Shown here piece by piece: positions 1 through 64,000 of a DNA stretch of 64,000 nucleotides. Position 1 is the first letter of the stretch. Each line of letters starts with the position of its first letter. The DNA lies in NCBI GenBank assembly GCA_026129465.1, contig JAHCIA010000001.1:3073503-3137502 (forward strand), read 5' to 3'. The notes beneath the pieces are model-generated. The model had not been told where the DNA came from. It saw nothing but the letters and a program-made list of their open reading frames with translations, and searched no databases. Made by a program: the position numbers and the translations under genes. Source of the DNA: Flavobacteriales bacterium. Lineage in GTDB: Bacteria; Bacteroidota; Bacteroidia; Flavobacteriales_F; PHOS-HE28.

Positions 1-35
1 ACCCCGAAGGGGTCGTAGCCGATGGACCACAACAC

Positions 36-2024
36 ATGTTTCGCATGACCCCGCGCGTCATCAACGCCATCCTCATCGCCAACCGGGGCGAGATCGCCAG
101 CCGCGTCATCCGCACCTGCCGGAAGATGGGCATCAAGGCCATCGCGGTGTACAGCGAGGCCGACCGCAATGCGCCCTTCGTGGCCCAGGCCGATGAAGCT
201 GTGTTCCTCGGAGGCCATGCACCTGCCGAGAGCTACCTGGACATGGACAAGGTGATCGCGGCCGCCAAGGGTTGCGGCGCCGATGCCATCCACCCCGGCT
301 ACGGCTTCCTCAGCGAGAACGCGGCCTTCGCGGAGCGCTGCGCGAAAGAGGGCATCGTATTCATCGGTCCGCACCCCGGCGCGATCGCCGCCATGGGCTC
401 CAAGAGCGAGGCGAAGACCCTGATGATGAAGGCCGGTGTGCCCGTGGTCCCCGGCTACCAGGGCGAGGACCAAAGCACCGAACGCCTGATCAAGGAGGCC
501 ACTGCGATGGGCTTTCCGGTACTGCTGAAAGCCGCTGCCGGTGGCGGCGGAAAGGGCATGCGCATCGTGCACGACGAAGCTGGCTTGAAGGCGGGCATCG
601 ATGCCGCCAAACGCGAGGCGAAGAGCGCCTTCGGCGATGATGAGCTCATCGTGGAGAAGTACATCGCCAGCGGCCGCCACATCGAGTTCCAGATCTTCGG
701 CGACCAGCACGGCAACGCCATCCACCTGTTGGAGCGCGAGTGTACCATCCAGCGTCGCTACCAGAAGGTGATCGAGGAAAGTCCTTCGCCGGTGATGGGG
801 GAGGACCTGCGCCAACGCATGGGCGAAGTGGCCGTGAACGCCGCCAAGGCCCTGCGCTACGACAACGCCGGTACGGTGGAGTTCATCTACGACGACAGGA
901 CCGGCGATTTCTACTTCCTGGAGGTGAACACCCGCCTGCAGGTGGAGCATCCTGTGACGGAGGAGATCACCGGGCTCGACCTGGTGCGCATGCAGATCGA
1001 ACGTGCGCAGGGCATGCCCTTGCGTGTGAAGCAGGAGGACATCCGTGGTAATGGCTACGCCATCGAATGTCGCTTGTACGCCGAGGACGCGGCCAACGAC
1101 TTCATGCCGGTGACCGGCACCGTGGAGCGCTTCAGCTGGCCTGCGGTGGATGGGCTGCGCATGGAATCGGCCGTGCAGAGCGGTTCCGCTATCAGCGTGC
1201 ACTACGATCCCATGATCGCCAAGGTGGTGGTGCATGGCGAGGACCGCGCCACGGCCCAGCGCAAGATGGCGTACGTGCTGCGCCAGTTGGTTTGTCTGGG
1301 TACCACCACCAACCAGCACTTCCTGCTGAAGCTGATGGAACACCCCGAGTTCCAGGCCGGGAAGTACGACACGCACTTCATCCGCGATCGCTTCGACCTC
1401 GCTTCGCTGGAAGCCACCGGGGAGCATTTGCAGCTCGCGGCCATCGCATCCATGTTGCACGGCTGGCACCAGCGCGAAGGTCAACGCACCTTGCTGCGAT
1501 CCCTGCCCAGCGGTTGGCGCAACAGCTTCTACGCCCACCAGCAGGTGGACTTCTTCCACGGCGACCAAACCCTTTCCGTAAAGTATCGTGCACTGAAGAA
1601 CAGCTTCGAGCTGCTGCTCGGCGAAAGCACGCACACCCTGAAACCGCAGGGCGTGTATGGCGACTTGGTCCGTTTCGAACTGGATGGCGTGCAGCACCGC
1701 ATGACCGTCGTCCGCCGGGGCATGGAGCGGTTCGTACACGGCGAGCGCACCGGTCCGCTGCGGCTGGTGGAGAAGGAGCGCTTCCCCGCCAAGGAGCGGG
1801 AGCGGGTGAAGGGTGGCTACACCGCACCGATCCCCTCGCAAGTAGTGAAGGTGCTGGTGGAGAAGGGCCAGTCCGTGAAGCCCGGTGATGGCCTGCTCGT
1901 CCTCAGCAGCATGAAGATGGAAAGCACCGTTTCCGCCGCCGAGGAAGGCGTGGTGGAGGAGGTGTTCGCTGCCGAGGGCAGCAGTGTGGAAGCGGGGGCG
2001 TTGCTGTTGAAACTGAACACGTGA
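36..2024 (+). CDS. Acyl-CoA carboxylase biotin carboxylase/BCCP subunit (methylcrotonyl- or propionyl-CoA carboxylase alpha type)
   Basis: 662 aa. Catalyses ATP-dependent carboxylation of its own biotin; a separate carboxyltransferase subunit passes the carboxyl group to an acyl-CoA. Domains in order: biotin carboxylase N-domain (ANRGEIASR near 15-23), ATP-grasp (glycine-rich KAAAGGGGKGMR 165-176; EVNTRLQVEHPVTE 296-309), a middle linker domain, and a C-terminal biotinyl domain. The biotin lysine is Lys627 in SSMKMES, with Ser in place of the usual Ala before MKM. Length and layout fit MCC/PCC alpha subunits rather than the ~450 aa AccC. No carboxyltransferase gene is in the window; it may lie just upstream. 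ATG at 45 (MTPRVINAIL) is an equally good start. The substrate cannot be read from the sequence; catabolic neighbours favour an acyl-CoA degradation role. Confidence 0.9.
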   Translation: MFRMTPRVINAILIANRGEIASRVIRTCRKMGIKAIAVYSEADRNAPFVAQADEAVFLGGHAPAESYLDMDKVIAAAKGCGADAIHPGYGFLSENAAFAERCAKEGIVFIGPHPGAIAAMGSKSEAKTLMMKAGVPVVPGYQGEDQSTERLIKEATAMGFPVLLKAAAGGGGKGMRIVHDEAGLKAGIDAAKREAKSAFGDDELIVEKYIASGRHIEFQIFGDQHGNAIHLLERECTIQRRYQKVIEESPSPVMGEDLRQRMGEVAVNAAKALRYDNAGTVEFIYDDRTGDFYFLEVNTRLQVEHPVTEEITGLDLVRMQIERAQGMPLRVKQEDIRGNGYAIECRLYAEDAANDFMPVTGTVERFSWPAVDGLRMESAVQSGSAISVHYDPMIAKVVVHGEDRATAQRKMAYVLRQLVCLGTTTNQHFLLKLMEHPEFQAGKYDTHFIRDRFDLASLEATGEHLQLAAIASMLHGWHQREGQRTLLRSLPSGWRNSFYAHQQVDFFHGDQTLSVKYRALKNSFELLLGESTHTLKPQGVYGDLVRFELDGVQHRMTVVRRGMERFVHGERTGPLRLVEKERFPAKERERVKGGYTAPIPSQVVKVLVEKGQSVKPGDGLLVLSSMKMESTVSAAEEGVVEEVFAAEGSSVEAGALLLKLNT

Positions 2025-2052
2025 GGATCAGATGATGAGAGGATCAGATGAT
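2023..2052. repeat. 14-bp direct repeat in the intergenic gap
   Basis: GAGGATCAGATGAT occurs twice (2023-2036 and 2039-2052), a 16-bp period, starting on the stop codon of the carboxylase gene and filling most of the gap before the enoyl-CoA hydratase. It is one of several unrelated simple intergenic repeats in this window. Confidence 0.8.
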
Positions 2053-2071
2053 CGGATAATGACCTGACGCG

Positions 2072-2890
2072 ATGGAACTCTACAGCAAGGACCAACTCAC
2101 CAACGCCCTCTCCGAGACCTACGCCTTCCTGGAGGTGCAGCAGAGCGGACAGGTGCTCACCATTCGCCTCAACAGGACCGAGAAGAAGAATGCCCTGCAC
2201 CCGCACATGGTGAACGAGCTGGCCTTCGCGATGAGCTACGCCAAGCATGAGAAGAGCGTATGGGCCGTGGTGCTGGAGGCCCAAGGCGATGTGTTCTGCG
2301 CCGGGGCCGACCTCAAGGCCTTCATGGGCGGCGACAACAACTTCTCCTCCACCATTCCGAAGCCGAATGGTGAAGTGCTCATCGGCGAGCTCTTCAACAA
2401 GGTGTACAAGCCGGTGATCGCCAAGGTGGGCGGCGACGTCTTCGCGGGCGGCTTCCTCTTCCTCGCGGGAAGCACCTACGTGGTGGCTGCGGAAGGGCTT
2501 CGTTTCGGTCTGCCCGAAGTGAAGCGCGGTCTCTTCCCCTACCAGGTGATGGCATCTCTGCTGAACGTGATGCCCGCCCGCACCGTGATCGACTGGTGCA
2601 TCCGTGGCTACGACCTGCCCGTGGAGCGTGCCAGGGAACTGGGCCTGGTAACGCACTGCGTGAAGCGCGATGAACTGGACGGCACCGTGCAGGGCCTTCT
2701 CGATGAACTGCTGGTCAACTCGCCCACCGCCATCCGCATGGGCCTGGAGGCCTTCGACCACATCCGCCCGGCCGAGGCCGAACACGCCTACCTGCTGCAG
2801 ATGCTCCAGAAGACCGTGGGCACCAAGGACGGTATGGAGGGCCTCACCGCCTTCCGCGAGAAGCGCGCACCGAAGTGGACCGGCGAATAA
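2072..2890 (+). CDS. Enoyl-CoA hydratase/isomerase family protein
   Basis: 272 aa crotonase-fold enzyme, predicted to hydrate an alpha,beta-unsaturated acyl-CoA. Seen: the oxyanion-hole segment FCAGADLKAF, the second helix/turn region GGDVFAGGFLFLAGSTYVVA, and GLPEVKRGLFP containing the usual catalytic-Glu region. Length is normal for the family. It follows the biotin carboxylase gene by 47 bp and precedes the beta-keto acid cleavage enzyme by 21 bp, so co-transcription is likely. In leucine-type pathways a hydratase acts directly after the carboxylase (methylglutaconyl-CoA step); that role here is inference from order only. Confidence 0.9.
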   Translation: MELYSKDQLTNALSETYAFLEVQQSGQVLTIRLNRTEKKNALHPHMVNELAFAMSYAKHEKSVWAVVLEAQGDVFCAGADLKAFMGGDNNFSSTIPKPNGEVLIGELFNKVYKPVIAKVGGDVFAGGFLFLAGSTYVVAAEGLRFGLPEVKRGLFPYQVMASLLNVMPARTVIDWCIRGYDLPVERARELGLVTHCVKRDELDGTVQGLLDELLVNSPTAIRMGLEAFDHIRPAEAEHAYLLQMLQKTVGTKDGMEGLTAFREKRAPKWTGE

Positions 2891-2911
2891 CAACGAACGA
2901 ACCGAACGAGC

Positions 2912-3787
2912 ATGTCACAGGACAAGGTCATCATCAGTGCGGCGCTCACCGGGGCGGCCACCAACCGCAGCCACTGCCCGCACATCCCCTACACGCCGGT
3001 GGAGATCGCCGAGGAGGCCAAGCGCGCCGTGGATGCCGGGGCCGCCATCGTGCACATCCATGCCCGTGAGGACAACGGCATGCCCAGCTGGCGCACGGAG
3101 GTCTTCGAGGCCATCAGCAAGGAAGTGCGCGAACGCTGCCCGGACGTGATCATCAACTACAGCACCGGCGCCATCGGCCTCAGCACCGCCGACCGCATCA
3201 AGCACCTGCCCGCCACCAAGCCCGACATGGCCGCCTTCAACATGGGCAGCATGAACTACGCGATCTTCAGCAAGAAGCAGAAGCAGTTCTTCTGGAATGG
3301 CGTGTTCGAGAACAGCTTCGACACCATGATGGCCGTGGTGAAGTGCATGAACGAGAATGGTATCACGCCCGAGATGGAGTGCTTCGACACGGGCCACATC
3401 CGCAACGCCGAGCCGCTGCGCGAGATGGGACTGCTGCCCGCCAACGCCTGCTACAGCCTGGTGATGGGCGTGTTGGGCGGCATTCCCGCCACGCCGGAGA
3501 ACCTCATGCACCAGATCAGCCAGGTGCCCAAGGGCGAGTTCTGGCAGGTGATCGCGATCAGCCGGAAACAGTGGCAGATGGCCGCCATCGCCTGTAGCAT
3601 GGGAGGCAACTTCCGTGTGGGGCTGGAGGACAACTTCTACCTGCCCAACAACGAGATGGCGAAGAGCAATGGCGAATGCGTGGAATGGGGCGTGAAGCTG
3701 GCCCGCATGATGGGCCGCGAACCGGCCACCATCGCCGAAACGCGTGCAATGTTGAACATTCCCTTGCGCGACACGGTGGCATCCTGA
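2912..3787 (+). CDS. 3-keto-5-aminohexanoate cleavage enzyme family protein (BKACE, DUF849)
   Basis: 291 aa TIM-barrel family. Known members condense a beta-keto acid with acetyl-CoA to give acetoacetate and a shortened acyl-CoA. The Zn-binding pair His48/His50 is seen in IVHIHARED, and the conserved GLEDN motif carries Glu239, the family's catalytic Glu. It lies between enoyl-CoA hydratase and a PECR-like reductase with no lysine-fermentation genes (kamA, kal, kdd) nearby, so the classical Kce substrate is unlikely. The real beta-keto acid is unknown. It may serve the cluster by releasing acetoacetate in place of an HMG-CoA-lyase-type step (inference). The family call is secure; the substrate is not. 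Confidence 0.9.
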   Translation: MSQDKVIISAALTGAATNRSHCPHIPYTPVEIAEEAKRAVDAGAAIVHIHAREDNGMPSWRTEVFEAISKEVRERCPDVIINYSTGAIGLSTADRIKHLPATKPDMAAFNMGSMNYAIFSKKQKQFFWNGVFENSFDTMMAVVKCMNENGITPEMECFDTGHIRNAEPLREMGLLPANACYSLVMGVLGGIPATPENLMHQISQVPKGEFWQVIAISRKQWQMAAIACSMGGNFRVGLEDNFYLPNNEMAKSNGECVEWGVKLARMMGREPATIAETRAMLNIPLRDTVAS

Positions 3788-3806
3788 CAACCGGCAACCG
3801 GCATCC

Positions 3807-4610
3807 ATGTTCCACGAAAGCACATTCCAAGGAAAAATAGCGTTGGTCACCGGTGGCCGTTCCGGCATCGGCTACGCCATCGCCAAGCAACTGCTGCAGC
3901 TGGGTGCCACGGTGATCATCGTGTCGCGCAAGGAGGAGCCGCTGCTGAAGGCGCAGCAGGAACTCGCAGCCTTCGGCAATTGCGATGCACTGGCCTGCGA
4001 CATCCGCGACACCGAGCGCATCGCCGTGCTGGTGGAGCACATCAAGCAGAAGCACGGCCGGCTCGACATCCTGGTGAACAACGCCGGCGGTCAGTTCCCC
4101 GCGCTGGCCGAGTACATCAGTGACAAGGGCTGGAAGGCCGTGGTGGAGAACAATCTCAACGGCACCTTCTTCATGACGCGCGACATGGCGAAAGCCTTCT
4201 TCATTCCGCAGAATGACGGCACCGTGGTGAACATCGTCGTCGACATGGCGCGCGGTTTCCCCGGCATGGTACACACCGGTGCCGCGCGGGCCGGGGTGGA
4301 GAACATGACCAAGACCCTCGCGCAGGAGTGGAGCCAGTACAACATCCGCCTCAACTGCGTGGCGCCCGGCATCATCGAGTCCTCGGGCCTTTCCACATAC
4401 CCACCCCAGGTGCAGGAGATGTTCAGCGAAGCCCGCAAAGCCATTCCCCTGAAGCGCTTCGGCGACCCGCAGGACATCGCCAACGCGGTGTGCTTCCTCG
4501 CCAGCCCGCTTGCCAGTTACATCACCGGCATCACACTCTACGTGGACGGTGCCCAGCATTTGAACTTCGACAAGATGGGACTGCCCAATGTCCTTCGATC
4601 ATTCCTCTGA
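3807..4610 (+). CDS. SDR-family 2-enoyl-CoA reductase (PECR-like)
   Basis: 267 aa Rossmann-fold oxidoreductase. The NAD(P) loop TGGRSGIG (15-22) and NNAGG (91-95) are intact. The classical YxxxK catalytic site is absent: the aligned segment reads TGAAR (157-161). From memory, animal peroxisomal trans-2-enoyl-CoA reductase has the same GAARAGV segment, and other stretches (NNAGGQF, ISDKGW, NLNGTF, CVAPGII, ASYITG) also match that subfamily. It probably uses NADPH to reduce or isomerise an unsaturated acyl-CoA. The gap from the cleavage enzyme is 19 bp (a GACAACCGGCAACCGGC-type spacer). Confidence 0.82.
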   Translation: MFHESTFQGKIALVTGGRSGIGYAIAKQLLQLGATVIIVSRKEEPLLKAQQELAAFGNCDALACDIRDTERIAVLVEHIKQKHGRLDILVNNAGGQFPALAEYISDKGWKAVVENNLNGTFFMTRDMAKAFFIPQNDGTVVNIVVDMARGFPGMVHTGAARAGVENMTKTLAQEWSQYNIRLNCVAPGIIESSGLSTYPPQVQEMFSEARKAIPLKRFGDPQDIANAVCFLASPLASYITGITLYVDGAQHLNFDKMGLPNVLRSFL

Positions 4611-4616
4611 TGATGT

Positions 4617-4711
4617 CATCCGTGTCCATCCGTGTCCATCCGTGGTTCAATGAACCAGAGCGCTGCGCCAGCAGTGCTCATCCGCGTTCATCTGCGTCAT
4701 CCGCGGTTGCA
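4617..4711 (+). repeat. Short-period (about 10 bp) intergenic repeat, CATCCGYGTY family
   Basis: Two tandem half-elements in the same orientation. 4617-4656 has three ~10-bp units of CATCCGTGTC type ending in a small hairpin GGTTC-AAT-GAACC (4644-4656). 4678-4711 has CATCCGCGTT/CATCTGCGT/CATCCGCGGTT units and runs into GCATTTC. The same element, including the GCATTTC flank, occurs in reverse orientation at 12158-12195. It fills the gap between the PECR-like reductase and the acyl-CoA dehydrogenase. Confidence 0.8.
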
Positions 4712-4731
4712 TTTCCTACCGATCCCCGTTC

Positions 4732-6519
4732 ATGACCACCACCCAAGCCACAGCCCTCGTCAAAGGCGCCGAGTTCCTCATCAAGGCCTCACGCCCCGAG
4801 GACATCTTCACGCCGGAGGACTACACCGAGGAGCAGCACATGTTCCGCAAGTCCATGCGCGACTTCCTCGACAAGGAGTTGGAACCGATCAAGGACAAGT
4901 TCGACACCGTGGAAGGCACCACCATCGCACCCGGACTGCTGGAACAGATGGGCGAGCTCGGCTTCCACGGCATCGGTGTGCCCGAGTCCTTTGGTGGCCT
5001 GGGTGCCGACTTCAAGACCGAGCTGGCCTTCGGGGAGATCGCCAGCGACAGCTTCTCCTTTGCGCAGAGCATCGGCGTGCATACGGGTCTCGGCATCTAT
5101 CCCGTGCTTTACTACGGCACGCCCGAGCAGCAGGCGAAGTACCTGCCGGACATCATCGCGGCGAAGATCAAGTGCAGTTACTGCCTCACGGAACCCGGCA
5201 GCGGCAGCGATGCCAACGCCGCCCGCACCCGCGCCGTGCTCAGTGCCGATGGCACGCATTACGTGCTGAACGGCCAGAAGATGTGGATCACCAACTCGGG
5301 CTTCGCCGATGTGTTCTTCGTCTTCTGCAAGATCGGGGATGACAAGAACCTGTCCTGCCTGATCGTACACAAGGAATACGGCGTGAAGCTGGGCGCGGAG
5401 GAACGCAAGCTGGGCATCCACGGCAGCAGCACGCGGCAGGTCTTCTTCGAGGACGTGAAGGTGCCCGTGGAGAACCTGTTAGGCGAGCGCGACAAAGGCT
5501 TCAAGATCGCCATGAACGCGCTGAACGCCGGGCGCATCAAGATCGCGGTGGCCAACAGTGCCATCGCAAAACGTGCGTTCCGTTTGGGTGTGAGCTACGC
5601 CAACCAGCGCGTGCAGTTCGGTCAGCCGATCGCATCGTTCGGGGCCATCCAGCGAAAGATCGCGGCCATGGCCACCCGCATCTACGCCAACGACAGCGCA
5701 TGGAACCGCGTGGCACACCAGGTGGACCAGGTGCTGGAGAGCATGATCGCCGGTGGCATGCCCGAGTTGGAGGCCAAACAGCGCAGCGTGGCCGAGTTCG
5801 CCTTGGAATGCGCCATGACCAAGGTCTACGGCTCCGAGATGGAGCAGTTGGTGGTGGACGAAGCGCTGCAGATCCACGGCGGCATGGGCTACAGCGCCGA
5901 AAGCGAGATCAGCACGCTGTACCGCAACATCCGCGGCAACCGCATCTACGAGGGCACCAACGAGATCAACCGCCTGCTGATGCCCACCACGCTGCTGCGC
6001 AAAGCGATGAAGGGCGAGGTGGCCCTGATGCCCGCCGCCATGCAGGCTTTCCAGGATCTTCAGGCCGGCAAACTGAACCCCGCAGCGGACACGGGTGAGC
6101 CCTTCGGCTTGGAATTGTCCTTCCTCGAGTGCGCGAAGACCGTCACCATCCTAGCCGCCGGGCAGGCCATGCAGCGCTTCCAGGAAGCGATCAAGGACGA
6201 GCAGGAGGTATTGATGGAACTGGCCGACATGCTCATGCACGTCTACCTCTTCGAGAGCGCGCTGCTCCGTACCATGAAGTACGGCGAGGGTGACACCGCC
6301 ACCGTGCGCAAAGCGATGACCAACGTGCTGATGCACGACACCGCCGAGGTATTGCGCCATGCCGCGCGTGAGGTGGTGTGTGCCAGCGCGCAAGGCGACA
6401 TGGCCGCCATGACCGTGAAAGCCCTCACGCGTCTGCTGAACCTCCCGCCACAGGACCTGAAGGAAACGCGGCGCACGGTGGCCGCACATTTCATCGCACG
6501 CAACGCCTACGAACTATGA
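4732..6519 (+). CDS. Acyl-CoA dehydrogenase with C-terminal extension (VLCAD/ACAD9-like size)
   Basis: 595 aa FAD enzyme introducing a trans-2 double bond into an acyl-CoA. FAD/acyl-binding motifs are TEPGSGSDANAARTRA and WITNSGFADVF. The catalytic base is Glu407 in RIYEGTNEIN, the MCAD-type position. About 170 residues follow the normal ACAD core, a helical extension as in VLCAD-like enzymes that act on long chains or associate with membranes. Downstream it is separated from the acyl-CoA ligase by a long palindrome (6531-6644). Substrate chain length is not readable. Confidence 0.9.
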   Translation: MTTTQATALVKGAEFLIKASRPEDIFTPEDYTEEQHMFRKSMRDFLDKELEPIKDKFDTVEGTTIAPGLLEQMGELGFHGIGVPESFGGLGADFKTELAFGEIASDSFSFAQSIGVHTGLGIYPVLYYGTPEQQAKYLPDIIAAKIKCSYCLTEPGSGSDANAARTRAVLSADGTHYVLNGQKMWITNSGFADVFFVFCKIGDDKNLSCLIVHKEYGVKLGAEERKLGIHGSSTRQVFFEDVKVPVENLLGERDKGFKIAMNALNAGRIKIAVANSAIAKRAFRLGVSYANQRVQFGQPIASFGAIQRKIAAMATRIYANDSAWNRVAHQVDQVLESMIAGGMPELEAKQRSVAEFALECAMTKVYGSEMEQLVVDEALQIHGGMGYSAESEISTLYRNIRGNRIYEGTNEINRLLMPTTLLRKAMKGEVALMPAAMQAFQDLQAGKLNPAADTGEPFGLELSFLECAKTVTILAAGQAMQRFQEAIKDEQEVLMELADMLMHVYLFESALLRTMKYGEGDTATVRKAMTNVLMHDTAEVLRHAAREVVCASAQGDMAAMTVKALTRLLNLPPQDLKETRRTVAAHFIARNAYEL

Positions 6520-6530
6520 GAGGGATGATG

Positions 6531-6644
6531 AACCACAGAGGCACAGAGGGCACGGAGAAATGCCCTTGGATCAAGTGGCGAGTCGCTCCTTCCCCGTTTC
6601 CTGCGGATCCGGATCCGCTCTGTGTCCTCTGTGCCTCTGTGGTT
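6531..6644. repeat. 27-bp inverted repeat with 8-bp period (CACAGAGG family)
   Basis: Left arm 6531-6557 and right arm 6618-6644 are complementary at 25 of 27 positions, and each is built of GCACAGAG-like 8-bp units. The 60-bp spacer contains a GGATCCGGATCC direct repeat. The element ends 22 bp before the GTG start of the ligase and could form a hairpin in the operon transcript. Confidence 0.85.
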
Positions 6645-6666
6645 TCACGCATTTCATTTTTCTGAG

Positions 6667-8361
6667 GTGAACACCGACGCCCTATACCAGGACCTCCGCA
6701 CTCCGCTGGACGACTTCCTTCACTGGGAGAAGACCACGCCGGACGCCCTATTCCTGCGGCAGCCCTACGGCCGGGAGTGGCACACGTTCACCTATGCGGA
6801 GGCAGGCACCATCGCGCGTCGCATGGTCGGCGCGTTGCGTATGCTTGGCTTGCAGAAAGGCGACCACATCGGCATCCTCTCCAAGAACTGCTACCACTGG
6901 ATCCTCGCCGATCTGGCGATCATGATGGGCGGCTACATCTCGGTGCCCTTCTATGCCAGCACGCCCAAGACATCGCTTGCGGACCTCATCGCCAAGAGCG
7001 ACATCAAGGCCCTCTTCATCGGCAAGCTGGAACACTGGGGCAACAAGGCGGAAGTGGTGCCGCCCAGTGTCACGTGCATCCGCTTCCCGCACTACGCGGG
7101 CAATGCCACAGTGGACCTTGGTCACGAATGGGATGTGCTCATCGCAGCCCAGAAACCCGTGCAGGATATCCACAAGCCTGCCCTCGATGAGCTCTGGACC
7201 ATCCTCTTCACCAGTGGCACCACGGGCAGCCCGAAAGGTGTGATGCACAGCTACCGCACTCCGGCACTGATCATCCGGGGTGAACGGCTCACCAATTTCA
7301 TCGGCATCTTCCAGGTGCCGCACCAGAAGTACTTCAGCTTCCTCCCACTGAACCACGTGGGCGAACGCATCGGTGTGGAGATCAGCTGTCTCGCATCCGG
7401 TGGCACCATATCCTTCGGCGAAAGCATCGACACGTTCATCCACAACCTGCAGGACACACAGCCCACGATGCTCTTCGCGGTGCCGCGCATCTGGACCAAG
7501 TTCCACCAGGGTGTGCTGTCGCGGATGCCTGAGAAACGCCTCAGCATGCTGCTTTCCCTGCCGGTGATCGGCGGTATCGTGCGCAACAAGATCCGCACGG
7601 GGCTGGGCATGCGCGATGTGCGCACCGTGGCCACCGGCGCCGCGATCACACCGAAGCACATCAAGCGCTTCTTCCGCAAGCTGGGCATCCACCTCATTGA
7701 GAGCTACGGCATGACCGAGGCCTGCGGGTCCATCAGCAACGGCGTGGATCGCGACACACCGGAGAACAGCGTGGGCCGTGTGGTGCCCTTCTGCGAGGTG
7801 CGCATCGACCCGGACAACGGCGAGATCCTGATGAGGACGCCGCACGCGATGATGGGATATTACAAGGAACCGGAGATGACCGCCCAGGTGCTGCGCGATG
7901 GATGGATCCACAGTGGCGACAAGGGCCACATGGACGACAAGGGTTTCCTCTACCTCACCGGCCGCATCAACGATGCGTTCAAGACCGCCAAGGGACAGTT
8001 CATCGTGCCCAATCCCATCGAGGAGCGGTTGTCCACCTGCCCGCACATCGAACAGGTGTGCCTGGTGGGCATGACCTGCCCGCAGCCGATCGCTTTGGTG
8101 AACCTCAATGCCGCGTCGTTCAAGGCGGACCGAAGCACCATGCAGGCAGTGCTGGCCGAGCACTTGGAGAAGGTCAATACCGACGTGGCGAACCACGAGC
8201 GCATCTCGACCCTTGTCATCACACGGGAGACATGGAGCGAGGACAATCAACTGCTCACGCCCACGCTGAAGGTGCGCCGCGAGCAGATCGACGCGCGCTA
8301 CGGGGAACATTACCTGGGTTGGCACAACCACAGCGCCACCATCATCTGGGACAAAGCATGA
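6667..8361 (+). CDS. AMP-dependent long-chain fatty acid--CoA ligase
   Basis: 564 aa from GTG 6667. The ATG in the same frame at 6622 would place the repeat palindrome inside the coding region, and the aligned protein begins at VNTDALYQDL. Adenylate-forming domain with P-loop ILFTSGTTGSPKGVMHS (179-195), the ESYGMTEACG motif and the hinge/C-terminal GWIHSGDKGHMDDKGFLYLTGR region. It activates free fatty or branched acids to acyl-CoA, feeding the dehydrogenases of this cluster. Its stop overlaps the next start (ATGA at 8358). Confidence 0.92.
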   Translation: MNTDALYQDLRTPLDDFLHWEKTTPDALFLRQPYGREWHTFTYAEAGTIARRMVGALRMLGLQKGDHIGILSKNCYHWILADLAIMMGGYISVPFYASTPKTSLADLIAKSDIKALFIGKLEHWGNKAEVVPPSVTCIRFPHYAGNATVDLGHEWDVLIAAQKPVQDIHKPALDELWTILFTSGTTGSPKGVMHSYRTPALIIRGERLTNFIGIFQVPHQKYFSFLPLNHVGERIGVEISCLASGGTISFGESIDTFIHNLQDTQPTMLFAVPRIWTKFHQGVLSRMPEKRLSMLLSLPVIGGIVRNKIRTGLGMRDVRTVATGAAITPKHIKRFFRKLGIHLIESYGMTEACGSISNGVDRDTPENSVGRVVPFCEVRIDPDNGEILMRTPHAMMGYYKEPEMTAQVLRDGWIHSGDKGHMDDKGFLYLTGRINDAFKTAKGQFIVPNPIEERLSTCPHIEQVCLVGMTCPQPIALVNLNAASFKADRSTMQAVLAEHLEKVNTDVANHERISTLVITRETWSEDNQLLTPTLKVRREQIDARYGEHYLGWHNHSATIIWDKA

Positions 8362-9791
8362 GCAACGGACGTTTCCACAACATCTCAGAGGCCGAGCGGC
8401 TCTTCGCACTGCAGCACACAGACGCCAACCTGCAACTGGCCAAGGAGATCAGCGTGAAGGAGCGTATCACCCGCATCCGGAAGATCGAGCGCTACCTGCT
8501 GGACGAACGGCACATGGCCGAGTGGACCGACGCGTTACGGCAGGACCTGGGACGCGCCCCCGAGGAGAGCAGGGTGATCGAGCTGCTCCCCTTCCTGGTG
8601 GCCTGCAAGCACGTGTACGACAACCTGCACGGCTGGGTGAAAGACCATCCGGCGGGTACACCGCTGGCCATGGCCGGCCTGAAGGGGTGGACCCGGTACG
8701 AGCCGAAGGGGCATGTGCTCATCATATCGCCATGGAATTATCCCCTGCAACTCACCGTTCTGCCACTGATCCACGCCATCGCCGCCGGGAACGTCGTGCT
8801 GATCAAGCCTTCGGAGATCTCGGCGCACACATCCGCCTTCATTGATCGGATGATCGGCGATCTCTTCGACGAGCGCGAAGTGGCCGTTGTGGAGGGCGAT
8901 GTGCCCACCACCACCGCCCTGCTCAACAAGCCCTGGCACCACATCTTCTTCACCGGCAGCCCGGCCGTGGGCAGGATCGTGATGAAGGCCGCCGCCGAGC
9001 ACCTCACGAGCGTGACCTTGGAACTGGGCGGCAAATCGCCGGTGATCGTGCACGACAGCTATGACATCACCAAGGCCGCGCGCGACATCGCCTGGGCCAA
9101 ACTGCTCAACAAGGGGCAGACCTGCATCGCACCGGACTACGCCCTGATCCCCGATGGCGAGCTGGAGGACTTCCTCAAGGCCTATCGATCGGCCGTGGAC
9201 CGCATGTACGACCCGCAAAGCCAGGGGTTGAAGCGGGCGAAGGACTATGGCCGCATGGTCGATGGCCGCAACTTCAAGCGGGTGAAGGCACTGATCGTTG
9301 ACGCTGTGGCGAAAGGCGCGCGCATCGCCATTGGCGGGGACATGATCGAGGATGAGCGCTTCATCGACCCGCATGTGCTCATCGATGTCACACCGGACAT
9401 GGGCGTCATGCGGGAGGAGATCTTTGGTCCCGTGCTGCCGGTGCTCACCTACCGCGATGTCAAGGAGGTGCCTCAGATGATCGCACGACTGGAGCGTCCG
9501 CTCTCGCTTTACATCCTCAGCCACGACCGAAAAGCCACCGAGTATCTGCTGCGCACCACCACCGCCGGCACCACCGCGATCAATGAACTGATGGTCACCA
9601 CATCGAATCCCATGGTCCCCTTCGGTGGGATCAACAACAGTGGGATCGGCAAGGCCGGTGGGCACCGCTCGTTCGTGGAGTTCAGCAACGAGCGCGGCAT
9701 CCAGAAGCGGACCTGGGGCACATTGGCGCCGCTGAAGCCGCCCTTCAAACCCTTCTTCATCAAATGGGCCATGCGCCTGTCACGCCTATGA
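8358..9791 (+). CDS. Aldehyde dehydrogenase, ALDH3 type (fatty/aryl aldehyde)
   Basis: 477 aa. The start is ATG 8358 overlapping the ligase stop; the reading frame is open further upstream but that is antisense-like shadow. Catalytic Cys256 (GQTCIAPDY) and general-base Glu222 (LELGGKSP), with the NAD-fold FTGSPAVGRIV. The short length without the classical N-terminal extension and the PFGGINNSGIGKAGG motif fit the class-3 fatty-aldehyde branch. It likely oxidises a long-chain or terpenoid aldehyde to the acid, which the preceding ligase would activate. Confidence 0.9.
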   Translation: MSNGRFHNISEAERLFALQHTDANLQLAKEISVKERITRIRKIERYLLDERHMAEWTDALRQDLGRAPEESRVIELLPFLVACKHVYDNLHGWVKDHPAGTPLAMAGLKGWTRYEPKGHVLIISPWNYPLQLTVLPLIHAIAAGNVVLIKPSEISAHTSAFIDRMIGDLFDEREVAVVEGDVPTTTALLNKPWHHIFFTGSPAVGRIVMKAAAEHLTSVTLELGGKSPVIVHDSYDITKAARDIAWAKLLNKGQTCIAPDYALIPDGELEDFLKAYRSAVDRMYDPQSQGLKRAKDYGRMVDGRNFKRVKALIVDAVAKGARIAIGGDMIEDERFIDPHVLIDVTPDMGVMREEIFGPVLPVLTYRDVKEVPQMIARLERPLSLYILSHDRKATEYLLRTTTAGTTAINELMVTTSNPMVPFGGINNSGIGKAGGHRSFVEFSNERGIQKRTWGTLAPLKPPFKPFFIKWAMRLSRL

Positions 9792-10585
9792 GGACGGCAT
9801 TGATCACCGGCGGTTCCAGCGGCATCGGCTACGCCATGTCAAAGCGCTTCGCACGCGACGGATACCGCCTGCTTTGGGTTGCGCTTGATGAGCAGGAGCT
9901 CATAAAGTCCAAGGCCGCTTTGCAGACGGAGATCGACCATGCGCAGGTGGAGTTCATGGCCATCGATCTCTCCGAACCGGAGAGCGCGCAGTCCGTGTAC
10001 GACTGGTCCGCGCAGCACGGCTGGGCCGTGGATGTGCTGGTGAACAATGCCGGCTTCGGCACCTACGGTTATGTGAGCGACATCCCGGTGGAACGCGAAG
10101 AGGCGATGATCCACACCAATGTGCTGGCCACCTACCGGCTCACACGTCTCTTCCTGGACGATATGCTGAAGCGCGATGCGGGCACCATCATCCAGATCGC
10201 CTCCAACAGCGCCTTCCAACCCGTGGCCCGCATGAACACCTATGCCGCTACCAAGGCCTTCGTGCACCAGTTCGGCCGTGCCCTGCAGGAGGAACTGGAA
10301 CTGAAGAAGAGCCGGGTGAAGTGCATCACCGTGTGCCCGGCCGCGATCAAGGACACCGCCTTCCGTACCGCCGGACACATGGACGATGCGAAGACCTTCA
10401 ATGGCCTGGCGGCGACCACCGCCGATGAGGTGGCGGATGATGTCTGGCGTGGTTTCGTAAGGGGCAGCACCTTCATCGTCACCGGCGCCCGCATGCGCTT
10501 CCTGCATGGGATCCGGCGATTGGTGCCCTACGTGTTGCAGCAATGGATGGTGCGGCGCGAAACTGCGCGGGCCAACGACAATTGA
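9788..10585 (+). CDS. SDR-family oxidoreductase (DltE/COG0300-like)
   Basis: 265 aa from ATG 9788, which overlaps the ALDH stop by 4 bp. TGGSSGIG (7-14) binds the nucleotide, NNAGFG follows strand 4, and the catalytic pair is Tyr152/Lys156 in NTYAATKAF, so unlike the earlier SDR in the cluster the active site is complete. Probably an NADPH ketoacyl/alcohol-type reductase. Its position after an ALDH hints at alcohol/aldehyde/acid interconversion (inference). Confidence 0.87.
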   Translation: MRTALITGGSSGIGYAMSKRFARDGYRLLWVALDEQELIKSKAALQTEIDHAQVEFMAIDLSEPESAQSVYDWSAQHGWAVDVLVNNAGFGTYGYVSDIPVEREEAMIHTNVLATYRLTRLFLDDMLKRDAGTIIQIASNSAFQPVARMNTYAATKAFVHQFGRALQEELELKKSRVKCITVCPAAIKDTAFRTAGHMDDAKTFNGLAATTADEVADDVWRGFVRGSTFIVTGARMRFLHGIRRLVPYVLQQWMVRRETARANDN

Positions 10586-10608
10586 TACCTGACAACGGAC
10601 AACCCTTC

Positions 10609-12159
10609 ATGGACAGCTACTACTTCACCGAAGAACATGAACTCTTCCGCGAAAGCCTCCGCTCCTTTCTCCAGAAGGAAGTGGTGCCGCACATCGAGAT
10701 CTGGGAGGAACAGGGCCGCATCCCGCGCGACATCTGGAAGAAGATGGGCGACATGGGCTTCCTCGGTCTGGGTTACCCCAAGGAATACGGGGGCATGGAG
10801 CTCGACTTCTTCTACGACGTAGTCTTCTGCGAAGAGACCTCGCGCGTCTTCTCAGGCGGCTTCACCATCACCCAATTGGTGGTGCAGTACATGAGCAGCC
10901 CGTACATCCTGAAGTATGGCAGCGATGCGCTGAAGAAGAAGTACCTGCCGGGCATCATCAGCGGGAAGCTGGTGGGCTGCATCGGCATCAGTGAACCAGG
11001 CGCGGGCAGCGACGTGGCCAACATTCAGACCACCGCCGTGCGCCAGGGCGACCACTACGTGGTGAACGGCAGCAAGACCTTCATCACCAACGGCGTGTAC
11101 GGCGACTTCATCGTGGCCGTGGTGAAGACCGACCCCAAGGCCGGTGCCGGTGGGGTAAGCCTGCTGGTGATCGACAAGGACCTGCCGGGCATCACCACCA
11201 CCAAGCTGAAGAAGCTGGGCTGGCATGCCAGCGACACCGCCGAGCTGGGCTTCGACAACGTGAAGGTGCCCGCCGAGAATCTCATCGGTGAAGAGGGACA
11301 GGGCTTCTACTACCTGATGGGCGGCCTGCAGCTGGAGCGACTGGCCGGCGCCATCAGCGCCTATGCCGCCTGCGAAAGCGCACTGACCTACACCCTGGAG
11401 TACATGGCCGCCCGCGAAGCATTCGGTCGCCCGATCAACAAGTTCCAGGTATTACGTCACCGTGTGGCGCAGATGGCCTCGGAGATCGAGAGCACCAAGC
11501 AGTTCGTGCGCCACTGCAGCCACATGCACGCCGACGGCCACTACGCCGTGAAGGAGTGCTCCATGGCCAAGCTGCTTGCCACCGAACTCAGCGACAAGGT
11601 GATGACCACCTGCCTGCAACACTTCGGCGGCTATGGCTTCATGGAGGAGTACAAGATCGCCCGCATGTTCCGCGACAGCCGCGTGGGCACCATCGGCGGC
11701 GGCACCAGCGAGATCATGCGGGACATCATCGCCAAGATGGTGATCGATGAGGTGAGCTATGCCAGTGCATCGGAGAAAGCCCCGAAGGCGGCTGCGCCGA
11801 AAGCTGTGCCTGCTGCGGAACCAACACCAGCTCCAGCTAATGCAAGCAGCAATGGCAATGGTGTCGACTTCAACCGCCTGCTGGAAGGTGTCCGCGAGCG
11901 TTCGGCCACGAAGAAGCCACTCGGCAAGACCCTCAAGTTCGACTTCGGCGAGCACAAGCTCTTCCTGGACGGCACCGGCGACAGCAACATCGCCACTGCC
12001 GACGACAAGGATGCCGACTGCACCGTGAAGGTGAGCCTGGAGGACTTCCTCGCCCTCACAAAAGGCAAGCTGAACCCCATGACCGCCATGATGACCGGCA
12101 AGCTGAAGATCAGCGGCGACATGGGCGTGGCCATGAAACTGCAAACGGTGTTCGGATGA
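10609..12159 (+). CDS. Acyl-CoA dehydrogenase fused to a C-terminal SCP2 sterol-carrier domain
   Basis: 516 aa from ATG 10609 (MDSYYFTEEHELF); the longer frame would run back into the SDR gene. ACAD core ~1-380: SEPGAGSDVANIQT and TFITNGVYGDF bind flavin/substrate. The YEGT position reads GGGT, while Glu243 in GLQLERL supplies the base, the long-chain/isovaleryl-type arrangement. An Ala/Pro-rich linker (APKAAAPKAVPAAEPTPAPA) leads to ~100 residues of SCP2 fold (KFDFGEHKLFLDGTG ... DADCTVKVSLEDF ... GKLNPMTAMMTGKLKISGD). SCP2 binds lipid acyl chains, so the fusion may channel bulky substrates. A free paralogue of the SCP2 domain follows. Confidence 0.93.
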   Translation: MDSYYFTEEHELFRESLRSFLQKEVVPHIEIWEEQGRIPRDIWKKMGDMGFLGLGYPKEYGGMELDFFYDVVFCEETSRVFSGGFTITQLVVQYMSSPYILKYGSDALKKKYLPGIISGKLVGCIGISEPGAGSDVANIQTTAVRQGDHYVVNGSKTFITNGVYGDFIVAVVKTDPKAGAGGVSLLVIDKDLPGITTTKLKKLGWHASDTAELGFDNVKVPAENLIGEEGQGFYYLMGGLQLERLAGAISAYAACESALTYTLEYMAAREAFGRPINKFQVLRHRVAQMASEIESTKQFVRHCSHMHADGHYAVKECSMAKLLATELSDKVMTTCLQHFGGYGFMEEYKIARMFRDSRVGTIGGGTSEIMRDIIAKMVIDEVSYASASEKAPKAAAPKAVPAAEPTPAPANASSNGNGVDFNRLLEGVRERSATKKPLGKTLKFDFGEHKLFLDGTGDSNIATADDKDADCTVKVSLEDFLALTKGKLNPMTAMMTGKLKISGDMGVAMKLQTVFG

Positions 12160-12221
12160 AATGCAAGCCGCAGATGGCGCAGATGACGCGGATGGAATGT
12201 GTCAATGCCAAGTTCCATCCG
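12158..12221 (-). repeat. Reverse copy of the CATCYGYG element plus hairpin
   Basis: 12158-12195, read on the minus strand, is a CATCCGCGT/CATCTGCGC/CATCTGCGG element followed by GCATTTC, matching the copy at 4678-4711. CGGATGGAA (12189-12197) and TTCCATCCG (12213-12221) form a perfect 9-bp stem with a 15-nt loop. It overlaps the stop codon of the ACAD-SCP2 gene and precedes the free SCP2 gene. Confidence 0.78.
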
Positions 12222-12301
12222 TGCACCTGTACTGTCGACCCATCGGGCCGACGAACGGGTGCAATAATCGTATGAAACACTAAACGAAAACCCCAACAAC
12301 C

Positions 12302-12601
12302 ATGACCCTGAACGACATCCTCCCCCTCGTGAACCAGAAGGCCGCCAACGCTGCAGCCCTGGGCAACACTATCCGCTTCGACCTCGGTGACGACAGCGTG
12401 CACGTGGACGGCACCGGCAGTGGCAATATCGTCTCCACGGAGAAGAAGGACGCCGACTGCACGGTTACCGTATCCGCCGATGTGTTCCACCAACTGCTCA
12501 CCGGCGACCTGAACCCGATGGCGGCGGTGATGAGCGGCCAGGTGAAGATCGGCGGCGACATGAGCATGGCCATGAAGCTGCCGGCCATCTTCAACAGCTG
12601 A
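12302..12601 (+). CDS. Stand-alone SCP2 sterol-binding domain protein
   Basis: 99 aa, a single SCP2 domain. It is closely related to the C-terminal domain of the preceding dehydrogenase: DADCTVTVSADVFHQL, LNPMAAVMSGQVKIGGDMSMAMKL versus DADCTVKVSLEDFLAL, LNPMTAMMTGKLKISGDMGVAMKL. No signal peptide, so cytosolic. Likely a free lipid or acyl-CoA carrier for the same pathway. No Shine-Dalgarno is seen; the leader is AC-rich. Confidence 0.88.
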   Translation: MTLNDILPLVNQKAANAAALGNTIRFDLGDDSVHVDGTGSGNIVSTEKKDADCTVTVSADVFHQLLTGDLNPMAAVMSGQVKIGGDMSMAMKLPAIFNS

Positions 12602-12617
12602 GGAGGGGAGTATCGAT

Positions 12618-12740
12618 CACCGCAGAGAAGCGGGGGCGCGGAGAACGCGGAGGTTGAACCCGGATGCTTGGCTGCCTTCGTGGTCGGGAAGCTGTTGCTC
12701 AACCTCTGCGCACCTTTGCGTCTCCGCGGCCCTGCGGTGA
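12618..12740. repeat. Imperfect 42-44 bp inverted repeat (CGCAGAG/CGCGGAG family)
   Basis: Left arm 12618-12659 begins CACCGCAGAG and ends AGGTTGAAC; right arm 12697-12740 is its imperfect reverse complement (GCTCAACCTCTGCG ... CTGCGGTGA). The arms consist of degenerate ACGCGGAG/GCGCAGAG units. It fills the 151-bp gap between SCP2 and tsaB and could act as a terminator-like hairpin at the end of the catabolic cluster. Confidence 0.75.
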
Positions 12741-12752
12741 ATTGTTCCTCCG

Positions 12753-13430
12753 ATGCCCCTCCTCCTCGCCATAGAGACCGCCACCAAGCTCTGCTCCGTG
12801 GCCTTGGGCCGTGATGGGCAGGTGTTGGCCATCCGCGAGGTGGACAGCGAGAAGCTCGCACACGCCGAGAAGGTCAACGTCTTCATCGCCGAGGTGATGG
12901 AAGAAGCGGGCCTGCCGCTGAAGGACCTCGATGCCGTGGCCGTGGGCATTGGGCCGGGCAGCTACACGGGCCTGCGGATCGGACTAAGTGCCGCCAAGGG
13001 CTTGTGCTACGCGCTGGACAAGCCCATCATCGGAATCTCTACGCTGGCCGCGCTGGTGCAAGCCGCACGCACCGCGCATGGACAGCTGCAGGGCACGTTG
13101 TGGCCCATGATCGATGCGCGGCGCATGGAGGTCTTCGCGCAGCCATACGATGCCGATGGCCAAGCCTTGGCCGATGTCGCACCGTTGATCCTGGACGAAG
13201 CCTGGGCCGCGCTGCCGGAGGCCCGCGTGGTGTTCGGCGATGGCGCCGACAAAGCCGCGCCAACTTGGGCCGGACGCGCAGGTATCACACACTTGCCCGG
13301 CATTCGCCCCACCGCATCCGCCATGCTGCCGCTGGCCGAGAAACGCTGTCGGGCCGGCAGCTTCGATGAGCTGGCCTATCTGGTGCCAGTGTATGGGAAG
13401 GGGGCCTCCGTGGGCAAGGCGATGATGTGA
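12753..13430 (+). CDS. tsaB: tRNA N6-threonylcarbamoyladenosine biosynthesis protein TsaB
   Basis: 225 aa ASKHA-fold pseudo-enzyme partner of TsaD in making t6A37 on ANN-decoding tRNAs. N-terminal LLAIETATKLCSVAL, the signature GIGPGSYTGLRIGLSAAKGLCYA and the later LAYLVPVYGKGA tail are all present, and length is typical. It is preceded by an intergenic palindrome, suggesting a unit separate from the upstream catabolic genes, and is convergent with the next gene at only 16 bp. Confidence 0.94.
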   Translation: MPLLLAIETATKLCSVALGRDGQVLAIREVDSEKLAHAEKVNVFIAEVMEEAGLPLKDLDAVAVGIGPGSYTGLRIGLSAAKGLCYALDKPIIGISTLAALVQAARTAHGQLQGTLWPMIDARRMEVFAQPYDADGQALADVAPLILDEAWAALPEARVVFGDGADKAAPTWAGRAGITHLPGIRPTASAMLPLAEKRCRAGSFDELAYLVPVYGKGASVGKAMM

Positions 13431-13446
13431 TCGGGACTCTTCCGCT

Positions 13447-13884
13447 TCAGTTCGCGAACACCACCACCTTGAAGGTCATCATCTGATCGGGCGGGCTGAA
13501 CTTCTCGCCGTAACGATCGATCATCACCTGCACTTTGCCAACGCCTTTATCGAAGCGCCAGTTCAGTCCGAGTGGCGCGCCTTGGTGGGCCAGCAGGGGC
13601 AACTCGGCCCAGTTGTTCGCGGAGCGCTTCACGTAGACCCGCACCGTGCCGCTCTGGAGGACCCCCTCGTCGATGATGTTCACCGTCTTGATCACGTCGT
13701 ATCCGTGGGTGTCATCACCCGGTATGCCGTAGGCGCTCCATTCGTCGGCCTTCACCTTGAAATGGTGTTCCTGCCCCAGGAGGCCATTGTCGCCCAAGGG
13801 TGGGCGCGGCGCGGCGTTCTCGTCCTTGTCGCAGGCGCTGAATAGGATCGCACATATCAGGATCGGAATACGGGTGGCGCGCAT
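13447..13884 (-). CDS. Hypothetical lipoprotein
   Basis: 145 aa from ATG 13884. An in-frame ATG at 14157 exists but overlaps the upstream gene and gives an arginine-rich shadow. The signal ILICAILFSAC is a good lipobox with Cys18. The mature part is ~125 residues, probably beta-rich (VIKTVNIIDEGVLQSGTVRVYVKRSANNW), ending MMTFKVVVFAN. No family recognised. It is last in a minus-strand operon after the 22-residue-repeat protein, 44 bp downstream of it. Confidence 0.72.
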   Translation of the reverse strand: MRATRIPILICAILFSACDKDENAAPRPPLGDNGLLGQEHHFKVKADEWSAYGIPGDDTHGYDVIKTVNIIDEGVLQSGTVRVYVKRSANNWAELPLLAHQGAPLGLNWRFDKGVGKVQVMIDRYGEKFSPPDQMMTFKVVVFAN

Positions 13885-13928
13885 GCGGCGGCGGTGTTGT
13901 GATGCAATGTTACGCACCACGGCGCGGC

Positions 13929-14426
13929 TCACAGACCGGCGAGGATCGCCAGCAGGGCGATCATGGGCACATCGCCGCGAACCTGCAGGATGGCGTCGCT
14001 CTTGTTGGCGAAGGGACCTTCGGCCAGGTGGACCATGTTCCCGTCCAGGATGAACGCGCCTTCGCTCTTGTTGCAGAAGGGGCCTTCGCCGCGGAACACC
14101 TTGTTGCCTTCCAGCATCAATGCGCAGCCGCCTTTGTTGCAGAAGCTTCCATGGCACCGGTACAGGTGGCCGCCATCGGCCAGGAAGGCGCCCTGGCCGC
14201 GACCGCCGAAGGGGTCGGCGCTGTGGTAGACCTCCGTGTCGTTGAACACGAAGATGCAGGGGCCTTTCTGGCCGAAGGGACCCGAGGCCGTGTGGATGCG
14301 GCCGCGCTCCACGATGAAGGCGGCGTCACCGACCTGCCCGAACGGCCCGTAGGCCCAGTGGATCACGGTGGACTGTGCCTGCAGGAGGCAGGGAAGCAGC
14401 AGGGCGATGAGCGATGCGAGGCGCAT
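13929..14426 (-). CDS. Secreted protein of six perfect 22-residue repeats, unknown function
   Basis: 165 aa. Signal peptide 1-18 (LIALLLPCLLQAQ), then six consecutive units of exactly 22 residues at 27-48, 49-70, 71-92, 93-114, 115-136 and 137-158. The consensus per unit is roughly GPFxNKSxxAFIxxGxxVHxAE. Fixed Gly-Pro-Phe starts and alternating hydrophobics suggest one coil of a short beta-solenoid per unit; paired Cys occur in units 2-5. The last seven residues (LAILAGL) are hydrophobic. No known repeat family is recognised. It sits in an operon with the YD-repeat-like secreted protein (10 bp upstream) and a lipoprotein downstream. Confidence 0.78.
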   Translation of the reverse strand: MRLASLIALLLPCLLQAQSTVIHWAYGPFGQVGDAAFIVERGRIHTASGPFGQKGPCIFVFNDTEVYHSADPFGGRGQGAFLADGGHLYRCHGSFCNKGGCALMLEGNKVFRGEGPFCNKSEGAFILDGNMVHLAEGPFANKSDAILQVRGDVPMIALLAILAGL

Positions 14427-14436
14427 CCGATGGCGT

Positions 14437-15333
14437 TCAGCGCCGCTCCGTGCGGAAGCGCAGTACTTCGATGTTGTTCGTTCCGATATCCAGCGTCAAC
14501 CGCGCTTTCAGCATGCCATTCTCCTCGTAGAGGTATTCGTCGCGGTTGATCTGTTTGTCGTCGTGGAAAAGCGCGCCATCGGTGACATTGCCCGCCGCAT
14601 CGTACTTCCAGGTGCGGCGCAGGGTGCGTGGCTGGGAGAGGTCGGGTTGTTCGGTGCGCCCCGCCAGCCGGCCCTTTTCGTCGTAGTCGAAGGTGATGCG
14701 CGAACGCCGGTTGTTCACCAGGTAGCGGTCCTCGATGCTGCGGAGATAGCCCAGCCGGTCGCTGGTATGCGTCTGCTCGCGGTAGGGCAGGCCCAGGCTG
14801 TTGATGTACATGCGTTTCCACACGGTGTCATTCACCGTTTCGTAGCGGAAGTGCTCGTCGCTGATCTCGGTGATGGCCCCCGGCCTCAATTCGTAGCGGT
14901 TGGTGCTGAGATTCTCGATGCGGGTGAAGGTCTCGCGCACGGGTCGACCCTGTTCATCGCGTACCACGTCGAAGCCGAAGTAGCCGCTGAGGTCGTTCCG
15001 AAGGCGGCGCACCAGGTCGCCTTGCTCGTCGAAGGTGAACATGGTGGAGGCTGTGTCGCGGCCGCTGCCAGGCTGCCCGAAGCTGTGGTTGGAATAGGCC
15101 GTTCGTCCCTGCTCATCGAATCGGTACACATGTTTTTCCGGCTTGGCCAGCATGGGCCGGTTGTCCCGTTTCACCGATTGTTCGCCCGTGATGGTGTGGA
15201 TGCGGTTGCGTGCGATGAACTGCGGGTTGAATCGCAGTTCTCCGGGGTCGTCCGGGCCGGGCTGGATGAGCACCACCTGCGCCGGCAACAGCGTGACCGA
15301 GGTCAAAAGTGGAAGGAGGAGCAGGCGTTTCAT
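14437..15333 (-). CDS. Secreted protein with YD/RHS-like repeats, unknown function
   Basis: 298 aa. Signal peptide 1-18 ([16 protein letters not shown]). The body has scattered YD-type units: [78 protein letters not shown]. These resemble the RHS/YD repeats of exported proteins but no toxin or core domain is present; length is far below RHS proteins. The start ATG overlaps the stop of the YyaL-type gene (ATGA), so translation is coupled. Predicted periplasmic or surface. Confidence 0.75.
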
Positions 15334-17360
15334 GTTATTTGCTTCAAGGCTTCTTCCACCGTGGGGACAGGCAATTGGCAGGACTTGTCCACGCAGACAA
15401 AGATCGTGCTGGCAGGCAGGAACCTGTCCTTCAACAGCGGGAGATCACTTCGCTTGTTACCACCCAGAAAGACCCGGTTCGGCAGGTAGTGTGCGGCGAA
15501 TTCCCCGCGCAAACGCAGGGCTTCCGGGCCGGTGATGGCGATCTCCGGGCAGGGGAACACGTGCATGAGCATGAGTTGCGCCCAGTTGCTGTGGCCGCTG
15601 GGGTAGCCTGCCAGGTCGTCAGCCACGGTGCCCAGCATGCGCCGGCTCATGGCGAGATAGCGCTCCTCGTCGAGCAGGGTGCCCAGCCCGTGGAGCGCTT
15701 TGGCCATGCTGCTGTTGGAGGCGGGGATCACATTGTCGTGCATCTCGCGCGGCCGGGTGATCAATGGCGGGTCCAGGTCACTGGTGAAGTGGAACAGCCC
15801 GTTGGCTTCGTCGTGGAAATGCCGGATGGCATGCTCCGCCAACGCTTGTGCCTCGGTGATCCAGCGCTCCTTGAAGGTGACGCCGTACAACGCCAACAGT
15901 GCCTCGATGGTGAAGCAGTAGTCCTCCAGGTAGCCGTTGATGGTGGCCTTGCCTTGCTTAAGGCTGTGCCACAGACCGCCGTTGGGGCGTCGGCAGGTGC
16001 CCAGCAGCAGTTCCATGGTGTGCTCGGCGGCGGCCAGCCATTCCCCCTTGCCGAACACCTCATAGGCATCACACAGGCCGTGCACCATCAGGGCGTTCCA
16101 GCTCACAAGGGCTTTGTCATCGAGCCCCGGCCGTGCCCGCTTGTTGCGTGCTTCCAGCAGCCGACCATTGATGGAAGACACACGTTGACGGAGTTCCTCC
16201 TCGGCGATGCCGAACTCCGCCGCGAAGGCCGCATCGTCCTTTTGGCGCAGCAGGATGTGGTCGCCGTGCTCCCAATGGCCGCGTTCGTTCACGTTGTAGT
16301 AGGCCGCCGCCAGGTCGAATTCCGCCCCCAGCTGGGCCATCAACTCGTCCTTGGACCACACGTAGTACTTGCCCTCCTTGCCCTCGGTGTCGGCATCCAA
16401 GGCGCTGAAGAACGCGCCGTCCGCACCGTGCATGTCACGGAAGAGGAATTCAAGAGTCCGTTCCACGGTATAACGGTACAAGGGCTTCCTGAACGCCTGA
16501 TACGCCTGGCTGTAGAGCGACACCAGCTGGGCGTTGTCGTAGAGCATCTTCTCGAAGTGCGGCACCTTCCAGAGCACATCGGTGCTGTAGCGTGCGAAGC
16601 CTCCGCCCACATGGTCGAAGATGCCGCCTAGGGCCATCTTGTCCAGCGTGAGATCCACGTGCCGCTTCAGGGCGCGGTCGTTGGTGAGCCAGGCGTAGCG
16701 CAGCAGGTACTGATAGTTGTTGGGCAGGGGGAATTTGGGCGCTTTGTCGGGCCCACCGTGCACATGGTCGAAATGCGGTTCCCAGTTGGCCACCATGGCC
16801 TCCAGGTCGCCCCGGTGGAAGTCCTCGGTAGGCACGGGATCCACCAGCGTGGCGGCCTCCACGCCCTTGGTGAGGCGGGTGGCATAGGCCCTCACGCGTT
16901 CGGGTTCGCGCTGCCAGGTGTCGTGCAGGTCGGTGAGCACCTTGGTCCACGTGGCGGGCGGGAAGTAGGTGCCACCGTATACCGGGCGGCCATCGGGTAG
17001 GGTGAAGCAGTTCAGTGGCCAGCCCCCGCGCTGGGTCATCAGCTGCACGGCGGTCATGTACACCTGGTCCACGTCGGGCCGTTCCTCCCGGTCCACCTTG
17101 ATGCAGACGAAGTGGGAGTTCATCAGCCGGGCGATGGCCTCGTCCTCGAAGCATTCGCGCTCCATCACATGGCACCAGTGGCAGCTGCTGTAGCCCACGC
17201 TCACCAGCACCAGCTTGCCCTCGTCATGCGCCTTGTCGAATGCCTCCTCGCCCCAGGGATACCAGTCCACCGGGTTGTGCGCGTGCTGCAGCAGGTAGGG
17301 GCTGCTTTCCTGCGCCAGGCGGTTGGCAGGGCGGGCGGCGGTATTTTGCCGGGCCATCAT
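15330..17360 (-). CDS. Thioredoxin-domain protein of the YyaL/SPATA20 family (DUF255)
   Basis: 676 aa from ATG 17360 (next codon is also ATG). The N-terminal thioredoxin-like domain has [24 protein letters not shown] and [16 protein letters not shown] (CxxC), then [15 protein letters not shown] and [16 protein letters not shown] long (alpha/alpha)6-barrel-like region with [42 protein letters not shown] follows. All are family hallmarks. The biochemical role of the family is unsettled (glycosidase-like barrel plus thioredoxin). First gene of a four-gene minus-strand operon and divergent from a small membrane protein 52 bp away. Confidence 0.92.
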
Positions 17361-17412
17361 GATGGAACAAAGGAAGCCCGCCCCATGGCGGCCGGTCCGT
17401 GCCCGGCGCCCC

Positions 17413-17937
17413 ATGCATCAACAGAAGCCGGTGAAGGGCGGGGTGCGGGAGCAGTCCTGGCCAAGCACGCTCATGGGTTTGGGTCTGTTCGTCGCGGTGG
17501 TGAGCTTCTTCACGGTGGCCTCCTGGACCCTGATCCGACCTTCCACCTTGCTGCGGGTGCTGTTGGTGCTCTGTTTCATTGGCAATTTGATGCCCTATGC
17601 CAGATCGGGATTTCGCCTGGGCATGGAGCGCTTGGAGTGGTTCCTGTTCAATCTGCTGGCTGCGGGGCCACTGCTGACCAGCTTGCTGCTGTGGCTGAAC
17701 TTCCTCGGCCACGGCCCGGCCACGTACAGCGACCATCGGGTGGACCATGTGGAAGGGGGCCGTACCCGGTATGTCTACTTCTTCGTGGATGGCCACTTGG
17801 ACGAACTCGTGCTGGCGCGTTCACGCTACCGCGATCGGCACGACCAAGTGGGCCATACCATCCGGATCTCGCAGGCTGATGGGCTCTTGGGCGTACCGGT
17901 GATCGTACGTTGGGAGGCGGTTCTATCGGGCCAGTGA
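17413..17937 (+). CDS. Small integral membrane protein, unknown
   Basis: 174 aa from ATG 17413 ([10 protein letters not shown]). ATGs at 17359/17362 are in frame but overlap the divergent gene's start. Three predicted membrane helices: [58 protein letters not shown] ~75-residue soluble C-terminus follows ([25 protein letters not shown]). Not recognised. Its 3' end overlaps the convergent LEA-type lipoprotein gene by 15 bp. Confidence 0.65.
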
Positions 17938-18378
17938 CCCCAGTTCCACGGTCTCCTCCACCTCAAAGGGATAGCGCTTCCGCAGCAGTCCGGCCTGCCC
18001 CAACACAGTGCCTTTCGCCCCGATGGTGGCCTCCCCGCTGAGCGCGCTGCCCAGCATCACCATCAGCAGGTTCAAACCTTTGAATTCGGCGTGGAGCGGC
18101 ACGCGGTGTATCTCGTTGCTGCGCCGGGGCAGCACCAGGTTGGTGTCCAGGTAGCCCTTGCCCACGTACGTGCCATTGAGGTAAAGGTCCACGTCGGGGT
18201 CCTTCACGTGGATCCTGTAGCCGTTCGGATTCTCCAGTTTCACCAGCGCGATGAGCGAAACGCCCTTGCTGTCCAGCTTCTTCAGGTCCACGTCCACGAT
18301 GTCGTGCATGGCCACTTCCTTATAGGAAAGGCAGCCGGAAAGGAGCACGGCGATCACCAGGAGGGTCAGGTCACGCAT
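17923..18378 (-). CDS. LEA type 2 family lipoprotein
   Basis: 151 aa from ATG 18378. Lipobox LLSGC (Cys at ~18) after LTLLVIAVL. The mature part resembles the LEA14/WHy beta-sandwich: VDLKKLDSKGVSLIALVKLENPNGYRIHVKDPDVDLYLNGTYVGKG ... LPRRSNEIHRVPLHAEF. The NPN turn and the basal-strand pattern are typical. Probably anchored to a cell-envelope membrane; function in bacteria is unclear. It lies 86 bp downstream of the methyltransferase gene on the same strand. Confidence 0.78.
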   Translation of the reverse strand: MRDLTLLVIAVLLSGCLSYKEVAMHDIVDVDLKKLDSKGVSLIALVKLENPNGYRIHVKDPDVDLYLNGTYVGKGYLDTNLVLPRRSNEIHRVPLHAEFKGLNLLMVMLGSALSGEATIGAKGTVLGQAGLLRKRYPFEVEETVELGSLAR

Positions 18379-18464
18379 ACGGGGGAGGGGGAACCGGGTG
18401 TATCGGTCCGCAGCGGGCGGAGGGAGGCGGTCGGCAAGGTCCGTGCCGCTGCGTTCGCGTCGCA

Positions 18465-19292
18465 TCATTTGGTGGCCACCATGAAACAACTGCTGCCGAA
18501 AGGGATCCTGCGGCATTTCGCCACCCTGTTCTTCTCCCAGGCCCAGACCGCGCGCATGACCCGGTCCAGGGGACCTGACCCGGTCCGGTGCTCCTGGTCC
18601 AGGGTCTTCCGGTCGCTGGGTCCGCGGCGTGATCCCAGTCTGCTGGGGATGGAGCGCATGAGGAAAATGGGCAGGGGCAGTGGGGAAAAGAAATAGGTGC
18701 CGTAGGTCATGCTGAATCCGGCATTCGTCAGCACTTTTCTGAGTTCGCCCAGGGTGTATCGCCGGAAATGACCGGCCTGCTCGTCCTCGTTGGACCAAAG
18801 GAACCCATAGGCGGGCACCGAGATGTAGATCCTGCCGCCCGGCTTCAGGTGGCCATGGGCCAGCTTCAGAAAGCCAAGGTCATCCTCGATGTGTTCCAGC
18901 ACATCGAACAATCCCATCGCCTCCATGCGCTCCGGCGGGAAGCCGGCGTCCTGCAAGGTGGAGCAGGCCACATGTTCTATTCCCCGGGCCTTGGCATTTC
19001 GTGCTCCGGATGGACCGGGTTCGACCAGGACCACCGGGTACCCGGCGTCCTGGATCCCTTTCGCAACGAAACCGTTGCCTCCGCCGATGTCGAAGAAAGC
19101 CCCACCGCCATGGAAGTTGCGGATCGCGGCGATGATGATGTCGTTGCGGTGGCGGAACCAGAAGGATCGATCCTCGATCCGCAAGTAATCGTCATTGCCG
19201 TCTTCAGGATAGGACACACGGGACTGGACCTTGGCGTAATGGATGCCGTCGTCCTTGCGCTGAAGGTTGGTCGCTCTGCTCAGCGGATCCAT
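18465..19292 (-). CDS. Class I SAM-dependent methyltransferase
   Basis: 275 aa. The SAM-binding motif I is FFDIGGGNGFVAKGI, motif II VVLVEPGP; GLFDVLEHIEDD and LKPGGRIYISVPAYGFLWSNEDEQAGHFRRYTLGEL are typical of UbiE/glycan-type methyltransferases. The C-terminus (LPIFLMRSIPSRL) contains a short hydrophobic stretch seen in membrane-peripheral members. Substrate unknown. Confidence 0.85.
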   Translation of the reverse strand: MDPLSRATNLQRKDDGIHYAKVQSRVSYPEDGNDDYLRIEDRSFWFRHRNDIIIAAIRNFHGGGAFFDIGGGNGFVAKGIQDAGYPVVLVEPGPSGARNAKARGIEHVACSTLQDAGFPPERMEAMGLFDVLEHIEDDLGFLKLAHGHLKPGGRIYISVPAYGFLWSNEDEQAGHFRRYTLGELRKVLTNAGFSMTYGTYFFSPLPLPIFLMRSIPSRLGSRRGPSDRKTLDQEHRTGSGPLDRVMRAVWAWEKNRVAKCRRIPFGSSCFMVATK

Positions 19293-19357
19293 CGCCTTGT
19301 GGTATGAAGGACCGCCTGGGCCGCGCCCAATGGGTGGTGCCGCATCTCGCTCCGCGA

Positions 19358-20734
19358 TCAGGCACCGTTCATCATTCCCGCATAGTGGTGGAAGAAGCGC
19401 GGGATGGAGCGGATGCCCTGGAAGTAGTTGAACACGCCGTACTTCTCGTTGGGGCTGTGGATGTTGTCACTGTCGAGCCCGAAGCCGAAGAGTACGGTCT
19501 TCAGCCCAAGTTCTTCCTCGAAGAGCGCCACGATGGGGATGGAGCCGCCGCCGCGGGTGGGGATGGGCTTTTTGCCGAAGGTCTCCTCCATGGCTTTGCT
19601 GGCGGCCAGATAGGCAGGGCTGTCGATGGGTGTGACGGCCGCTTCACCACCATGGTGGGGCCTCACCACCACCTTCACGCCCGGCGGGGCGATCTTCTCG
19701 AAATGGTCCTTGAAAAGCTTGGTGATGGCACCGCTCTTCTGGTCGGGCACCAGGCGCATGCTGATCTTGGCGTAGGCCTTCGAGGGCAGCACCGTTTTGG
19801 CGCCCTCGCCGATGTAGCCGCCCCAGATGCCGTTCACGTCCAGCGTGGGCCGGATGGTGCTGCGCTCCTCGCTGGTGTAGCCCTTCTCGCCGCGCACGGC
19901 ATCGATGCCGAGGTCCTTCATGAATACCTGTTCATCGAAGGGTGCTTCGGCCAGGGCCTTGCGCTCGGCGGCGCTCAATTCCTGCACGGCATCGTAAAAG
20001 CCCGGGATGGTGATGCGGCGGTCGGCATCGTGCAGGCTGGCGATCATCTCGCACAAGGCGTTGATGGGGTTGGCCACGGCACCGCCGTACACCCCGCTGT
20101 GCAGGTCGCGGTCCGGACCGGTGACCTCCACCTCCACATAGCTCAGGCCCCGCAGTCCGGTGTTGATGCTGGGCACGTCGTTGGCGATCATGCTGGTGTC
20201 GCTGATCAGCACCACATCAGCCGCGAGTTTCGCCTTGTTGGCGCTGACGAAAAGCCCCAGGTTGTCGCTGCCCACCTCCTCCTCTCCCTCGATCATCACC
20301 TTCACGTTGCAGGGCAGGCCGCCGTTCCGCATCATGGCCTCGATGGCCTTCACATGCATGTAGAACTGACCCTTGTCGTCGGCACTGCCACGGGCGTAGA
20401 TCATGCCGTCCTTGATCACCGGGTCGAATGGGCCGCTGTGCCAGAGGTCCAAGGGGTCGGGCGGCTGCACATCGTAGTGGCCATAGACCAGCACGGTGGG
20501 CAGCTTGGGGTCGACGATCTTTTCGCCGTACACGATGGGGTGCCCGGCGGTGGGGCAGACCTCCACCCGGTCCAGGCCGGCCTCCTCCATGCGCTGTTTC
20601 ACCGCTTCGGCGCAGCGGGCCACATCGGCCTTGTACTTGGGGTCGGCGCTCACGCTGGGGATGCGCAGCAGGTCGAGGAGTTCGTTGAGGAAGCGGTCCC
20701 TGTTGGTCTCGATGTAGGTATCCAGTTGTTGCAC
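19358..20734 (-). CDS. M20-family dipeptidase
   Basis: 458 aa from GTG 20734 (VQQLDTYIETNRDRFLNEL). The ATG at 20809 gives an implausible His/Pro-rich lead and lies upstream of a -7-like box at 20760-20767. Di-zinc peptidase: VYGHYDVQP, YARGSADDKGQ (bridging Asp), IEGEEEVGS, LISDTSM and the last His in DSDNIHSPNEKY are in place, with the dimerisation/lid domain between. Cytosolic hydrolysis of dipeptides or acylated amino acids. Substrate not determinable. Confidence 0.9.
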   Translation of the reverse strand: MQQLDTYIETNRDRFLNELLDLLRIPSVSADPKYKADVARCAEAVKQRMEEAGLDRVEVCPTAGHPIVYGEKIVDPKLPTVLVYGHYDVQPPDPLDLWHSGPFDPVIKDGMIYARGSADDKGQFYMHVKAIEAMMRNGGLPCNVKVMIEGEEEVGSDNLGLFVSANKAKLAADVVLISDTSMIANDVPSINTGLRGLSYVEVEVTGPDRDLHSGVYGGAVANPINALCEMIASLHDADRRITIPGFYDAVQELSAAERKALAEAPFDEQVFMKDLGIDAVRGEKGYTSEERSTIRPTLDVNGIWGGYIGEGAKTVLPSKAYAKISMRLVPDQKSGAITKLFKDHFEKIAPPGVKVVVRPHHGGEAAVTPIDSPAYLAASKAMEETFGKKPIPTRGGGSIPIVALFEEELGLKTVLFGFGLDSDNIHSPNEKYGVFNYFQGIRSIPRFFHHYAGMMNGA

Positions 20735-20759
20735 GGGCGGCTGGGTTTTCGGTGGGTGG

Positions 20760-20767
20760 CGAAGATA
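20760..20767 (-). promoter_or_regulatory. Putative -7 box TATCTTCG for the M20 dipeptidase gene
   Basis: Minus strand TATCTTCG, one mismatch to the Bacteroidota -7 consensus TAnnTTTG, 26 bp upstream of GTG 20734. Its position is the main argument for that start. No clear -33 TTTG. Confidence 0.5.
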
Positions 20768-20881
20768 GCCGCCATGATGCGCCCGGAACGCCCTGGCCCC
20801 TTGGGGCAACCTTTGGCCACCCCCGTGGGTCTACTGTTCCGACGACAAACCCTACCTTCACCTTTCCACTTTCGCGCAACC

Positions 20882-23524
20882 ATGACCTATCGCCATCTTC
20901 TGGGCTTCCTGCCCCTTCTGTGGGCCGCCCATGCGCAAGGCCAGATGAACGTCTCCACCGCGCTCACGCCCAACCAGTTGGTGCAGGATATCCTGCTGGG
21001 CAATGGGGTGCAGGCCTTCAACGTCACGTACAACGGGGTGCCCAGCCCGCCCGGCGGCCAAGCAGGATCGGGTTCATTCACCGCCATCAATACGAATCTG
21101 GGCTTGGAGGCTGGGGTGATCCTGTGTTCGGGATTCGCCCAGAACGTGGCCGCTCCGGCCTCGGGCTTCCAGAGTGATTGGCTGAATACCGGCAGTGACC
21201 CAGACCTGGTGGCCATCTCGAATTCGGCGATCAATGACAAGGCGGTGCTGGAGTTCGACTTCATTCCCATCGGTGACACGCTGCGCTTCCGGTACGTGTT
21301 CGGATCCGAAGAGTACCCGGAATGGATCTGCAGCTTCAACGACGCCTTCGGCTTCTTCCTCAGTGGGCCCGGCATCACCGGACCCTACTCGAACAATGCC
21401 GCCAACATCGCGCTCATCCCCGGTACCGCCATTCCGGTGACGATCAACAATGTGCACAACGGACTGAACAACAACCCCAACGCCCCCGGGTGCCCGGCGC
21501 AGAACCCGCAGTTCTACATCAACAACGGTTTCGGTGGGCAGGTGGTATACGATGGCATGACGGTGGTGCTGACCGCATTCGCCTTGGTGGAGTGCGGCGC
21601 CACCTACCACATCAAGCTCGCCATCGGCGATGCTTTGGACACGGCCTTCGACAGTGGCGTTTTCCTGGAAGCAGGCAGCTTCACCAGCACAGGCAACGTG
21701 ATCCCCTCGCTGGAAGAGTCCTTCGGGGTGATGCCAGGCAATGTGATGCTCGAAGGCTGCGGACCCTATGAGCTCGTGTTCACCCGCCTTGGGGACCTCA
21801 ATGAGGAACTGATCGCCGACCTGGTCATCAGCGGCACGGCCACGCCCGGTGTGGACTATTTCCCGCCCATCCCGGATCAGTTGGTCTTCCCGGTGGGCGA
21901 GGAGACGGTAAGTCTCTTCCTGGACATTCCCTTCGATGGCGACGGGCCGGAGACGATCATCATCGCCATCACCTCCCTGATCGAATGCGCCAACATCATC
22001 GTGGAGACCGTGTTCACCTTCAACATCGACACGGCGCCACCGATCAATGTGGCCACCAACAACCTCAACTCCATCTGCGGGCAATCCCATGTACTGGCTC
22101 CCACGGTCACGGGTGGCCTGGGTCAGTACACCTTTCTCTGGAGCACCGGGGAGACCACGCCGACGATCACAGTGTCACCTGGGGTGACCACCACCTACAC
22201 CGTGGAGGTGGGTGATGTCTGTGGCGTACTGCCGGTGCAGGGCAATTTCACCATCACCCTCCCGGTCTATCCGCCGTTGGACATCGAGGTGAGCCCACCC
22301 ACGGAGGTGGACTGCATGAGCACCGGCCCGATCAGCGTGATCAATGCTTCCGGTGGCGACAACAACTTCACGTACCAGTGGACGCTGAATGGCTTGGTGG
22401 TGGGCAACACGGCCACGATCGACGTGCCTTCAAGCCCGCCCACCTGGTATGTGGTAACGGTGACCGACGGCTGCGGCACCTCCATCCAGGACAGCGTGCT
22501 TGTCAGCACTGTGCCATTGCCCGATGTGGAGGTCACCCTGAACCCCTACCAGACGGTGATCTGCTCCGGCGATCCCACCACGCTGGAGGTGGCCAACATC
22601 ATCGGCGGCAATGGGGTCTACAGCCTGGCCTGGACCAACCAGATCGGACAGACCATCGGCACCACCTCGGAACTGACGGTGAACGTGGACGGCAGCCATA
22701 CCTACACGCTTACGGCCACCGACCAGTGCCAGAACCAGGGCTCGGCATCGATCACCGTATACCTGCCGATATACGATCCGTTTGTGCTGGAACTCACACC
22801 GGACCAGACCATTTGTGCCGGTGACGACATCACCTTGCACGCCCAGGTGTCGGGTGGATCGGGCTACTACTTCATCGACTGGCACGGCCTGAACTTCACC
22901 GACCCCATCATGGTGGTGGAACCCGACCAGTTGACCGAGTACGTGGTGACCGTGACCGACCAATGCGGGGAGCAGATCACCAAGCGCGTGCGGATCGATG
23001 TGGAGTACGTATTCACCAGCATCGTGGTGACCAACCAGGGCCAGGACGACTGGTACCTGCAGGCCGCCACATTGCCCTTCGCCGAGACCTGGCTGTGGGA
23101 CATGGGTGACGGCACGCGCTACCGCGGCAAGGAAGTGGTGCACAGCTATTACGACCTGGAGGACCATTGGGTGACCCTGTGGATCACCACGCCCACGGGA
23201 TGCACCGGAGTGGATTCGGTACTTTTGCGCGCCCCGGCGCACATCTACTTCCCCAACGCGTTCACGCCGGACGGTGATGGCATCAACGACTTCTTCGGCC
23301 CGATCGGCCATTACATCGACGAGTTCGAGATGACCATCTTCGACCGCTGGGGCATCGAGGTCTTCAACACCAAGGACATGACCATCCAATGGGACGGCCG
23401 TGTCAACGGTTCGGGTGATCCCGTGACGGGGGTTTATGTATACATGTACAGGGCGAAGGGCCATTACTTCCCGGCTGTGGAGGGTTATGGCCATGTGACC
23501 TTGATCGCTGGTTCCCAATACTGA
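20882..23524 (+). CDS. Choice-of-anchor L domain T9SS type-B secreted protein
   Basis: 880 aa from ATG 20882; the frame is open for 1.5 kb upstream but that is antisense to the dipeptidase. Signal peptide MTYRHLLGFLPLLWAAHAQG. Choice-of-anchor L domain ~20-280 (NQLVQDILLGNGV ... VLEFDFIPIGDTLRFRYVFGSEEYPEW ... FNDAFGFFLSGPGITGPYSNN). A Calx-beta-like segment (GTATPGVDYFPP) and several Ig/PKD-like modules follow (GQYTFLWSTGETTPTITVSP). The C-terminal gliding-motility/T9SS sorting domain begins YFPNAFTPDGDGINDFFG and includes IFDRWGIEVF. Predicted cell-surface or released adhesin-like protein. It shares a 1-bp junction with the paralogue that follows. Confidence 0.92.
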   Translation: MTYRHLLGFLPLLWAAHAQGQMNVSTALTPNQLVQDILLGNGVQAFNVTYNGVPSPPGGQAGSGSFTAINTNLGLEAGVILCSGFAQNVAAPASGFQSDWLNTGSDPDLVAISNSAINDKAVLEFDFIPIGDTLRFRYVFGSEEYPEWICSFNDAFGFFLSGPGITGPYSNNAANIALIPGTAIPVTINNVHNGLNNNPNAPGCPAQNPQFYINNGFGGQVVYDGMTVVLTAFALVECGATYHIKLAIGDALDTAFDSGVFLEAGSFTSTGNVIPSLEESFGVMPGNVMLEGCGPYELVFTRLGDLNEELIADLVISGTATPGVDYFPPIPDQLVFPVGEETVSLFLDIPFDGDGPETIIIAITSLIECANIIVETVFTFNIDTAPPINVATNNLNSICGQSHVLAPTVTGGLGQYTFLWSTGETTPTITVSPGVTTTYTVEVGDVCGVLPVQGNFTITLPVYPPLDIEVSPPTEVDCMSTGPISVINASGGDNNFTYQWTLNGLVVGNTATIDVPSSPPTWYVVTVTDGCGTSIQDSVLVSTVPLPDVEVTLNPYQTVICSGDPTTLEVANIIGGNGVYSLAWTNQIGQTIGTTSELTVNVDGSHTYTLTATDQCQNQGSASITVYLPIYDPFVLELTPDQTICAGDDITLHAQVSGGSGYYFIDWHGLNFTDPIMVVEPDQLTEYVVTVTDQCGEQITKRVRIDVEYVFTSIVVTNQGQDDWYLQAATLPFAETWLWDMGDGTRYRGKEVVHSYYDLEDHWVTLWITTPTGCTGVDSVLLRAPAHIYFPNAFTPDGDGINDFFGPIGHYIDEFEMTIFDRWGIEVFNTKDMTIQWDGRVNGSGDPVTGVYVYMYRAKGHYFPAVEGYGHVTLIAGSQY

Positions 23525-25728
23525 TGAACAACATGGACTTGAAGCAGAAGGCAGGTGCGGTCATCATGATGGCCATGGGGATGGGCACGGCCCACGCCCA
23601 GTTGCAGGTGAGCACGAATCTTACCGTGCAACAATTGGTGACCGATGTGCTCGTCGGTTCCTGCGTGACCGTGAGCAACGTGACCTACAACGGAACCGCC
23701 AACCCGCCGGCGGGCAATGGCCGGGGTTCGTTCAACTCGATCAACACCAACCTGGGTCTTGGTCAGGGCATCATCCTGTCTTCGGGCAATGTGCAGAACA
23801 TCCCCGGGCCGGCATCAGGATTCCAGAGCGACTTCCTGGGCACTGGCAGTGACCCTGACCTGGTGGCCATCGCGGGGGTGGGTATCAATGACAGGTCCGT
23901 CCTGGAGTTCGACTTCATCCCCACTGGTGACACGATCCGCTTCCGTTACGTGTTCGCATCAGAGGAGTATCCCGAGTGGGTATGCAGCTTCAACGATGCT
24001 TTCGGTTTCTTTCTGAGCGGTCCGGGCATCACTGGTCCCTATTCGAACAATTCGGCCAACATCGCGCTGATCCCCGGTACCACCACACCGGTGACCATCA
24101 ACAACGTGAACAACGGCCTGAACAACAACCCCAACTCACCCGGTTGCCCCGCCCAGAATCCGCAGTACTACATCGACAACGGTACGGGCGGACAGCTGGT
24201 CTATGATGGCATGACCGTGGTGCTCACGGCCACGGCGGTGGTGCAGTGCGGGGAGACCTACCATATCAAACTCGCCATCGGCGATGCTTTGGATACGGCC
24301 TTCGACAGCGGAGTGTTCCTGGAGGCTGGCAGCTTCTCCAGTGTGCCCTATGTGCCGGAGATAACCCCAGGCCCCACCATTGTGGGCAACATCATCTATG
24401 AAAGTTGCATCGAGCTGGATATCGTATTCCGCAGGACCTCATGCAACGAGAATGAGGAGGATGTCGTGTACCTCTCCTACGAGGGTACGGCTGAGAACGG
24501 TGTGGACATCGTTCCTCCCCTGCCGGACGAGATCGTGTTCGGACCCGGTGTCTCCTCCATCACGATACCCTTCGAAGCACCGCTGGATCCCGATGGCCCC
24601 GAGACCTTCATCATCAACATCGCGGCGCTGGACTGCAACGGCAACCTCGCCACCAACAGCTTCGAGTTCATCATTGACCAGCTGCCGGACCTGCAGGTGA
24701 CAGGCACGGGTGGCAGCATCCTATGCGGGGAGAACATCACGCTGACGGCAACGGCGGGTGGTGGTTTGGAGCCATATGGCATCAGTTGGGCCCCAGGCGG
24801 AGAGGACACACCGTCCATATCCGTATCGCCCACCGCCACCACCACCTACACTGTGACCGTGACGGACTTCTGCGGATCGCAGGTGACCCTGGATTATGAG
24901 GTGGTCCTGCTTCCCGCGCCGCCCCTGGTGATGAACATCATCGGCAGCGCTGATGTGCTTGAAGGATGTGGCACCGGGCAATACAACATCATACGTCCTT
25001 CCAGCACCACGGGCGATCTGGTAATTACGCTCACGGGCTCAGGCACGGCCACGCAAGGCGAGGATTACAGCCTGCCGCCCACGGTGACCATCCCCGCAGG
25101 GCAGCAGAACGTGATCTTCAACTTCAACCCCTTCGCGGACCAGATCATCGAAGGCAATGAAACGGTGACCATCACCGGCACCTACACCAACCCCTGCGGA
25201 CAGACGGTGACGGCATCGGTCACCTTCACCATCATCGATGTGCCACCCCTGGTGCTGGAGATCAACAACATCCTTTCCGAATGCAGCCCGGACAGCGCGG
25301 AGATCTTCGTGTCCGCGACCGGTGGTCTGCAGCCCTATGCTTACGAGTGGTACAACGGCGCCACCGATCCCTTCATCTGGGTGGGTCTGCAGAACAGCGG
25401 GCTGGCCGCGGTGACCGTGACCGACGCCTGTGGCGGATCGGCCACCATCGCCGCCACCATCACCATCGAATGTGAGGTGGAAGTGCCGAACGTTTTCACG
25501 CCGAACGGCGACGGCATCAACGATTTCTTCGTGATCGCGGGCCTCGGCAACCAGGAGAACACCGTACGCATCTTCAACCGCTGGGGCCAGCTGATCCTGG
25601 ACGCCAAGAACTACCAGAACAACTGGGCCGCGTTGAACGTGCCCGATGGCACCTACTACTACGAAGTGCTCGTGCGGAACCGGGAAGCGAAGACCGGTCA
25701 CCTGACCATTCTGCGCAATCGCTGGTAA
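23524..25728 (+). CDS. Choice-of-anchor L domain T9SS type-B secreted protein (paralogue)
   Basis: 734 aa; ATG overlaps the previous stop by 1 bp. Same architecture as its neighbour: signal peptide (MMAMGMGTAHAQ), choice-of-anchor L domain nearly residue-for-residue identical in places (FRYVFASEEYPEWVCSFND, IKLAIGDALDTAFDSGVFLEAGSF), two Calx-beta-like segments (AENGVDIVPPLPDEIVF, ATQGEDYSLPP), Ig-like modules and a CHU_C-type tail NVFTPNGDGINDFFV / IFNRWGQLIL. Tandem duplication with loss of some Ig modules is the simplest origin. Function is unknown; surface attachment is likely. Confidence 0.92.
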   Translation: MNNMDLKQKAGAVIMMAMGMGTAHAQLQVSTNLTVQQLVTDVLVGSCVTVSNVTYNGTANPPAGNGRGSFNSINTNLGLGQGIILSSGNVQNIPGPASGFQSDFLGTGSDPDLVAIAGVGINDRSVLEFDFIPTGDTIRFRYVFASEEYPEWVCSFNDAFGFFLSGPGITGPYSNNSANIALIPGTTTPVTINNVNNGLNNNPNSPGCPAQNPQYYIDNGTGGQLVYDGMTVVLTATAVVQCGETYHIKLAIGDALDTAFDSGVFLEAGSFSSVPYVPEITPGPTIVGNIIYESCIELDIVFRRTSCNENEEDVVYLSYEGTAENGVDIVPPLPDEIVFGPGVSSITIPFEAPLDPDGPETFIINIAALDCNGNLATNSFEFIIDQLPDLQVTGTGGSILCGENITLTATAGGGLEPYGISWAPGGEDTPSISVSPTATTTYTVTVTDFCGSQVTLDYEVVLLPAPPLVMNIIGSADVLEGCGTGQYNIIRPSSTTGDLVITLTGSGTATQGEDYSLPPTVTIPAGQQNVIFNFNPFADQIIEGNETVTITGTYTNPCGQTVTASVTFTIIDVPPLVLEINNILSECSPDSAEIFVSATGGLQPYAYEWYNGATDPFIWVGLQNSGLAAVTVTDACGGSATIAATITIECEVEVPNVFTPNGDGINDFFVIAGLGNQENTVRIFNRWGQLILDAKNYQNNWAALNVPDGTYYYEVLVRNREAKTGHLTILRNRW

Positions 25729-25738
25729 GCGCCCGATC

Positions 25739-27268
25739 CTATCCGACCCACAGTGATGAGCCCGTCATCTCGGCGGGCTTTTCCATGCCCATGAGGGCCA
25801 GGATCGTGGGGGCCACATCGGCCAGGATGCCGTCGCGCAATTCATGGACCCGTTCATCGAGCACCACCAGGGGCACCGGATTGAGGCTGTGCGCGGTGTT
25901 GGGCGTGCCGTCCGCATTGCGGGCCTTGTCGGCATTGCCATGGTCGGCGATGATCACCACCGCATAGCCTTGGGCACGCGCGGCCTCCACCACCTGCCGG
26001 GCGCATTGGTCCGTGGTCTCCACCGCTTGGATGATGGCCTCGAAAACGCCCGTATGGCCCACCATGTCCGGATTGGCGAAGTTGAGTACGACCAGCCCCG
26101 CCCCACCTTGATGCAACTCGGGCAGGATGGCGTCCACGATCTCGCGGGCGCTCATCTCGGGCTTCATGTCGTAGGTGGCCACCTTGGGCGATGGCAGCAG
26201 GATCCGTTCCTCCCCTACGAAAGGCCTTTCCCGGCCACCACTGAAGAAGAAGGTCACATGCGGATACTTTTCCGTTTCCGCGATGCGGATCTGCCGCAGG
26301 CCAAGGTCCGAGACCACTTCCCCCAGGGTCTTCCGCAGATCGTCCTTGCGGAAGATCACGCGCACATCCCGGAAGGTGGCGTCATACTCGGTCATGGTCA
26401 CGTAGTGCAACGGAATGGGTGACATGCCCTGTTCGGGGAAGGTCTGCTGGGTCAGGGCCTGTGTGATCTCCCTGCAACGGTCCGTGCGGAAATTGAAGCA
26501 CACCACCACGTCGTCCTTGCCTATCGCGGCCAGCGGGCGCCCATGGTCCCCGACCACCACATGTGGCTCGATGAACTCGTCCGTTTTACCCGCGGCATAG
26601 CTGTGTCGGAACGCGTCCAGGGGGTCGGTGATCGGTGTGCCCTGGCCCCGGACGAGCAGATCGTAGGCTTTGGCCACGCGTTCCCAGCGCTTGTCGCGGT
26701 CCATCGCGTAGTAGCGCCCGATGACGGAGGCTATCCTGACGGGCAGTCCGCGCATGTTGTACAGGAACCGTTCAGTGTAGCCGAGCCCGCTGCGCGGGTC
26801 GGCGTCGCGGCCATCGGTGAACGCGTGCAGGAAGATCTCCTTCACCCCGCCGTCGGCGAAAATGCGGCACAGGGCTTCTGCATGCCTTCGCATGCTGTGC
26901 ACCCCACCATCGGACAACAACCCGATGAGGTGGAGTCTGGCCCCCGGCAAGCGCGCCCGGTCGATCACCTCCTTCACCTCGGGGTCATTGGACAGACTCC
27001 CATCCGCGATGGCCTTGTCGATGCGCACCAGGTCCTGGTGTACCACGCGCCCGGCGCCGATGTTGAGATGCCCCACTTCGCTGTTCCCCATCTGGCCTGC
27101 CGGCAGACCCACATGTTCGCCGTCGGTGAGCAGGCGCGCATGCGGCGCGTTGGCGAGAAGGTCGTCCATGAATGGGGTCCGCGCGGCCGCTATGGCATCC
27201 GTGCGGTCCCCGGCGCCGATCCCCCATCCGTCCAGGATGATCAGCACCGCTTTGTGATGCGCGCTCAA
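25739..27268 (-). CDS. gpmI: 2,3-bisphosphoglycerate-independent phosphoglycerate mutase
   Basis: 509 aa, Mn-dependent glycolytic enzyme interconverting 3- and 2-phosphoglycerate. Alkaline-phosphatase fold: metal Asp13 in IILDGWG, the phosphorylated Ser63 in QMGNSEVGHLNIGAGR, DGRDADPRSG, RYYAMDRDKRW, NFRTDRCREI, NFANPDMVGHTG and IADHGNADKA. Length typical. Its start overlaps the stop of the upstream histidine kinase gene by 4 bp. Convergent with the T9SS protein gene at 10 bp. Confidence 0.96.
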   Translation of the reverse strand: MSAHHKAVLIILDGWGIGAGDRTDAIAAARTPFMDDLLANAPHARLLTDGEHVGLPAGQMGNSEVGHLNIGAGRVVHQDLVRIDKAIADGSLSNDPEVKEVIDRARLPGARLHLIGLLSDGGVHSMRRHAEALCRIFADGGVKEIFLHAFTDGRDADPRSGLGYTERFLYNMRGLPVRIASVIGRYYAMDRDKRWERVAKAYDLLVRGQGTPITDPLDAFRHSYAAGKTDEFIEPHVVVGDHGRPLAAIGKDDVVVCFNFRTDRCREITQALTQQTFPEQGMSPIPLHYVTMTEYDATFRDVRVIFRKDDLRKTLGEVVSDLGLRQIRIAETEKYPHVTFFFSGGRERPFVGEERILLPSPKVATYDMKPEMSAREIVDAILPELHQGGAGLVVLNFANPDMVGHTGVFEAIIQAVETTDQCARQVVEAARAQGYAVVIIADHGNADKARNADGTPNTAHSLNPVPLVVLDERVHELRDGILADVAPTILALMGMEKPAEMTGSSLWVG

Positions 27269-28218
27269 TGCTCGGGAAATGAGGCTGCGAAGATAGACCC
27301 GCCACCGGGGCGTTCCTGAACGGTGACCTGACCGCCCAGGCGCTTGGTAAGGCGGTCCACGATGTAAAGCCCGAGACCCGTGCCCTGCGACTGGCGCGTC
27401 TCTTCGTTCCCGGCTCGGTAGAAGCGCTGGAAGATCCGTTCACGTTCCTTCGGTGGTATGCCCGGTCCCTCGTCCGCCACTTGAATGCGCCAGCCTTCCC
27501 GGCCTTTCAGCACCTCCAATAGTATCGTGGTCCCGGGGGGGGCGTACTTCGCGGCGTTCTCCACCAGGTTCTCGGCGATGCTGCGCAGGGCGGCACCATC
27601 ACTTTTTACAATGAGTTGACCGGGTCCGCTGAGGTCCAGCCGATGACCATGCGCATGGCCGGCACGTGCACGTTCCATCACGCCACGCAACAAGGCCATC
27701 ACCTCCACTTTGGAATGGTCCAGTGCCAACAGACCTTCCTGGGCCTGCGTGGCCAGAAGCACTTTGTCGGTCAGCGACGCCAGGCGATCCACCTCGCCCA
27801 AGGCGCCGGTCTTCAAGGCGTCCAGGTGTTCAGGAGGCACTCCCGGGCGCGCGAGTGTTTGCAGCTTCAGTTTGATGGCCGCGATGGGGGTGCGAAGTTC
27901 ATGGGTCACCGCCAGCAGGAAGTTGCGTTGAGACCTTGCCAGTGCCAGGTCGCGGCGCATCGCCCGCCAAGTGAGGAGCAGCAGAACGATCAGCAGCAGG
28001 AAGAACACGGCCCCTTCGCCCATCACCATGCGCCTGCCACGGCCCGGTTCGGCCAGGGCACCCGGCTCGCCGCCCAAGGCCAGAACCTCCATGGCCAGGC
28101 GGTGGGTCTCCGAATCCTGCCTCAGGAGCAACACGGCCCACCAGGCGAACTGCGCCATGATGTAGACCGCCATCGACCCGAACAGGATCATGGTGCTGCG
28201 GCGTGGATGGTCGGTCAT
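27265..28218 (-). CDS. Sensor histidine kinase
   Basis: 317 aa. Two membrane helices (~10-32 and ~69-85) bracket a short, ~35-residue extracytoplasmic loop, too small for a classic ligand domain. H-box AVTHELRTPIAAIKLKLQ with phospho-acceptor His106, N-box ENLVENAAKYAP, G1 VADEGPGIP, F RIFQRFYR and G2 GTGLGLYIV are intact. No response regulator is adjacent; the gene is translationally coupled to gpmI. The signal is unknown. Confidence 0.92.
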   Translation of the reverse strand: MTDHPRRSTMILFGSMAVYIMAQFAWWAVLLLRQDSETHRLAMEVLALGGEPGALAEPGRGRRMVMGEGAVFFLLLIVLLLLTWRAMRRDLALARSQRNFLLAVTHELRTPIAAIKLKLQTLARPGVPPEHLDALKTGALGEVDRLASLTDKVLLATQAQEGLLALDHSKVEVMALLRGVMERARAGHAHGHRLDLSGPGQLIVKSDGAALRSIAENLVENAAKYAPPGTTILLEVLKGREGWRIQVADEGPGIPPKERERIFQRFYRAGNEETRQSQGTGLGLYIVDRLTKRLGGQVTVQERPGGGSIFAASFPEH

Positions 28219-28224
28219 GTCCTG

Positions 28225-28232
28225 CGAAATTA
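28225..28232 (-). promoter_or_regulatory. Putative -7 box TAATTTCG for the kinase-gpmI operon
   Basis: Minus strand TAATTTCG lies only 6 bp before the ATG at 28218, so transcription from it would give an almost leaderless mRNA. One mismatch to TAnnTTTG. Confidence 0.4.
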
Positions 28233-28277
28233 GACCCGGTGCCGTTGGTGGGCGCTGTGTAAATTGCCCGCCTTGCC

Positions 28278-28874
28278 ATGGACATCCAAGCAGCCAAGGC
28301 CTATATCCTGCGCCGGTTGAAGGAGGAGCTTCCCAAGGAGCGCACCTATCACAGCCTGGAGCACACGTTGGATGTGTACGCCAGTGCCATCGACATTGCG
28401 GCCATGGAGGGTGTCGGAGGAGAGGACCTCGTGCTGCTGAAGATCGCGGCGCTATATCACGACTCTGGATTCCTGCTCCAGGATCTCGAGCACGAGGAGG
28501 CGGGTTGCCGTATCGTGCAGGAGCACTTGCCCCCCATGGGCTTTACCGATGAGCAGGTGGTCCGTATCCGCTCCATGATCATGGCCACCAAGGTGCCCCA
28601 GAGCCCCTCCAACCATGTGGAACGCATCCTGTGCGACGCCGACCTCGACTACCTGGGCCGGAATGATTTCAAACGCATCGCGGCCACGCTGTACGAGGAG
28701 CTCATGAATTACGGGGCGATCAAGGGCGAGCTTGAATGGAACGAGTTGCAGGTGCGCTTTCTGGAGAACCACAAGTTCCATACGGCCACCAGCATCGGTT
28801 CGCGCGAGACGGCCAAACAGGCCTATCTGGAAGAGTTGCGCCGGTGGCTTCGCCAGCATGCGGGCAGCGCATGA
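28278..28874 (+). CDS. HD-domain protein
   Basis: 198 aa. Metal-binding HD superfamily pattern: YHSLEH (first His), LYHDSGF (His-Asp) and CDADLDYLG (last Asp). Related proteins are phosphohydrolases. Substrate unknown. It stands alone between the divergent kinase operon and the convergent tRNA. A weak -7-like TAAATTGC begins at 28260. Confidence 0.85.
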   Translation: MDIQAAKAYILRRLKEELPKERTYHSLEHTLDVYASAIDIAAMEGVGGEDLVLLKIAALYHDSGFLLQDLEHEEAGCRIVQEHLPPMGFTDEQVVRIRSMIMATKVPQSPSNHVERILCDADLDYLGRNDFKRIAATLYEELMNYGAIKGELEWNELQVRFLENHKFHTATSIGSRETAKQAYLEELRRWLRQHAGSA

Positions 28875-28883
28875 TGGAAGTAG

Positions 28884-28912
28884 AAAGCCCCCCGGGGTCT
28901 CCGGAGGGCTCT
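28884..28912 (-). terminator. Hairpin between the HD-domain gene and tRNA-Phe
   Basis: AGCCCCCCGG and CCGGAGGGCT flank a short loop; nine of ten pairs form. On the minus strand it follows the tRNA directly and is trailed by TTTCTACTT, so it most likely ends the tRNA transcript; it could serve the convergent gene as well. Confidence 0.6.
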
Positions 28913-28916
28913 GCTT

Positions 28917-28992
28917 TGGTGGTGCCTCCCAGAATCGAACTGGGGACACACGGATTTTCAATCCGTTGCTCTACCAGCTGAGCTAAGGCACC
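28917..28992 (-). tRNA. tRNA-Phe (GAA)
   Basis: 76 nt on the minus strand, including an encoded CCA. The acceptor stem GGTGCCT pairs with AGGCACC; the D arm is GCTCAGCTGGTAGAGC; the anticodon arm GGATT-GAAAA-TCC reads GAA at the anticodon; the T arm contains GTTCGATTC. A clear -7 box (29040-29047) lies upstream and a hairpin downstream, so it is a single-gene unit. Confidence 0.97.
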
Positions 28993-29039
28993 GAACTTCG
29001 AGGGCCGGCCCTGGTATGAACCCCGGCCCACGAGGGCGG

Positions 29040-29047
29040 CAAAGATA
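29040..29047 (-). promoter_or_regulatory. -7 box TATCTTTG for tRNA-Phe
   Basis: Minus-strand TATCTTTG matches the Bacteroidota consensus TAnnTTTG exactly. It would start transcription about 40 nt before the mature tRNA 5' end. Confidence 0.65.
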
Positions 29048-29063
29048 GACAAGTACCCCACCC

Positions 29064-29858
29064 ATGGATGCTGAACTCGTGTTGGTGATAGATGTGGGCA
29101 ACACCCGCATGAAACTTGCCCTGTTCCGGGCGGGAAGGGTCATCCGTCATCGGGCCTTTGGGCATGGGGACGTGGCTGGCGTTACAGCCTTGCTCAACGG
29201 GGCGCGTCCCCAAGCCGTGGTCCTCGGATCCGTTTCCCATCTGGACAATGGTTTCGCCGACCAACTCGCCCGGATCGCCCCGCTGACCATCATGCGGGGC
29301 GACGGTCCTTCACCATTCCCGAGCAAGGTGCAGGAGCGCGCCACGCTGGGCGTGGACCGACTGGCCAATGTGGTGGCGGCCGCATGGCGCTTCCCAGGCC
29401 GCGCAGCGCTGGTGGTGGATGCCGGCAGCTGCGTCACCTACGATCTGGTGGAGCCCGATGGCACCCATGCCGGTGGCATCATCGCGCCGGGGATGGCGAT
29501 GCGTGCCCGCGCCATGCATGCGTACAGCGCCAGACTACCCGAAGTGGAGCCGGGCCAAGCGCCGGTCCGATGGGGTCTCCGCACCGACGATGCCTTGGCG
29601 GCGGGCATCCACCACGGCATAGTAGGCGAGATCGATGGGCACTTCCGCAGCGTGCGCGAGCGTTATACGCAGGCCGTATTGCTGCTCTCGGGCGGGGATG
29701 CGATGCGGTTCGCCAAGGCCTTGAAATGTGGCATCTTTGCCGTCCCTTTGCTCACCCTTGAAGGCCTCCATGCCCTATACCTCCACCACCGCGCGCTCGC
29801 TGGCGATCGTCATGGTGCTTTGGGTGGCGCGGGTCTCGGGCCAGGAACAGCAGGGTAG
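29064..29858 (+). CDS. coaX: Type III pantothenate kinase
   Basis: 264 aa. First step of CoA synthesis, ATP + pantothenate; type III enzymes need a monovalent cation. ASKHA-fold motifs: VIDVGNTRMKLALF (phosphate loop), TLGVDRLANVVAA, VVDAGSCVTYDLV, HAGGIIAPGMAMR. The last ~30 residues (HRALAGDRHGALGGAGLG...) are encoded by sequence overlapping the next gene by 89 nt and look unlike a conserved C-terminus; related proteins tend to end soon after LTLEGLHAL. Confidence 0.93.
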   Translation: MDAELVLVIDVGNTRMKLALFRAGRVIRHRAFGHGDVAGVTALLNGARPQAVVLGSVSHLDNGFADQLARIAPLTIMRGDGPSPFPSKVQERATLGVDRLANVVAAAWRFPGRAALVVDAGSCVTYDLVEPDGTHAGGIIAPGMAMRARAMHAYSARLPEVEPGQAPVRWGLRTDDALAAGIHHGIVGEIDGHFRSVRERYTQAVLLLSGGDAMRFAKALKCGIFAVPLLTLEGLHALYLHHRALAGDRHGALGGAGLGPGTAG

Positions 29859-31134
29859 TGGCTCGGTCTACTCGGCCTATGGGCTGGGCGACCTGATGGG
29901 CAATCTTCAGGTGCAGCAATCCCTCATGGGTGGTGTGGGGGTGGCTGTGGCCGATCCCTACGGTGTTTCACCCTTGAATCCCGCCGCGCATGCTTTTCTT
30001 CTGCGGCCTGTGTTCGAGACCGGGGTCAAGGGTCGCTGGGTGGCTTCGGAGATCGGGGAGGAGTCCAATACCGGTGGAGGCATGGAGCTGACCGGCATCA
30101 GCTTCGGGGCGCCCTTTGGCCAGGGGCGCTGGGGCATGGCCTTGGGACTGAGTCCTGTGAGCCGTGTGGGATACGACATCGAAGACCGGATGCAGGTACC
30201 TGGGCAGGAGACCGAGGTGGAGTTGCGTTACCTGGGTTCGGGCGGCTTGAATCGCGCCTTTCTGGGTGTGGGCCACATGCTGTTGCGCCGAGCGGACTCC
30301 CTGGGCAATGGCGGTCGCCTGGCATTCGGTGCCGAGGTGGACTATGTGTTCGGCGCGGTGGAGGAGACACGCAAGGCGATCTATCCACGGGGATCGGGCT
30401 TCTACAACGCGAACATCTTCTCCTCCTTGGTGCTGCGTGGCCCCACCGGCAGGCTGGGCGTGCAATATCATGGTGATCTGGTCAGGAAGCGCGATCGTGA
30501 TGATGACGGCCTGCGCTGGATCGTTGGGCTTTCGGCCGAGTTGCCCACCCGTATGCCCGCCCGCCGCACCCAGGTGGTGAACAACTACCTGCTGGGAAAC
30601 ACCGGTGTGGAGTTCCCCATTGATACGATCTCTTTCACCGATGGACAGAAAGGACGGTTGCTGCTGCCCCTGCAATGGAACCTGGCCGTGTCCGTGCAGG
30701 ACGCCCGCTGGATGGCCACCGCCGAATACCGCCGGCGCGATTGGCAGCGCCTGGAGGCCGATGTGGCGGACCTTGCCCTGAGGACCGAGTTGGGAACCCA
30801 GGTGTACCATGGCTTGGGCTTCTCCTACAAACCATCGGGCGACGGTCGCGGAAATTTCTGGTCCACCACGATCTACCGCGCAGGATTGCGCTATGTGGAG
30901 GACTACCTCGTGGTGCGCGGTGAACCCATTCGGGAGTTCGGCATGGCCTTTGGCCTTTCCATGCCCGTGATGTCGAGCACCACCCGCAGCCGGGTGTCCA
31001 TCGGCGCCGAGTTGGGCGAGCGTGGCACCTTGGAGCAGGGCCTGATCAGAGAACGATTCGCCCACCTGTTCGTTGGGCTCTCCATCACCCCCGACCTCAG
31101 AGAGCAATGGTTCAAGAAAAGAAGGATCGAATGA
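29770..31134 (+). CDS. Outer-membrane beta-barrel protein (OmpP1/FadL-like)
   Basis: 454 aa from ATG 29770 (MPYTSTTARSLAIVMVLWVARVSGQ, a cleavable signal). The body has repeated amphipathic strands (FGAPFGQGRWGMALGLSPVSRVGYDIE; FLGVGHMLLRRADS) and ends in paired strands (HLFVGLSITPDLREQWF). Homologous-looking barrels occupy this site between coaX and a TPR gene in other Bacteroidota (memory of synteny). The start overlaps coaX; the end overlaps the TPR gene (ATGA). Transport or LPS-related role unproven. Confidence 0.8.
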   Translation: MPYTSTTARSLAIVMVLWVARVSGQEQQGSGSVYSAYGLGDLMGNLQVQQSLMGGVGVAVADPYGVSPLNPAAHAFLLRPVFETGVKGRWVASEIGEESNTGGGMELTGISFGAPFGQGRWGMALGLSPVSRVGYDIEDRMQVPGQETEVELRYLGSGGLNRAFLGVGHMLLRRADSLGNGGRLAFGAEVDYVFGAVEETRKAIYPRGSGFYNANIFSSLVLRGPTGRLGVQYHGDLVRKRDRDDDGLRWIVGLSAELPTRMPARRTQVVNNYLLGNTGVEFPIDTISFTDGQKGRLLLPLQWNLAVSVQDARWMATAEYRRRDWQRLEADVADLALRTELGTQVYHGLGFSYKPSGDGRGNFWSTTIYRAGLRYVEDYLVVRGEPIREFGMAFGLSMPVMSSTTRSRVSIGAELGERGTLEQGLIRERFAHLFVGLSITPDLREQWFKKRRIE

Positions 31135-32450
31135 GCACACCGAAGATCATGATCGCCATGGCCGCCGCGCTTTTCGCGGTGCAGGCCGCCAAGGCCCAAG
31201 GGAAGTATGGCGCCACGCCGGAGGACAGTGTCACCTGCGTGCAGAACCTGTCGCTGTACCAGGAGTTCATGAAGCAGAACTCCCTGAACGATGCCTACGC
31301 CCCATGGCGCCGGGTGCTGGACGTGTGCCCAGCTTCCAGCAAGGGTGTCTACCAGAACGGCACACGCCTGTTGAGCACCTTCATCCAGAAGGAGAAGGAC
31401 CCCGCCCGCAAGGCCGCGCTGACCGATTCGCTCTACGTGATCTACGACCTGCGCATCGCCCATTTCGGTGAGCAGGCTTTCGTGCTGGGCCGCAAAGGCG
31501 TGGACATGCTCATGTTCAGCCCGGACCGTTGCCAGGACGCCTTCAACATCCTGAAGGAGTCGGTGGACCTGGGTGGCGCGCGCAGCGAGGCCGGCACGCT
31601 CAGCGGCTACTACCAGGCGCTGAACTGCCTTTATGGACAAGGCAAGGCCACCAAGGACCAGATGCTTCAGGACTACGTGACGATCATGGAGCACATCGAT
31701 GCCAACCTGTCCAACGAGCACATGAAGCCCGAAGACCGCGAATACTTCGTGAAAGCGAGGGACAACGTCTACGCCATGTTCTTCAAAGTGGCGGAATGTG
31801 AGGACATCGGCCGCATCGTGACCGACATGCTCAAGACACGGGCGGATGACCAGGAGCTGAAGGTGCGCCTGCTGCGTGTGCTCAACAGCAAGGAGTGCAC
31901 GGAGGAGAAGGTCTACTTGTCGCTCGCCCAACAGGTGCATGAGGCCGCACCCAGCAGTGAAAGCGCCTACAGCCTGGGCATGTACCTGGTGAAGCGTAAC
32001 GATCTGGGCGGCGCGGCGCGCTATTTCAAGGAGGCCGCCGACCTGTGCAACGGTTGCCCCGACAAGGTGAGGTACCTCCTCAAGGCAGGCCAGGTGGCCA
32101 GCGCCAATGGCAACCATTCGCTCTCACGCGGCTATGCCGGCCAGATCCTGCAGATCGAACCGCGCAATGGCGAGGCCATGATCCTGGTGGGCAATGCCAT
32201 CTCGGCCCAGGCCGGCGGCTGCGATGCGCCACAATCCTGGGGCGTCTACTGGCTGGCCTATGACCAGTACAGCAAGGCCCGCAGCTCGGACCCGAGCGTG
32301 GCGGACAAGGCGGGCGATCGCATGGCGGCCAGTCAGGCGCGCTTCCCCACAGCCAGTGAGGCCTTCTTCCACCAGCTAACGGACGGGCAGAGCTTCCAGG
32401 TGAACTGTGGTGGTCTGAACGAGTCCACCACGGTGCGCACCCGTAAGTAG
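31131..32450 (+). CDS. TPR-like periplasmic protein
   Basis: 439 aa from ATG 31131, overlapping the previous stop. Signal peptide MIAMAAALFAVQAAKAQ. The remainder is helical with TPR-like pairs (YQEFMKQNSLNDAYAPWRRVLDVCPAS; SAYSLGMYLVKRNDLGGAARYFKEAADLC; RGYAGQILQIEPRNGEAMILVGNAI). Six or more Cys suggest disulfides in the periplasm. Probably an envelope-assembly scaffold in this biogenesis operon. Confidence 0.8.
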   Translation: MSTPKIMIAMAAALFAVQAAKAQGKYGATPEDSVTCVQNLSLYQEFMKQNSLNDAYAPWRRVLDVCPASSKGVYQNGTRLLSTFIQKEKDPARKAALTDSLYVIYDLRIAHFGEQAFVLGRKGVDMLMFSPDRCQDAFNILKESVDLGGARSEAGTLSGYYQALNCLYGQGKATKDQMLQDYVTIMEHIDANLSNEHMKPEDREYFVKARDNVYAMFFKVAECEDIGRIVTDMLKTRADDQELKVRLLRVLNSKECTEEKVYLSLAQQVHEAAPSSESAYSLGMYLVKRNDLGGAARYFKEAADLCNGCPDKVRYLLKAGQVASANGNHSLSRGYAGQILQIEPRNGEAMILVGNAISAQAGGCDAPQSWGVYWLAYDQYSKARSSDPSVADKAGDRMAASQARFPTASEAFFHQLTDGQSFQVNCGGLNESTTVRTRK

Positions 32451-32457
32451 TACCGCC

Positions 32458-33024
32458 GTGGGCCGCGTCCACCGCACGATCCTGCTCGGCATTCCCGCCC
32501 TCCTGGGGGCGGGAATGTTCTTTTCATGCCGGAACGATCTGGACAAGGTGGCCGCCGTGGAGATGCCCGAGGCCGGTCCGGACCGGGTGACCTTCGACGC
32601 CGAATACCTGATGTCCGATTCCGGCCATGTGCGCAACCGCTTGCGTGCCGGCCGTATCGCGGAATGGACAGGGGGAGAGCGCCAAACGGAGCTTGCCGAT
32701 GGCCTGGAACTCATTTTCCTGGATGCTGATGGTGGGCAGCGCGGCATGCTCACCGCGCAACGGGGCACCATCCGGCCGGAAGAGCGCCGCATGGAAGTGC
32801 AGGATGATGTGGTCTTCATCAACGTGCGTGGCGAACGCCTGGAGACCGAGCGGCTCGTGTGGTCGCAGGACAGTGCCCGCGTTTCCACCGACCGGCCGGT
32901 GCGCATCCAGCGCGGCCAGGATGTGATCCACGGCGTGGGGCTCGATGCCGCCGAGGACATGAGCAGCTACACCATCAGGCGCATCACCGGCGAACTGTAC
33001 CTTGCCCCGGACAGCGTGGAATAG
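32458..33024 (+). CDS. lptC: LPS export ABC transporter periplasmic protein LptC
   Basis: 188 aa from GTG 32458. Lipobox-like FFSC (Cys24) after a hydrophobic N-terminus, then an OstA/LptC-type beta-jellyroll: VTFDAEYLMSDSGHVRNRLRAGRIAEW, LELIFLDADGGQRGMLTAQRGTIRPEERRMEVQDDVVFINVRGERLETERLVW. It would pass LPS from LptBFG to LptA across the periplasm. Lipoprotein-type LptC is usual in Bacteroidota. Confidence 0.85.
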   Translation: MGRVHRTILLGIPALLGAGMFFSCRNDLDKVAAVEMPEAGPDRVTFDAEYLMSDSGHVRNRLRAGRIAEWTGGERQTELADGLELIFLDADGGQRGMLTAQRGTIRPEERRMEVQDDVVFINVRGERLETERLVWSQDSARVSTDRPVRIQRGQDVIHGVGLDAAEDMSSYTIRRITGELYLAPDSVE

Positions 33025-33025
33025 G

Positions 33026-33241
33026 ATGCGCAAGATCAACCGGTTCATGGAGCATTTCTGGCTGGCGGTGGCCATCGGCACCGGCGTTTCCGCGCTGTGG
33101 GTCATCGTGCAGGATGGTTTCCAGGCCGGCCGTCAGTGGCTCTGGTTCCCGGGCATCGCCCTGGCCATGTTCTTCTTCCGGCGCGTCACACGGCGTCGCT
33201 TGGAGGCCATGGACGATCGCGACCGGGAGCGGCGGGCCTGA
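33026..33241 (+). CDS. Small conserved membrane protein between lptC and a CNNM gene
   Basis: 71 aa from ATG 33026, one base after the lptC stop. Two predicted membrane helices (FWLAVAIGTGVSALWVIVQDG and WLWFPGIALAMFFFRRV) and a charged Arg-rich tail (RRRLEAMDDRDRERRA). No domain recognised, but a protein of this size often occupies this slot in related genomes (memory). Confidence 0.7.
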   Translation: MRKINRFMEHFWLAVAIGTGVSALWVIVQDGFQAGRQWLWFPGIALAMFFFRRVTRRRLEAMDDRDRERRA

Positions 33242-33290
33242 TGCGCATCCGGCACATGGTATTTTCGTCCAACCCGCCTTTCGGCATGCC

Positions 33291-34580
33291 ATGCCTGTGA
33301 TCGGTACCGATCTCATCCTCATCCTCGCCGCTCTGGTCGTCTCGGCCCTGTGTTCCGGCCTGGAGATCGCCTTCGTGAGCAGCAACAAGCTCTACGTGGA
33401 ACTTGAGCGCAAGCGCGGTGCCCTCTGGGCCCGCCTCGTCTCAGGCCTGTTGAAACGCCCTGCCCGGCTCATTGGTGCCTTGCTGGTGGGCAACAACATC
33501 GCGCTGGTGGTCTATGGCGCAGTGATGGCCCGGATACTGGAGCCCTGGCTGCATGGCTTCGGCTGGGGCGGTGGCTTCGTATTGGCGGCACAGACCATGA
33601 TCGGTACGCTGGTGATCCTGGTGCTCGCTGAATTCCTGCCCAAGACCCTGTTCCGCCTGGACCCCAACGGCGCCTTGGGGCTCTTCGCCGTGCCGTTGCA
33701 GTTGCTCTACATCGTGCTTTGGGCCCCCATGATGGTCATGACCGGACTGGGCGAATTGCTGCTACGGGCATTCGGGGTGCGCGTGAAGCCCGGCGAAACG
33801 GTCTTCGGTCGCATCGACCTGGACGCTTTTATCCGCGAGATGGGCGAAGGCGGGCGCCGCGAAGGCACGATGGACGCCGAGGTGGAGTACTTCAGGAACA
33901 CCTTGGAACTGAGCAACACCAAGGTGCGTGACCGCATGGTGCCCCGTGCGGAGATAGAGGCCGTGGAAGTGGACGTGTCGATCGAGGAGTTGCATGCACG
34001 CTTCGTGGCTTCCGGCATGAGCAAATTGCTCGTGTACAAAGGCAGCATCGACAACATCATCGGCTATGTGCACGGCTACGAACTGTTCCGCAAGCCCCGC
34101 AGTGTGCGGGCCATCCTCCGCGCGGTGAACTTCATTCCGGGCACCATGCCGGTGGACGAGCTGTTGCGCATGTTCACCAAGCAGCGCAGCCATGTGGCCG
34201 TGGTGGTGGATGAATTCGGTGGCACGGCCGGCATGCTCACCATCGAGGATGCGGTGGAAAGCATCGTGGGGGACATCGAGGATGAGCACGATCTGCCCGA
34301 TGGCGGTGACGAGCGGTTGGGCCCGCACCTTTTCCGGCTTGAGACACGTGCCGAGGTGCGCCACCTCCGCGAGGACTTTGACCTGGCCATACCCGAAAGC
34401 GAGGAGTACGACACCCTGGCGGGCTACATTCTGCAGAGCACAGGCGACCTGCCCGAAGAGGGCCAGGTCCTGGAACTCGGTCCTTTCCGTATCACGGTGA
34501 CCCAGGTCTCGCAGAACCGGATCCATGAGGTGAGGCTGGAGGTGACCGACCCCGAGCGGGGCTACCTCCACAGGCCGTAA
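33291..34580 (+). CDS. Hemolysin/CNNM family membrane protein with CBS pair and CorC-HlyC domain
   Basis: 429 aa from ATG 33291 (the ATG at 33286 is out of frame and stops at once). The N-terminal DUF21/CNNM domain has about four membrane segments (DLILILAALVVSALCSGLEIAFVSS; LVILVLAEFLPKTLF). A CBS pair follows (VRDRMVPRAEIEAVEVD; VAVVVDEFGGTAGMLTIEDAVESIVGDIEDE), then a C-terminal CorC/HlyC transporter-associated domain. Likely divalent-cation (Mg/Co) efflux. The gap from the small protein has a -7-like TATTTTCG. Confidence 0.9.
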   Translation: MPVIGTDLILILAALVVSALCSGLEIAFVSSNKLYVELERKRGALWARLVSGLLKRPARLIGALLVGNNIALVVYGAVMARILEPWLHGFGWGGGFVLAAQTMIGTLVILVLAEFLPKTLFRLDPNGALGLFAVPLQLLYIVLWAPMMVMTGLGELLLRAFGVRVKPGETVFGRIDLDAFIREMGEGGRREGTMDAEVEYFRNTLELSNTKVRDRMVPRAEIEAVEVDVSIEELHARFVASGMSKLLVYKGSIDNIIGYVHGYELFRKPRSVRAILRAVNFIPGTMPVDELLRMFTKQRSHVAVVVDEFGGTAGMLTIEDAVESIVGDIEDEHDLPDGGDERLGPHLFRLETRAEVRHLREDFDLAIPESEEYDTLAGYILQSTGDLPEEGQVLELGPFRITVTQVSQNRIHEVRLEVTDPERGYLHRP

Positions 34581-34633
34581 AGGCCTTGCCCACAGGACCT
34601 TCCCGCAGGCCTGAAGCGTACGGGGTGGGATCC

Positions 34634-34641
34634 TATATTTG
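34634..34641 (+). promoter_or_regulatory. -7 box TATATTTG upstream of the PpiD-like gene
   Basis: Exact match to TAnnTTTG, 20 bp before ATG 34662; the expected start site leaves a 14-nt leader. No clear -33 element. Confidence 0.65.
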
Positions 34642-34661
34642 CACCCCTTATTCCCTGGAAC

Positions 34662-36737
34662 ATGGCAGTTATCGGCAAGATCCGCGAGCGCAGCGGGTTG
34701 CTTTTGGTGATCGTGGGCGGCGCGCTTGCGGCCTTCATCCTCACGGACCTGTTCTCGGGCCGAGGCGGCCAGCGTGACCAGGTCCTCGGCGAGGTGGGCG
34801 GTGAGGAGATCAGCTTGCGCCGCTTCGAGCAGCGGGTGGGCGAGGAACTCGACAGTTACCGCAATGATTTCGGGCAGCAGGTCACCAGCCAGTTGCAGGA
34901 ACAGATCCGCAGTTCCGTGTGGAACGAGATGGTGAAGGCCCATGTGCTCCTGGGCCGCGTGGAGCGCGCCGGGTTCGCCCTCACCAAACCCGAGTACGAC
35001 GACATCCGCTTCGGCAACAACATCCTGCCTGAGTTCCGCAACCAGCCCAATTTCCAAGGCCCCGATGGCCGTCCCAGTCCGGAAGCGCTGCAGCAATACT
35101 TCAGTTCGGTGCAGCTCAATGCGCCGGTGTACCACGCCATCCAAAAGCGCCGCATCACCGAGAACCGCCTATATGCCAAGTACAACAACCTGGTGAAGAA
35201 GAGCATCTTCGTCAACCGTGTGCAGGCCGAGGATGATTTCCACGGCAAGAACACCAAGGTCTCCTTCGACATGGTGGCCCACCGCTACGACCAGGAGCCC
35301 GACAGCCTTTTCCCGGTGGGCGACCGCGACCTGCGCCGCTACTACGACCAGCACCGCAACGATCCGAAGCACCGCCAGAAACCGGCGCGCCGGTTCGAGT
35401 ATGTGAAGTTCCCCGTAAAGGCCACCGAGGCCGATCGCCTGCTGGGTCGCCGTGAACTGGAGGACCTCCGCGAGGAGTTCGCCAGCACGCAGGAGGATTC
35501 GCTCTTCGTGGTGATGAACAGCGAGTCGCGCGCCTATGTCCTCACGCCATACGCGGAAGGGACCGCTGATGCCGAGACCGACACACGCATGCTGGAAGCG
35601 GCCGTGGGCGACGTGGTCGGCCCGTATGCCGAAGGCGAGACCTGGAAGCTGGTGAAGGTGAAGGAACTGAAGGCCGTGCCTGAGGCCCGTGTGCGCCACA
35701 TCCTCCTCAGCACCCAGCAGGGCAAGGGGGAGGACGAGCAGAAGAAACGGGCCGACAGCCTGCTGACGGTGGTGAAGCGCGACCGCAGCAAGTTCCCCGA
35801 TCTCGTCTCCAAGTTCAGCGATGATCCCGGCAGCGTGAACAGTGGAGGCGTATACGAATGGTTCGATAAGTTCCGCATGGTGCCGGAGTTCACCGAGGCC
35901 AGCTTCGATCAGAAAGTAGGTGCCATCACCATCGCCAAGACCACATATGGCTTCCACATCGTGGAGGTGCTGGGCCAGCGCGATCGCATGGAGCGCATGG
36001 TCGCCACCATCGATCGGGGCATGCGGGCCACACCCGCCACCTACAAGGAGGTGTACAAACAGGCCAATGAATTCTCCCTGCGCAACAAGACCCTCGCCGC
36101 TTTCCAAAGCGCCGCCGAGGAAGCCGGCCTGGAAGTGGTGAAGGTCGACGAGCTGCGACCCGACATGCGATTCGTGATGGGCCTGCAGCAGCCCAACTCC
36201 ACCATCAGCTGGGTGAATCGCGCCAAGGTTGGCGACGTGAGCGAACCGCTGGATGCGGGCGATGACCATGTGGTGGCGATCCTCACCGGCATCCGCGAGG
36301 AAGGCCCGCCTGCGTTGGATGATGTGCGTGAACTCTTCACCCGCGAAGTGATGAAGGAGAAGAAAGGCGAGGAACTCGTCAAGCGCATGAAGGGCAACAC
36401 CGACCTTCCGTCCCTGGCGCAGACGCTGGGCACCACGGTGCAGCCGGTCTCCGAGATGCTGCTCAGCGCCACCAGCATTCCTGGTGGCTACACCGAGTTC
36501 GAGGTCATCGGGCAGATCTTCGCCATGGAGACCGGCCAGACCAGCGTGCCCCTGAAGGGCGAGACCGGCGTATTCGTGGTGAAGGTGACCAACACTTCTG
36601 CCACACCCGAGCCCGGTGATGTGGCCACGGAGCGTTCCAGCCAGACCACCCGCATCCGGGGCCGTGCGGAGAACGCGCTTTACAACGCGCTGCGCGAGGC
36701 GGTGGGTGTGAAGGACGACCGCAGCCGCTATTACTGA
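34662..36737 (+). CDS. PpiD/SurA-like peptidylprolyl isomerase
   Basis: 691 aa. N-terminal membrane anchor (LLLVIVGGALAAFILTDLF) after a short basic cytoplasmic start, then a SurA_N-like chaperone region (VLGEVGGEEISLRRFEQRVGEEL...). A parvulin domain starts near residue 344 (VRHILLSTQQGKGE ... FSDDPGSVNSGGVYEWF ... FGFHIVEVLGQ-like TYGFHIVEVLGQ). A C-terminal chaperone half follows. Assists folding of exported and outer-membrane proteins, in keeping with the upstream lptC and barrel genes. Has its own promoter box. Confidence 0.92.
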   Translation: MAVIGKIRERSGLLLVIVGGALAAFILTDLFSGRGGQRDQVLGEVGGEEISLRRFEQRVGEELDSYRNDFGQQVTSQLQEQIRSSVWNEMVKAHVLLGRVERAGFALTKPEYDDIRFGNNILPEFRNQPNFQGPDGRPSPEALQQYFSSVQLNAPVYHAIQKRRITENRLYAKYNNLVKKSIFVNRVQAEDDFHGKNTKVSFDMVAHRYDQEPDSLFPVGDRDLRRYYDQHRNDPKHRQKPARRFEYVKFPVKATEADRLLGRRELEDLREEFASTQEDSLFVVMNSESRAYVLTPYAEGTADAETDTRMLEAAVGDVVGPYAEGETWKLVKVKELKAVPEARVRHILLSTQQGKGEDEQKKRADSLLTVVKRDRSKFPDLVSKFSDDPGSVNSGGVYEWFDKFRMVPEFTEASFDQKVGAITIAKTTYGFHIVEVLGQRDRMERMVATIDRGMRATPATYKEVYKQANEFSLRNKTLAAFQSAAEEAGLEVVKVDELRPDMRFVMGLQQPNSTISWVNRAKVGDVSEPLDAGDDHVVAILTGIREEGPPALDDVRELFTREVMKEKKGEELVKRMKGNTDLPSLAQTLGTTVQPVSEMLLSATSIPGGYTEFEVIGQIFAMETGQTSVPLKGETGVFVVKVTNTSATPEPGDVATERSSQTTRIRGRAENALYNALREAVGVKDDRSRYY

Positions 36738-36744
36738 GCGCGGG

Positions 36745-38070
36745 TCACCGCAGCTGGCTCAAACGCTCGGCATCAAGTCGCAGCAGGATGGCCAGGAGGA
36801 TGGTGAAACTGATCATGCTGCTTCCGCCGTAGCTGAAGAAGGGAAGCGGTATGCCGATCACCGGCGCCAGGCCGATGGCCATGCCCACGTTGATCATCAG
36901 GTGCAGGAAGAAAATGCTGGCCACACAATAGGCATAGATCCGCGTGAACCGAGAGCGCTGCCGGTCGCTGATCCAAATGATGCGCAGGATGAGCGCCGTA
37001 AGCAGCAGAACCACGAACGAGGTGCCCAAGAAGCCCCATTCCTCGCCCACCGTGCAGATGATGAAGTCAGTGCTTTGCATGGGCACGTACTTGTATTTGG
37101 TGAGCGTACCCTGCAGCCAGCCCTTGCCCGTGAGACCGCCCGACCCGATGGCCGTCTGGCTCTGTTTCACGTTGTAGCCCAAGTTCTGTGGGTCTTCCAA
37201 TTGGCCCAATGTCACCAGGATGCGGTCGCGCTGGTGTTGTGCCAGAACCTTGTCGAAGGCATAATCCACGCTGCCGATGAAGGCCGCTGAACAGACCACG
37301 CCCACGACGATGTAGGTATACAACGGCCTCCGCGATCGTTTCACCACGAAGCTGCGCACCACCCACCAGGCGATCCCGGCGGCGAAGGCGATCAGTATCA
37401 TCAGCAGCCAGGGGCCGGGCAATTCACGGTCGGTAAAGGGCAGACCGAAGCTCGACTCGCGCAGGATGAGCGAAAGCACCGAGAGGATGCCCGCCAGGAT
37501 GGCCAGCAGCAGCACGTTGCCTGAGAGCCCTTCTCGGTAGAGCACCAGGATGAAGGCGCCGGAGACGAGCGCTGTGCCGGTATCGGGCTGCAGCATGATA
37601 AGTGCCACGGGGGCGAGGATGATGACCCCGGCGATGACACGTGAACGAAGGTCGGCCAAGGCCTTCAGGCCACTGAGGTAGCGGGAGAGCGCGAGGGCGG
37701 TGGCGAACTTGGCGAACTCCGCGGGCTGGATGCCGAAGCCGCCGATGGCGAACCAGGCCCTGGCGCCCTTCACTTCCTTGCCGAAAAGCAGCACGGCCAC
37801 CAGCAGCAGCAGCACGAAAACGTAGACCCCGAAGGCCGAATCGCGCAGGAAACCGCCCCGCACCAGCAGGATGCCCGCGCCAAGCACCAGGCTGACGCCC
37901 ATCCACACCGCCTGCTTGCCATACTCGCGGCTCGTGTCGAACATGCTGGGATGGTCCGGGTCGAAAGCGGCCGAGTAGATGTTGGCCCAGCCGAGGAACA
38001 TCAGCAGCAGGTACATCAACAGGATCGGCCTGTCGAGGTTGTGGGCCACATTCTCGCGCGCGCTGGTCAT
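36745..38070 (-). CDS. rodA: Rod shape-determining protein RodA
   Basis: 441 aa from ATG 38070, overlapping the mrdA stop (ATGA). SEDS glycosyltransferase with about ten membrane helices; conserved GFGIQPAEFAKFATALALSRYL, MLQPDTGTALV, GSGGLTGKGWLQGTLTKYKYVPMQSTDFIICTVGEEWGFLG and FFSYGGSSMISF are present. Polymerises peptidoglycan strands with PBP2 during lateral growth. Last gene of the elongasome operon, convergent with the PPIase gene at 7 bp. Confidence 0.95.
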   Translation of the reverse strand: MTSARENVAHNLDRPILLMYLLLMFLGWANIYSAAFDPDHPSMFDTSREYGKQAVWMGVSLVLGAGILLVRGGFLRDSAFGVYVFVLLLLVAVLLFGKEVKGARAWFAIGGFGIQPAEFAKFATALALSRYLSGLKALADLRSRVIAGVIILAPVALIMLQPDTGTALVSGAFILVLYREGLSGNVLLLAILAGILSVLSLILRESSFGLPFTDRELPGPWLLMILIAFAAGIAWWVVRSFVVKRSRRPLYTYIVVGVVCSAAFIGSVDYAFDKVLAQHQRDRILVTLGQLEDPQNLGYNVKQSQTAIGSGGLTGKGWLQGTLTKYKYVPMQSTDFIICTVGEEWGFLGTSFVVLLLTALILRIIWISDRQRSRFTRIYAYCVASIFFLHLMINVGMAIGLAPVIGIPLPFFSYGGSSMISFTILLAILLRLDAERLSQLR

Positions 38071-39920
38071 GGGCGTCGCGGTTTCTTGGGCGGCTTGCGG
38101 TAGTCCTTCTCGGCGGCGATCAGGTCGGCCTCCTCCATGCGTGCCACCACCTCCGGCCGCGTGATCTCGCCGGTGAGGTATTGCTCGATGATGAGGCTGG
38201 CGATGGGAGCGGCCCAGGTGCCACCGAAGCCGCTGTTCTCCACGTACACGGCGATGGCGATGCGCGGGTCCTCCATGGGTGCGTAAGCGATGAATACCGC
38301 GTGGTCCTTGCCGTGCGGGTTCTCGGCCGTACCGGTCTTGCCGCACACGGTGATGCCTGGAACCCTGGCCTGGCGTGCCGTGCCACCGGCCTCATGCACC
38401 ACACGCCGCATACCCTCGTGCACCAGGTCGTACCAGCGCGCGCTGATGCCGGTCTCCTTGCGCTCCCTGTAGCGGGCCTGCGCGCTGTCCGGATGTCCGA
38501 TGGCGCGCACCACATGCGGCTCGATGTACCAGCCCTTGTTGGCGAAGATGGCCGCGAGGTTGGCCATCTGCAGCGGTGCCACCAGCACTTCGCCCTGTCC
38601 GATGCTCGCCGAGTAGATGGTGCTGAAGGCCCAGCGTTCCTTGCCGTACTTGCGGTCGTAGTAGGCCGGTCCAGGGATCAGGCCGCCCTTCACCGAGGGC
38701 AGGTCGATGTCAAGCTTATGGCCCAGACCGAAGCGGTGCATGTAGGTCTCCCATTCGGCCAGGCCCAGCGCCGCGTCCCGGAATCGGCTCTTGCGGTCCA
38801 GGTCGCGCTCCACCAGCCGCCGGAACACATTGTAGAAATAGGGGTTGCACGAATACTGGATGGCCTTCTCCACATCGGTGGCCGTGGGGTGGTTGTGGCA
38901 ACCCACCAGGGCACGGTTGCAGGGGTAGCCGGTGTTGGGCTGGATGACGCCCAGTTCGAGCGCGGTGAGCGATTGCACGATCTTGAAGATCGAGCCCGGA
39001 GGATACTGCGCCTGCAGCGCCCGGTCGAAGAGCGGCTTGATGGGGTCGCGTTGGAGCTGCCCGTAGTTGGTGTTGCGCACCCGTCCCACAAGCAGTTCGG
39101 GATCGTAGGCCGGGCTGCTCACCATGCACAGCACCTCGCCGGTCTTCGGGTCCAGCGCCACGATACTGCCCTTCTTGTTGCGCATGAGCTTTTCGCCCAG
39201 CAGCTGAAGGTCCAGGTCGAGGCCCGTGAAGAGATCCTCACCCGCCACGGCCAGGGTGTCGTACATGCCGTTCTTGAAGGGCCCCTTTTCGTTGTTGTGC
39301 ACGTCCACCAGCACATACTTCACACCGCGCCGCCCGCGCAGCGCTTCCTCGTAGTACTCCTCCACGCCGCCAACTCCGATCACGTCGCCCGCCTTGTAGT
39401 ACTTGTCCTCCTCCACCTTCTTCGGACTCACCTCGCTGAGGTAGCCCAGCAGGTGCGGCGCGGTACGTGGTGGATAGGTGCGCAGGGTCCTGCTCTGTCC
39501 ATAGAAACCGTTGTACTTGTGCAGATGGACGCTGATGGCGGCGAACTGCTCGGCGGGGATCTGCTTCTCGATGACGCTGGGCTTGTAGCGCGACCAGACC
39601 ATCGCTTCCGCCAGGCGCCTGCGCAGGTCGTCCACACTTACCCCGATCAGCGTGCAGAAGGCCAACGTGTCGAAGGGCTTCACCTCGCGGGGCACCACCA
39701 TCAGGTCGTAGACCGGTGTGTTGGCCACCAGCAGCCGTTCCCGCCTGTCGTAGATGAGCCCGCGCGAAGGATAGACGGTGACCTTGCGCTCGGCCATGTT
39801 CGCCGCTTCGGCCTTCCAACGGCCGTCAACCACCTGGATCCAGAAAAGGCGCAGGATGAAGACCAGGGCGATGAAGACCACCCCGGCGATCAGCACGTAT
39901 TTGCGCGAATCGAGGTTCAT
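38067..39920 (-). CDS. mrdA: Penicillin-binding protein 2 (transpeptidase of the elongasome)
   Basis: 617 aa. N-terminal anchor (YVLIAGVVFIALVFILRLFWIQV), PBP dimerisation domain with SRGLIYDRRERLLV, and the transpeptidase domain: SxxK as Ser310/Lys313 in YPPGSIFK, SxN in YSCNPYF, and KTG at Lys528 in VCGKTGTAENPHGKDHA. Cross-links the glycan made by RodA. Both ends overlap neighbours by 4 bp (mreD upstream, rodA downstream). Confidence 0.95.
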   Translation of the reverse strand: MNLDSRKYVLIAGVVFIALVFILRLFWIQVVDGRWKAEAANMAERKVTVYPSRGLIYDRRERLLVANTPVYDLMVVPREVKPFDTLAFCTLIGVSVDDLRRRLAEAMVWSRYKPSVIEKQIPAEQFAAISVHLHKYNGFYGQSRTLRTYPPRTAPHLLGYLSEVSPKKVEEDKYYKAGDVIGVGGVEEYYEEALRGRRGVKYVLVDVHNNEKGPFKNGMYDTLAVAGEDLFTGLDLDLQLLGEKLMRNKKGSIVALDPKTGEVLCMVSSPAYDPELLVGRVRNTNYGQLQRDPIKPLFDRALQAQYPPGSIFKIVQSLTALELGVIQPNTGYPCNRALVGCHNHPTATDVEKAIQYSCNPYFYNVFRRLVERDLDRKSRFRDAALGLAEWETYMHRFGLGHKLDIDLPSVKGGLIPGPAYYDRKYGKERWAFSTIYSASIGQGEVLVAPLQMANLAAIFANKGWYIEPHVVRAIGHPDSAQARYRERKETGISARWYDLVHEGMRRVVHEAGGTARQARVPGITVCGKTGTAENPHGKDHAVFIAYAPMEDPRIAIAVYVENSGFGGTWAAPIASLIIEQYLTGEITRPEVVARMEEADLIAAEKDYRKPPKKPRRP

Positions 39921-40438
39921 GCCCTTCCGCGTTCGGGCCGCGCGGTGAGGAATTGCGCCAGCATGCAGAGCAGCAGCGTGAAGGCCGCGCTGAGCAGGCC
40001 GCGCAGGAGGGTCTCACCGAAGCGTTCCCACCGGAGCAGTTCAACGTTGAAAAGCCACAGGTGGTGTATGAGTGTGAGCACGCCCGCATAGGTGATCCAC
40101 CAGGTGACGCCCATGCGCAGCAGTGTGGGCCGCATGCCATACTCGTACCCTTCGCGCGGGGCGATCATGCGCAACAGGTGGATGCGAGCGAAACCCATCA
40201 GCACGCAGGCGCTCATGTGCATGCCCGGCGTGTCGCTGAAGAGGTCCATTGACATGCCCGTGGCGGCGCTGATGAGCAGCACGGCCCAGGCGGGCAATTC
40301 AAAGGGCAGGAGCAGCAGGAAAAGGATGTACAGGTAGGGCACCGCATAGCCGTTGGCCACGTCCAGGTGGTCCAGCACCAGCACCTGCACCAGCAGCAGC
40401 GCCACGAAACGGATGATATGGAGGGCCGCGGTGTTCAT
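39917..40438 (-). CDS. mreD: Rod shape-determining protein MreD
   Basis: 173 aa, about five to six membrane helices (IIRFVALLLVQVLVLDHL; PYLYILFLLLLPFELPAWAVLLISAATGMSMDLFSDTPGMHMSA). The SMDLFSDTPGMH segment and its place between mreC and mrdA with 4-bp overlaps at both ends identify it. Confidence 0.9.
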   Translation of the reverse strand: MNTAALHIIRFVALLLVQVLVLDHLDVANGYAVPYLYILFLLLLPFELPAWAVLLISAATGMSMDLFSDTPGMHMSACVLMGFARIHLLRMIAPREGYEYGMRPTLLRMGVTWWITYAGVLTLIHHLWLFNVELLRWERFGETLLRGLLSAAFTLLLCMLAQFLTARPERGRA

Positions 40439-41265
40439 CGTGTATGGTGCGCCGCCTCCAGCGTGTCGCGTTCCATACGGAACAGGTCCGTCACCACGTA
40501 CACATGTCCGCTGCGGGTCATGTCCTCGGTGAGGCGGATGGTGATGTCGTGGTAGTTGCTGCCGGGTTCCACCTCCAGCTTCTCCACCACGCCCACCGGA
40601 ACGCCTTCGGGGAAGATGCCGTCACCACCCCGGGTCTCCACCGTATCGCCCACGGCCACGCGCGCGTGCTTGGCGATGTCGATCACCGAAGCGGTGCGGG
40701 GGTCATTGGTATCCCAATAGAGCAGGCCGAAATGCCCGGTGCGGCGCATGCGCACACTGGTCCGGATGTCGGGGTTCAGCACGCTGATCACAGAGGCGAA
40801 ATGCGGGCTGACCTGCCGGACCACGCCCACGATGCCGTGCGGGCCGATCACGCCCATGTCCGCTTGCAGTCCGGTGGTCATACCCTTGTCCAACGTCAGG
40901 AAGTTCCGCTGCTTGTGCCAGGTGCTGTTGATCACCCGGGCCGTCATGTAGGCATAGCGCTGGCGGTAAATGGTGTCCCGTATCGTCACGAACAGGTCGG
41001 CCACGGGGGCGTAGGAGCTCGCATCGCGGCTGCGCAGATCGGCGTTCTCCTCCGCCAGTGCGCGATTCACCTCCTTCAGGCCGGCATACTCCGTCACGGA
41101 CGACCACCAGCCATAGACGGTGCCTGACAAGGCGTTGCTGCTGCTGATGGCCTGGGCGCGGTGGTGCGCGTTGCCGCTGTGGAGCAGGATGAGCGAGACC
41201 ACCATCAACGCCAGGAAGAGCAGCGTGTTCCGGATTCGGTGAAGGAAGCGGAAGAGGTCACGCAT
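40435..41265 (-). CDS. mreC: Rod shape-determining protein MreC
   Basis: 276 aa. One N-terminal membrane helix (TLLFLALMVVSLILLHS), a coiled-coil stretch (EYAGLKEVNRALAEENADLRSR) and the periplasmic beta-barrel pair (NFLTLDKGMTTGLQADMGVIGPHGIVGVVRQVSPHFASVISVLNPDIRTSVRMRRTGHFGLLYWD). Scaffolds PBP2/RodA. The gap to mreB holds a 38-bp-arm palindrome. Confidence 0.94.
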   Translation of the reverse strand: MRDLFRFLHRIRNTLLFLALMVVSLILLHSGNAHHRAQAISSSNALSGTVYGWWSSVTEYAGLKEVNRALAEENADLRSRDASSYAPVADLFVTIRDTIYRQRYAYMTARVINSTWHKQRNFLTLDKGMTTGLQADMGVIGPHGIVGVVRQVSPHFASVISVLNPDIRTSVRMRRTGHFGLLYWDTNDPRTASVIDIAKHARVAVGDTVETRGGDGIFPEGVPVGVVEKLEVEPGSNYHDITIRLTEDMTRSGHVYVVTDLFRMERDTLEAAHHTR

Positions 41266-41272
41266 GGATCAT

Positions 41273-41360
41273 GAGTGGCGAGTATGGAGTGCTGAGTGGG
41301 GAGTGCTCCACTCTCCAGCCATTGGAGCACTCCCCACTCAGCATTCCCCACTCATTACTC
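41273..41360. repeat. 38-bp-arm palindrome overlapping the mreB stop
   Basis: Left arm 41273-41310 and right arm 41323-41360 pair at 32 of 38 positions around a 12-nt loop. Arms are made of GAGTGGGGAGTGCT-type units. The right arm covers the mreB stop codon (41355-41357), so the element forms the end of mreB and the mreB-mreC spacer. A strong hairpin here could attenuate or stabilise mRNA within the operon. Confidence 0.85.
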
Positions 41361-42380
41361 TCTCATTAGGAACTGGAAGCGGTCGATGTTCTTCAAAGCG
41401 ATGCCCGTGCCACGCGCCACGGCGCGCAGGGGGTCCTCGCTCACGTGTACCGGCAGTTTGGTCTTGATGCTGATCCGCTTGTCCAGGCCGCGCAGCAATG
41501 CGCCGCCGCCAGCCAGGTAGATGCCGGTCTTGTATATGTCGGCGCTCAGTTCGGGCGGGGTTGCCTCCAGGGCGCTGAGGATGGCCTCCTCGATCTTGCT
41601 GATGCTCTTGTCCAGCGCTTGTGCTATTTCGCTGTAGGTGACGGTGATCTCCTTGGGGATGCCCGTCATCAGATCGCGGCCGCGTACGGCATAGTCCGGC
41701 GGGGGGCTGTCCAGCTCGGTCATGGCAGCGCCCACCTCGATCTTGATCTGCTCAGCGGTGCGTTCACCCACCAGGATGTTGTGCTGGCGCCGCATGTACT
41801 CCTCGATGTCCTGCGTGAGTTCGTCGCCCGCCACGCGGATGTTCTTGTCGCACACGATGCCGCCCAGGGCGATCACGGCGATCTCGCTGGTGCCACCGCC
41901 GATGTCGATGATCATGTTGCCCATGGGCTCCTCCACGTCGATGCCGATTCCGATGGCGGCCGCCATGGGTTCATGGATCAGGTACACCTCCTTGGCACCG
42001 GCGTGCTCCGCGCTGTCGCGTACAGCCCGCTTTTCCACCTCGGTGATGCCGCTGGGGATGCAGATCACCATGCGCAGGTTGGGGGTGAAGAGCTGCCGGC
42101 CGGGCTTGATCATGCGGATCATGCCCTTGATCATGTCCTCGGCGGCCTTGAAGTCCGCGATCACCCCGTCCTTCAGTGGGCGGATGGTCTTGATGTTCTC
42201 GTGGGTCTTGCCATGCATCTGCTGGGCCTGGCGCCCCACGGCGATCACCTTGCCGGTGCTGCGGTCCACGGCCACGATGCTGGGCTCGTCCACCACCACC
42301 TTGTCGTTGTGGATGATCAAGGTGTTGGCGGTGCCGAGGTCGATCGCGATCTCCTGGGTGAAAAAGTTGAACCAGCTCAT
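41355..42380 (-). CDS. mreB: Rod shape-determining protein MreB
   Basis: 341 aa from ATG 42380 (MSWFNFFTQEIAIDLGTANTL); upstream in-frame residues are shadow of purH. Bacterial actin: phosphate-1 IDLGTANTLI, MVICIPSG, connect/phosphate-2 IIDIGGGTSEIAVI, adenosine motif LAGGGALLRGLDKRI. The N-terminal amphipathic start (WFNFF) may bind membrane. It follows purH by 14 bp and leads the elongasome genes. Confidence 0.96.
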   Translation of the reverse strand: MSWFNFFTQEIAIDLGTANTLIIHNDKVVVDEPSIVAVDRSTGKVIAVGRQAQQMHGKTHENIKTIRPLKDGVIADFKAAEDMIKGMIRMIKPGRQLFTPNLRMVICIPSGITEVEKRAVRDSAEHAGAKEVYLIHEPMAAAIGIGIDVEEPMGNMIIDIGGGTSEIAVIALGGIVCDKNIRVAGDELTQDIEEYMRRQHNILVGERTAEQIKIEVGAAMTELDSPPPDYAVRGRDLMTGIPKEITVTYSEIAQALDKSISKIEEAILSALEATPPELSADIYKTGIYLAGGGALLRGLDKRISIKTKLPVHVSEDPLRAVARGTGIALKNIDRFQFLMRE

Positions 42381-42394
42381 GGTCCGGTAAGGGA

Positions 42395-43969
42395 TCAGTG
42401 TTTGAAGTGTCGGATGCCGGTGATGCACATGGCCATGCCGTGCGCGTCGCAATAGTCTATGCTGTCCTGGTCGCGGATGCTGCCGCCGGGGTGGACGACC
42501 GCGGTGATGCCGGCCTTGTGGGCGATCTCCACGCAATCCGGGAAGGGGAAGAAGGCGTCACTGGCCATCACGGCGCCATGCAGGTCGAAACCGAATTTCG
42601 TCGCCTTGGCGATGGCCTGTTCCAGCGCGTCCACCCGGCTGGTCTGCCCGGTACCGCTGGCCAGCAGTTGGTAGCCCTTGGCCAACACGATGGCGTTGCT
42701 CTTGGTGTGCTTCACCAGCATGGTGGCGAAGACCATGTCCGCGAGCTCCTGTGCTGAGGGGGCATTTTTCGTGGCCGTTTTCATCACGGCTGCCGATGGC
42801 AAGGCGTTGTTGACGGCCTGGGTCAGCATGCCACCAAGGGCCGAACGCCAGTGCCGGGGCCGATGGCCCTTTCCCTTGCGGCGCAGGATGATGCGGTTCT
42901 TTTTCCGGCGCAGCACCTCCAGCGCGTCCGCATCGAAGTCCGGTGCGGCGATGATCTCGAAGAAGATGGTGTCGATGGCCTCGGCCGTGGCCTTGTCGAT
43001 ACGTGCGTTGGTCACCAGCACGCCACCAAAGGCGCTCACGGGGTCTCCCGCCAGTGCCGCGTCCCAGGCTTCCTTCACCGTGGCCCGCACCGCTGCGCCG
43101 CAGGCGTTGTTGTGCTTCAATATCGCGAACGCCTCGACTGCGCTCGGCGTGTCGGCTCCGCTGGCCTGCCCGGAGCGAAGTCGAAGGGTGGCCAGGTCAT
43201 CGATCAGCTCCAGCCCGGCGTCCAGGTCCAACAGGTTGTTGTAGCTGAGTTCCTTGCCGTGGAGGCGATCGAAAAGGCCGTCCAGGTCGCCGATGAAGGC
43301 GGCCTGTTGGTGCGGGTTCTCGCCATAGCGCAGCGGGTGCACGGGCCGGCCGGCCACAGGAGGAAGGCCCGCATCGTTCCCGCTGAACCAGGCGTGTATG
43401 GCGCTGTCGTACCGGCTGCTCACGCCGAAGGCCGCCGTGGCGAAGGCCTTCCGTTGATCCAGCGTGGTGACCCCGTTCTGCTCCTTCAGCAGCTGAAGCA
43501 GTTCGGCGTACTGGGCCATGGACGGCACAATGGTCACATCGGCATGGTTCTTCGCCGCCGCGCGGATCAGGCTGATGCCGCCGATGTCGATCTTCTCGAT
43601 GATCTCACTCTCGCTGCCGCCGGCCTCCACCGTGGCCTCGAAGGGGTAGAGGTCCACGATCACCAGGTCGATGGGCGGTATGTCGTACTCCTCCAATTGC
43701 GCCACATCGCTGGCCAGATCGCGCCGGCCCAGGATGCCACCGAAGACCTTCGGGTGCAGGGTCTTCACCCTGCCACCCAGGATGCTGGGGTAGGTGGTGA
43801 GGTCCTCCACGGGTGTCACGGGTACGCCCAGCCCTTCGAGGAAGGTCTGTGTGCCGCCGGTGGAGTAGAGCCTGACATCCAGGCGGACGAGTTCGCGCAC
43901 AAGGGGCTCCAGACCGTCCTTGTGGTACACGGAAAGGAGCGCGCTATGGATGCGTTTTTGCCCGGCCAA
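42395..43969 (-). CDS. purH: Bifunctional AICAR transformylase/IMP cyclohydrolase, with repeat-derived insertion
   Basis: 524 aa, final two steps of IMP synthesis. The MGS-like cyclohydrolase domain (ALLSVYHKDGLEPLVRELV, YSTGGT, GGRVKTLHP) is followed by the AICARFT domain (RYGENPHQQAAF, KELSYNNLLDLDAGLEL, ILKHNNACGAAV, DAFFPFPDCVEIAHKAGITAVVHPGGSIRDQD). Residues 261-280 (LRLRSGQASG...) interrupt the region that normally joins LELID.. directly to ..FAILKHNNACG. They correspond to a 60-bp palindromic repeat inserted in frame. All catalytic motifs flanking it are intact, so the enzyme is probably active. Confidence 0.95.
   Translation of the reverse strand: MAGQKRIHSALLSVYHKDGLEPLVRELVRLDVRLYSTGGTQTFLEGLGVPVTPVEDLTTYPSILGGRVKTLHPKVFGGILGRRDLASDVAQLEEYDIPPIDLVIVDLYPFEATVEAGGSESEIIEKIDIGGISLIRAAAKNHADVTIVPSMAQYAELLQLLKEQNGVTTLDQRKAFATAAFGVSSRYDSAIHAWFSGNDAGLPPVAGRPVHPLRYGENPHQQAAFIGDLDGLFDRLHGKELSYNNLLDLDAGLELIDDLATLRLRSGQASGADTPSAVEAFAILKHNNACGAAVRATVKEAWDAALAGDPVSAFGGVLVTNARIDKATAEAIDTIFFEIIAAPDFDADALEVLRRKKNRIILRRKGKGHRPRHWRSALGGMLTQAVNNALPSAAVMKTATKNAPSAQELADMVFATMLVKHTKSNAIVLAKGYQLLASGTGQTSRVDALEQAIAKATKFGFDLHGAVMASDAFFPFPDCVEIAHKAGITAVVHPGGSIRDQDSIDYCDAHGMAMCITGIRHFKH
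43130..43189 (-). repeat. In-frame LRSGQA/ACPERSRR-type palindromic repeat within purH
   Basis: 60 bp. Arms TCGACTGCGCTC (43134-43145) and GAGCGAAGTCGA (43173-43184) pair at 11 of 12 positions. On the minus strand it encodes LRLRSGQA in PurH; on the plus strand it reads ACPERSRR. Peptides of both types are familiar as repeat-derived insertions in many bacterial proteins (memory). Confidence 0.8.
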
Positions 43970-44086
43970 TGTGGTATTCCTGCGGGGTTGGCCCGCGTTC
44001 CCGGCGCAAGTTTACATCGCGGACCCACCGATCTCGGGCACGCGCGCACGGCGTTATGCGAAGGTTACCAACACCCGGCGCGCGGC

Positions 44087-44788
44087 TCAGAATTGGAAGC
44101 CGATGCCCAAGTGGACGTTCACCAGGCGCGTGGGTGAGCTGATGGTCTCGTAGGAGACATCGCCGCCGCTGGTGATGCTGATCGAACGGGGGTCCACGTA
44201 GGTGACCTTGCCGCCGTTGAGCCGTTCCACGCGACCCTCCACATAGAAGCCGCGCGTGGGCGCCACCTGCACACCTACGGCCCATCCGGCACTGCCGGTG
44301 AAGGCGCTGGCATTGCGCTCCTTGCTCAGCTCCTCGTTGGTGCCATCCACCTTGATCCGGGTGCGCGTGGTGAAGTGGCGCAGACCGGCCATGCCCTCGA
44401 TGTAAGGACTCACCTTGCCGATCACGGGCTTGAAGCGCAGTGTGCCATGGTAGCCATACACGTTGCTGCGCACGGTCAGGTTCCCTGTGGTGTTGGGGTC
44501 CAGGTTCTCCTGTTCCACTTCCACCAGCCTGCTCTCGCCGCCCATGCTGCCCCAGGCGAAATCGAAGCCCCAGTCGAAGGGCAGCAGGCGCATCGGTACA
44601 CCAAGGTCCGCGCTCACGCCCACGATCTCGCGGCCCCAGCTGTCGGCGAAGGCGCCCACAGGTATGCCGATCTCCAGACCGCCTCCCAGCGTGGCGGGCC
44701 GGTCCCGACCCCAGAAGCGGTCGCGATCGCGCTGGGCGAAGGCGCCGCTGGCGAGCAGCAGGGTGAGCAGGAGGGTGGTGGCGCGCAT
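44087..44788 (-). CDS. Outer-membrane beta-barrel protein
   Basis: 233 aa from ATG 44788. Signal peptide MRATTLLLTLLLASGAFAQ. The mature part alternates hydrophobic/polar strands with Gly turns (LGGGLEIGIPVGAFADSW; YGYHGTLRFKPVIGKVSPYIEGMAGLRHF; GWAVGVQVAPTRGFYVEGRVERL) and ends in Phe (VNVHLGIGFQF), as Bam-inserted barrels do. OmpA/Omp_b-brl-like; function unknown. Confidence 0.8.
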   Translation of the reverse strand: MRATTLLLTLLLASGAFAQRDRDRFWGRDRPATLGGGLEIGIPVGAFADSWGREIVGVSADLGVPMRLLPFDWGFDFAWGSMGGESRLVEVEQENLDPNTTGNLTVRSNVYGYHGTLRFKPVIGKVSPYIEGMAGLRHFTTRTRIKVDGTNEELSKERNASAFTGSAGWAVGVQVAPTRGFYVEGRVERLNGGKVTYVDPRSISITSGGDVSYETISSPTRLVNVHLGIGFQF

Positions 44789-44878
44789 GGCGTGGGTGGT
44801 CGCGGCCGGGTTTCCAAACCCCATGCCGTGGCCGCGAAAGTAGCCCAAGCCTGTGTCGCGTTGCCGTTCTTTGGCCGC

Positions 44879-45319
44879 ATGGAAGCGGGATCGTGGTGGA
44901 TCGAGGCCGGCCTGTGGGGCCTGTTCCTGGCCACCTTTCTGGCCGCCACCGTGGTGCCTTTCAGCTCAGAGGCGGTGTTGGCGGCCATGGCGCTGGGACC
45001 TTGGCCAGCGGCCACCCTCTGGATCGTCGCCAGCACGGGCAACACGCTGGGCGGCCTCAGCTCCTATGGTCTCGGTCGTTTGGGCGACTTGGCCCGTATC
45101 GCCCGTTGGGTGCGCACCGATCCCGAGCGTGCGGCGTATTGGAAGGTCCGCATCGCGCGCTTTGGCGTCTGGGCCGCTCTGCTCACCTGGCTGCCCTTCG
45201 TGGGTGATGCGATCGCCATCGCCTTGGGATTGGCGCGCGCGCCCTGGTGGCCCGTGGCCGTGCTCATGTTCGCCGGCAAGGCCGCACGCTATGCGGTGGT
45301 GCTGGCGCTGATGCGATGA
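44879..45319 (+). CDS. YqaA-type small DedA/VTT-like membrane protein
   Basis: 146 aa from ATG 44879; the frame stays open upstream but runs antisense to the barrel gene. Hydrophobic segments: LWGLFLATFLAATVVPFSSEAVLAAMAL, ATLWIVASTGNTLGGLSSYGLGRL, WAALLTWLPFVGDAIAIALGLARAPWWPVAVLMFAGKAARYAVVL. The PFSSEAVLAA and GNTLGGLSSYGLGR segments and the GD..AIALG loop are typical of YqaA/VTT-domain proteins, implicated in lipid translocation. Confidence 0.8.
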   Translation: MEAGSWWIEAGLWGLFLATFLAATVVPFSSEAVLAAMALGPWPAATLWIVASTGNTLGGLSSYGLGRLGDLARIARWVRTDPERAAYWKVRIARFGVWAALLTWLPFVGDAIAIALGLARAPWWPVAVLMFAGKAARYAVVLALMR

Positions 45320-45337
45320 CAATTGGACGGGCCGGGC

Positions 45338-45961
45338 TCAATCCCTGTAGAACCACTCCCGCTTCTCCTTGTCATAATAGAGCCGACCATCGGGCCATTC
45401 GATCAGGGTCTTGTCCTGCAGGAAGGCATCCACGTTCCCGGTAGCCACCATCTCCTCGAAGAGCACCAGCCCGCGATCGATCAACTCCGGCTCGGGCATG
45501 ATGCGCGTGTTGAAGATCTCCTCGAATTCCACCATCGCCAACTGGCCGTTGGTGCGGAACCGGCCACCCACACCGCGTTTGTCGCCCTCCACGCTGCGCG
45601 CCGGCCGGATAAGGTAATACCAGTGCGTGCTATCTGGTGACACGTGGTGATACACCTGCTGGAAGGAGGCCGCGTGCTTCACATAGTAGGGGCGGAATTC
45701 CTTGTCCGTGCGGTCGCGGTTGATGGCAGTGGTGGGGCGCTTGTAGATGAAGGTGACCATGTTGACCAGGAGGCTGTCCTTCGCCGTTCCGGGGAAGTAG
45801 CGCTCCACGTCGTAGCGCGCACGGGCATACGCGATGGCTTCGGCACGGGTAGGCGTTGCTGGAGCCGCGGCCTTGTCGGTATTGATGCTGTTCGCACGTT
45901 TGTCGGTGGCCTCGCAGGCGGTCAAAGCCAAGGCGAGCAGGAGGATCGAATGCGGTTTCAT
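45338..45961 (-). CDS. Hypothetical lipoprotein
   Basis: 207 aa from ATG 45961 (MKPHSILLLALALTACEATDKRA). LTAC is a good lipobox (Cys16). A ~25-residue low-complexity tether precedes a soluble domain with aromatic-rich strands (EFRPYYVKHAASFQQVYHHVSPDSTHWYYLIRPARSVEGDKRGVGGRF). The C-terminus WPDGRLYYDKEKREWFYRD resembles a small antitoxin-like YxW segment but no family is recognised. Confidence 0.7.
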   Translation of the reverse strand: MKPHSILLLALALTACEATDKRANSINTDKAAAPATPTRAEAIAYARARYDVERYFPGTAKDSLLVNMVTFIYKRPTTAINRDRTDKEFRPYYVKHAASFQQVYHHVSPDSTHWYYLIRPARSVEGDKRGVGGRFRTNGQLAMVEFEEIFNTRIMPEPELIDRGLVLFEEMVATGNVDAFLQDKTLIEWPDGRLYYDKEKREWFYRD

Positions 45962-46031
45962 GCTGGTGGCAAGTAATGAAGCCAAGGGAGGAAGGCCTCC
46001 CCTGGCTTCAAATTTCTGGTTCCGTGGATGA

Positions 46032-47477
46032 TCAATATGTGGTCAGCGCGCTGTTCCAGTCCACCCAGCCGGCGGTCCAGTCCGTGGTGCCGAAGGCGCC
46101 GCGGAAGTTCACCTGCTGGAAGAAGGCCGGCATGCCATTGAAGCTGGCGCCGCTCAGCAGTGCGGACCCGGCGTTGGGCAGCACATTGGGCGTGCCCAGG
46201 TCGAAGATCGACTCGTTGATGCCGGCGTCCTGCCACTTGTCCATCAGCTGGTTGCCCCAGCCACCGGTGTTGAACCAGGCGGCGATGTCGAAACCGTCCA
46301 CATCGGTCTTCAGGGCGTTGCCGCGCGGATTGTTCGGGTGCTGGGCGCCGTTGGCGGGCGCGTCGGTGTAGATGGTACCCGCACTGCCCCAGCCATTGCC
46401 GCCCCAGTGCTCCACGCCGGCCAGGACCGTGTTGCGCACGCGCAGTTCGTTGGCTTGCGCGGCGGCCACGCTGCCCGAGCCGTTCAGGAAGAGACCATCG
46501 GGGTAGCCGGTCATGAAGCTGTTGTGGATCTTGATGCGGCTGTTGCGGCGCAGTTGGGCACAGTGTTGGAATTGCAGGCTGATCGGCGTTTCACGGGTCT
46601 TCTTGGGCCCGATGAGGGTGATGTTGCTGAAGGTGGCGCTGGTGTAAGGCTCGTTGCTTGAACCCTGGCCGTCGTTGTCCACCTCGAAGCCGTTGGAGCC
46701 GCTCTGGTCGGCCAGGCTGGCGCCTCGGATGCTCAGGGCGAACTGGATGTTGCCGCTGAAACCGAGGTCCACGTCGAAGTCATCATCCAGGCCGCGATAG
46801 GCCACCAGGTACTTGCCGTCCACGTTGCCGCCGAACCACTCGAAGGCGTCGTCCAGGCCATAGGCGCACAGCACGTATTCGATCACCGTGCTCTTGCCCA
46901 CACTGCCCAGGGTGAGGGAGTTCACCTCCTCATTGGGGTTGATGGGGATGCCGGCGAAGTTGATCTGCACGTAGCGGATCACGCCGCTGTTGTCGTTGTC
47001 GTCCGTACCACCGTGGAATGCGGCGTAGCCACCCTCCAGTTGGGCCTCGCCGCCGGGTACGTTGTTCTTTGCGCGGCCGCAGATCACCAGACCACCCCAA
47101 TCGCCGGGCTGGCGCAGGCCGGGGGCCTTCTCGCTGGTCATGATGATCGGGTTGCTGGCGGTGCCCTCGGCGAAGATCTTGCCGCCACGCTGCACCACCA
47201 GGGTGCCCTTGCTTTCGAAGTCACCCAGGATCACCGTGCCGGCCGCGATGTTCAGCACGCCACCGTCCTGAACGCGCACGAAGCCGTTCAGCTTGTAGAT
47301 ATTGTCGTTGGTCCAGTTCACCGTGCCGGTGATGTTGCCGGTCACGTCCACCACCTGTGCGGCAGGGGGCGGAGGCGTGGGGGGATCGGGATCGGGGTCG
47401 TCCTTTTTCTTGCAGGAAGCGATCAAGACCATCGTGGCGATGGCGAGAAGCGCGGCTTTGGAGTGCAGCTTGCTCAT
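46032..47477 (-). CDS. Surface lipoprotein with beta-helix-like repeats, partner of a TonB-dependent receptor
   Basis: 481 aa from ATG 47477. Lipobox LIASC (Cys~22) followed by KKKDDPDPD, an acidic/Pro-rich tether resembling a lipoprotein surface-export signal. The body has turns like GGVLNIAAGTVILGDFESKGTLVVQRGGKIFAEGTASNPIIMTS, typical of a right-handed beta-helix. Its gene lies downstream of the TonB-receptor gene on the same strand, 232 bp away. Likely a substrate-binding or accessory lipoprotein for that receptor, a SusCD-like arrangement without SusD homology (inference). Confidence 0.75.
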   Translation of the reverse strand: MSKLHSKAALLAIATMVLIASCKKKDDPDPDPPTPPPPAAQVVDVTGNITGTVNWTNDNIYKLNGFVRVQDGGVLNIAAGTVILGDFESKGTLVVQRGGKIFAEGTASNPIIMTSEKAPGLRQPGDWGGLVICGRAKNNVPGGEAQLEGGYAAFHGGTDDNDNSGVIRYVQINFAGIPINPNEEVNSLTLGSVGKSTVIEYVLCAYGLDDAFEWFGGNVDGKYLVAYRGLDDDFDVDLGFSGNIQFALSIRGASLADQSGSNGFEVDNDGQGSSNEPYTSATFSNITLIGPKKTRETPISLQFQHCAQLRRNSRIKIHNSFMTGYPDGLFLNGSGSVAAAQANELRVRNTVLAGVEHWGGNGWGSAGTIYTDAPANGAQHPNNPRGNALKTDVDGFDIAAWFNTGGWGNQLMDKWQDAGINESIFDLGTPNVLPNAGSALLSGASFNGMPAFFQQVNFRGAFGTTDWTAGWVDWNSALTTY

Positions 47478-47709
47478 GGGTCCTTGGGGTTGGATGTTCA
47501 CAGGTGTTTTGCGCCACAAAGGACCCCAGCACGTGCTACCTTGACATTATGCCTTGGTGATGAATAGCGCATCATATGGTTAGTGCCACGTTAAACCCGG
47601 TGATGTTCATTTAACAGTCGCGGATCACGATCCATGCTCATTCAACACGTGACCCCGGCATCCGTGGCTTGCGCCTGGACACCGGGGCCGTGGACCGGCA
47701 TGGGCCGGA
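47478..47709. other. 232-bp intergenic region between TonB receptor and lipoprotein genes
   Basis: No ORF of note. Locally AT-richer than its surroundings (around 47540-47650). CCCCGG (47653-47658) and CCGGGG (47682-47687) could form a stem just after the receptor stop. A promoter for the lipoprotein gene is expected here but no clean -7 box was found. Confidence 0.4.
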
Positions 47710-50550
47710 TCAGGGGGTGGCGTCGCGTTCGCCGCGTTCCAGCCGCAGACCAAGACCCACCATGAAGGTGCGCCCCGGGCGGTAGCTCTGGATGATCTGG
47801 TCGTTCACACGGTCGAATACACCGTCCTTGTTGGCATCCTGCAACAGCACGAAGCTCTGGTTGAACACATCGCCCACGCCGAATCTCACGTCGAAGCGTT
47901 GGGTCAGGCGCACACTGGCGGTGAGGTCGAGCAGGTTGCGCGGCATCTCGTAGATGTCCGGATAGGCGTCGAAGCCGATGATGAAGATGCGCGGTCCGAT
48001 CACGTTGTACAACGCGCTGAGTTGGAGGCCGCGCTCGCGATCCTGGTAGTAGATGCCGGCGTTGACGATGTAGGGGCTCTGGCCCTGCAGCGGGCGGTTG
48101 TTGCTCTGGCCAAGCCCCTCCATGCCCAGGTTTACCTCGCTGTCGATAAGCGAGGCGTTGGCCACCACGGTGAAGCGCTCCAAGGTGCGGTTGCTGGTGA
48201 GGCCCATCAGCGACTTGCGCACCTCCACCTCGATACCTGTGCTGCGGGCGAAACGCGCGTTGCCGAAGGTGAAGGTCTTGATGCCGCCCGATCCGCCGCC
48301 GGGGATGAAGAGCGTCTCGATCGGGTCCTTGAACTCCTTGTGGAAGAAGGCCACCGAAAGCATCTCCGTGGGGCTGGGGTAGAACTCCCAGCGCAGGTCG
48401 TAGTTGTCGATCGTGGGCGTGCGCAGGCTGTCGCTGCCCACCTTCACCAGGTTGTAGTTGAAGTCGTAGAAACCGAAGGGCGCGAGTTCACGGAACTCGG
48501 GGCGGTTCACTGTTCGGCCATAGCTGAGGCGGATCAGTTGACTGGAGGTGATGTTGTACGCGAAGTTGGCGCTGGGCAGGATGCTCAGGATCGGGTTGTC
48601 CACGATCACCTTTTCCCCGGTGAGCAGGGCGCTTTCCAACTGTTGCTGGTTGTACTCCAGGCGCACGCCGGTGTTCAGCGTCAGCTTGTCCTTTATCAGT
48701 GGCAGGTCGGCGCCCACGTAGAAGGCGGTGAGCAGGTTGTTCGCGGTGTAGCTGTCGCTGGGGTTGCTCTGTTCGGCGATGCGGATGCCGGTGGTCTGGT
48801 TGATGTTGTCCGGGTGGAAAAGCGAATCGATGGAGGCTTCGATGAGGCCTTCGTCGAAGAGCAGGAAATTGCTGCGCACATAGCCGATGTTTCGGGCGCC
48901 GAATTCACGCGCGCGGCGCTCCATGTAGATGCCGGTGCGCAGCTTGGGAGAGAAGCGGCGCTCGGGTGCCAGTTGGTGCTCCAAGGCCACGCTGCCGGCC
49001 TGGGTGTTCTCGCGCATCTCGCTGTAGAAACGGCCCAGGTAGTTGGGGGAAAGGGGAACGCCCACGAACAGGGTCGCCTCGCCGGTGAGCGTGTCCACGT
49101 TGCTGCGGTAGCGCCGGAAGTCCGGCTGATCGCGGTAGCTCCAACCATAGCCACCGGTCCAGGTGAGCTTGGTGCGCTCCTCGTTCCAGAAATGCTTGCC
49201 GGTGAGCTGCCCGCTGTAGATGCCGCGGTAGACCTGGTCGAAGCTGTGGTTGTCCGGCACGTACTGGAAATCGTAGTCGATGCCCGTGCGGTGCACGTAC
49301 TGCGTCATGTTGAACACCGTGAGCAGGTTCTTGAACTCCAGGGTGCTGTTCGGGCTGGTGCGCACGGCGAAGTTGCTGAGGATGCCCGTGCGCACACGGT
49401 GGTTGAACTGCTGGTCGTTGAACTCGTAGATCGGGAAGCTCCTGTTGTTGATGAAGTCGTAGGCGTTGTAATCGGCGCGCTGCACCTCGAAGATCTCCCT
49501 GGAGTTGCTGTAGTTCACCGCGGTGATGTTGCCGGCCTCCTTGCCGAATAGGGTGAACTTCGAGGCGTTGGTGATGGAGATGTTGCGGTCCACCATGGAG
49601 TTCACCGTCTCCGGCAGCCAGTTGTTTCTCAGCGAGCGGCCCACCTCATTGATGCGGCCGTTGTCCGAGGATTGGTCCACGTTGCGGATGTCACGTGGGA
49701 ATCCGGCGGGCAGGTCGTTGTATCCGTCGTTCAGGCCCAGGCTGTGCAGGAAGGTGCGCGGGGTCTGTTCGAAGTCGCGCATGGACGAGCCCTCGCGGAA
49801 GGTGGTGCTCACATTGGCGCTGAAGAAGCTCTGGTTGGGGATGCTCTTGGTGTAGACCTTCACCACGCCGCCGCTGAACTCACCCGGCAGTTCCGCTGCG
49901 GGGCTCTTGTAGATCAACATGCGGTCGATCAGGCCAGCGGGAATGATGTCGAAGGCGAAGGAGCGCACGTCGGGTTCCATGCTCGGGGCCGACACGTCGT
50001 GCAGTTGCACATTGCTGTAGCGCTCGTTCAGGCCGCGGATCATGATGTAGTTGTTGCCGATCACGGTCACCCCGGGGATCCGCTTCATCACCTCACTGGC
50101 ATCACTGTCCTGGCTCTTGCTGATGGTCTCGCTGCTCACCGCGTTCACCACCTGCATGCTCTGGCGCGTTTCCATGATCACGGCGCTCTCCGTGTCGGTG
50201 CGGCGTGTGGCCACCACGTCCACCGTCTTGATCTCGATGGCCTGCGTCTTCAGTTCGATGTTGGCCGTCACGGTCTGTCCGGCCACGACCTTGATGTTGC
50301 GCTCAACAGGCTCGTAACCCACGAAGCTCACCAGCAGGATGTGGTCCCCTGGGTCGGCTTGGAAACTGTACTTGCCGTCCAGGTCCGTGGTGGCGCCGGT
50401 GGTGGTGCCCTTGATCGCCACGTTCACGAAGGGCATGGGCTGCACCTTGCCGGCCTCGGGGGCGGTGATGGTGCCGCTGACGGTGCCTTTCTGGGCGGCG
50501 GTTTGAAGGACCAGAAGAAGCGCGAGGGAGAGACCGAATGATCGGTACAT
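47710..50550 (-). CDS. TonB-dependent receptor with carboxypeptidase-regulatory-like N-domain
   Basis: 946 aa. Signal peptide (LALLLVLQTAAQ), then a CarboxypepD_reg-like domain (VSGTITAPEAG ... VNVAIKGTTTGATTDLDGKYSF ... LLVSFVGYEPVERNIKV). The plug has ASEVMKRIPGVTVIGNNYIMIRGLNERYSNVQLHDV, and a large barrel ends FMVGLGLRLERGERDATP. Ligand unknown. It transports a substrate across the outer membrane using TonB/ExbBD, elsewhere in the genome. Likely works with the downstream lipoprotein. Confidence 0.93.
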   Translation of the reverse strand: MYRSFGLSLALLLVLQTAAQKGTVSGTITAPEAGKVQPMPFVNVAIKGTTTGATTDLDGKYSFQADPGDHILLVSFVGYEPVERNIKVVAGQTVTANIELKTQAIEIKTVDVVATRRTDTESAVIMETRQSMQVVNAVSSETISKSQDSDASEVMKRIPGVTVIGNNYIMIRGLNERYSNVQLHDVSAPSMEPDVRSFAFDIIPAGLIDRMLIYKSPAAELPGEFSGGVVKVYTKSIPNQSFFSANVSTTFREGSSMRDFEQTPRTFLHSLGLNDGYNDLPAGFPRDIRNVDQSSDNGRINEVGRSLRNNWLPETVNSMVDRNISITNASKFTLFGKEAGNITAVNYSNSREIFEVQRADYNAYDFINNRSFPIYEFNDQQFNHRVRTGILSNFAVRTSPNSTLEFKNLLTVFNMTQYVHRTGIDYDFQYVPDNHSFDQVYRGIYSGQLTGKHFWNEERTKLTWTGGYGWSYRDQPDFRRYRSNVDTLTGEATLFVGVPLSPNYLGRFYSEMRENTQAGSVALEHQLAPERRFSPKLRTGIYMERRAREFGARNIGYVRSNFLLFDEGLIEASIDSLFHPDNINQTTGIRIAEQSNPSDSYTANNLLTAFYVGADLPLIKDKLTLNTGVRLEYNQQQLESALLTGEKVIVDNPILSILPSANFAYNITSSQLIRLSYGRTVNRPEFRELAPFGFYDFNYNLVKVGSDSLRTPTIDNYDLRWEFYPSPTEMLSVAFFHKEFKDPIETLFIPGGGSGGIKTFTFGNARFARSTGIEVEVRKSLMGLTSNRTLERFTVVANASLIDSEVNLGMEGLGQSNNRPLQGQSPYIVNAGIYYQDRERGLQLSALYNVIGPRIFIIGFDAYPDIYEMPRNLLDLTASVRLTQRFDVRFGVGDVFNQSFVLLQDANKDGVFDRVNDQIIQSYRPGRTFMVGLGLRLERGERDATP

Positions 50551-50668
50551 GTGGGTGGCGGATGGCGAAGGGGCTTTCCGCGCCGCAAAAGTCCTCCGCG
50601 CCCGTTACGAGGTCATTCCCGCCATGTTAACGGTCGGTTACCGGTCTTAAGGGGATCTTATCCTTCTG

Positions 50669-51409
50669 TTAAGCCCGCTCCTCCAGGAACCACCATTTCG
50701 GATGGTCCTTCCGGCCTTGGGCCTCCTGCCACATGGCCACCAGGCGATCCTGGAGCAGCGTGGTGGCTTCCTCCACATCGTCGGCCACGAAGACGAAGCG
50801 CAATTCCTCGCGCCCGATAGTGCCTTCCCCGATCATGCGGTCGATCTGCTGGAGCATCGGCCCCCAATAGTCCTTGCCATAGAGCAGGATCGGGAAGTTC
50901 TTCACCTTGCCGGTCTGGATCAGGGTGATGGTCTCGAAGAGTTCATCGACCGTACCGGCCCCGCCGGGCATCACCACAAAGGCGGCGCTGTATTTCAGCA
51001 GCAGCACTTTGCGCACGAAGAAGCGTTCGAAGGTGAGGCTCACATCCAGGTAAGGGTTGGCCTCCTGTTCCATGGGCAGCACGATGTTGCAACCCACGCT
51101 GCGGGCGCCCACATCACGCGCGCCCCGGTTGGCGGCCTCCATGATGCCGGGCCCACCGCCGGTCATGATGGTGAAGCCCACCCGGCCCACGCGCCGGGCC
51201 AGCTCGCGGGCCGCTTCATAGTAGGGATGGTCCTCCCGGAAGCGGGCGCTGCCGAAAAAAGTCACGCAGGGCCCCACGAAGTGCAGGTGGCGGAAGCCCC
51301 GGATGAACTCGCGCGCGATCTTCAGCACGCTGAGGAACTCGCGCCAGCGCGAACGCGGACCCGCCAGGAAGCGAAGGTCGATGAGATGCTTGTTGCCCGG
51401 TGGGACCAT
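50669..51409 (-). CDS. LOG family protein (TIGR00730, lysine-decarboxylase-like Rossmann fold)
   Basis: 246 aa from ATG 51409; the frame extends 1.6 kb further but only as shadow of korA. Motifs: VTFFGSARF, IMTGGGPGIMEAANRGA, VVMPGGAGTVDELFETITLIQTGK with the PGGxGTxxE signature. Known relatives cleave cytokinin-type nucleotide monophosphates or other N-glycosidic bonds of nucleoside phosphates. Divergent from korA across 120 bp. Confidence 0.9.
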   Translation of the reverse strand: MVPPGNKHLIDLRFLAGPRSRWREFLSVLKIAREFIRGFRHLHFVGPCVTFFGSARFREDHPYYEAARELARRVGRVGFTIMTGGGPGIMEAANRGARDVGARSVGCNIVLPMEQEANPYLDVSLTFERFFVRKVLLLKYSAAFVVMPGGAGTVDELFETITLIQTGKVKNFPILLYGKDYWGPMLQQIDRMIGEGTIGREELRFVFVADDVEEATTLLQDRLVAMWQEAQGRKDHPKWWFLEERA

Positions 51410-51415
51410 GGCCGG

Positions 51416-51423
51416 CGAAGGTA
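51416..51423 (-). promoter_or_regulatory. Putative -7 box TACCTTCG for the LOG-family gene
   Basis: One mismatch to TAnnTTTG. It ends only 6 bp before ATG 51409, implying a leaderless or near-leaderless transcript. Confidence 0.42.
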
Positions 51424-51506
51424 GAGGGGCAGGAACGGACACCCATGGGCGAACACCGGAGGCCTGGAGATGTTCCCTTGCCGCCCGGCGCGCCATGCCG
51501 CCCCCG

Positions 51507-51514
51507 TACCTTTG
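51507..51514 (+). promoter_or_regulatory. -7 box TACCTTTG for korAB
   Basis: Exact TAnnTTTG match 15 bp before ATG 51530, which fixes that ATG over the in-frame ATG at 51470. Confidence 0.65.
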
Positions 51515-51529
51515 CGGCGCATCACTTTC

Positions 51530-53413
51530 ATGGAAACCCCTGTCCGGCCCGAAAGTCCTCGGATCAAGCCCGTCCAAGAGCGGCGCAACGTGGTGATCCT
51601 CTTCGCCGGTGACAGCGGCGACGGCATCCAGCTCACCGGGAGCCAGTTCACCGATACCAGCGCGCTCTTCGGCAACGACGTCAGCACCTTCCCCAATTTC
51701 CCTGCGGAGATCCGCGCCCCCCAGGGCACCCTGGCCGGCGTAAGCGGCTACCAGCTCCACTTCGGCAGCGTGGAGATCTTCACCCCCGGCGACCAGTGCG
51801 ATGTACTGGTGGTGATGAACGCCGCAGCGCTGCGCAGCAACCTGGCCACGCTGAAACCCGGTGGCACCATCATCGCCAACAGCGACGGCTTCGATGCGAA
51901 GAACCTGCGGCTGGCGGGGTACATCGACAAGCAGGACCCGCTCACCGACGGCACGCTGGCCAACTACACCGTGCATGCCATCGATGTGACGAAGATGACC
52001 CGCAACGCCCTGGCGGACACCACGCTGGGCATGAAGGAGAAGGACCGCTGCAAGAACATGTTCGTGCTGGGCTTCATCAACTGGATGTACAGCCGCAGCC
52101 TGGAGAACAGCGAGCGGTTCCTCGAGCAGAAGTTCGGCAGGAAACCCGAGCTGCTCGATGCCAACAAGAAGGCGCTGCTGGCCGGCTATAACTACGGGGA
52201 CACCAGCGAGACCTTCACCACGCGCTTCGAGGTGAAGCCCGCGCCGCTGCCCAAGGGCACCTACCGCAGCATCACCGGCAACCAGGGCATCGCCCTCGGC
52301 CTCATCGCCGCCGCGCAGAAGGCCGGGCTGGACCTGTTCTACGGCAGCTACCCCATCACGCCCGCCAGCGACATCCTGCACGAACTGGCGCGCCACAAGA
52401 ATTTCGGCGTGAAGACCTTCCAGGCGGAGGACGAGATCGCCGCCATCTGTTCGGCCATCGGTGCCAGCTACGGCGGTGCGCTCGGCGTTACGGCGAGCAG
52501 TGGCCCGGGTATCGCCCTGAAAGGCGAGGCCATGGGTCTGGCCTTCATGCTGGAGATCCCTTTGGTGATCGTCAACGTGCAGCGCGGAGGGCCCAGCACG
52601 GGCCTGCCCACCAAGACCGAACAGGCCGATCTGTGGCAGGCCGTCCATGGACGCAACGGCGAAGCGCCCATCCCCGTGCTCGCCGCCAGCAGCCCCACCG
52701 ATTGCTTCGAGATGGCCTACGAGGCCGTGCGCATCGCCATCGAGCACATGACGCCGGTGATCCTGCTCAGCGACGGCTACATCGCCAACGGGGCCGAGCC
52801 ATGGCGCTTCCCCGAGGCCGCTGACCTGCAGGCGATCAACGCACCTTTCGCAAAGCCCAAAGTGGAGGGCGATATGGAGAAGTTCCTGCCCTATCTGCGC
52901 GATGAGAGAGGCGTGCGCCCCTGGGCCGTGCCCGGCATGAAGGGCCTGCAGCACCGCATCGGCGGCATCGAGAAGGAGGACGGCACGGGCAACATCAGCT
53001 ACGACCCGCTGAACCACGAGAAGATGGTGCGGCTGCGCGCGGAGAAAGTGCGCAAGGTGGTGGAGGGCGTTCCCCCGCTGGACCTGAGCAACGGCGTGGA
53101 CAGCGGCGACCTGCTGATCCTGGGCTGGGGCAGCACCTACGGCGCGATAAAGACCGCCGTGAACGAGCTATGCGCCGAGGACAAGTGCGTGGGCCATGTG
53201 CATGTACGCTACCTGTACCCCTTCCGCAAGGAACTGGGAGAGTTGATCTCGCGCTTCAAGCGCGTGCTCATCCCCGAGATGAACAGCGGCCAGCTGCGCC
53301 AGCTGGTCCGCGCCGAGTTCCTCGTGGACGCGCAGGGGCTGAACAAGATCCAGGGCATGCCCTTCACCTCCGCGGAGATCAAGGCCGCCGCCATCGAATA
53401 CCTGAAGCGATGA
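51530..53413 (+). CDS. korA: 2-oxoacid:ferredoxin oxidoreductase subunit alpha (with fused gamma domain)
   Basis: 627 aa from ATG 51530. The N-terminal gamma-type domain (VVILFAGDSGDGIQLTGSQFTDTSALFGNDVSTFPNFPAEIRAP) is followed by the alpha pyrimidine-binding region (GNQGIALGLIAAAQKAGLDLFYGSYPITPASDILHELARHKNFGVKTFQAEDEIAAI; GVTASSGPGIALKGEAMGLAFMLEIPLVIVNVQRGGPSTGLPTKTEQADL) and a C-terminal transketolase-like domain. It oxidatively decarboxylates a 2-oxoacid, most likely 2-oxoglutarate, to acyl-CoA with reduction of ferredoxin. Substrate choice (KorA versus other OFOR) is inferred from family resemblance. Confidence 0.9.
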   Translation: METPVRPESPRIKPVQERRNVVILFAGDSGDGIQLTGSQFTDTSALFGNDVSTFPNFPAEIRAPQGTLAGVSGYQLHFGSVEIFTPGDQCDVLVVMNAAALRSNLATLKPGGTIIANSDGFDAKNLRLAGYIDKQDPLTDGTLANYTVHAIDVTKMTRNALADTTLGMKEKDRCKNMFVLGFINWMYSRSLENSERFLEQKFGRKPELLDANKKALLAGYNYGDTSETFTTRFEVKPAPLPKGTYRSITGNQGIALGLIAAAQKAGLDLFYGSYPITPASDILHELARHKNFGVKTFQAEDEIAAICSAIGASYGGALGVTASSGPGIALKGEAMGLAFMLEIPLVIVNVQRGGPSTGLPTKTEQADLWQAVHGRNGEAPIPVLAASSPTDCFEMAYEAVRIAIEHMTPVILLSDGYIANGAEPWRFPEAADLQAINAPFAKPKVEGDMEKFLPYLRDERGVRPWAVPGMKGLQHRIGGIEKEDGTGNISYDPLNHEKMVRLRAEKVRKVVEGVPPLDLSNGVDSGDLLILGWGSTYGAIKTAVNELCAEDKCVGHVHVRYLYPFRKELGELISRFKRVLIPEMNSGQLRQLVRAEFLVDAQGLNKIQGMPFTSAEIKAAAIEYLKR

Positions 53414-54474
53414 CCACCGCGAACGAAGTCGTGAACGGCAGCGGCGCCCCGGCGAAGCTCAACTACGCCTCAGACCAGGAGGTGCGATGGTGCCCCGGTT
53501 GTGGCGACTACTCCATCCTGAAACAGGTGGAGACCATCCTCAAGGAACAGGGCAGGCCGAAGGAGGAGATCGTCTTCATCAGCGGCATCGGGTGCAGCTC
53601 ACGCTTCCCGTACTACCTCGACACGTACGGCATGCACAGCATCCACGGACGGGCCCCCGCCATCGTCAGTGGCCTGCGCGCCGTGCGGCCCGAGTTGAGC
53701 GTGTGGATGATCACCGGGGATGGCGACGCGCTCAGCATCGGCGGGAACCACTTGATCCACCTCTTGCGCCGCAACGTGGATGTGAACGTACTGCTCTTCA
53801 ACAACGAGATCTACGGCCTCACCAAGGGGCAGTACTCGCCCACCTCGCCGGAAGGGGCCATCACCCGCAGTACGCCCATGGGCAGCGTGGACCATCCGTT
53901 CAATCCGCTCGCCCTTTGCAAAGGCGCCGATGCCACCTTCATCGCACGTGCCATGGACCGCGATCCCAAGCACCTGCGCGATGTGCTGCTGGCCGCCGAT
54001 GCCCACCGCGGCACCAGCCTCGTGGAGATCTACCAGAACTGCAATGTGTTCAACGATGGCGCTTTCGAAGTCTTCACCGAGAAGGCCAGCAAGCCCTTCC
54101 ACACGCTCTTCGTGGAGCACGGCAAGCCACTGGTGTACGCCAACGGCACCAAGGGCATCAGGCTCGATGGCATGACACCCGTCATCGTGGACCTCACACC
54201 CGGTGCAGCCTTGCCGGATGACCTCTGGACCCACGATCAGCACGACAGCTTCAAGGCTTCGATCCTCGTGCGCCTCTTCGATGACCATGCGCAGGGTGGC
54301 CTGCCTGCCGGACAGACAAGTGCCATGCCTCGACCATTCGGCGTGTTCTACATGGCCTCGCGTGCCACATTGGAAACGAAGTTGAACGCACAGGTGGCGC
54401 TGGCCAAGGAGAAGAAAGGCTCCGGCGACCTGGACGCGTTGCTCAGAGGGGAAAGGACGTGGACGATCGGGTGA
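53410..54474 (+). CDS. korB: 2-oxoacid:ferredoxin oxidoreductase subunit beta
   Basis: 354 aa from ATG 53410, overlapping the korA stop. TPP-binding GDGDALSIGGNHLIHLLRRNVDVNVLLFNNEIYGLTKGQ; [4Fe-4S] ligands Cys28 and Cys31 (WCPGCGDY), Cys62 (GIGCSSR) and the Cys of YQNCNVFND. Pairs with the alpha subunit; electrons go to ferredoxin. Convergent with the radical SAM gene 9 bp away. Confidence 0.93.
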   Translation: MTTANEVVNGSGAPAKLNYASDQEVRWCPGCGDYSILKQVETILKEQGRPKEEIVFISGIGCSSRFPYYLDTYGMHSIHGRAPAIVSGLRAVRPELSVWMITGDGDALSIGGNHLIHLLRRNVDVNVLLFNNEIYGLTKGQYSPTSPEGAITRSTPMGSVDHPFNPLALCKGADATFIARAMDRDPKHLRDVLLAADAHRGTSLVEIYQNCNVFNDGAFEVFTEKASKPFHTLFVEHGKPLVYANGTKGIRLDGMTPVIVDLTPGAALPDDLWTHDQHDSFKASILVRLFDDHAQGGLPAGQTSAMPRPFGVFYMASRATLETKLNAQVALAKEKKGSGDLDALLRGERTWTIG

Positions 54475-54483
54475 AGCGCATGG

Positions 54484-55638
54484 TCACACGGTCGGGTGCG
54501 CATGGCAGCCACCCTGTTCGGCCATGCTGAGCCGAAGCTCACCCAAGTCGTGCTGCAACGCGCTGCCGCATGCGTTTTGGCAGAACGGGCAGGCGTGGGC
54601 TTCCCCGGCCGTGTCGATGTAGAGGAACCGCGAACCCGCACCTGAGCAGCCCACGGCGCGCTGATAAGCGCCATAGTGATCGACGATGGGATACTGCCGG
54701 TAGGAGGTATCGTGGTGGAGGTCGCGAACGAATTGGTCGAGCACGGCGTGCTGCACCGGCCCCAGCTCCACATCCTGGCCATGGAAGTTGCCTGCTGCGC
54801 GCGGTTCCACCAGTCGTATGAAATGGACCTTCAACTCACCGGCGAGCCGGGCATAGGCCATCAGGTCCTCCATGTTGCAGAAGCTACGGACCGGCACCAA
54901 TGACATGGCCACCACCAGTCCGGCCTCGCGGGCGTTCACCACGGCACGGCGGGCCCGCTCGAAGCTGCCTGCGAGTCCCCTGAAACGGTCGTGTTCCCTG
55001 GCGTCCCAGTGGTCCAGGCTGATGGCCACACCGGTCGCGCCGGCGTTGCGCAGGGCTTGGGCGCGTTCGGCCGATAGACCATGACCGGAACTGAGCACCC
55101 AGAAGTCGGTGAGCGATGTGTCGCAGTTGCGCAGGATGAACAGCAGGTCATCGAAGCGGCTCATGGGTTCGCCTCCGCTGAATTCGATCTGCGCGACGCC
55201 GGTCGACTGGAGCGACCGGACGATGCGGACGACCTCTGCGGCCGTGATCGCGTCAGGCTCGTTCAGCACGGCGCCCTCGGAACAATGCGCGCAGCGCAGC
55301 GGGCATTGCCGGGTGAAGGCGATGATGGCCAGGGTGAGTCCGGGCAGGTGGCCGGGTATCGGATGTACGCGATGGAGCTCATTGGTCAGGAAGGTGTCCC
55401 ACGCTTTGGATGGGCGGCCGGGGTATGTGAGCATGTGGAACACGCGACCGCCCACTTCCACACAGCGGCCCATGTGACGCACGGCGCGATTCTCCATCAC
55501 CGTGATGCGGAGCTTCCGCAGCGCCATGCGGACATCCGATCCACTGGGATAGTGGGCACGGGCAAGCCGGAACGCATCGGCCATGGCACGCCAGCGCGCC
55601 ACCTTCAACCCCCAGCCGTTGATCATGGAAGACCCCAT
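54484..55638 (-). CDS. Radical SAM protein with SPASM/twitch-like C-terminus, unknown substrate
   Basis: 384 aa. A ~100-residue N-terminal region (VGGRVFHMLTYPGRPSKAWDTFLTNELHRVHP) precedes the radical SAM core with Cys112, Cys116 and Cys119 in QCPLRCAHC and IEFSGGEPMSRFDDL. The C-terminus has GCSGAGSRFLYIDTAGEAHACPFCQNACGSAL, a Cys pattern that could ligate an auxiliary [4Fe-4S] cluster as in SPASM/twitch maturases. Such enzymes often modify peptides or proteins. It follows a membrane-protein gene by 1 bp; no small precursor ORF is visible. Substrate unknown. Confidence 0.85.
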   Translation of the reverse strand: MGSSMINGWGLKVARWRAMADAFRLARAHYPSGSDVRMALRKLRITVMENRAVRHMGRCVEVGGRVFHMLTYPGRPSKAWDTFLTNELHRVHPIPGHLPGLTLAIIAFTRQCPLRCAHCSEGAVLNEPDAITAAEVVRIVRSLQSTGVAQIEFSGGEPMSRFDDLLFILRNCDTSLTDFWVLSSGHGLSAERAQALRNAGATGVAISLDHWDAREHDRFRGLAGSFERARRAVVNAREAGLVVAMSLVPVRSFCNMEDLMAYARLAGELKVHFIRLVEPRAAGNFHGQDVELGPVQHAVLDQFVRDLHHDTSYRQYPIVDHYGAYQRAVGCSGAGSRFLYIDTAGEAHACPFCQNACGSALQHDLGELRLSMAEQGGCHAHPTV

Positions 55639-55639
55639 G

Positions 55640-57265
55640 TCACAATGCCACCTTCAAGGGATAGGCCCGCGAATCCTCGTACCGTTCCCGGGAGTAGCGC
55701 GGGAGGGCATCAGCATCCTCGAATGTGCGCAGGTACAGCAGACTCGGCCGATGGGGAAGCGGATCGCGGAGGATCTCGTAATGCCCGGCGGCATGCAGGA
55801 ACAAGCTGCGCTGGGCGCCTTCGGGTGCCGGGGTGGCTTGGAACACGATCTCGGTCATGTCGTCGAGTTCCGGTTGGATCAGGTGGATGCCATCCTCCTC
55901 CATCAGGACCGATAGCATGTCGCGCCCATCCTGATCGGTGGCTTTGACAGGAACCAAGGACGAGCAATTCAAAGCTTGCGTCGTGCCCATGTCCAGTGCC
56001 ACGCGGTCGATCTCCCAGAAGAGATATCCGGTGGACAGCCGGATGACCACTTCGTCGGCCGATGCATCGCCCAGATCGATCTCGAGCACATCATCCCGCC
56101 ATGCGATCGGACCCATGAGTTCGAACTGGCCGGCCTCCTTCCATTCGCCCGACCGCTGGAGAACATGCACGGACAAGGGCATCCGCTGCGCCTTGGCCCA
56201 GGCGTGCAATTCCTCGGCACTGCGGCCCAGGTCGCGCTGTCTTACGCGGTCCGCGTACGTGCCCAGTTCATCCAGGAAGAGTCCGAAGAGATGGTCCAGC
56301 CAGAAGGTGTTCTTGGCGGTGACCATGAGACGGGCCATCGGTGCATCCGTTGGTCTGTCGAAACGCAGCTCGATGGTCTCACGGGCATCCTGTGTGGCAT
56401 TGTCCGGGTCGCCATGCCATGCGATCCCATCCATGGTGGCAAGCGTTCCGGTCAGGTCCACGCCGTTGTGGGCGCGGGCCATCATGGGCGCAGCCGGGGC
56501 GGCGAGGGCGTGAGGGCTGCCATGGCGATCGAAAAGGACCTGGACGCCGGGGGTGTGGTCCACGGCGATGAGACGGACCAGGTCGGTATGCTGGATCTCG
56601 CGGGCCATGTTGCTCAGACGCACCCGGTAGTGGTCATCCACCGGCCGCAGGTGCCGTAAGGGAAGGCGATCATGCCGTTGGAGTTGGGGGTAGATCGCGC
56701 CGGAAAAGACCTCGCCTTCCAGGTGGAAGGCGCCATTGGCGTCCTGTGAAAAGACGAATGGGCACGAACTCTTGGTGGCGATGATGATCAGTAGCAGAAG
56801 TGCCGCGATGCCGACCAGCCCCAAAAGACTGAGCACGATCGTGGCGCCCGCGTCCACATCGATGTATTCCATGCGGACGATCTGCGACAGGGGGACCGAG
56901 CCGGCCAGGCCGCCGCTGGTATCACGGCGATATTCGCTGTTCGCATAGAGGATCACCCGGCGCGCATGCGACTTCAGGTCCCGGTGCCGGTCGGCATTGA
57001 GCAGGTCCATGGCATCCAGGTCGGACAATCGCTCGAACGTGCCCGACAGCGTGTCCTGTGTCAGCACGGGCTTGCGGATGCGCCATACCTCGGCGCTCCT
57101 GGTACCATCGGTGACCAGGAAAACGGCCCTGGGTTTGGCGACGAGCTTCGGCAGGGACCGCTCATCGAGCAGGCGCCGCTGCCACCGGGTGCAACTCCAC
57201 TGCCCGAACAGGAAAACGATGAGCAGGAAGACGGCCATCCGCCGTTGATGCAGGTGCAGGTCCAT
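55640..57265 (-). CDS. Membrane-anchored protein with SCPF motif, operon partner of the radical SAM protein
   Basis: 541 aa. N-terminal hydrophobic segment 10-24 ending at Cys25 (GQWSC, a poor lipobox, so perhaps a signal anchor). Residues ~38-135 look like a small beta domain (AVFLVTDGTRSAEVWRIRKPVLTQDTLSGTFERL; SVPLSQIVRMEYI). Then a strong membrane helix 139-162. After it comes KSSCPFVFSQDANGAFHLEGEVFSGAIYPQLQRHDRLPL. A ~340-residue beta-rich region follows, with one long helix near FWLDHLFGLFLDELG. I recall uncharacterised Bacteroidota/Acidobacteria proteins with the same SCPF...EGE motif but no assigned function. Confidence 0.72.
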   Translation of the reverse strand: MDLHLHQRRMAVFLLIVFLFGQWSCTRWQRRLLDERSLPKLVAKPRAVFLVTDGTRSAEVWRIRKPVLTQDTLSGTFERLSDLDAMDLLNADRHRDLKSHARRVILYANSEYRRDTSGGLAGSVPLSQIVRMEYIDVDAGATIVLSLLGLVGIAALLLLIIIATKSSCPFVFSQDANGAFHLEGEVFSGAIYPQLQRHDRLPLRHLRPVDDHYRVRLSNMAREIQHTDLVRLIAVDHTPGVQVLFDRHGSPHALAAPAAPMMARAHNGVDLTGTLATMDGIAWHGDPDNATQDARETIELRFDRPTDAPMARLMVTAKNTFWLDHLFGLFLDELGTYADRVRQRDLGRSAEELHAWAKAQRMPLSVHVLQRSGEWKEAGQFELMGPIAWRDDVLEIDLGDASADEVVIRLSTGYLFWEIDRVALDMGTTQALNCSSLVPVKATDQDGRDMLSVLMEEDGIHLIQPELDDMTEIVFQATPAPEGAQRSLFLHAAGHYEILRDPLPHRPSLLYLRTFEDADALPRYSRERYEDSRAYPLKVAL

Positions 57266-57277
57266 GTGTGGGAAGGT

Positions 57278-57844
57278 TTATGGTCCGGTCGATCGTCGGG
57301 GCAGGTACTCCCTCAATTTTGGGCGCAACCCTTCGTAGATGGTCGCATTCCCATTCACGTAATGGGCATGGCGCTGCGATCCGGCGCCCAATCCTATGGA
57401 GAAGCCGACGCAGGTGCCGATCAGGGCGAAGAGCAAGGTGTTCTGGTCCTTGTAGGTGACCCTGAAAAAGCCGAGGTCATGTGTCCGGTCGCGACCGGTG
57501 AGATAGCCCACACCCATCCCCAACAGCAGCCCGGAAGCGCCGCCCACAGCCGCTCCGGTGAGCTTGGCGTTGCGGCGCCTGGCCATCACAGACCCCAGCT
57601 CATCGGGCGGGACCAACAGGTCCGGCATGCGCACGGCACTGTTCCTATTGGCCGGTGCCACCAGCAAGCCTTCCGCGCGCACATCCAGCAGCCTCACCGG
57701 CGTCAACTTGCCGAATCCGGTGCCGTTGATCCAGATATCATAGCGGGGCCTCGCTTCCGTCCGATCCTGTGCATGGAGGGCTGTGCCCACGCAGAGCAAC
57801 ATCATGCAGATCGACATCAGTTCGTGTCGCGGATGGATCCACAT
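57278..57844 (-). CDS. Envelope protein with Sm-like domain and glycine-zipper membrane segments
   Basis: 188 aa from ATG 57844 (ATG 57817 also possible). Signal peptide ICMMLLCVGTALHAQ. A small beta domain follows (YDIWINGTGFGKLTPVRLLDVRAEGLLVAP ... LLVPPDELGSVMARRR), then two Gly-rich hydrophobic segments (LTGAAVGGASGLLLGMGVGYLTG; LLFALIGTCVGFSIGLGAGS). The layout, beta domain then Leu-Pro-x-x-x-Leu/Ile then membrane helix, parallels the N-terminal part of the next gene product. First gene of the three-gene operon. No assigned function. Confidence 0.7.
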   Translation of the reverse strand: MWIHPRHELMSICMMLLCVGTALHAQDRTEARPRYDIWINGTGFGKLTPVRLLDVRAEGLLVAPANRNSAVRMPDLLVPPDELGSVMARRRNAKLTGAAVGGASGLLLGMGVGYLTGRDRTHDLGFFRVTYKDQNTLLFALIGTCVGFSIGLGAGSQRHAHYVNGNATIYEGLRPKLREYLPRRSTGP

Positions 57845-57965
57845 GAAGGATCGCGATAGGTCATGTGAAGCTAACATGATGGGGCGGATAAGCAAGCCCG
57901 TGGGGGCGCGATGGGTCATGTTCCGGCACGATGTTCCCGTTGCCCGATGGCTAACTTGTGGCGGT

Positions 57966-59057
57966 ATGAAACATTGGACCATCTCAGCGGCCATGGCATT
58001 GTCCGCGTTGGCTGGCGCTGCCCAGGACGTCACCGCCTTCATCGACTATATGGACCGGCTCTATGTGTTCGATCGCGGCACCATCCGCCAGATCGAGCCG
58101 CGCAAGCCCATTGCCCTGCACGTAGGGGGCAACTACCTGGCCTATACCGACAACCGCGATGACCTGAAGGTCTATTGGAACGGCCGCACGCAGGTGATCG
58201 ACCGCGCCATGGACCTGGAACCCATCGTCACCGACCACTACATGGGTTTCACGGTGGCCGGCATCCTGAAGGTCTTCGATGGCAAGACGCGTGTGATGAC
58301 GCCCAACCTGGGCATGTACGTGGTGGAGGACAGTCTGGCGGTCTTCAAGGACGAGGTGCAGGGCAAGATCATGGTCTACTACAAGGAAGAGAAGGTCAAG
58401 CTGGAGGACCAGCTCGCGGGCAACGCCGTGGTGGACTTCGGGTCCGGTGACAACGTCTTCGCGTGGGTCTCCTCCTTCGATCGCCTGTTCAAGGTGTTCT
58501 ACCACGGCGAGATCTACGAGCTGAGCGACCTGGTCACCGGCATGGACTTCAAGTGCGGGCTGGACCTGGTGGCCTACCGCGATGCGTACGACCACACCTT
58601 CAAAGCCTTCCACCAAGGCACCATCTACGATCTGGAGGAACAGATGCCACAACGTTTCGAGGTGGGCAAGGGCATACTCGCGTGGTTGGACCTCACCGGG
58701 TCACTGAAGATCTTCGAAGGCGGCCAGGTGTTCAAGGCCATGGATTTCGAGCCGCAGCACTGGGAGGTGGTGGACAGCCTGGTGGTGGTGCAGGACCGTG
58801 GTTTCTTCAACGTGTTCAACCGGGGTCGCTTCCACGAATTGGAGCGTGCCGTGCCCTTGAAGTGGAAGGCCTCCTGGGGCACCATGGCCTATGTGGATGT
58901 GGACCGCACACTGAAGGTGTGGCGCAAGGGGATCACCGACGTGGTGGTGCGCGGGCAACCCGTGCAGGACTTCCGGGTGGACCGCGGGCTGGTTATCGCG
59001 CGGCTGAACGTGAACACCGCCCGCATCTGGTGGCGTGGCGAGACCTACGACCACTGA
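57966..59057 (+). CDS. Exported repeat protein, predicted beta-propeller, unknown function
   Basis: 363 aa from ATG 57966. Signal peptide MKHWTISAAMALSALAGAAQ. The rest is nine to ten imperfect units of ~36-38 residues sharing LKVFxxGxxxxLE followed by a VxxxxxxLAWxD-like strand: LKVYWNGRTQVID, LKVFDGKTRVMT, FKVFYHGEIYEL, FKAFHQGTIYDL, LKIFEGGQVFKA, FNVFNRGRFHEL, LKVWRKGITDVV, ARIWWRGETYDH. The last half-unit could close onto the first, as in propellers. No named family recognised. Divergent from the radical SAM operon over 121 bp. Confidence 0.75.
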   Translation: MKHWTISAAMALSALAGAAQDVTAFIDYMDRLYVFDRGTIRQIEPRKPIALHVGGNYLAYTDNRDDLKVYWNGRTQVIDRAMDLEPIVTDHYMGFTVAGILKVFDGKTRVMTPNLGMYVVEDSLAVFKDEVQGKIMVYYKEEKVKLEDQLAGNAVVDFGSGDNVFAWVSSFDRLFKVFYHGEIYELSDLVTGMDFKCGLDLVAYRDAYDHTFKAFHQGTIYDLEEQMPQRFEVGKGILAWLDLTGSLKIFEGGQVFKAMDFEPQHWEVVDSLVVVQDRGFFNVFNRGRFHELERAVPLKWKASWGTMAYVDVDRTLKVWRKGITDVVVRGQPVQDFRVDRGLVIARLNVNTARIWWRGETYDH

Positions 59058-59066
59058 CCGCGGCGC

Positions 59067-59858
59067 TCAGCGCAAGGCGGCCGGTATCAGGCACACCGGA
59101 ATGGGCGCCATCTTGTGGCGATTGGCCGCATGCAGGCGGTCGAAGATCGACAGCACCTCGCGCTGACGATCGTCCAATGCGGATGTGGTCGGATCGACGC
59201 CGCGTTCGCGCAGGTCCATGGCCCACTCCAGTTCCGGGTAACTCGCTCCGATCTGGTCCTCGTCGCTGCGGTCATCGCCCCACAGACCGTCGGTGGGTTT
59301 CGCCCGCATGATGCTTTCGATGATGCCCAGTTCGCGGCCCAGGGCATAAACCTCGGTCTTCGTCAGGTCGGCGATGGGGGAGAGGTCCACGCCGCCGTCA
59401 CCATACTTGGTGAAGAAGCCCACACCGAAGTCCTCCACCTTGTTGCCCGTGCCCGCCACCAGGAAGCGCAGCAGGCCGGCGAAGTAGTAGAGCGTGGTCA
59501 TGCGCAACCGGGCGCGCGTATTGGCCAGTGAAAGATCGGGCAGCCCGCCTTCGGGTTTCGGCAGGGCCGCCACCAGTTGTTCGAATACGGGCGTCAGTTG
59601 GACCACCTCCTCGCGCACGTTCGGATGGCGCGCCCGCAACCAGGCGATATGGTCCTGCGCGCGCTTCACCTGGTCGGGCGATTGGTGGATGGGCATCTCC
59701 ACGCACAGGGTGGGCAGGCCGGTGCGCGCGCACAGCGCGCTGGTCACCGCGCTGTCCACTCCGCCGCTGATGCCGATGACGAAGCCTTCCTGTCCGGCCC
59801 GCTCGCAATAGTCGCGCAGCCAACCGCTGATGTGGTCGATCACGCGGGGGACGTCCAT
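59067..59858 (-). CDS. nadE: NAD+ synthase
   Basis: 263 aa. PP-loop ATP pyrophosphatase: FVIGISGGVDSAVTSAL; LANTRARLRMTTLYYFA; VAGTGNKVEDFGVGFFTKYGDGGVDLSPIADLTKTEVYALGRELGI; PTDGLWGDDRSDEDQIGASYPELE. No glutaminase domain, so ammonia-dependent type. It converts nicotinate adenine dinucleotide to NAD+. Neighbourhood of nadE with gldB/gldC is known from Flavobacterium. Confidence 0.95.
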   Translation of the reverse strand: MDVPRVIDHISGWLRDYCERAGQEGFVIGISGGVDSAVTSALCARTGLPTLCVEMPIHQSPDQVKRAQDHIAWLRARHPNVREEVVQLTPVFEQLVAALPKPEGGLPDLSLANTRARLRMTTLYYFAGLLRFLVAGTGNKVEDFGVGFFTKYGDGGVDLSPIADLTKTEVYALGRELGIIESIMRAKPTDGLWGDDRSDEDQIGASYPELEWAMDLRERGVDPTTSALDDRQREVLSIFDRLHAANRHKMAPIPVCLIPAALR

Positions 59859-59916
59859 CCGTGCGAATGATGAGGTGCGTCCTTCGGATCGATGACGCTG
59901 CCGTGGTGTGACCTTG

Positions 59917-60651
59917 TCAGAAGAACACGCCGGCCGTGAGTTCGATGTAGTTGGCGAAGGCCTTGGCCTTCTTGCCCTCGGCCAGTTCCACGTCCTTCAA
60001 TACGTTCACGAAGCCGTTGTTGTAGGTGATGCCCACCAGCAGGCTGGTGTTGCCGGAGAAATTGTATTCCATGCCGGCGCCCACGATCAACGATGCCTTG
60101 AACAGGTTGATCTGGTCCTGGATGTCCTCGCCCTCCAACTTGTCGAAGCGCTGCACATAGGCCTGCCCGGGAGGCGCGTAGAACACGGGCACTTCGATGT
60201 CGGCCTTCGCGCGGATGTTGAAGGCCGTGCCGATGCCCACCTGTCCGAAGTAGCGCATGTAGCCGATCTCATTGGTCATCATCTTGATGGTGAGCGGCAA
60301 CTCGATGTAGCCCAGCCGGGCGGAGGTCTCCAGTTGGCGCACCAGGATGTTGGGCGGATCGGCGGGGGCCTCCTGGTAGCTGTACTCCTGCGACCACTTG
60401 CCGCCGATGTAGTTCAGGTTCAGGCCCGTGGCGAAACGGTAGTTGCCGCTGGTGCCGATGGGGAATTCAGAGATCAGGCCGAAGGTGTAGCCCAGGTTGT
60501 TGCCCTCGCTCTTCAGTCCGCGGGTGTCCGGGCGTATCCATCCGCTGTTCGGACTCAGCTTCAAACCGAATCGTACGCCAGCATCGTCCTGGGCGTGGAG
60601 GGCGAGGCTGCCGATCATGGCGGCGGCCAGGGTGGCGAGGGCCTTCTTCAT
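59917..60651 (-). CDS. Outer-membrane beta-barrel (porin-like) protein
   Basis: 244 aa from ATG 60651. Signal peptide MKKALATLAAAMIGSLALHAQ. Strand pattern and closing Phe-Phe (YIELTAGVFF) fit the small outer-membrane barrel families; FGLKLSPNSGWIRPD near the start resembles PorT-like barrels. It separates nadE from the divergent gldBC. Specific role unknown. Confidence 0.8.
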   Translation of the reverse strand: MKKALATLAAAMIGSLALHAQDDAGVRFGLKLSPNSGWIRPDTRGLKSEGNNLGYTFGLISEFPIGTSGNYRFATGLNLNYIGGKWSQEYSYQEAPADPPNILVRQLETSARLGYIELPLTIKMMTNEIGYMRYFGQVGIGTAFNIRAKADIEVPVFYAPPGQAYVQRFDKLEGEDIQDQINLFKASLIVGAGMEYNFSGNTSLLVGITYNNGFVNVLKDVELAEGKKAKAFANYIELTAGVFF

Positions 60652-60677
60652 AGTTTTGGGCGCTTTTTTGGGTGGAT

Positions 60678-60685
60678 CAAAAGTA
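60678..60685 (-). promoter_or_regulatory. -7 box TACTTTTG for the barrel-protein gene
   Basis: Exact TAnnTTTG match on the minus strand, 26 bp before ATG 60651. Confidence 0.6.
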
Positions 60686-60695
60686 TGCGTCGCCG

Positions 60696-61709
60696 ATGCG
60701 CCTGACAAAGGCCGTGCTGATCGTGGTCCCGGTCCTCGTGTCCGGTTGTCGTGAAGACAAGGGTGGAACGATCGATACCACCTCCGTCCAGCTCGATCTG
60801 CGGATCGGCCGTTTGGACCGCCAGCTCTTCCTGGCGGCACCCCAGGAAATGCCCGCCGCAAGCCTGAAGGCGCATGCGGAATACGGGGATTTCTATCAAC
60901 TGTACGTGGAGGAGATCCTCCAAGGGGCCGCCATGGGTGATACCATGCTCCCCGTGGCGCTCAACCATTTCGTCAACGACCCCGACATGCGCAGCGTGCA
61001 GGAAGAGGTGGAGCGCGTGCTGGGCGACATGGAACCGCAACGCCGTGCGTTCGAGGCGGCCTTCAAGTGCTTGGCGGTGCTCTTTCCGGACAGTGTCATC
61101 CCCAGGGTCGTCGCCTTCAACTCGGGCTTCAACTATGGCATCTTCCCCACCGACAGTGTGCTGGGCATCGGCGTGGAATGGTTCATCGGCCAGGAGCATC
61201 CGGTGATCGGCTATCTGTCCCCCGAGATCTTTCCGCGGTATGTGAAGGACCGCATGGTGCCCGAGATGCTCGTGCCCGGCGCGGTGAAGGGTTGGCTCCT
61301 GGTGCATTACGCGCGTGACACACGCGGCGACGACCTGCTCACCCATCTGGTGGAGACCGGCAAGGTGATGGCGCTGCTCGATGCGATGCTGCCCGATGTG
61401 GATCCACATCTCAAATACGCCTTCACGCCAGCGCAACTCGCCTGGTGCGAAGCGAACGAACTGGCCATCTGGCAGGAGTTGGTGGGCAAGGACATGCTCT
61501 TCAGCCGCAAACCGGCCGACATTGGCCGGTGGATGAACGACGGTCCCTTCACCAATGGCCTGCCGCGCGAAAGCCCGGGCCACATCGGCGAATGGATCGG
61601 CCACCGCATGGTGAAGGCCTACCTGAAGGCCGAACCACGCATGGATCTCGCGCGCCTCTTCGCGCTGGACGAACCGCGCGCCATCCTCAAGCACTACAAG
61701 CCCCGCTGA
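60696..61709 (+). CDS. gldB: Gliding motility lipoprotein GldB
   Basis: 337 aa from ATG 60696. Lipobox VSGC (Cys~18). Body with DLRIGRLDRQLFLAAP, FNSGFNYGIFPTDSVLGIGVEWFIGQEHPVIGYLSPEIFPRYVKDRM, WLLVHYARDT, FSRKPADIGRWMNDGPFTNGLPRESPGHIGEWIGHRMVKAY, matching the GldB family layout. GldB is needed for gliding/T9SS function in Flavobacterium. Followed by gldC at 44 bp and adjacent to nadE, the Flavobacterium arrangement. Confidence 0.9.
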   Translation: MRLTKAVLIVVPVLVSGCREDKGGTIDTTSVQLDLRIGRLDRQLFLAAPQEMPAASLKAHAEYGDFYQLYVEEILQGAAMGDTMLPVALNHFVNDPDMRSVQEEVERVLGDMEPQRRAFEAAFKCLAVLFPDSVIPRVVAFNSGFNYGIFPTDSVLGIGVEWFIGQEHPVIGYLSPEIFPRYVKDRMVPEMLVPGAVKGWLLVHYARDTRGDDLLTHLVETGKVMALLDAMLPDVDPHLKYAFTPAQLAWCEANELAIWQELVGKDMLFSRKPADIGRWMNDGPFTNGLPRESPGHIGEWIGHRMVKAYLKAEPRMDLARLFALDEPRAILKHYKPR

Positions 61710-61753
61710 CCGCGGCACCGCTTCTCGCCAACCGCTACCGACCCCTACCGCCC

Positions 61754-62080
61754 ATGACCACCTCGGAGATCCGATTAAGCGTACAACTCGACGACAACCG
61801 CGTGCCCGAGCGCATCGACTGGGAGGCCGAGGATGGCGCCATGAAAAGCTCCGGCAAAGCGGTGCTGTTGAGCCTTTGGGACGAGAAGGAACAGAACACC
61901 CTGCGCATCGATCTATGGACCAAGGAGATGACCGTGGAAGAGATGAAGGCCTTCTTCCACCAGAACATCCTCACCCTGGCAGACACCTTCGAGCGCGCCA
62001 CCGGCGAAGGGAAGATGGCGGCCCAGATGCGCGACTTCGGCGCCTATTTCGCCGAGCATATGTTGGAATTGAAGAAGTGA
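61754..62080 (+). CDS. gldC: Gliding motility protein GldC
   Basis: 108 aa from ATG 61754. Cytoplasmic small protein: SEIRLSVQLDDNRVPERIDWEAEDG, VLLSLWDEKEQNTLRIDLWTKEMTVEEMKAFFHQ, DFGAYFAEHMLELKK. In Flavobacterium it supports efficient gliding with GldB. Found right behind gldB on the same strand. Confidence 0.92.
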   Translation: MTTSEIRLSVQLDDNRVPERIDWEAEDGAMKSSGKAVLLSLWDEKEQNTLRIDLWTKEMTVEEMKAFFHQNILTLADTFERATGEGKMAAQMRDFGAYFAEHMLELKK

Positions 62081-62082
62081 TT

Positions 62083-62121
62083 GGAGGTTGGATGTCGCAG
62101 TCCGGGTGGCGTGCAACCTCC
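62083..62121. terminator. Inverted repeat between convergent gldC and engB
   Basis: GGAGGTTG (62083-62090) and CAACCTCC (62114-62121) form a perfect 8-bp stem around a 23-nt loop in the 47-bp gap. No T-run, so a factor-independent terminator is uncertain; it may instead be another repeat-family member. Confidence 0.4.
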
Positions 62122-62127
62122 GACCCC

Positions 62128-62745
62128 TCAGCTTCCCCAACCCCGATTCACCTCCTCCACAAAGGCCAGCAATTCATCCCGCCCCAGGCCGGTCTCTGAG
62201 GAGGAAAGGACCATGGTGGGCAGGTTGTCCCAGGTCTCCTTCAGCTTGCGCTTGAGCTGTGCCACGTTCGCTTCCACCTTGGGCCGTGTGAGCTTGTCCG
62301 CCTTGGTATGGACGATCACGAAGGGGATGCCTTGATCGCCGAGCCATTGGATCATGTCCAGATCGTTGCGCTGAGGCTCCAGGCGTGCGTCCACCAGCAG
62401 GAAAACGCATTGCAGGTTCTCGCGCTTGGACAGGTAGCCGCGGATCATCTTCTCCCAGGCCGCGCGTTCGGCCTTGCCCACCTTGGCGAAACCATAGCCC
62501 GGCAGATCGGCCAGCAGCCAGGGACGCCCGCCGGTGGCGTCCTCCACGCGGAAGTGCTCCACATTGCGTGTGCGGCCGGGCGTGTTGCTCACACGCGCCA
62601 GCTTGTTGATGTTGCACAGCATGTTGATCAGGGAGCTCTTGCCCACGTTGCTGCGCCCGATGAAGGCGTATTCCGGCAGGGTGGGCGCGGGCCAATGCTT
62701 CGGCTCACGGCCGCTGCCGAGGTGTTCCGCGCGCAGGGACTTCAT
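62128..62745 (-). CDS. engB: Ribosome biogenesis GTP-binding protein YihA/YsxC (EngB)
   Basis: 205 aa from ATG 62745. G1 FIGRSNVGKSSLINML, G2 region NTPGRTRNVEHF, G3 LADLPGYGFAKV, G4 VHTKADKL, G5-like SSSETG. An alternative GTG at 62778 overlaps the hydrolase stop (GTGA) and would add 11 residues (VIRKTGVATTW); coupling makes it possible, but family length favours the ATG. TRAFAC GTPase that assists 50S assembly. Confidence 0.94.
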   Translation of the reverse strand: MKSLRAEHLGSGREPKHWPAPTLPEYAFIGRSNVGKSSLINMLCNINKLARVSNTPGRTRNVEHFRVEDATGGRPWLLADLPGYGFAKVGKAERAAWEKMIRGYLSKRENLQCVFLLVDARLEPQRNDLDMIQWLGDQGIPFVIVHTKADKLTRPKVEANVAQLKRKLKETWDNLPTMVLSSSETGLGRDELLAFVEEVNRGWGS

Positions 62746-62774
62746 CCAGGTCGTTGCCACACCGGTCTTCCGGA

Positions 62775-63536
62775 TCACGCCAGGACCTTTTCCAGCCACC
62801 GTTCCAGGATCGCGTTGAACTCGGCGGGGTGTTCCATCATGGCGGCATGGCCGCATTGGTCTATCCAGTGCAGCTCGCTGTTGGGCAGCAGGCTGTGGAA
62901 CTCCTCGGCCACATGCGGCGGTGTGATGGTGTCCTGCCGCCCCCAGATCAGCAGGGTGGGCATGTTGAGTTTGGGCAGCTCCTTGGCCATGTTGTGGCGG
63001 ATGGCGCTCTTGGCCAGCGACAGGATCCGGATGAGCTTGGCCTTGTCGTTCACCGTCTCGAAACACTCGTCCACCAGCTCGTCCGTGGCGTGCTTCGGAT
63101 CGAAAAAGGTCACCGCCACCTTCTTGCGGATGAACTCCTTGTCCTCCCGCCGCGGGAACCCTCCGCCGAAAGCGTTCTCATACAGGCCACTGCTGCCGGT
63201 GAGCGTCAGGGTGCGTACACGGCCAGGGTGGCGGCTGCAATACACCAGTGCCACATGCCCCCCGAGCGAGTTGCCGATGAGGTTCAGACCAGTGAAGCCC
63301 TTGTGTTCGATGAAGCGGGAAAGGAACCTGGCCAGGTTGTCCACGTTGGTGCTGAGCATGGGCAATGTGTACAAAGGCAGTATTGGCACCACCACCCGGT
63401 AACGTGGGGTGAAGTGGTCGAAGAGATACTGGAAGTTGCTGAGGGCGCCGAACAGCCCATGCAGCAGCAGCAACACCGGCCCTTCGCCAGCTTCCAGGTA
63501 GTGGAACTCCCCTTCCTCTTTCAGCTTCCGCTCCAT
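62775..63536 (-). CDS. Alpha/beta hydrolase
   Basis: 253 aa from ATG 63536 (MERKLKEEGEFHYLEAGEGP). Oxyanion-side LLLHGLFG, nucleophile elbow GNSLGGH with Ser, acid LLIWGRQDTITPP and final His in DQCGHAAMMEHPAEFN. Cytosolic esterase/hydrolase of MhpC type; substrate unknown. Downstream engB starts at or within a few bases of its stop. An exact -7 box lies 51 bp upstream. Confidence 0.9.
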   Translation of the reverse strand: MERKLKEEGEFHYLEAGEGPVLLLLHGLFGALSNFQYLFDHFTPRYRVVVPILPLYTLPMLSTNVDNLARFLSRFIEHKGFTGLNLIGNSLGGHVALVYCSRHPGRVRTLTLTGSSGLYENAFGGGFPRREDKEFIRKKVAVTFFDPKHATDELVDECFETVNDKAKLIRILSLAKSAIRHNMAKELPKLNMPTLLIWGRQDTITPPHVAEEFHSLLPNSELHWIDQCGHAAMMEHPAEFNAILERWLEKVLA

Positions 63537-63587
63537 CGTTCGCGTTCCACCCCATGGGCCGCATGGAGGCGGCTGGTGGCATCCGTC

Positions 63588-63595
63588 CAAAGGTA
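63588..63595 (-). promoter_or_regulatory. -7 box TACCTTTG for the hydrolase-engB operon
   Basis: Exact TAnnTTTG on the minus strand, giving a leader of about 45 nt to ATG 63536. Confidence 0.62.
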
Positions 63596-63911
63596 GGCGG
63601 CGGCCGATACGCGCCCCAGACTCCCCTCCACCCCTGTGAACATCGCCCTGTGGATGTTCCGCACCCTGCGGCTGGCGCGGTCGGCAGTGGCGCCGGCCAC
63701 CTTGTGACCGGTATCGGACAACTACCCGGGACCATTCCGCGCTCCGGTCGAGGATCTTTCAACAGGTCCCACAATTCCCCACCACCGATTCTCCCTATCT
63801 TGTCAAGGTTTTTCAGGCCTTTGACAACTTCGTGATACACTCGTCGTTCAACATTTATCAACATTGGACCAAAAAAGTGGGGATCTGTAGCTGAAAGTGG
63901 GTGAACCCGTC

Positions 63912-63919
63912 TACTTTCG
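63912..63919 (+). promoter_or_regulatory. Putative -7 box TACTTTCG for mraZ/dcw
   Basis: One mismatch to TAnnTTTG, 24 bp before the mraZ ATG. Confidence 0.5.
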
Positions 63920-63943
63920 CCTCCGGTCCCACGTGCATGTGCG

Positions 63944-64000
63944 ATGCTGAACCTGTTGGGGGAATACCCAAGCACCCTGGACGCCAAGAGCCGGGCCCTG
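63944..64000 (+). CDS. mraZ: Transcriptional regulator MraZ (N-terminal fragment; window ends)
   Basis: Only 19 codons: MLNLLGEYPSTLDAKSRAL. The pattern LGEY..TLDAKSR matches the start of MraZ proteins, the first gene of the division and cell-wall cluster. MraZ is an AbrB-like DNA-binding protein that represses the dcw promoter. The rest lies outside the window. Confidence 0.85.
   Translation, partial: MLNLLGEYPSTLDAKSRAL

Follow-up and report, generated by a model that had tools for sequence, protein, structure and literature searches.

A conserved gene pair in Bacteroidota joins a predicted SCPF-motif lipoprotein to a radical SAM enzyme

Two adjoining minus-strand genes in the window (the whole 64,000-nucleotide stretch of DNA analysed) belong to a conserved two-gene module, composed of a lipoprotein and a radical SAM enzyme, that is found in many Bacteroidota lineages. 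The dependence between the two is one-sided, with the lipoprotein being the enzyme's one constant partner in our genome surveys. We tentatively favour the enzyme as a dedicated maturase of the lipoprotein that likely acts in the cytoplasm, altering a residue of the SCPF domain before the protein is exported. This preference draws on the constant partner, the one-sided dependence, a peptide maturase as the nearest fold and the precedent of QhpD and its substrate QhpC. If it is correct, an exported lipoprotein family would join the proteins, as opposed to peptides, that serve as substrates of radical SAM enzymes.

Gene organization of the locus

The original prediction described three minus-strand open reading frames of 188, 541 and 384 aa separated by gaps of 12 and 1 bp, and the sequence agrees (Table 1). 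It regarded them as a single operon in which the first two encode membrane proteins of related architecture. The three-gene unit was rejected as a conserved arrangement because the 188-aa protein P0003 has just one other homologue, P0201, among 692 candidates scored, and no phmmer match (E ≤ 1) in loci L002-L083. From these searches, P0003 appears to be a lineage-specific near-orphan outside the conserved pair. The contig of P0201 matches in size that of the pair P0004/P0081. No homology of P0003 to the lipoprotein or to the barrel-like proteins found upstream of other pairs was detected, and the similar architecture noted for the two membrane proteins corresponds to a profile comparison probability of 0.2%, with one side of that comparison consisting of two sequences. 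The glycine zipper attributed to P0003 matches Pfam only below the cut-off (20.4 of 28.9 bits). As for the reported lack of a RiPP precursor, the 12- and 1-bp gaps in the window fit no short precursor gene; the clustering of neighbours at other loci covered ORFs of at least 60 aa.

Table 1. Coordinates of the genes and protein features in the window
Feature	Coordinates	Strand	Remarks
ORF P0003, 188 aa	57844-57278	-	First gene at the locus; secreted/membrane protein
SCPF lipoprotein P0002, 541 aa	57265-55640	-	Predicted to be exported and lipid-anchored
P0002 Cys25	57191..57193	-	Predicted lipidation site, lipobox-like
P0002 hydrophobic helix, residues 139-163	56777..56851	-	AF2 helix
P0002 KSSCPF motif, Lys165-Phe170 with Cys168	56756..56773	-	Cys168 in 93/93 sequences (alignment A3)
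P0002 SCPF domain, residues 165-535	55661..56773	-	Block mean pLDDT at least 90 over 171-530
Radical SAM/Twitch-type enzyme P0001, 384 aa	55638-54484	-	Conserved partner of the lipoprotein
P0001 basic helical hairpin, N-terminal, residues 8-54	55477..55617	-	AF2 secondary structure
P0001 Cys112-x3-Cys116-x2-Cys119	55282..55305	-	Canonical radical SAM cluster motif; invariant in alignment A2
P0001 Cys331-x18-Cys350-x2-Cys353-x24-Cys378	54505..54648	-	One predicted auxiliary iron-sulfur cluster

Linkage of the lipoprotein and enzyme genes

For the 541-aa protein, searches of the protein database returned 77 relatives after scoring the 7996 candidates with the most shared words; for the enzyme they returned 152, of which 120 were listed, from 7995 scored. 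Contigs of equal size occur in both lists (24273, 27699, 273668, 19917, 35785, 32072, 12193 and 30724), which suggests that these are shared contigs. We assembled 83 loci: the best 80 of 140 confirmed by similarity to alignment A1, together with G007, G059 and the window. Culturable carriers among the loci found by similarity include Rufibacter hautae and Flavobacterium orientale. In 76 of the 83 loci the enzyme gene adjoins the lipoprotein gene, on the same strand and downstream in all 76. Seven loci have no adjacent enzyme (L003, L004, L005, L008, L052, L056 and L043); the L043 contig stops 258 bases past the lipoprotein gene, and L004 comes from a genome that has an intact pair on a different contig (L134). 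A search at E ≤ 1e-30 detected no enzyme in three of the genomes concerned (L005, L008 and L052), whose completeness is not given. Of 45 genomes from the genus of the window, some of them incomplete, two contain the lipoprotein gene, the window's own genome being one of the two. In G007, the pair neighbours an oxidoreductase gene that appears, by eye, to match its counterpart in the window. Plasmid records gave no match to P0187 at 1e-25, nor to P0002 at 1e-5.

The original prediction proposed to ask whether SCPF-motif proteins co-occur with radical SAM genes, and surveys of the class and the phylum confirmed that they do. Among 396 genomes of the class with completeness of 95% or more, the enzyme was found in 13, representing 12 of 195 genera, and the lipoprotein in the identical 13 (E ≤ 1e-30 for both). 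Presence and absence of the two are thus concordant in 396 of 396 genomes, and the pair adjoins on one contig in 13 of 13 by coordinates, with six of these loci inspected. Identical sets of 13 would arise by chance once in 7.75e23 if the genes were independent, a figure that shared descent makes far less extreme. The pair genes of G681 are separated by a 450-bp gap with two ORFs of 76-80 aa. In the phylum survey of 392 genomes, where a strong match was defined as E < 1e-70, the lipoprotein was found in ten and the enzyme in nine, and all nine enzymes adjoin a lipoprotein gene, with a 165-aa ORF lying between the two in G448. The remaining strong lipoprotein match (one of ten, in G232) has no enzyme. 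The two samples share seven pair genomes and together contain 15, of which ten have the lipoprotein first, four the enzyme first (G276, G448, G648 and G663) and one a divergent arrangement (G675). Because close copies of the enzyme adjoin the lipoprotein gene despite this changed order, the lipoprotein is the likely target of the enzyme.

Close homologues of the enzyme in these surveys were not routinely found in unrelated pathways, the observation that the original prediction had named as counting against it, while six distant ones sit elsewhere. These weaker matches (E about 1e-35 to 1e-51; G114, G133, G249, G265, G350 and G478) do not lie beside a lipoprotein gene, and G133 and G350 have distant lipoprotein relatives on other contigs.

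Features of the radical SAM enzyme

The 384-aa protein was originally described as a radical SAM protein with a C-terminal set of cysteines, and both elements are present: it belongs to the radical SAM superfamily by its cluster motif and by a PF04055 match of 76.5 bits against a cut-off of 29.5. It reached no NCBIfam cut-off among the best 25 of 63 models (E up to 1), and either a modified protein or a modified lipid would give a function to an enzyme below those cut-offs. The best NCBIfam model among the matches listed is TIGR04303 (GeoRSP), at 85 of 400 bits, which places P0001 outside the GeoRSP family. Twitch-type enzymes have a C-terminal element of the form Cx9-15Gx4C; P0001 has Cys331-x13-Gly345-x4-Cys350 followed by Cys353 and Cys378, and with these putative ligands for one auxiliary cluster it can be assigned to the Twitch type. 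Assignment to the SPASM type, with two auxiliary clusters and about seven C-terminal cysteines, is not indicated by the four conserved C-terminal cysteines here. All seven cluster cysteines are conserved in 86 of 99 alignment rows, equal to 79 of 92 distinct sequences.

The AF2 model of P0001 has a pLDDT of 95.7. No PqqD-type (RRE) Pfam match was found in P0001, and the model shows a helical hairpin at the N-terminus, with mean net charges of +3.6 and +4.3 across 84 aligned sequences, that is possibly membrane-peripheral. One enzyme homologue, P0170, begins with a membrane region that matches Ceramidase weakly, under the cut-off. Another predicted protein, P0196, contains lipoprotein and enzyme parts together; it was not counted as a natural fusion because the joint appears frame-shifted by eye.

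Features of the SCPF lipoprotein

P0002 has no Pfam or NCBIfam match (E up to 1), and a lipoprotein family lacking such matches would gain a testable chemistry if the enzyme is its maturase. The lipobox-like Cys25 is retained in all 87 enzyme-linked relatives, and in alignment A3 a lipobox cysteine lies no more than four columns away in 92 of 93 sequences; P0002 is therefore a predicted lipoprotein, its export being predicted from the lipobox. The hydrophobic helix was modeled with low confidence (block means of 59-85) and has a maximal 19-residue Kyte-Doolittle mean of 1.88-3.18 across the 93 sequences, with a flanking charge bias that is ambiguous for topology. In L142, which is enzyme-linked, a carboxypeptidase-regulatory-like domain replaces this helix. 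Within the SCPF domain, residues of about 252-432 of the model resemble beta sandwiches of the galactose-binding or CBM type.

As originally noted, the KSSCPF motif immediately follows the hydrophobic segment; its cysteine, numbered 167 at the time, is Cys168 since the motif spans residues 165-170. The Cys-Pro of the motif, at the beginning of the SCPF domain, is invariant, and the block 161-170 has a mean pLDDT of 59. Cys168 has no conserved downstream disulfide partner, as 39 of the 93 proteins in A3 lack any cysteine after it. A cysteine two residues ahead of it occurs in five of 87 linked proteins, and the motif of L089 reads CSCPH. Most of the 16 distant unlinked relatives have Phe-Gly-Ser-Cys-Pro in their raw sequences, with a second cysteine four residues before the motif cysteine in ten of the 16. 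Ser-Cys-Pro itself is retained in all 20 compared relatives without an adjacent enzyme (16 distant and four near). An enzyme-specific role of Cys168 is thus not supported: the residue is a natural candidate, and the data are not specific to it because the motif is also conserved where no enzyme adjoins. At residue 225, 81 of the 87 linked proteins have Gln and all 16 distant unlinked ones have His; this was set aside as a clade difference because the four near unlinked proteins also carry Gln. The linked-versus-unlinked comparison omits L056, L107, L109-L112, L071, L048, L043, L004, L134-L139 and L001 (duplicates, split or truncated rows, rows with another architecture and others unsuitable for comparison), and the tree comparison omits L001, L030, L048, L071, L135, L136, L138, L139 and short ORFs.

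Proposed function and alternative explanations

The suggestion that the enzyme modifies its membrane neighbours survives for the lipoprotein, to which it is linked, and is not supported for the 188-aa protein or for specificity to Cys168. In the scheme that we propose, the enzyme, carrying one auxiliary cluster, would apply a 5'-deoxyadenosyl radical to the newly made lipoprotein. It would go with the SCPF domain rather than with the membrane segment, and this domain would end up extracytoplasmic. The most economical product may be a crosslink through the Cys168 sulfur, comparable to the action of QhpD on QhpC; QhpD-like maturation is characterised by thioether crosslinks in the partner protein. 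Once mature, the lipoprotein would function in the envelope, in many cases next to a small protein resembling an outer-membrane barrel that is encoded upstream. A more specific version, a radical-modified Bacteroidota lipoprotein family in which the invariant Cys168 forms a covalent crosslink before export and a Flavobacteriaceae hydroxylase acts on the same product, appears doubtful.

Neighbouring genes in other lineages lend support to a different explanation. The scan covered 55 of 94 downstream and 55 of 99 upstream chain genes. Upstream of the pair there is frequently a secreted protein whose end is barrel-like, one cluster of such proteins occurring in 22 of 83 loci; 32 of the 55 scanned upstream proteins terminate in Phe, and Pfam matches were to OMP_b-brl_2 in six and OMP_b-brl in five. 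No exporter gene was found among the recurrent neighbours. Downstream, the scanned genes include FA_hydroxylase in 20 of 55, ACP_syn_III (KAS III) in three and FA_desaturase in two, with KAS III also in one of 55 upstream genes. Counted over distinct loci, FA_hydroxylase follows the pair in 20 of 86, mainly in Flavobacteriaceae, plus L017, L053 and L142. The unlinked locus of G478 contains a gene of aminotransferase-class I/II and further genes with a lipid-related appearance by eye.

With these genes in view, the enzyme could work at the membrane on a lipid or an acyl chain and, together with a fatty-acid hydroxylase, KAS III or desaturase in some lineages, produce an unusual envelope lipid for the SCPF lipoprotein and its barrel-like neighbour to bind, move or insert. 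Consistent with this, a KAS III gene follows the distant unlinked enzyme relatives of G265 (by Pfam) and apparently G114 (by eye). The sub-cut-off Ceramidase match of P0170 points the same way, as does the basic hairpin, in which the first helix ranks highest in hydrophobicity among nine compared. On account of the lipid-related neighbours we keep this explanation in play, although we consider it rather unlikely. Less probable still is an enzyme product, either a small molecule or a cofactor, that is bound or used by the lipoprotein without altering it covalently. Linkage through common regulation or shared transfer alone, with no biochemical relation, could account for the patchy distribution seen in the window's genus, but it is very improbable given that the linkage outlasts changes of order or strand in five of 15 pair genomes and that the class genomes are fully concordant.

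Comparison with known systems

A radical SAM gene tied to a lipoprotein has one parallel in name, TIGR04133 ('rSAM_w_lipo'), a family named after its neighbouring lipoprotein. P0001 falls outside that family, with a score of 38 bits where the cut-off is 425. Titles and abstract openings among the literature matches listed contain no description of the lipoprotein-radical SAM pair. The S-C-P-F motif of P0002 differs from the sulfatase motif of the anaerobic sulfatase maturating enzyme (anSME). In anSME there are two fully ligated auxiliary clusters, whereas one is predicted for P0001 (PMC6231123).

The closest solved fold to the enzyme model, and also its top profile match, is SkfB, with which the model aligns over residues 76-384. 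Like this sactisynthase, a peptide maturase with a radical SAM core and a Twitch domain (PMC6231123), P0001 combines the two elements. It differs in cysteine spacing, which in SkfB is CX33CXC (PMC6231123). It also has another kind of N-terminus, a helical hairpin, and its partner is 541 aa long; SkfB starts with an RRE and acts on a small peptide.

In QhpD/QhpC, which serves the maturation of quinohemoprotein amine dehydrogenase, the gene of the radical SAM enzyme shares an operon with that of its substrate, a protein that undergoes modification in the cytoplasm and later becomes periplasmic (PMC7876137). The pair described here is similar in that a radical SAM gene is linked to that of a partner whose export is predicted from its lipobox. 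QhpD differs in its SPASM domain, which has seven cysteines (PMC10352776), compared to the four conserved C-terminal cysteines of P0001. QhpC has a leader peptide and a dedicated ABC exporter, while P0002 has a predicted lipoprotein signal.

Lipoprotein relatives and a locus without the enzyme

Of the 16 distant relatives of the SCPF lipoprotein whose genes have no adjoining radical SAM/Twitch-type enzyme gene, 10 (loci L003, L096, L100-L106 and L108) have an additional cysteine four residues N-terminal of Ser-Cys-Pro, a pattern not seen in linked lipoproteins, whose genes adjoin that of the enzyme. The enzyme is absent from L008, a locus whose remainder closely matches L006 and L010. Some 2 kb downstream, one ORF resembles an IS transposase by eye.

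Coordinates of variant loci and neighboring features
Location	Coordinates	Strand	Feature
L050	12929-13477		Short protein, gene near the pair
L053	7969-8487		Short protein, gene near the pair
L021	920-1459		Short protein, gene near the pair
L008	11629-14384		Locus without enzyme
Window	57783-59057	+	ORF of at most 424 aa, adjoining the 188-aa gene in divergent orientation

Genes around the pair

In 11 loci (L011, L016, L025, L027, L028, L034, L050, L070, L073, L080 and L081), a gene near the lipoprotein-enzyme pair and on the opposite strand encodes a protein of about 333 aa that appears regulator-like by eye (neighbor cluster 5); the one member scanned had no Pfam match. The window ORF has, as judged by eye, a signal-like start at an internal position.

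Unusual protein forms

The enzyme homologue P0170 carries an additional N-terminal multi-helix membrane region with weak, below-cut-off likeness to Ceramidase (18.5 bits versus a cut-off of 32.5). In P0196, a single predicted protein, a C-terminal portion of the lipoprotein sequence (103 bits) precedes the enzyme, and by eye the junction appears frame-shifted. The short proteins (172-182 aa) are homologous to the SCPF lipoprotein over its N-terminal domain and helix and lack the SCPF domain. Proteins of about 1150 aa at L107 and L109-L112 have some 120 residues in common with that domain, a stretch in which the motif takes the form GSCPW. The only one of these submitted to a domain scan, L110, contains FG-GAP and UnbV_ASPIC domains.
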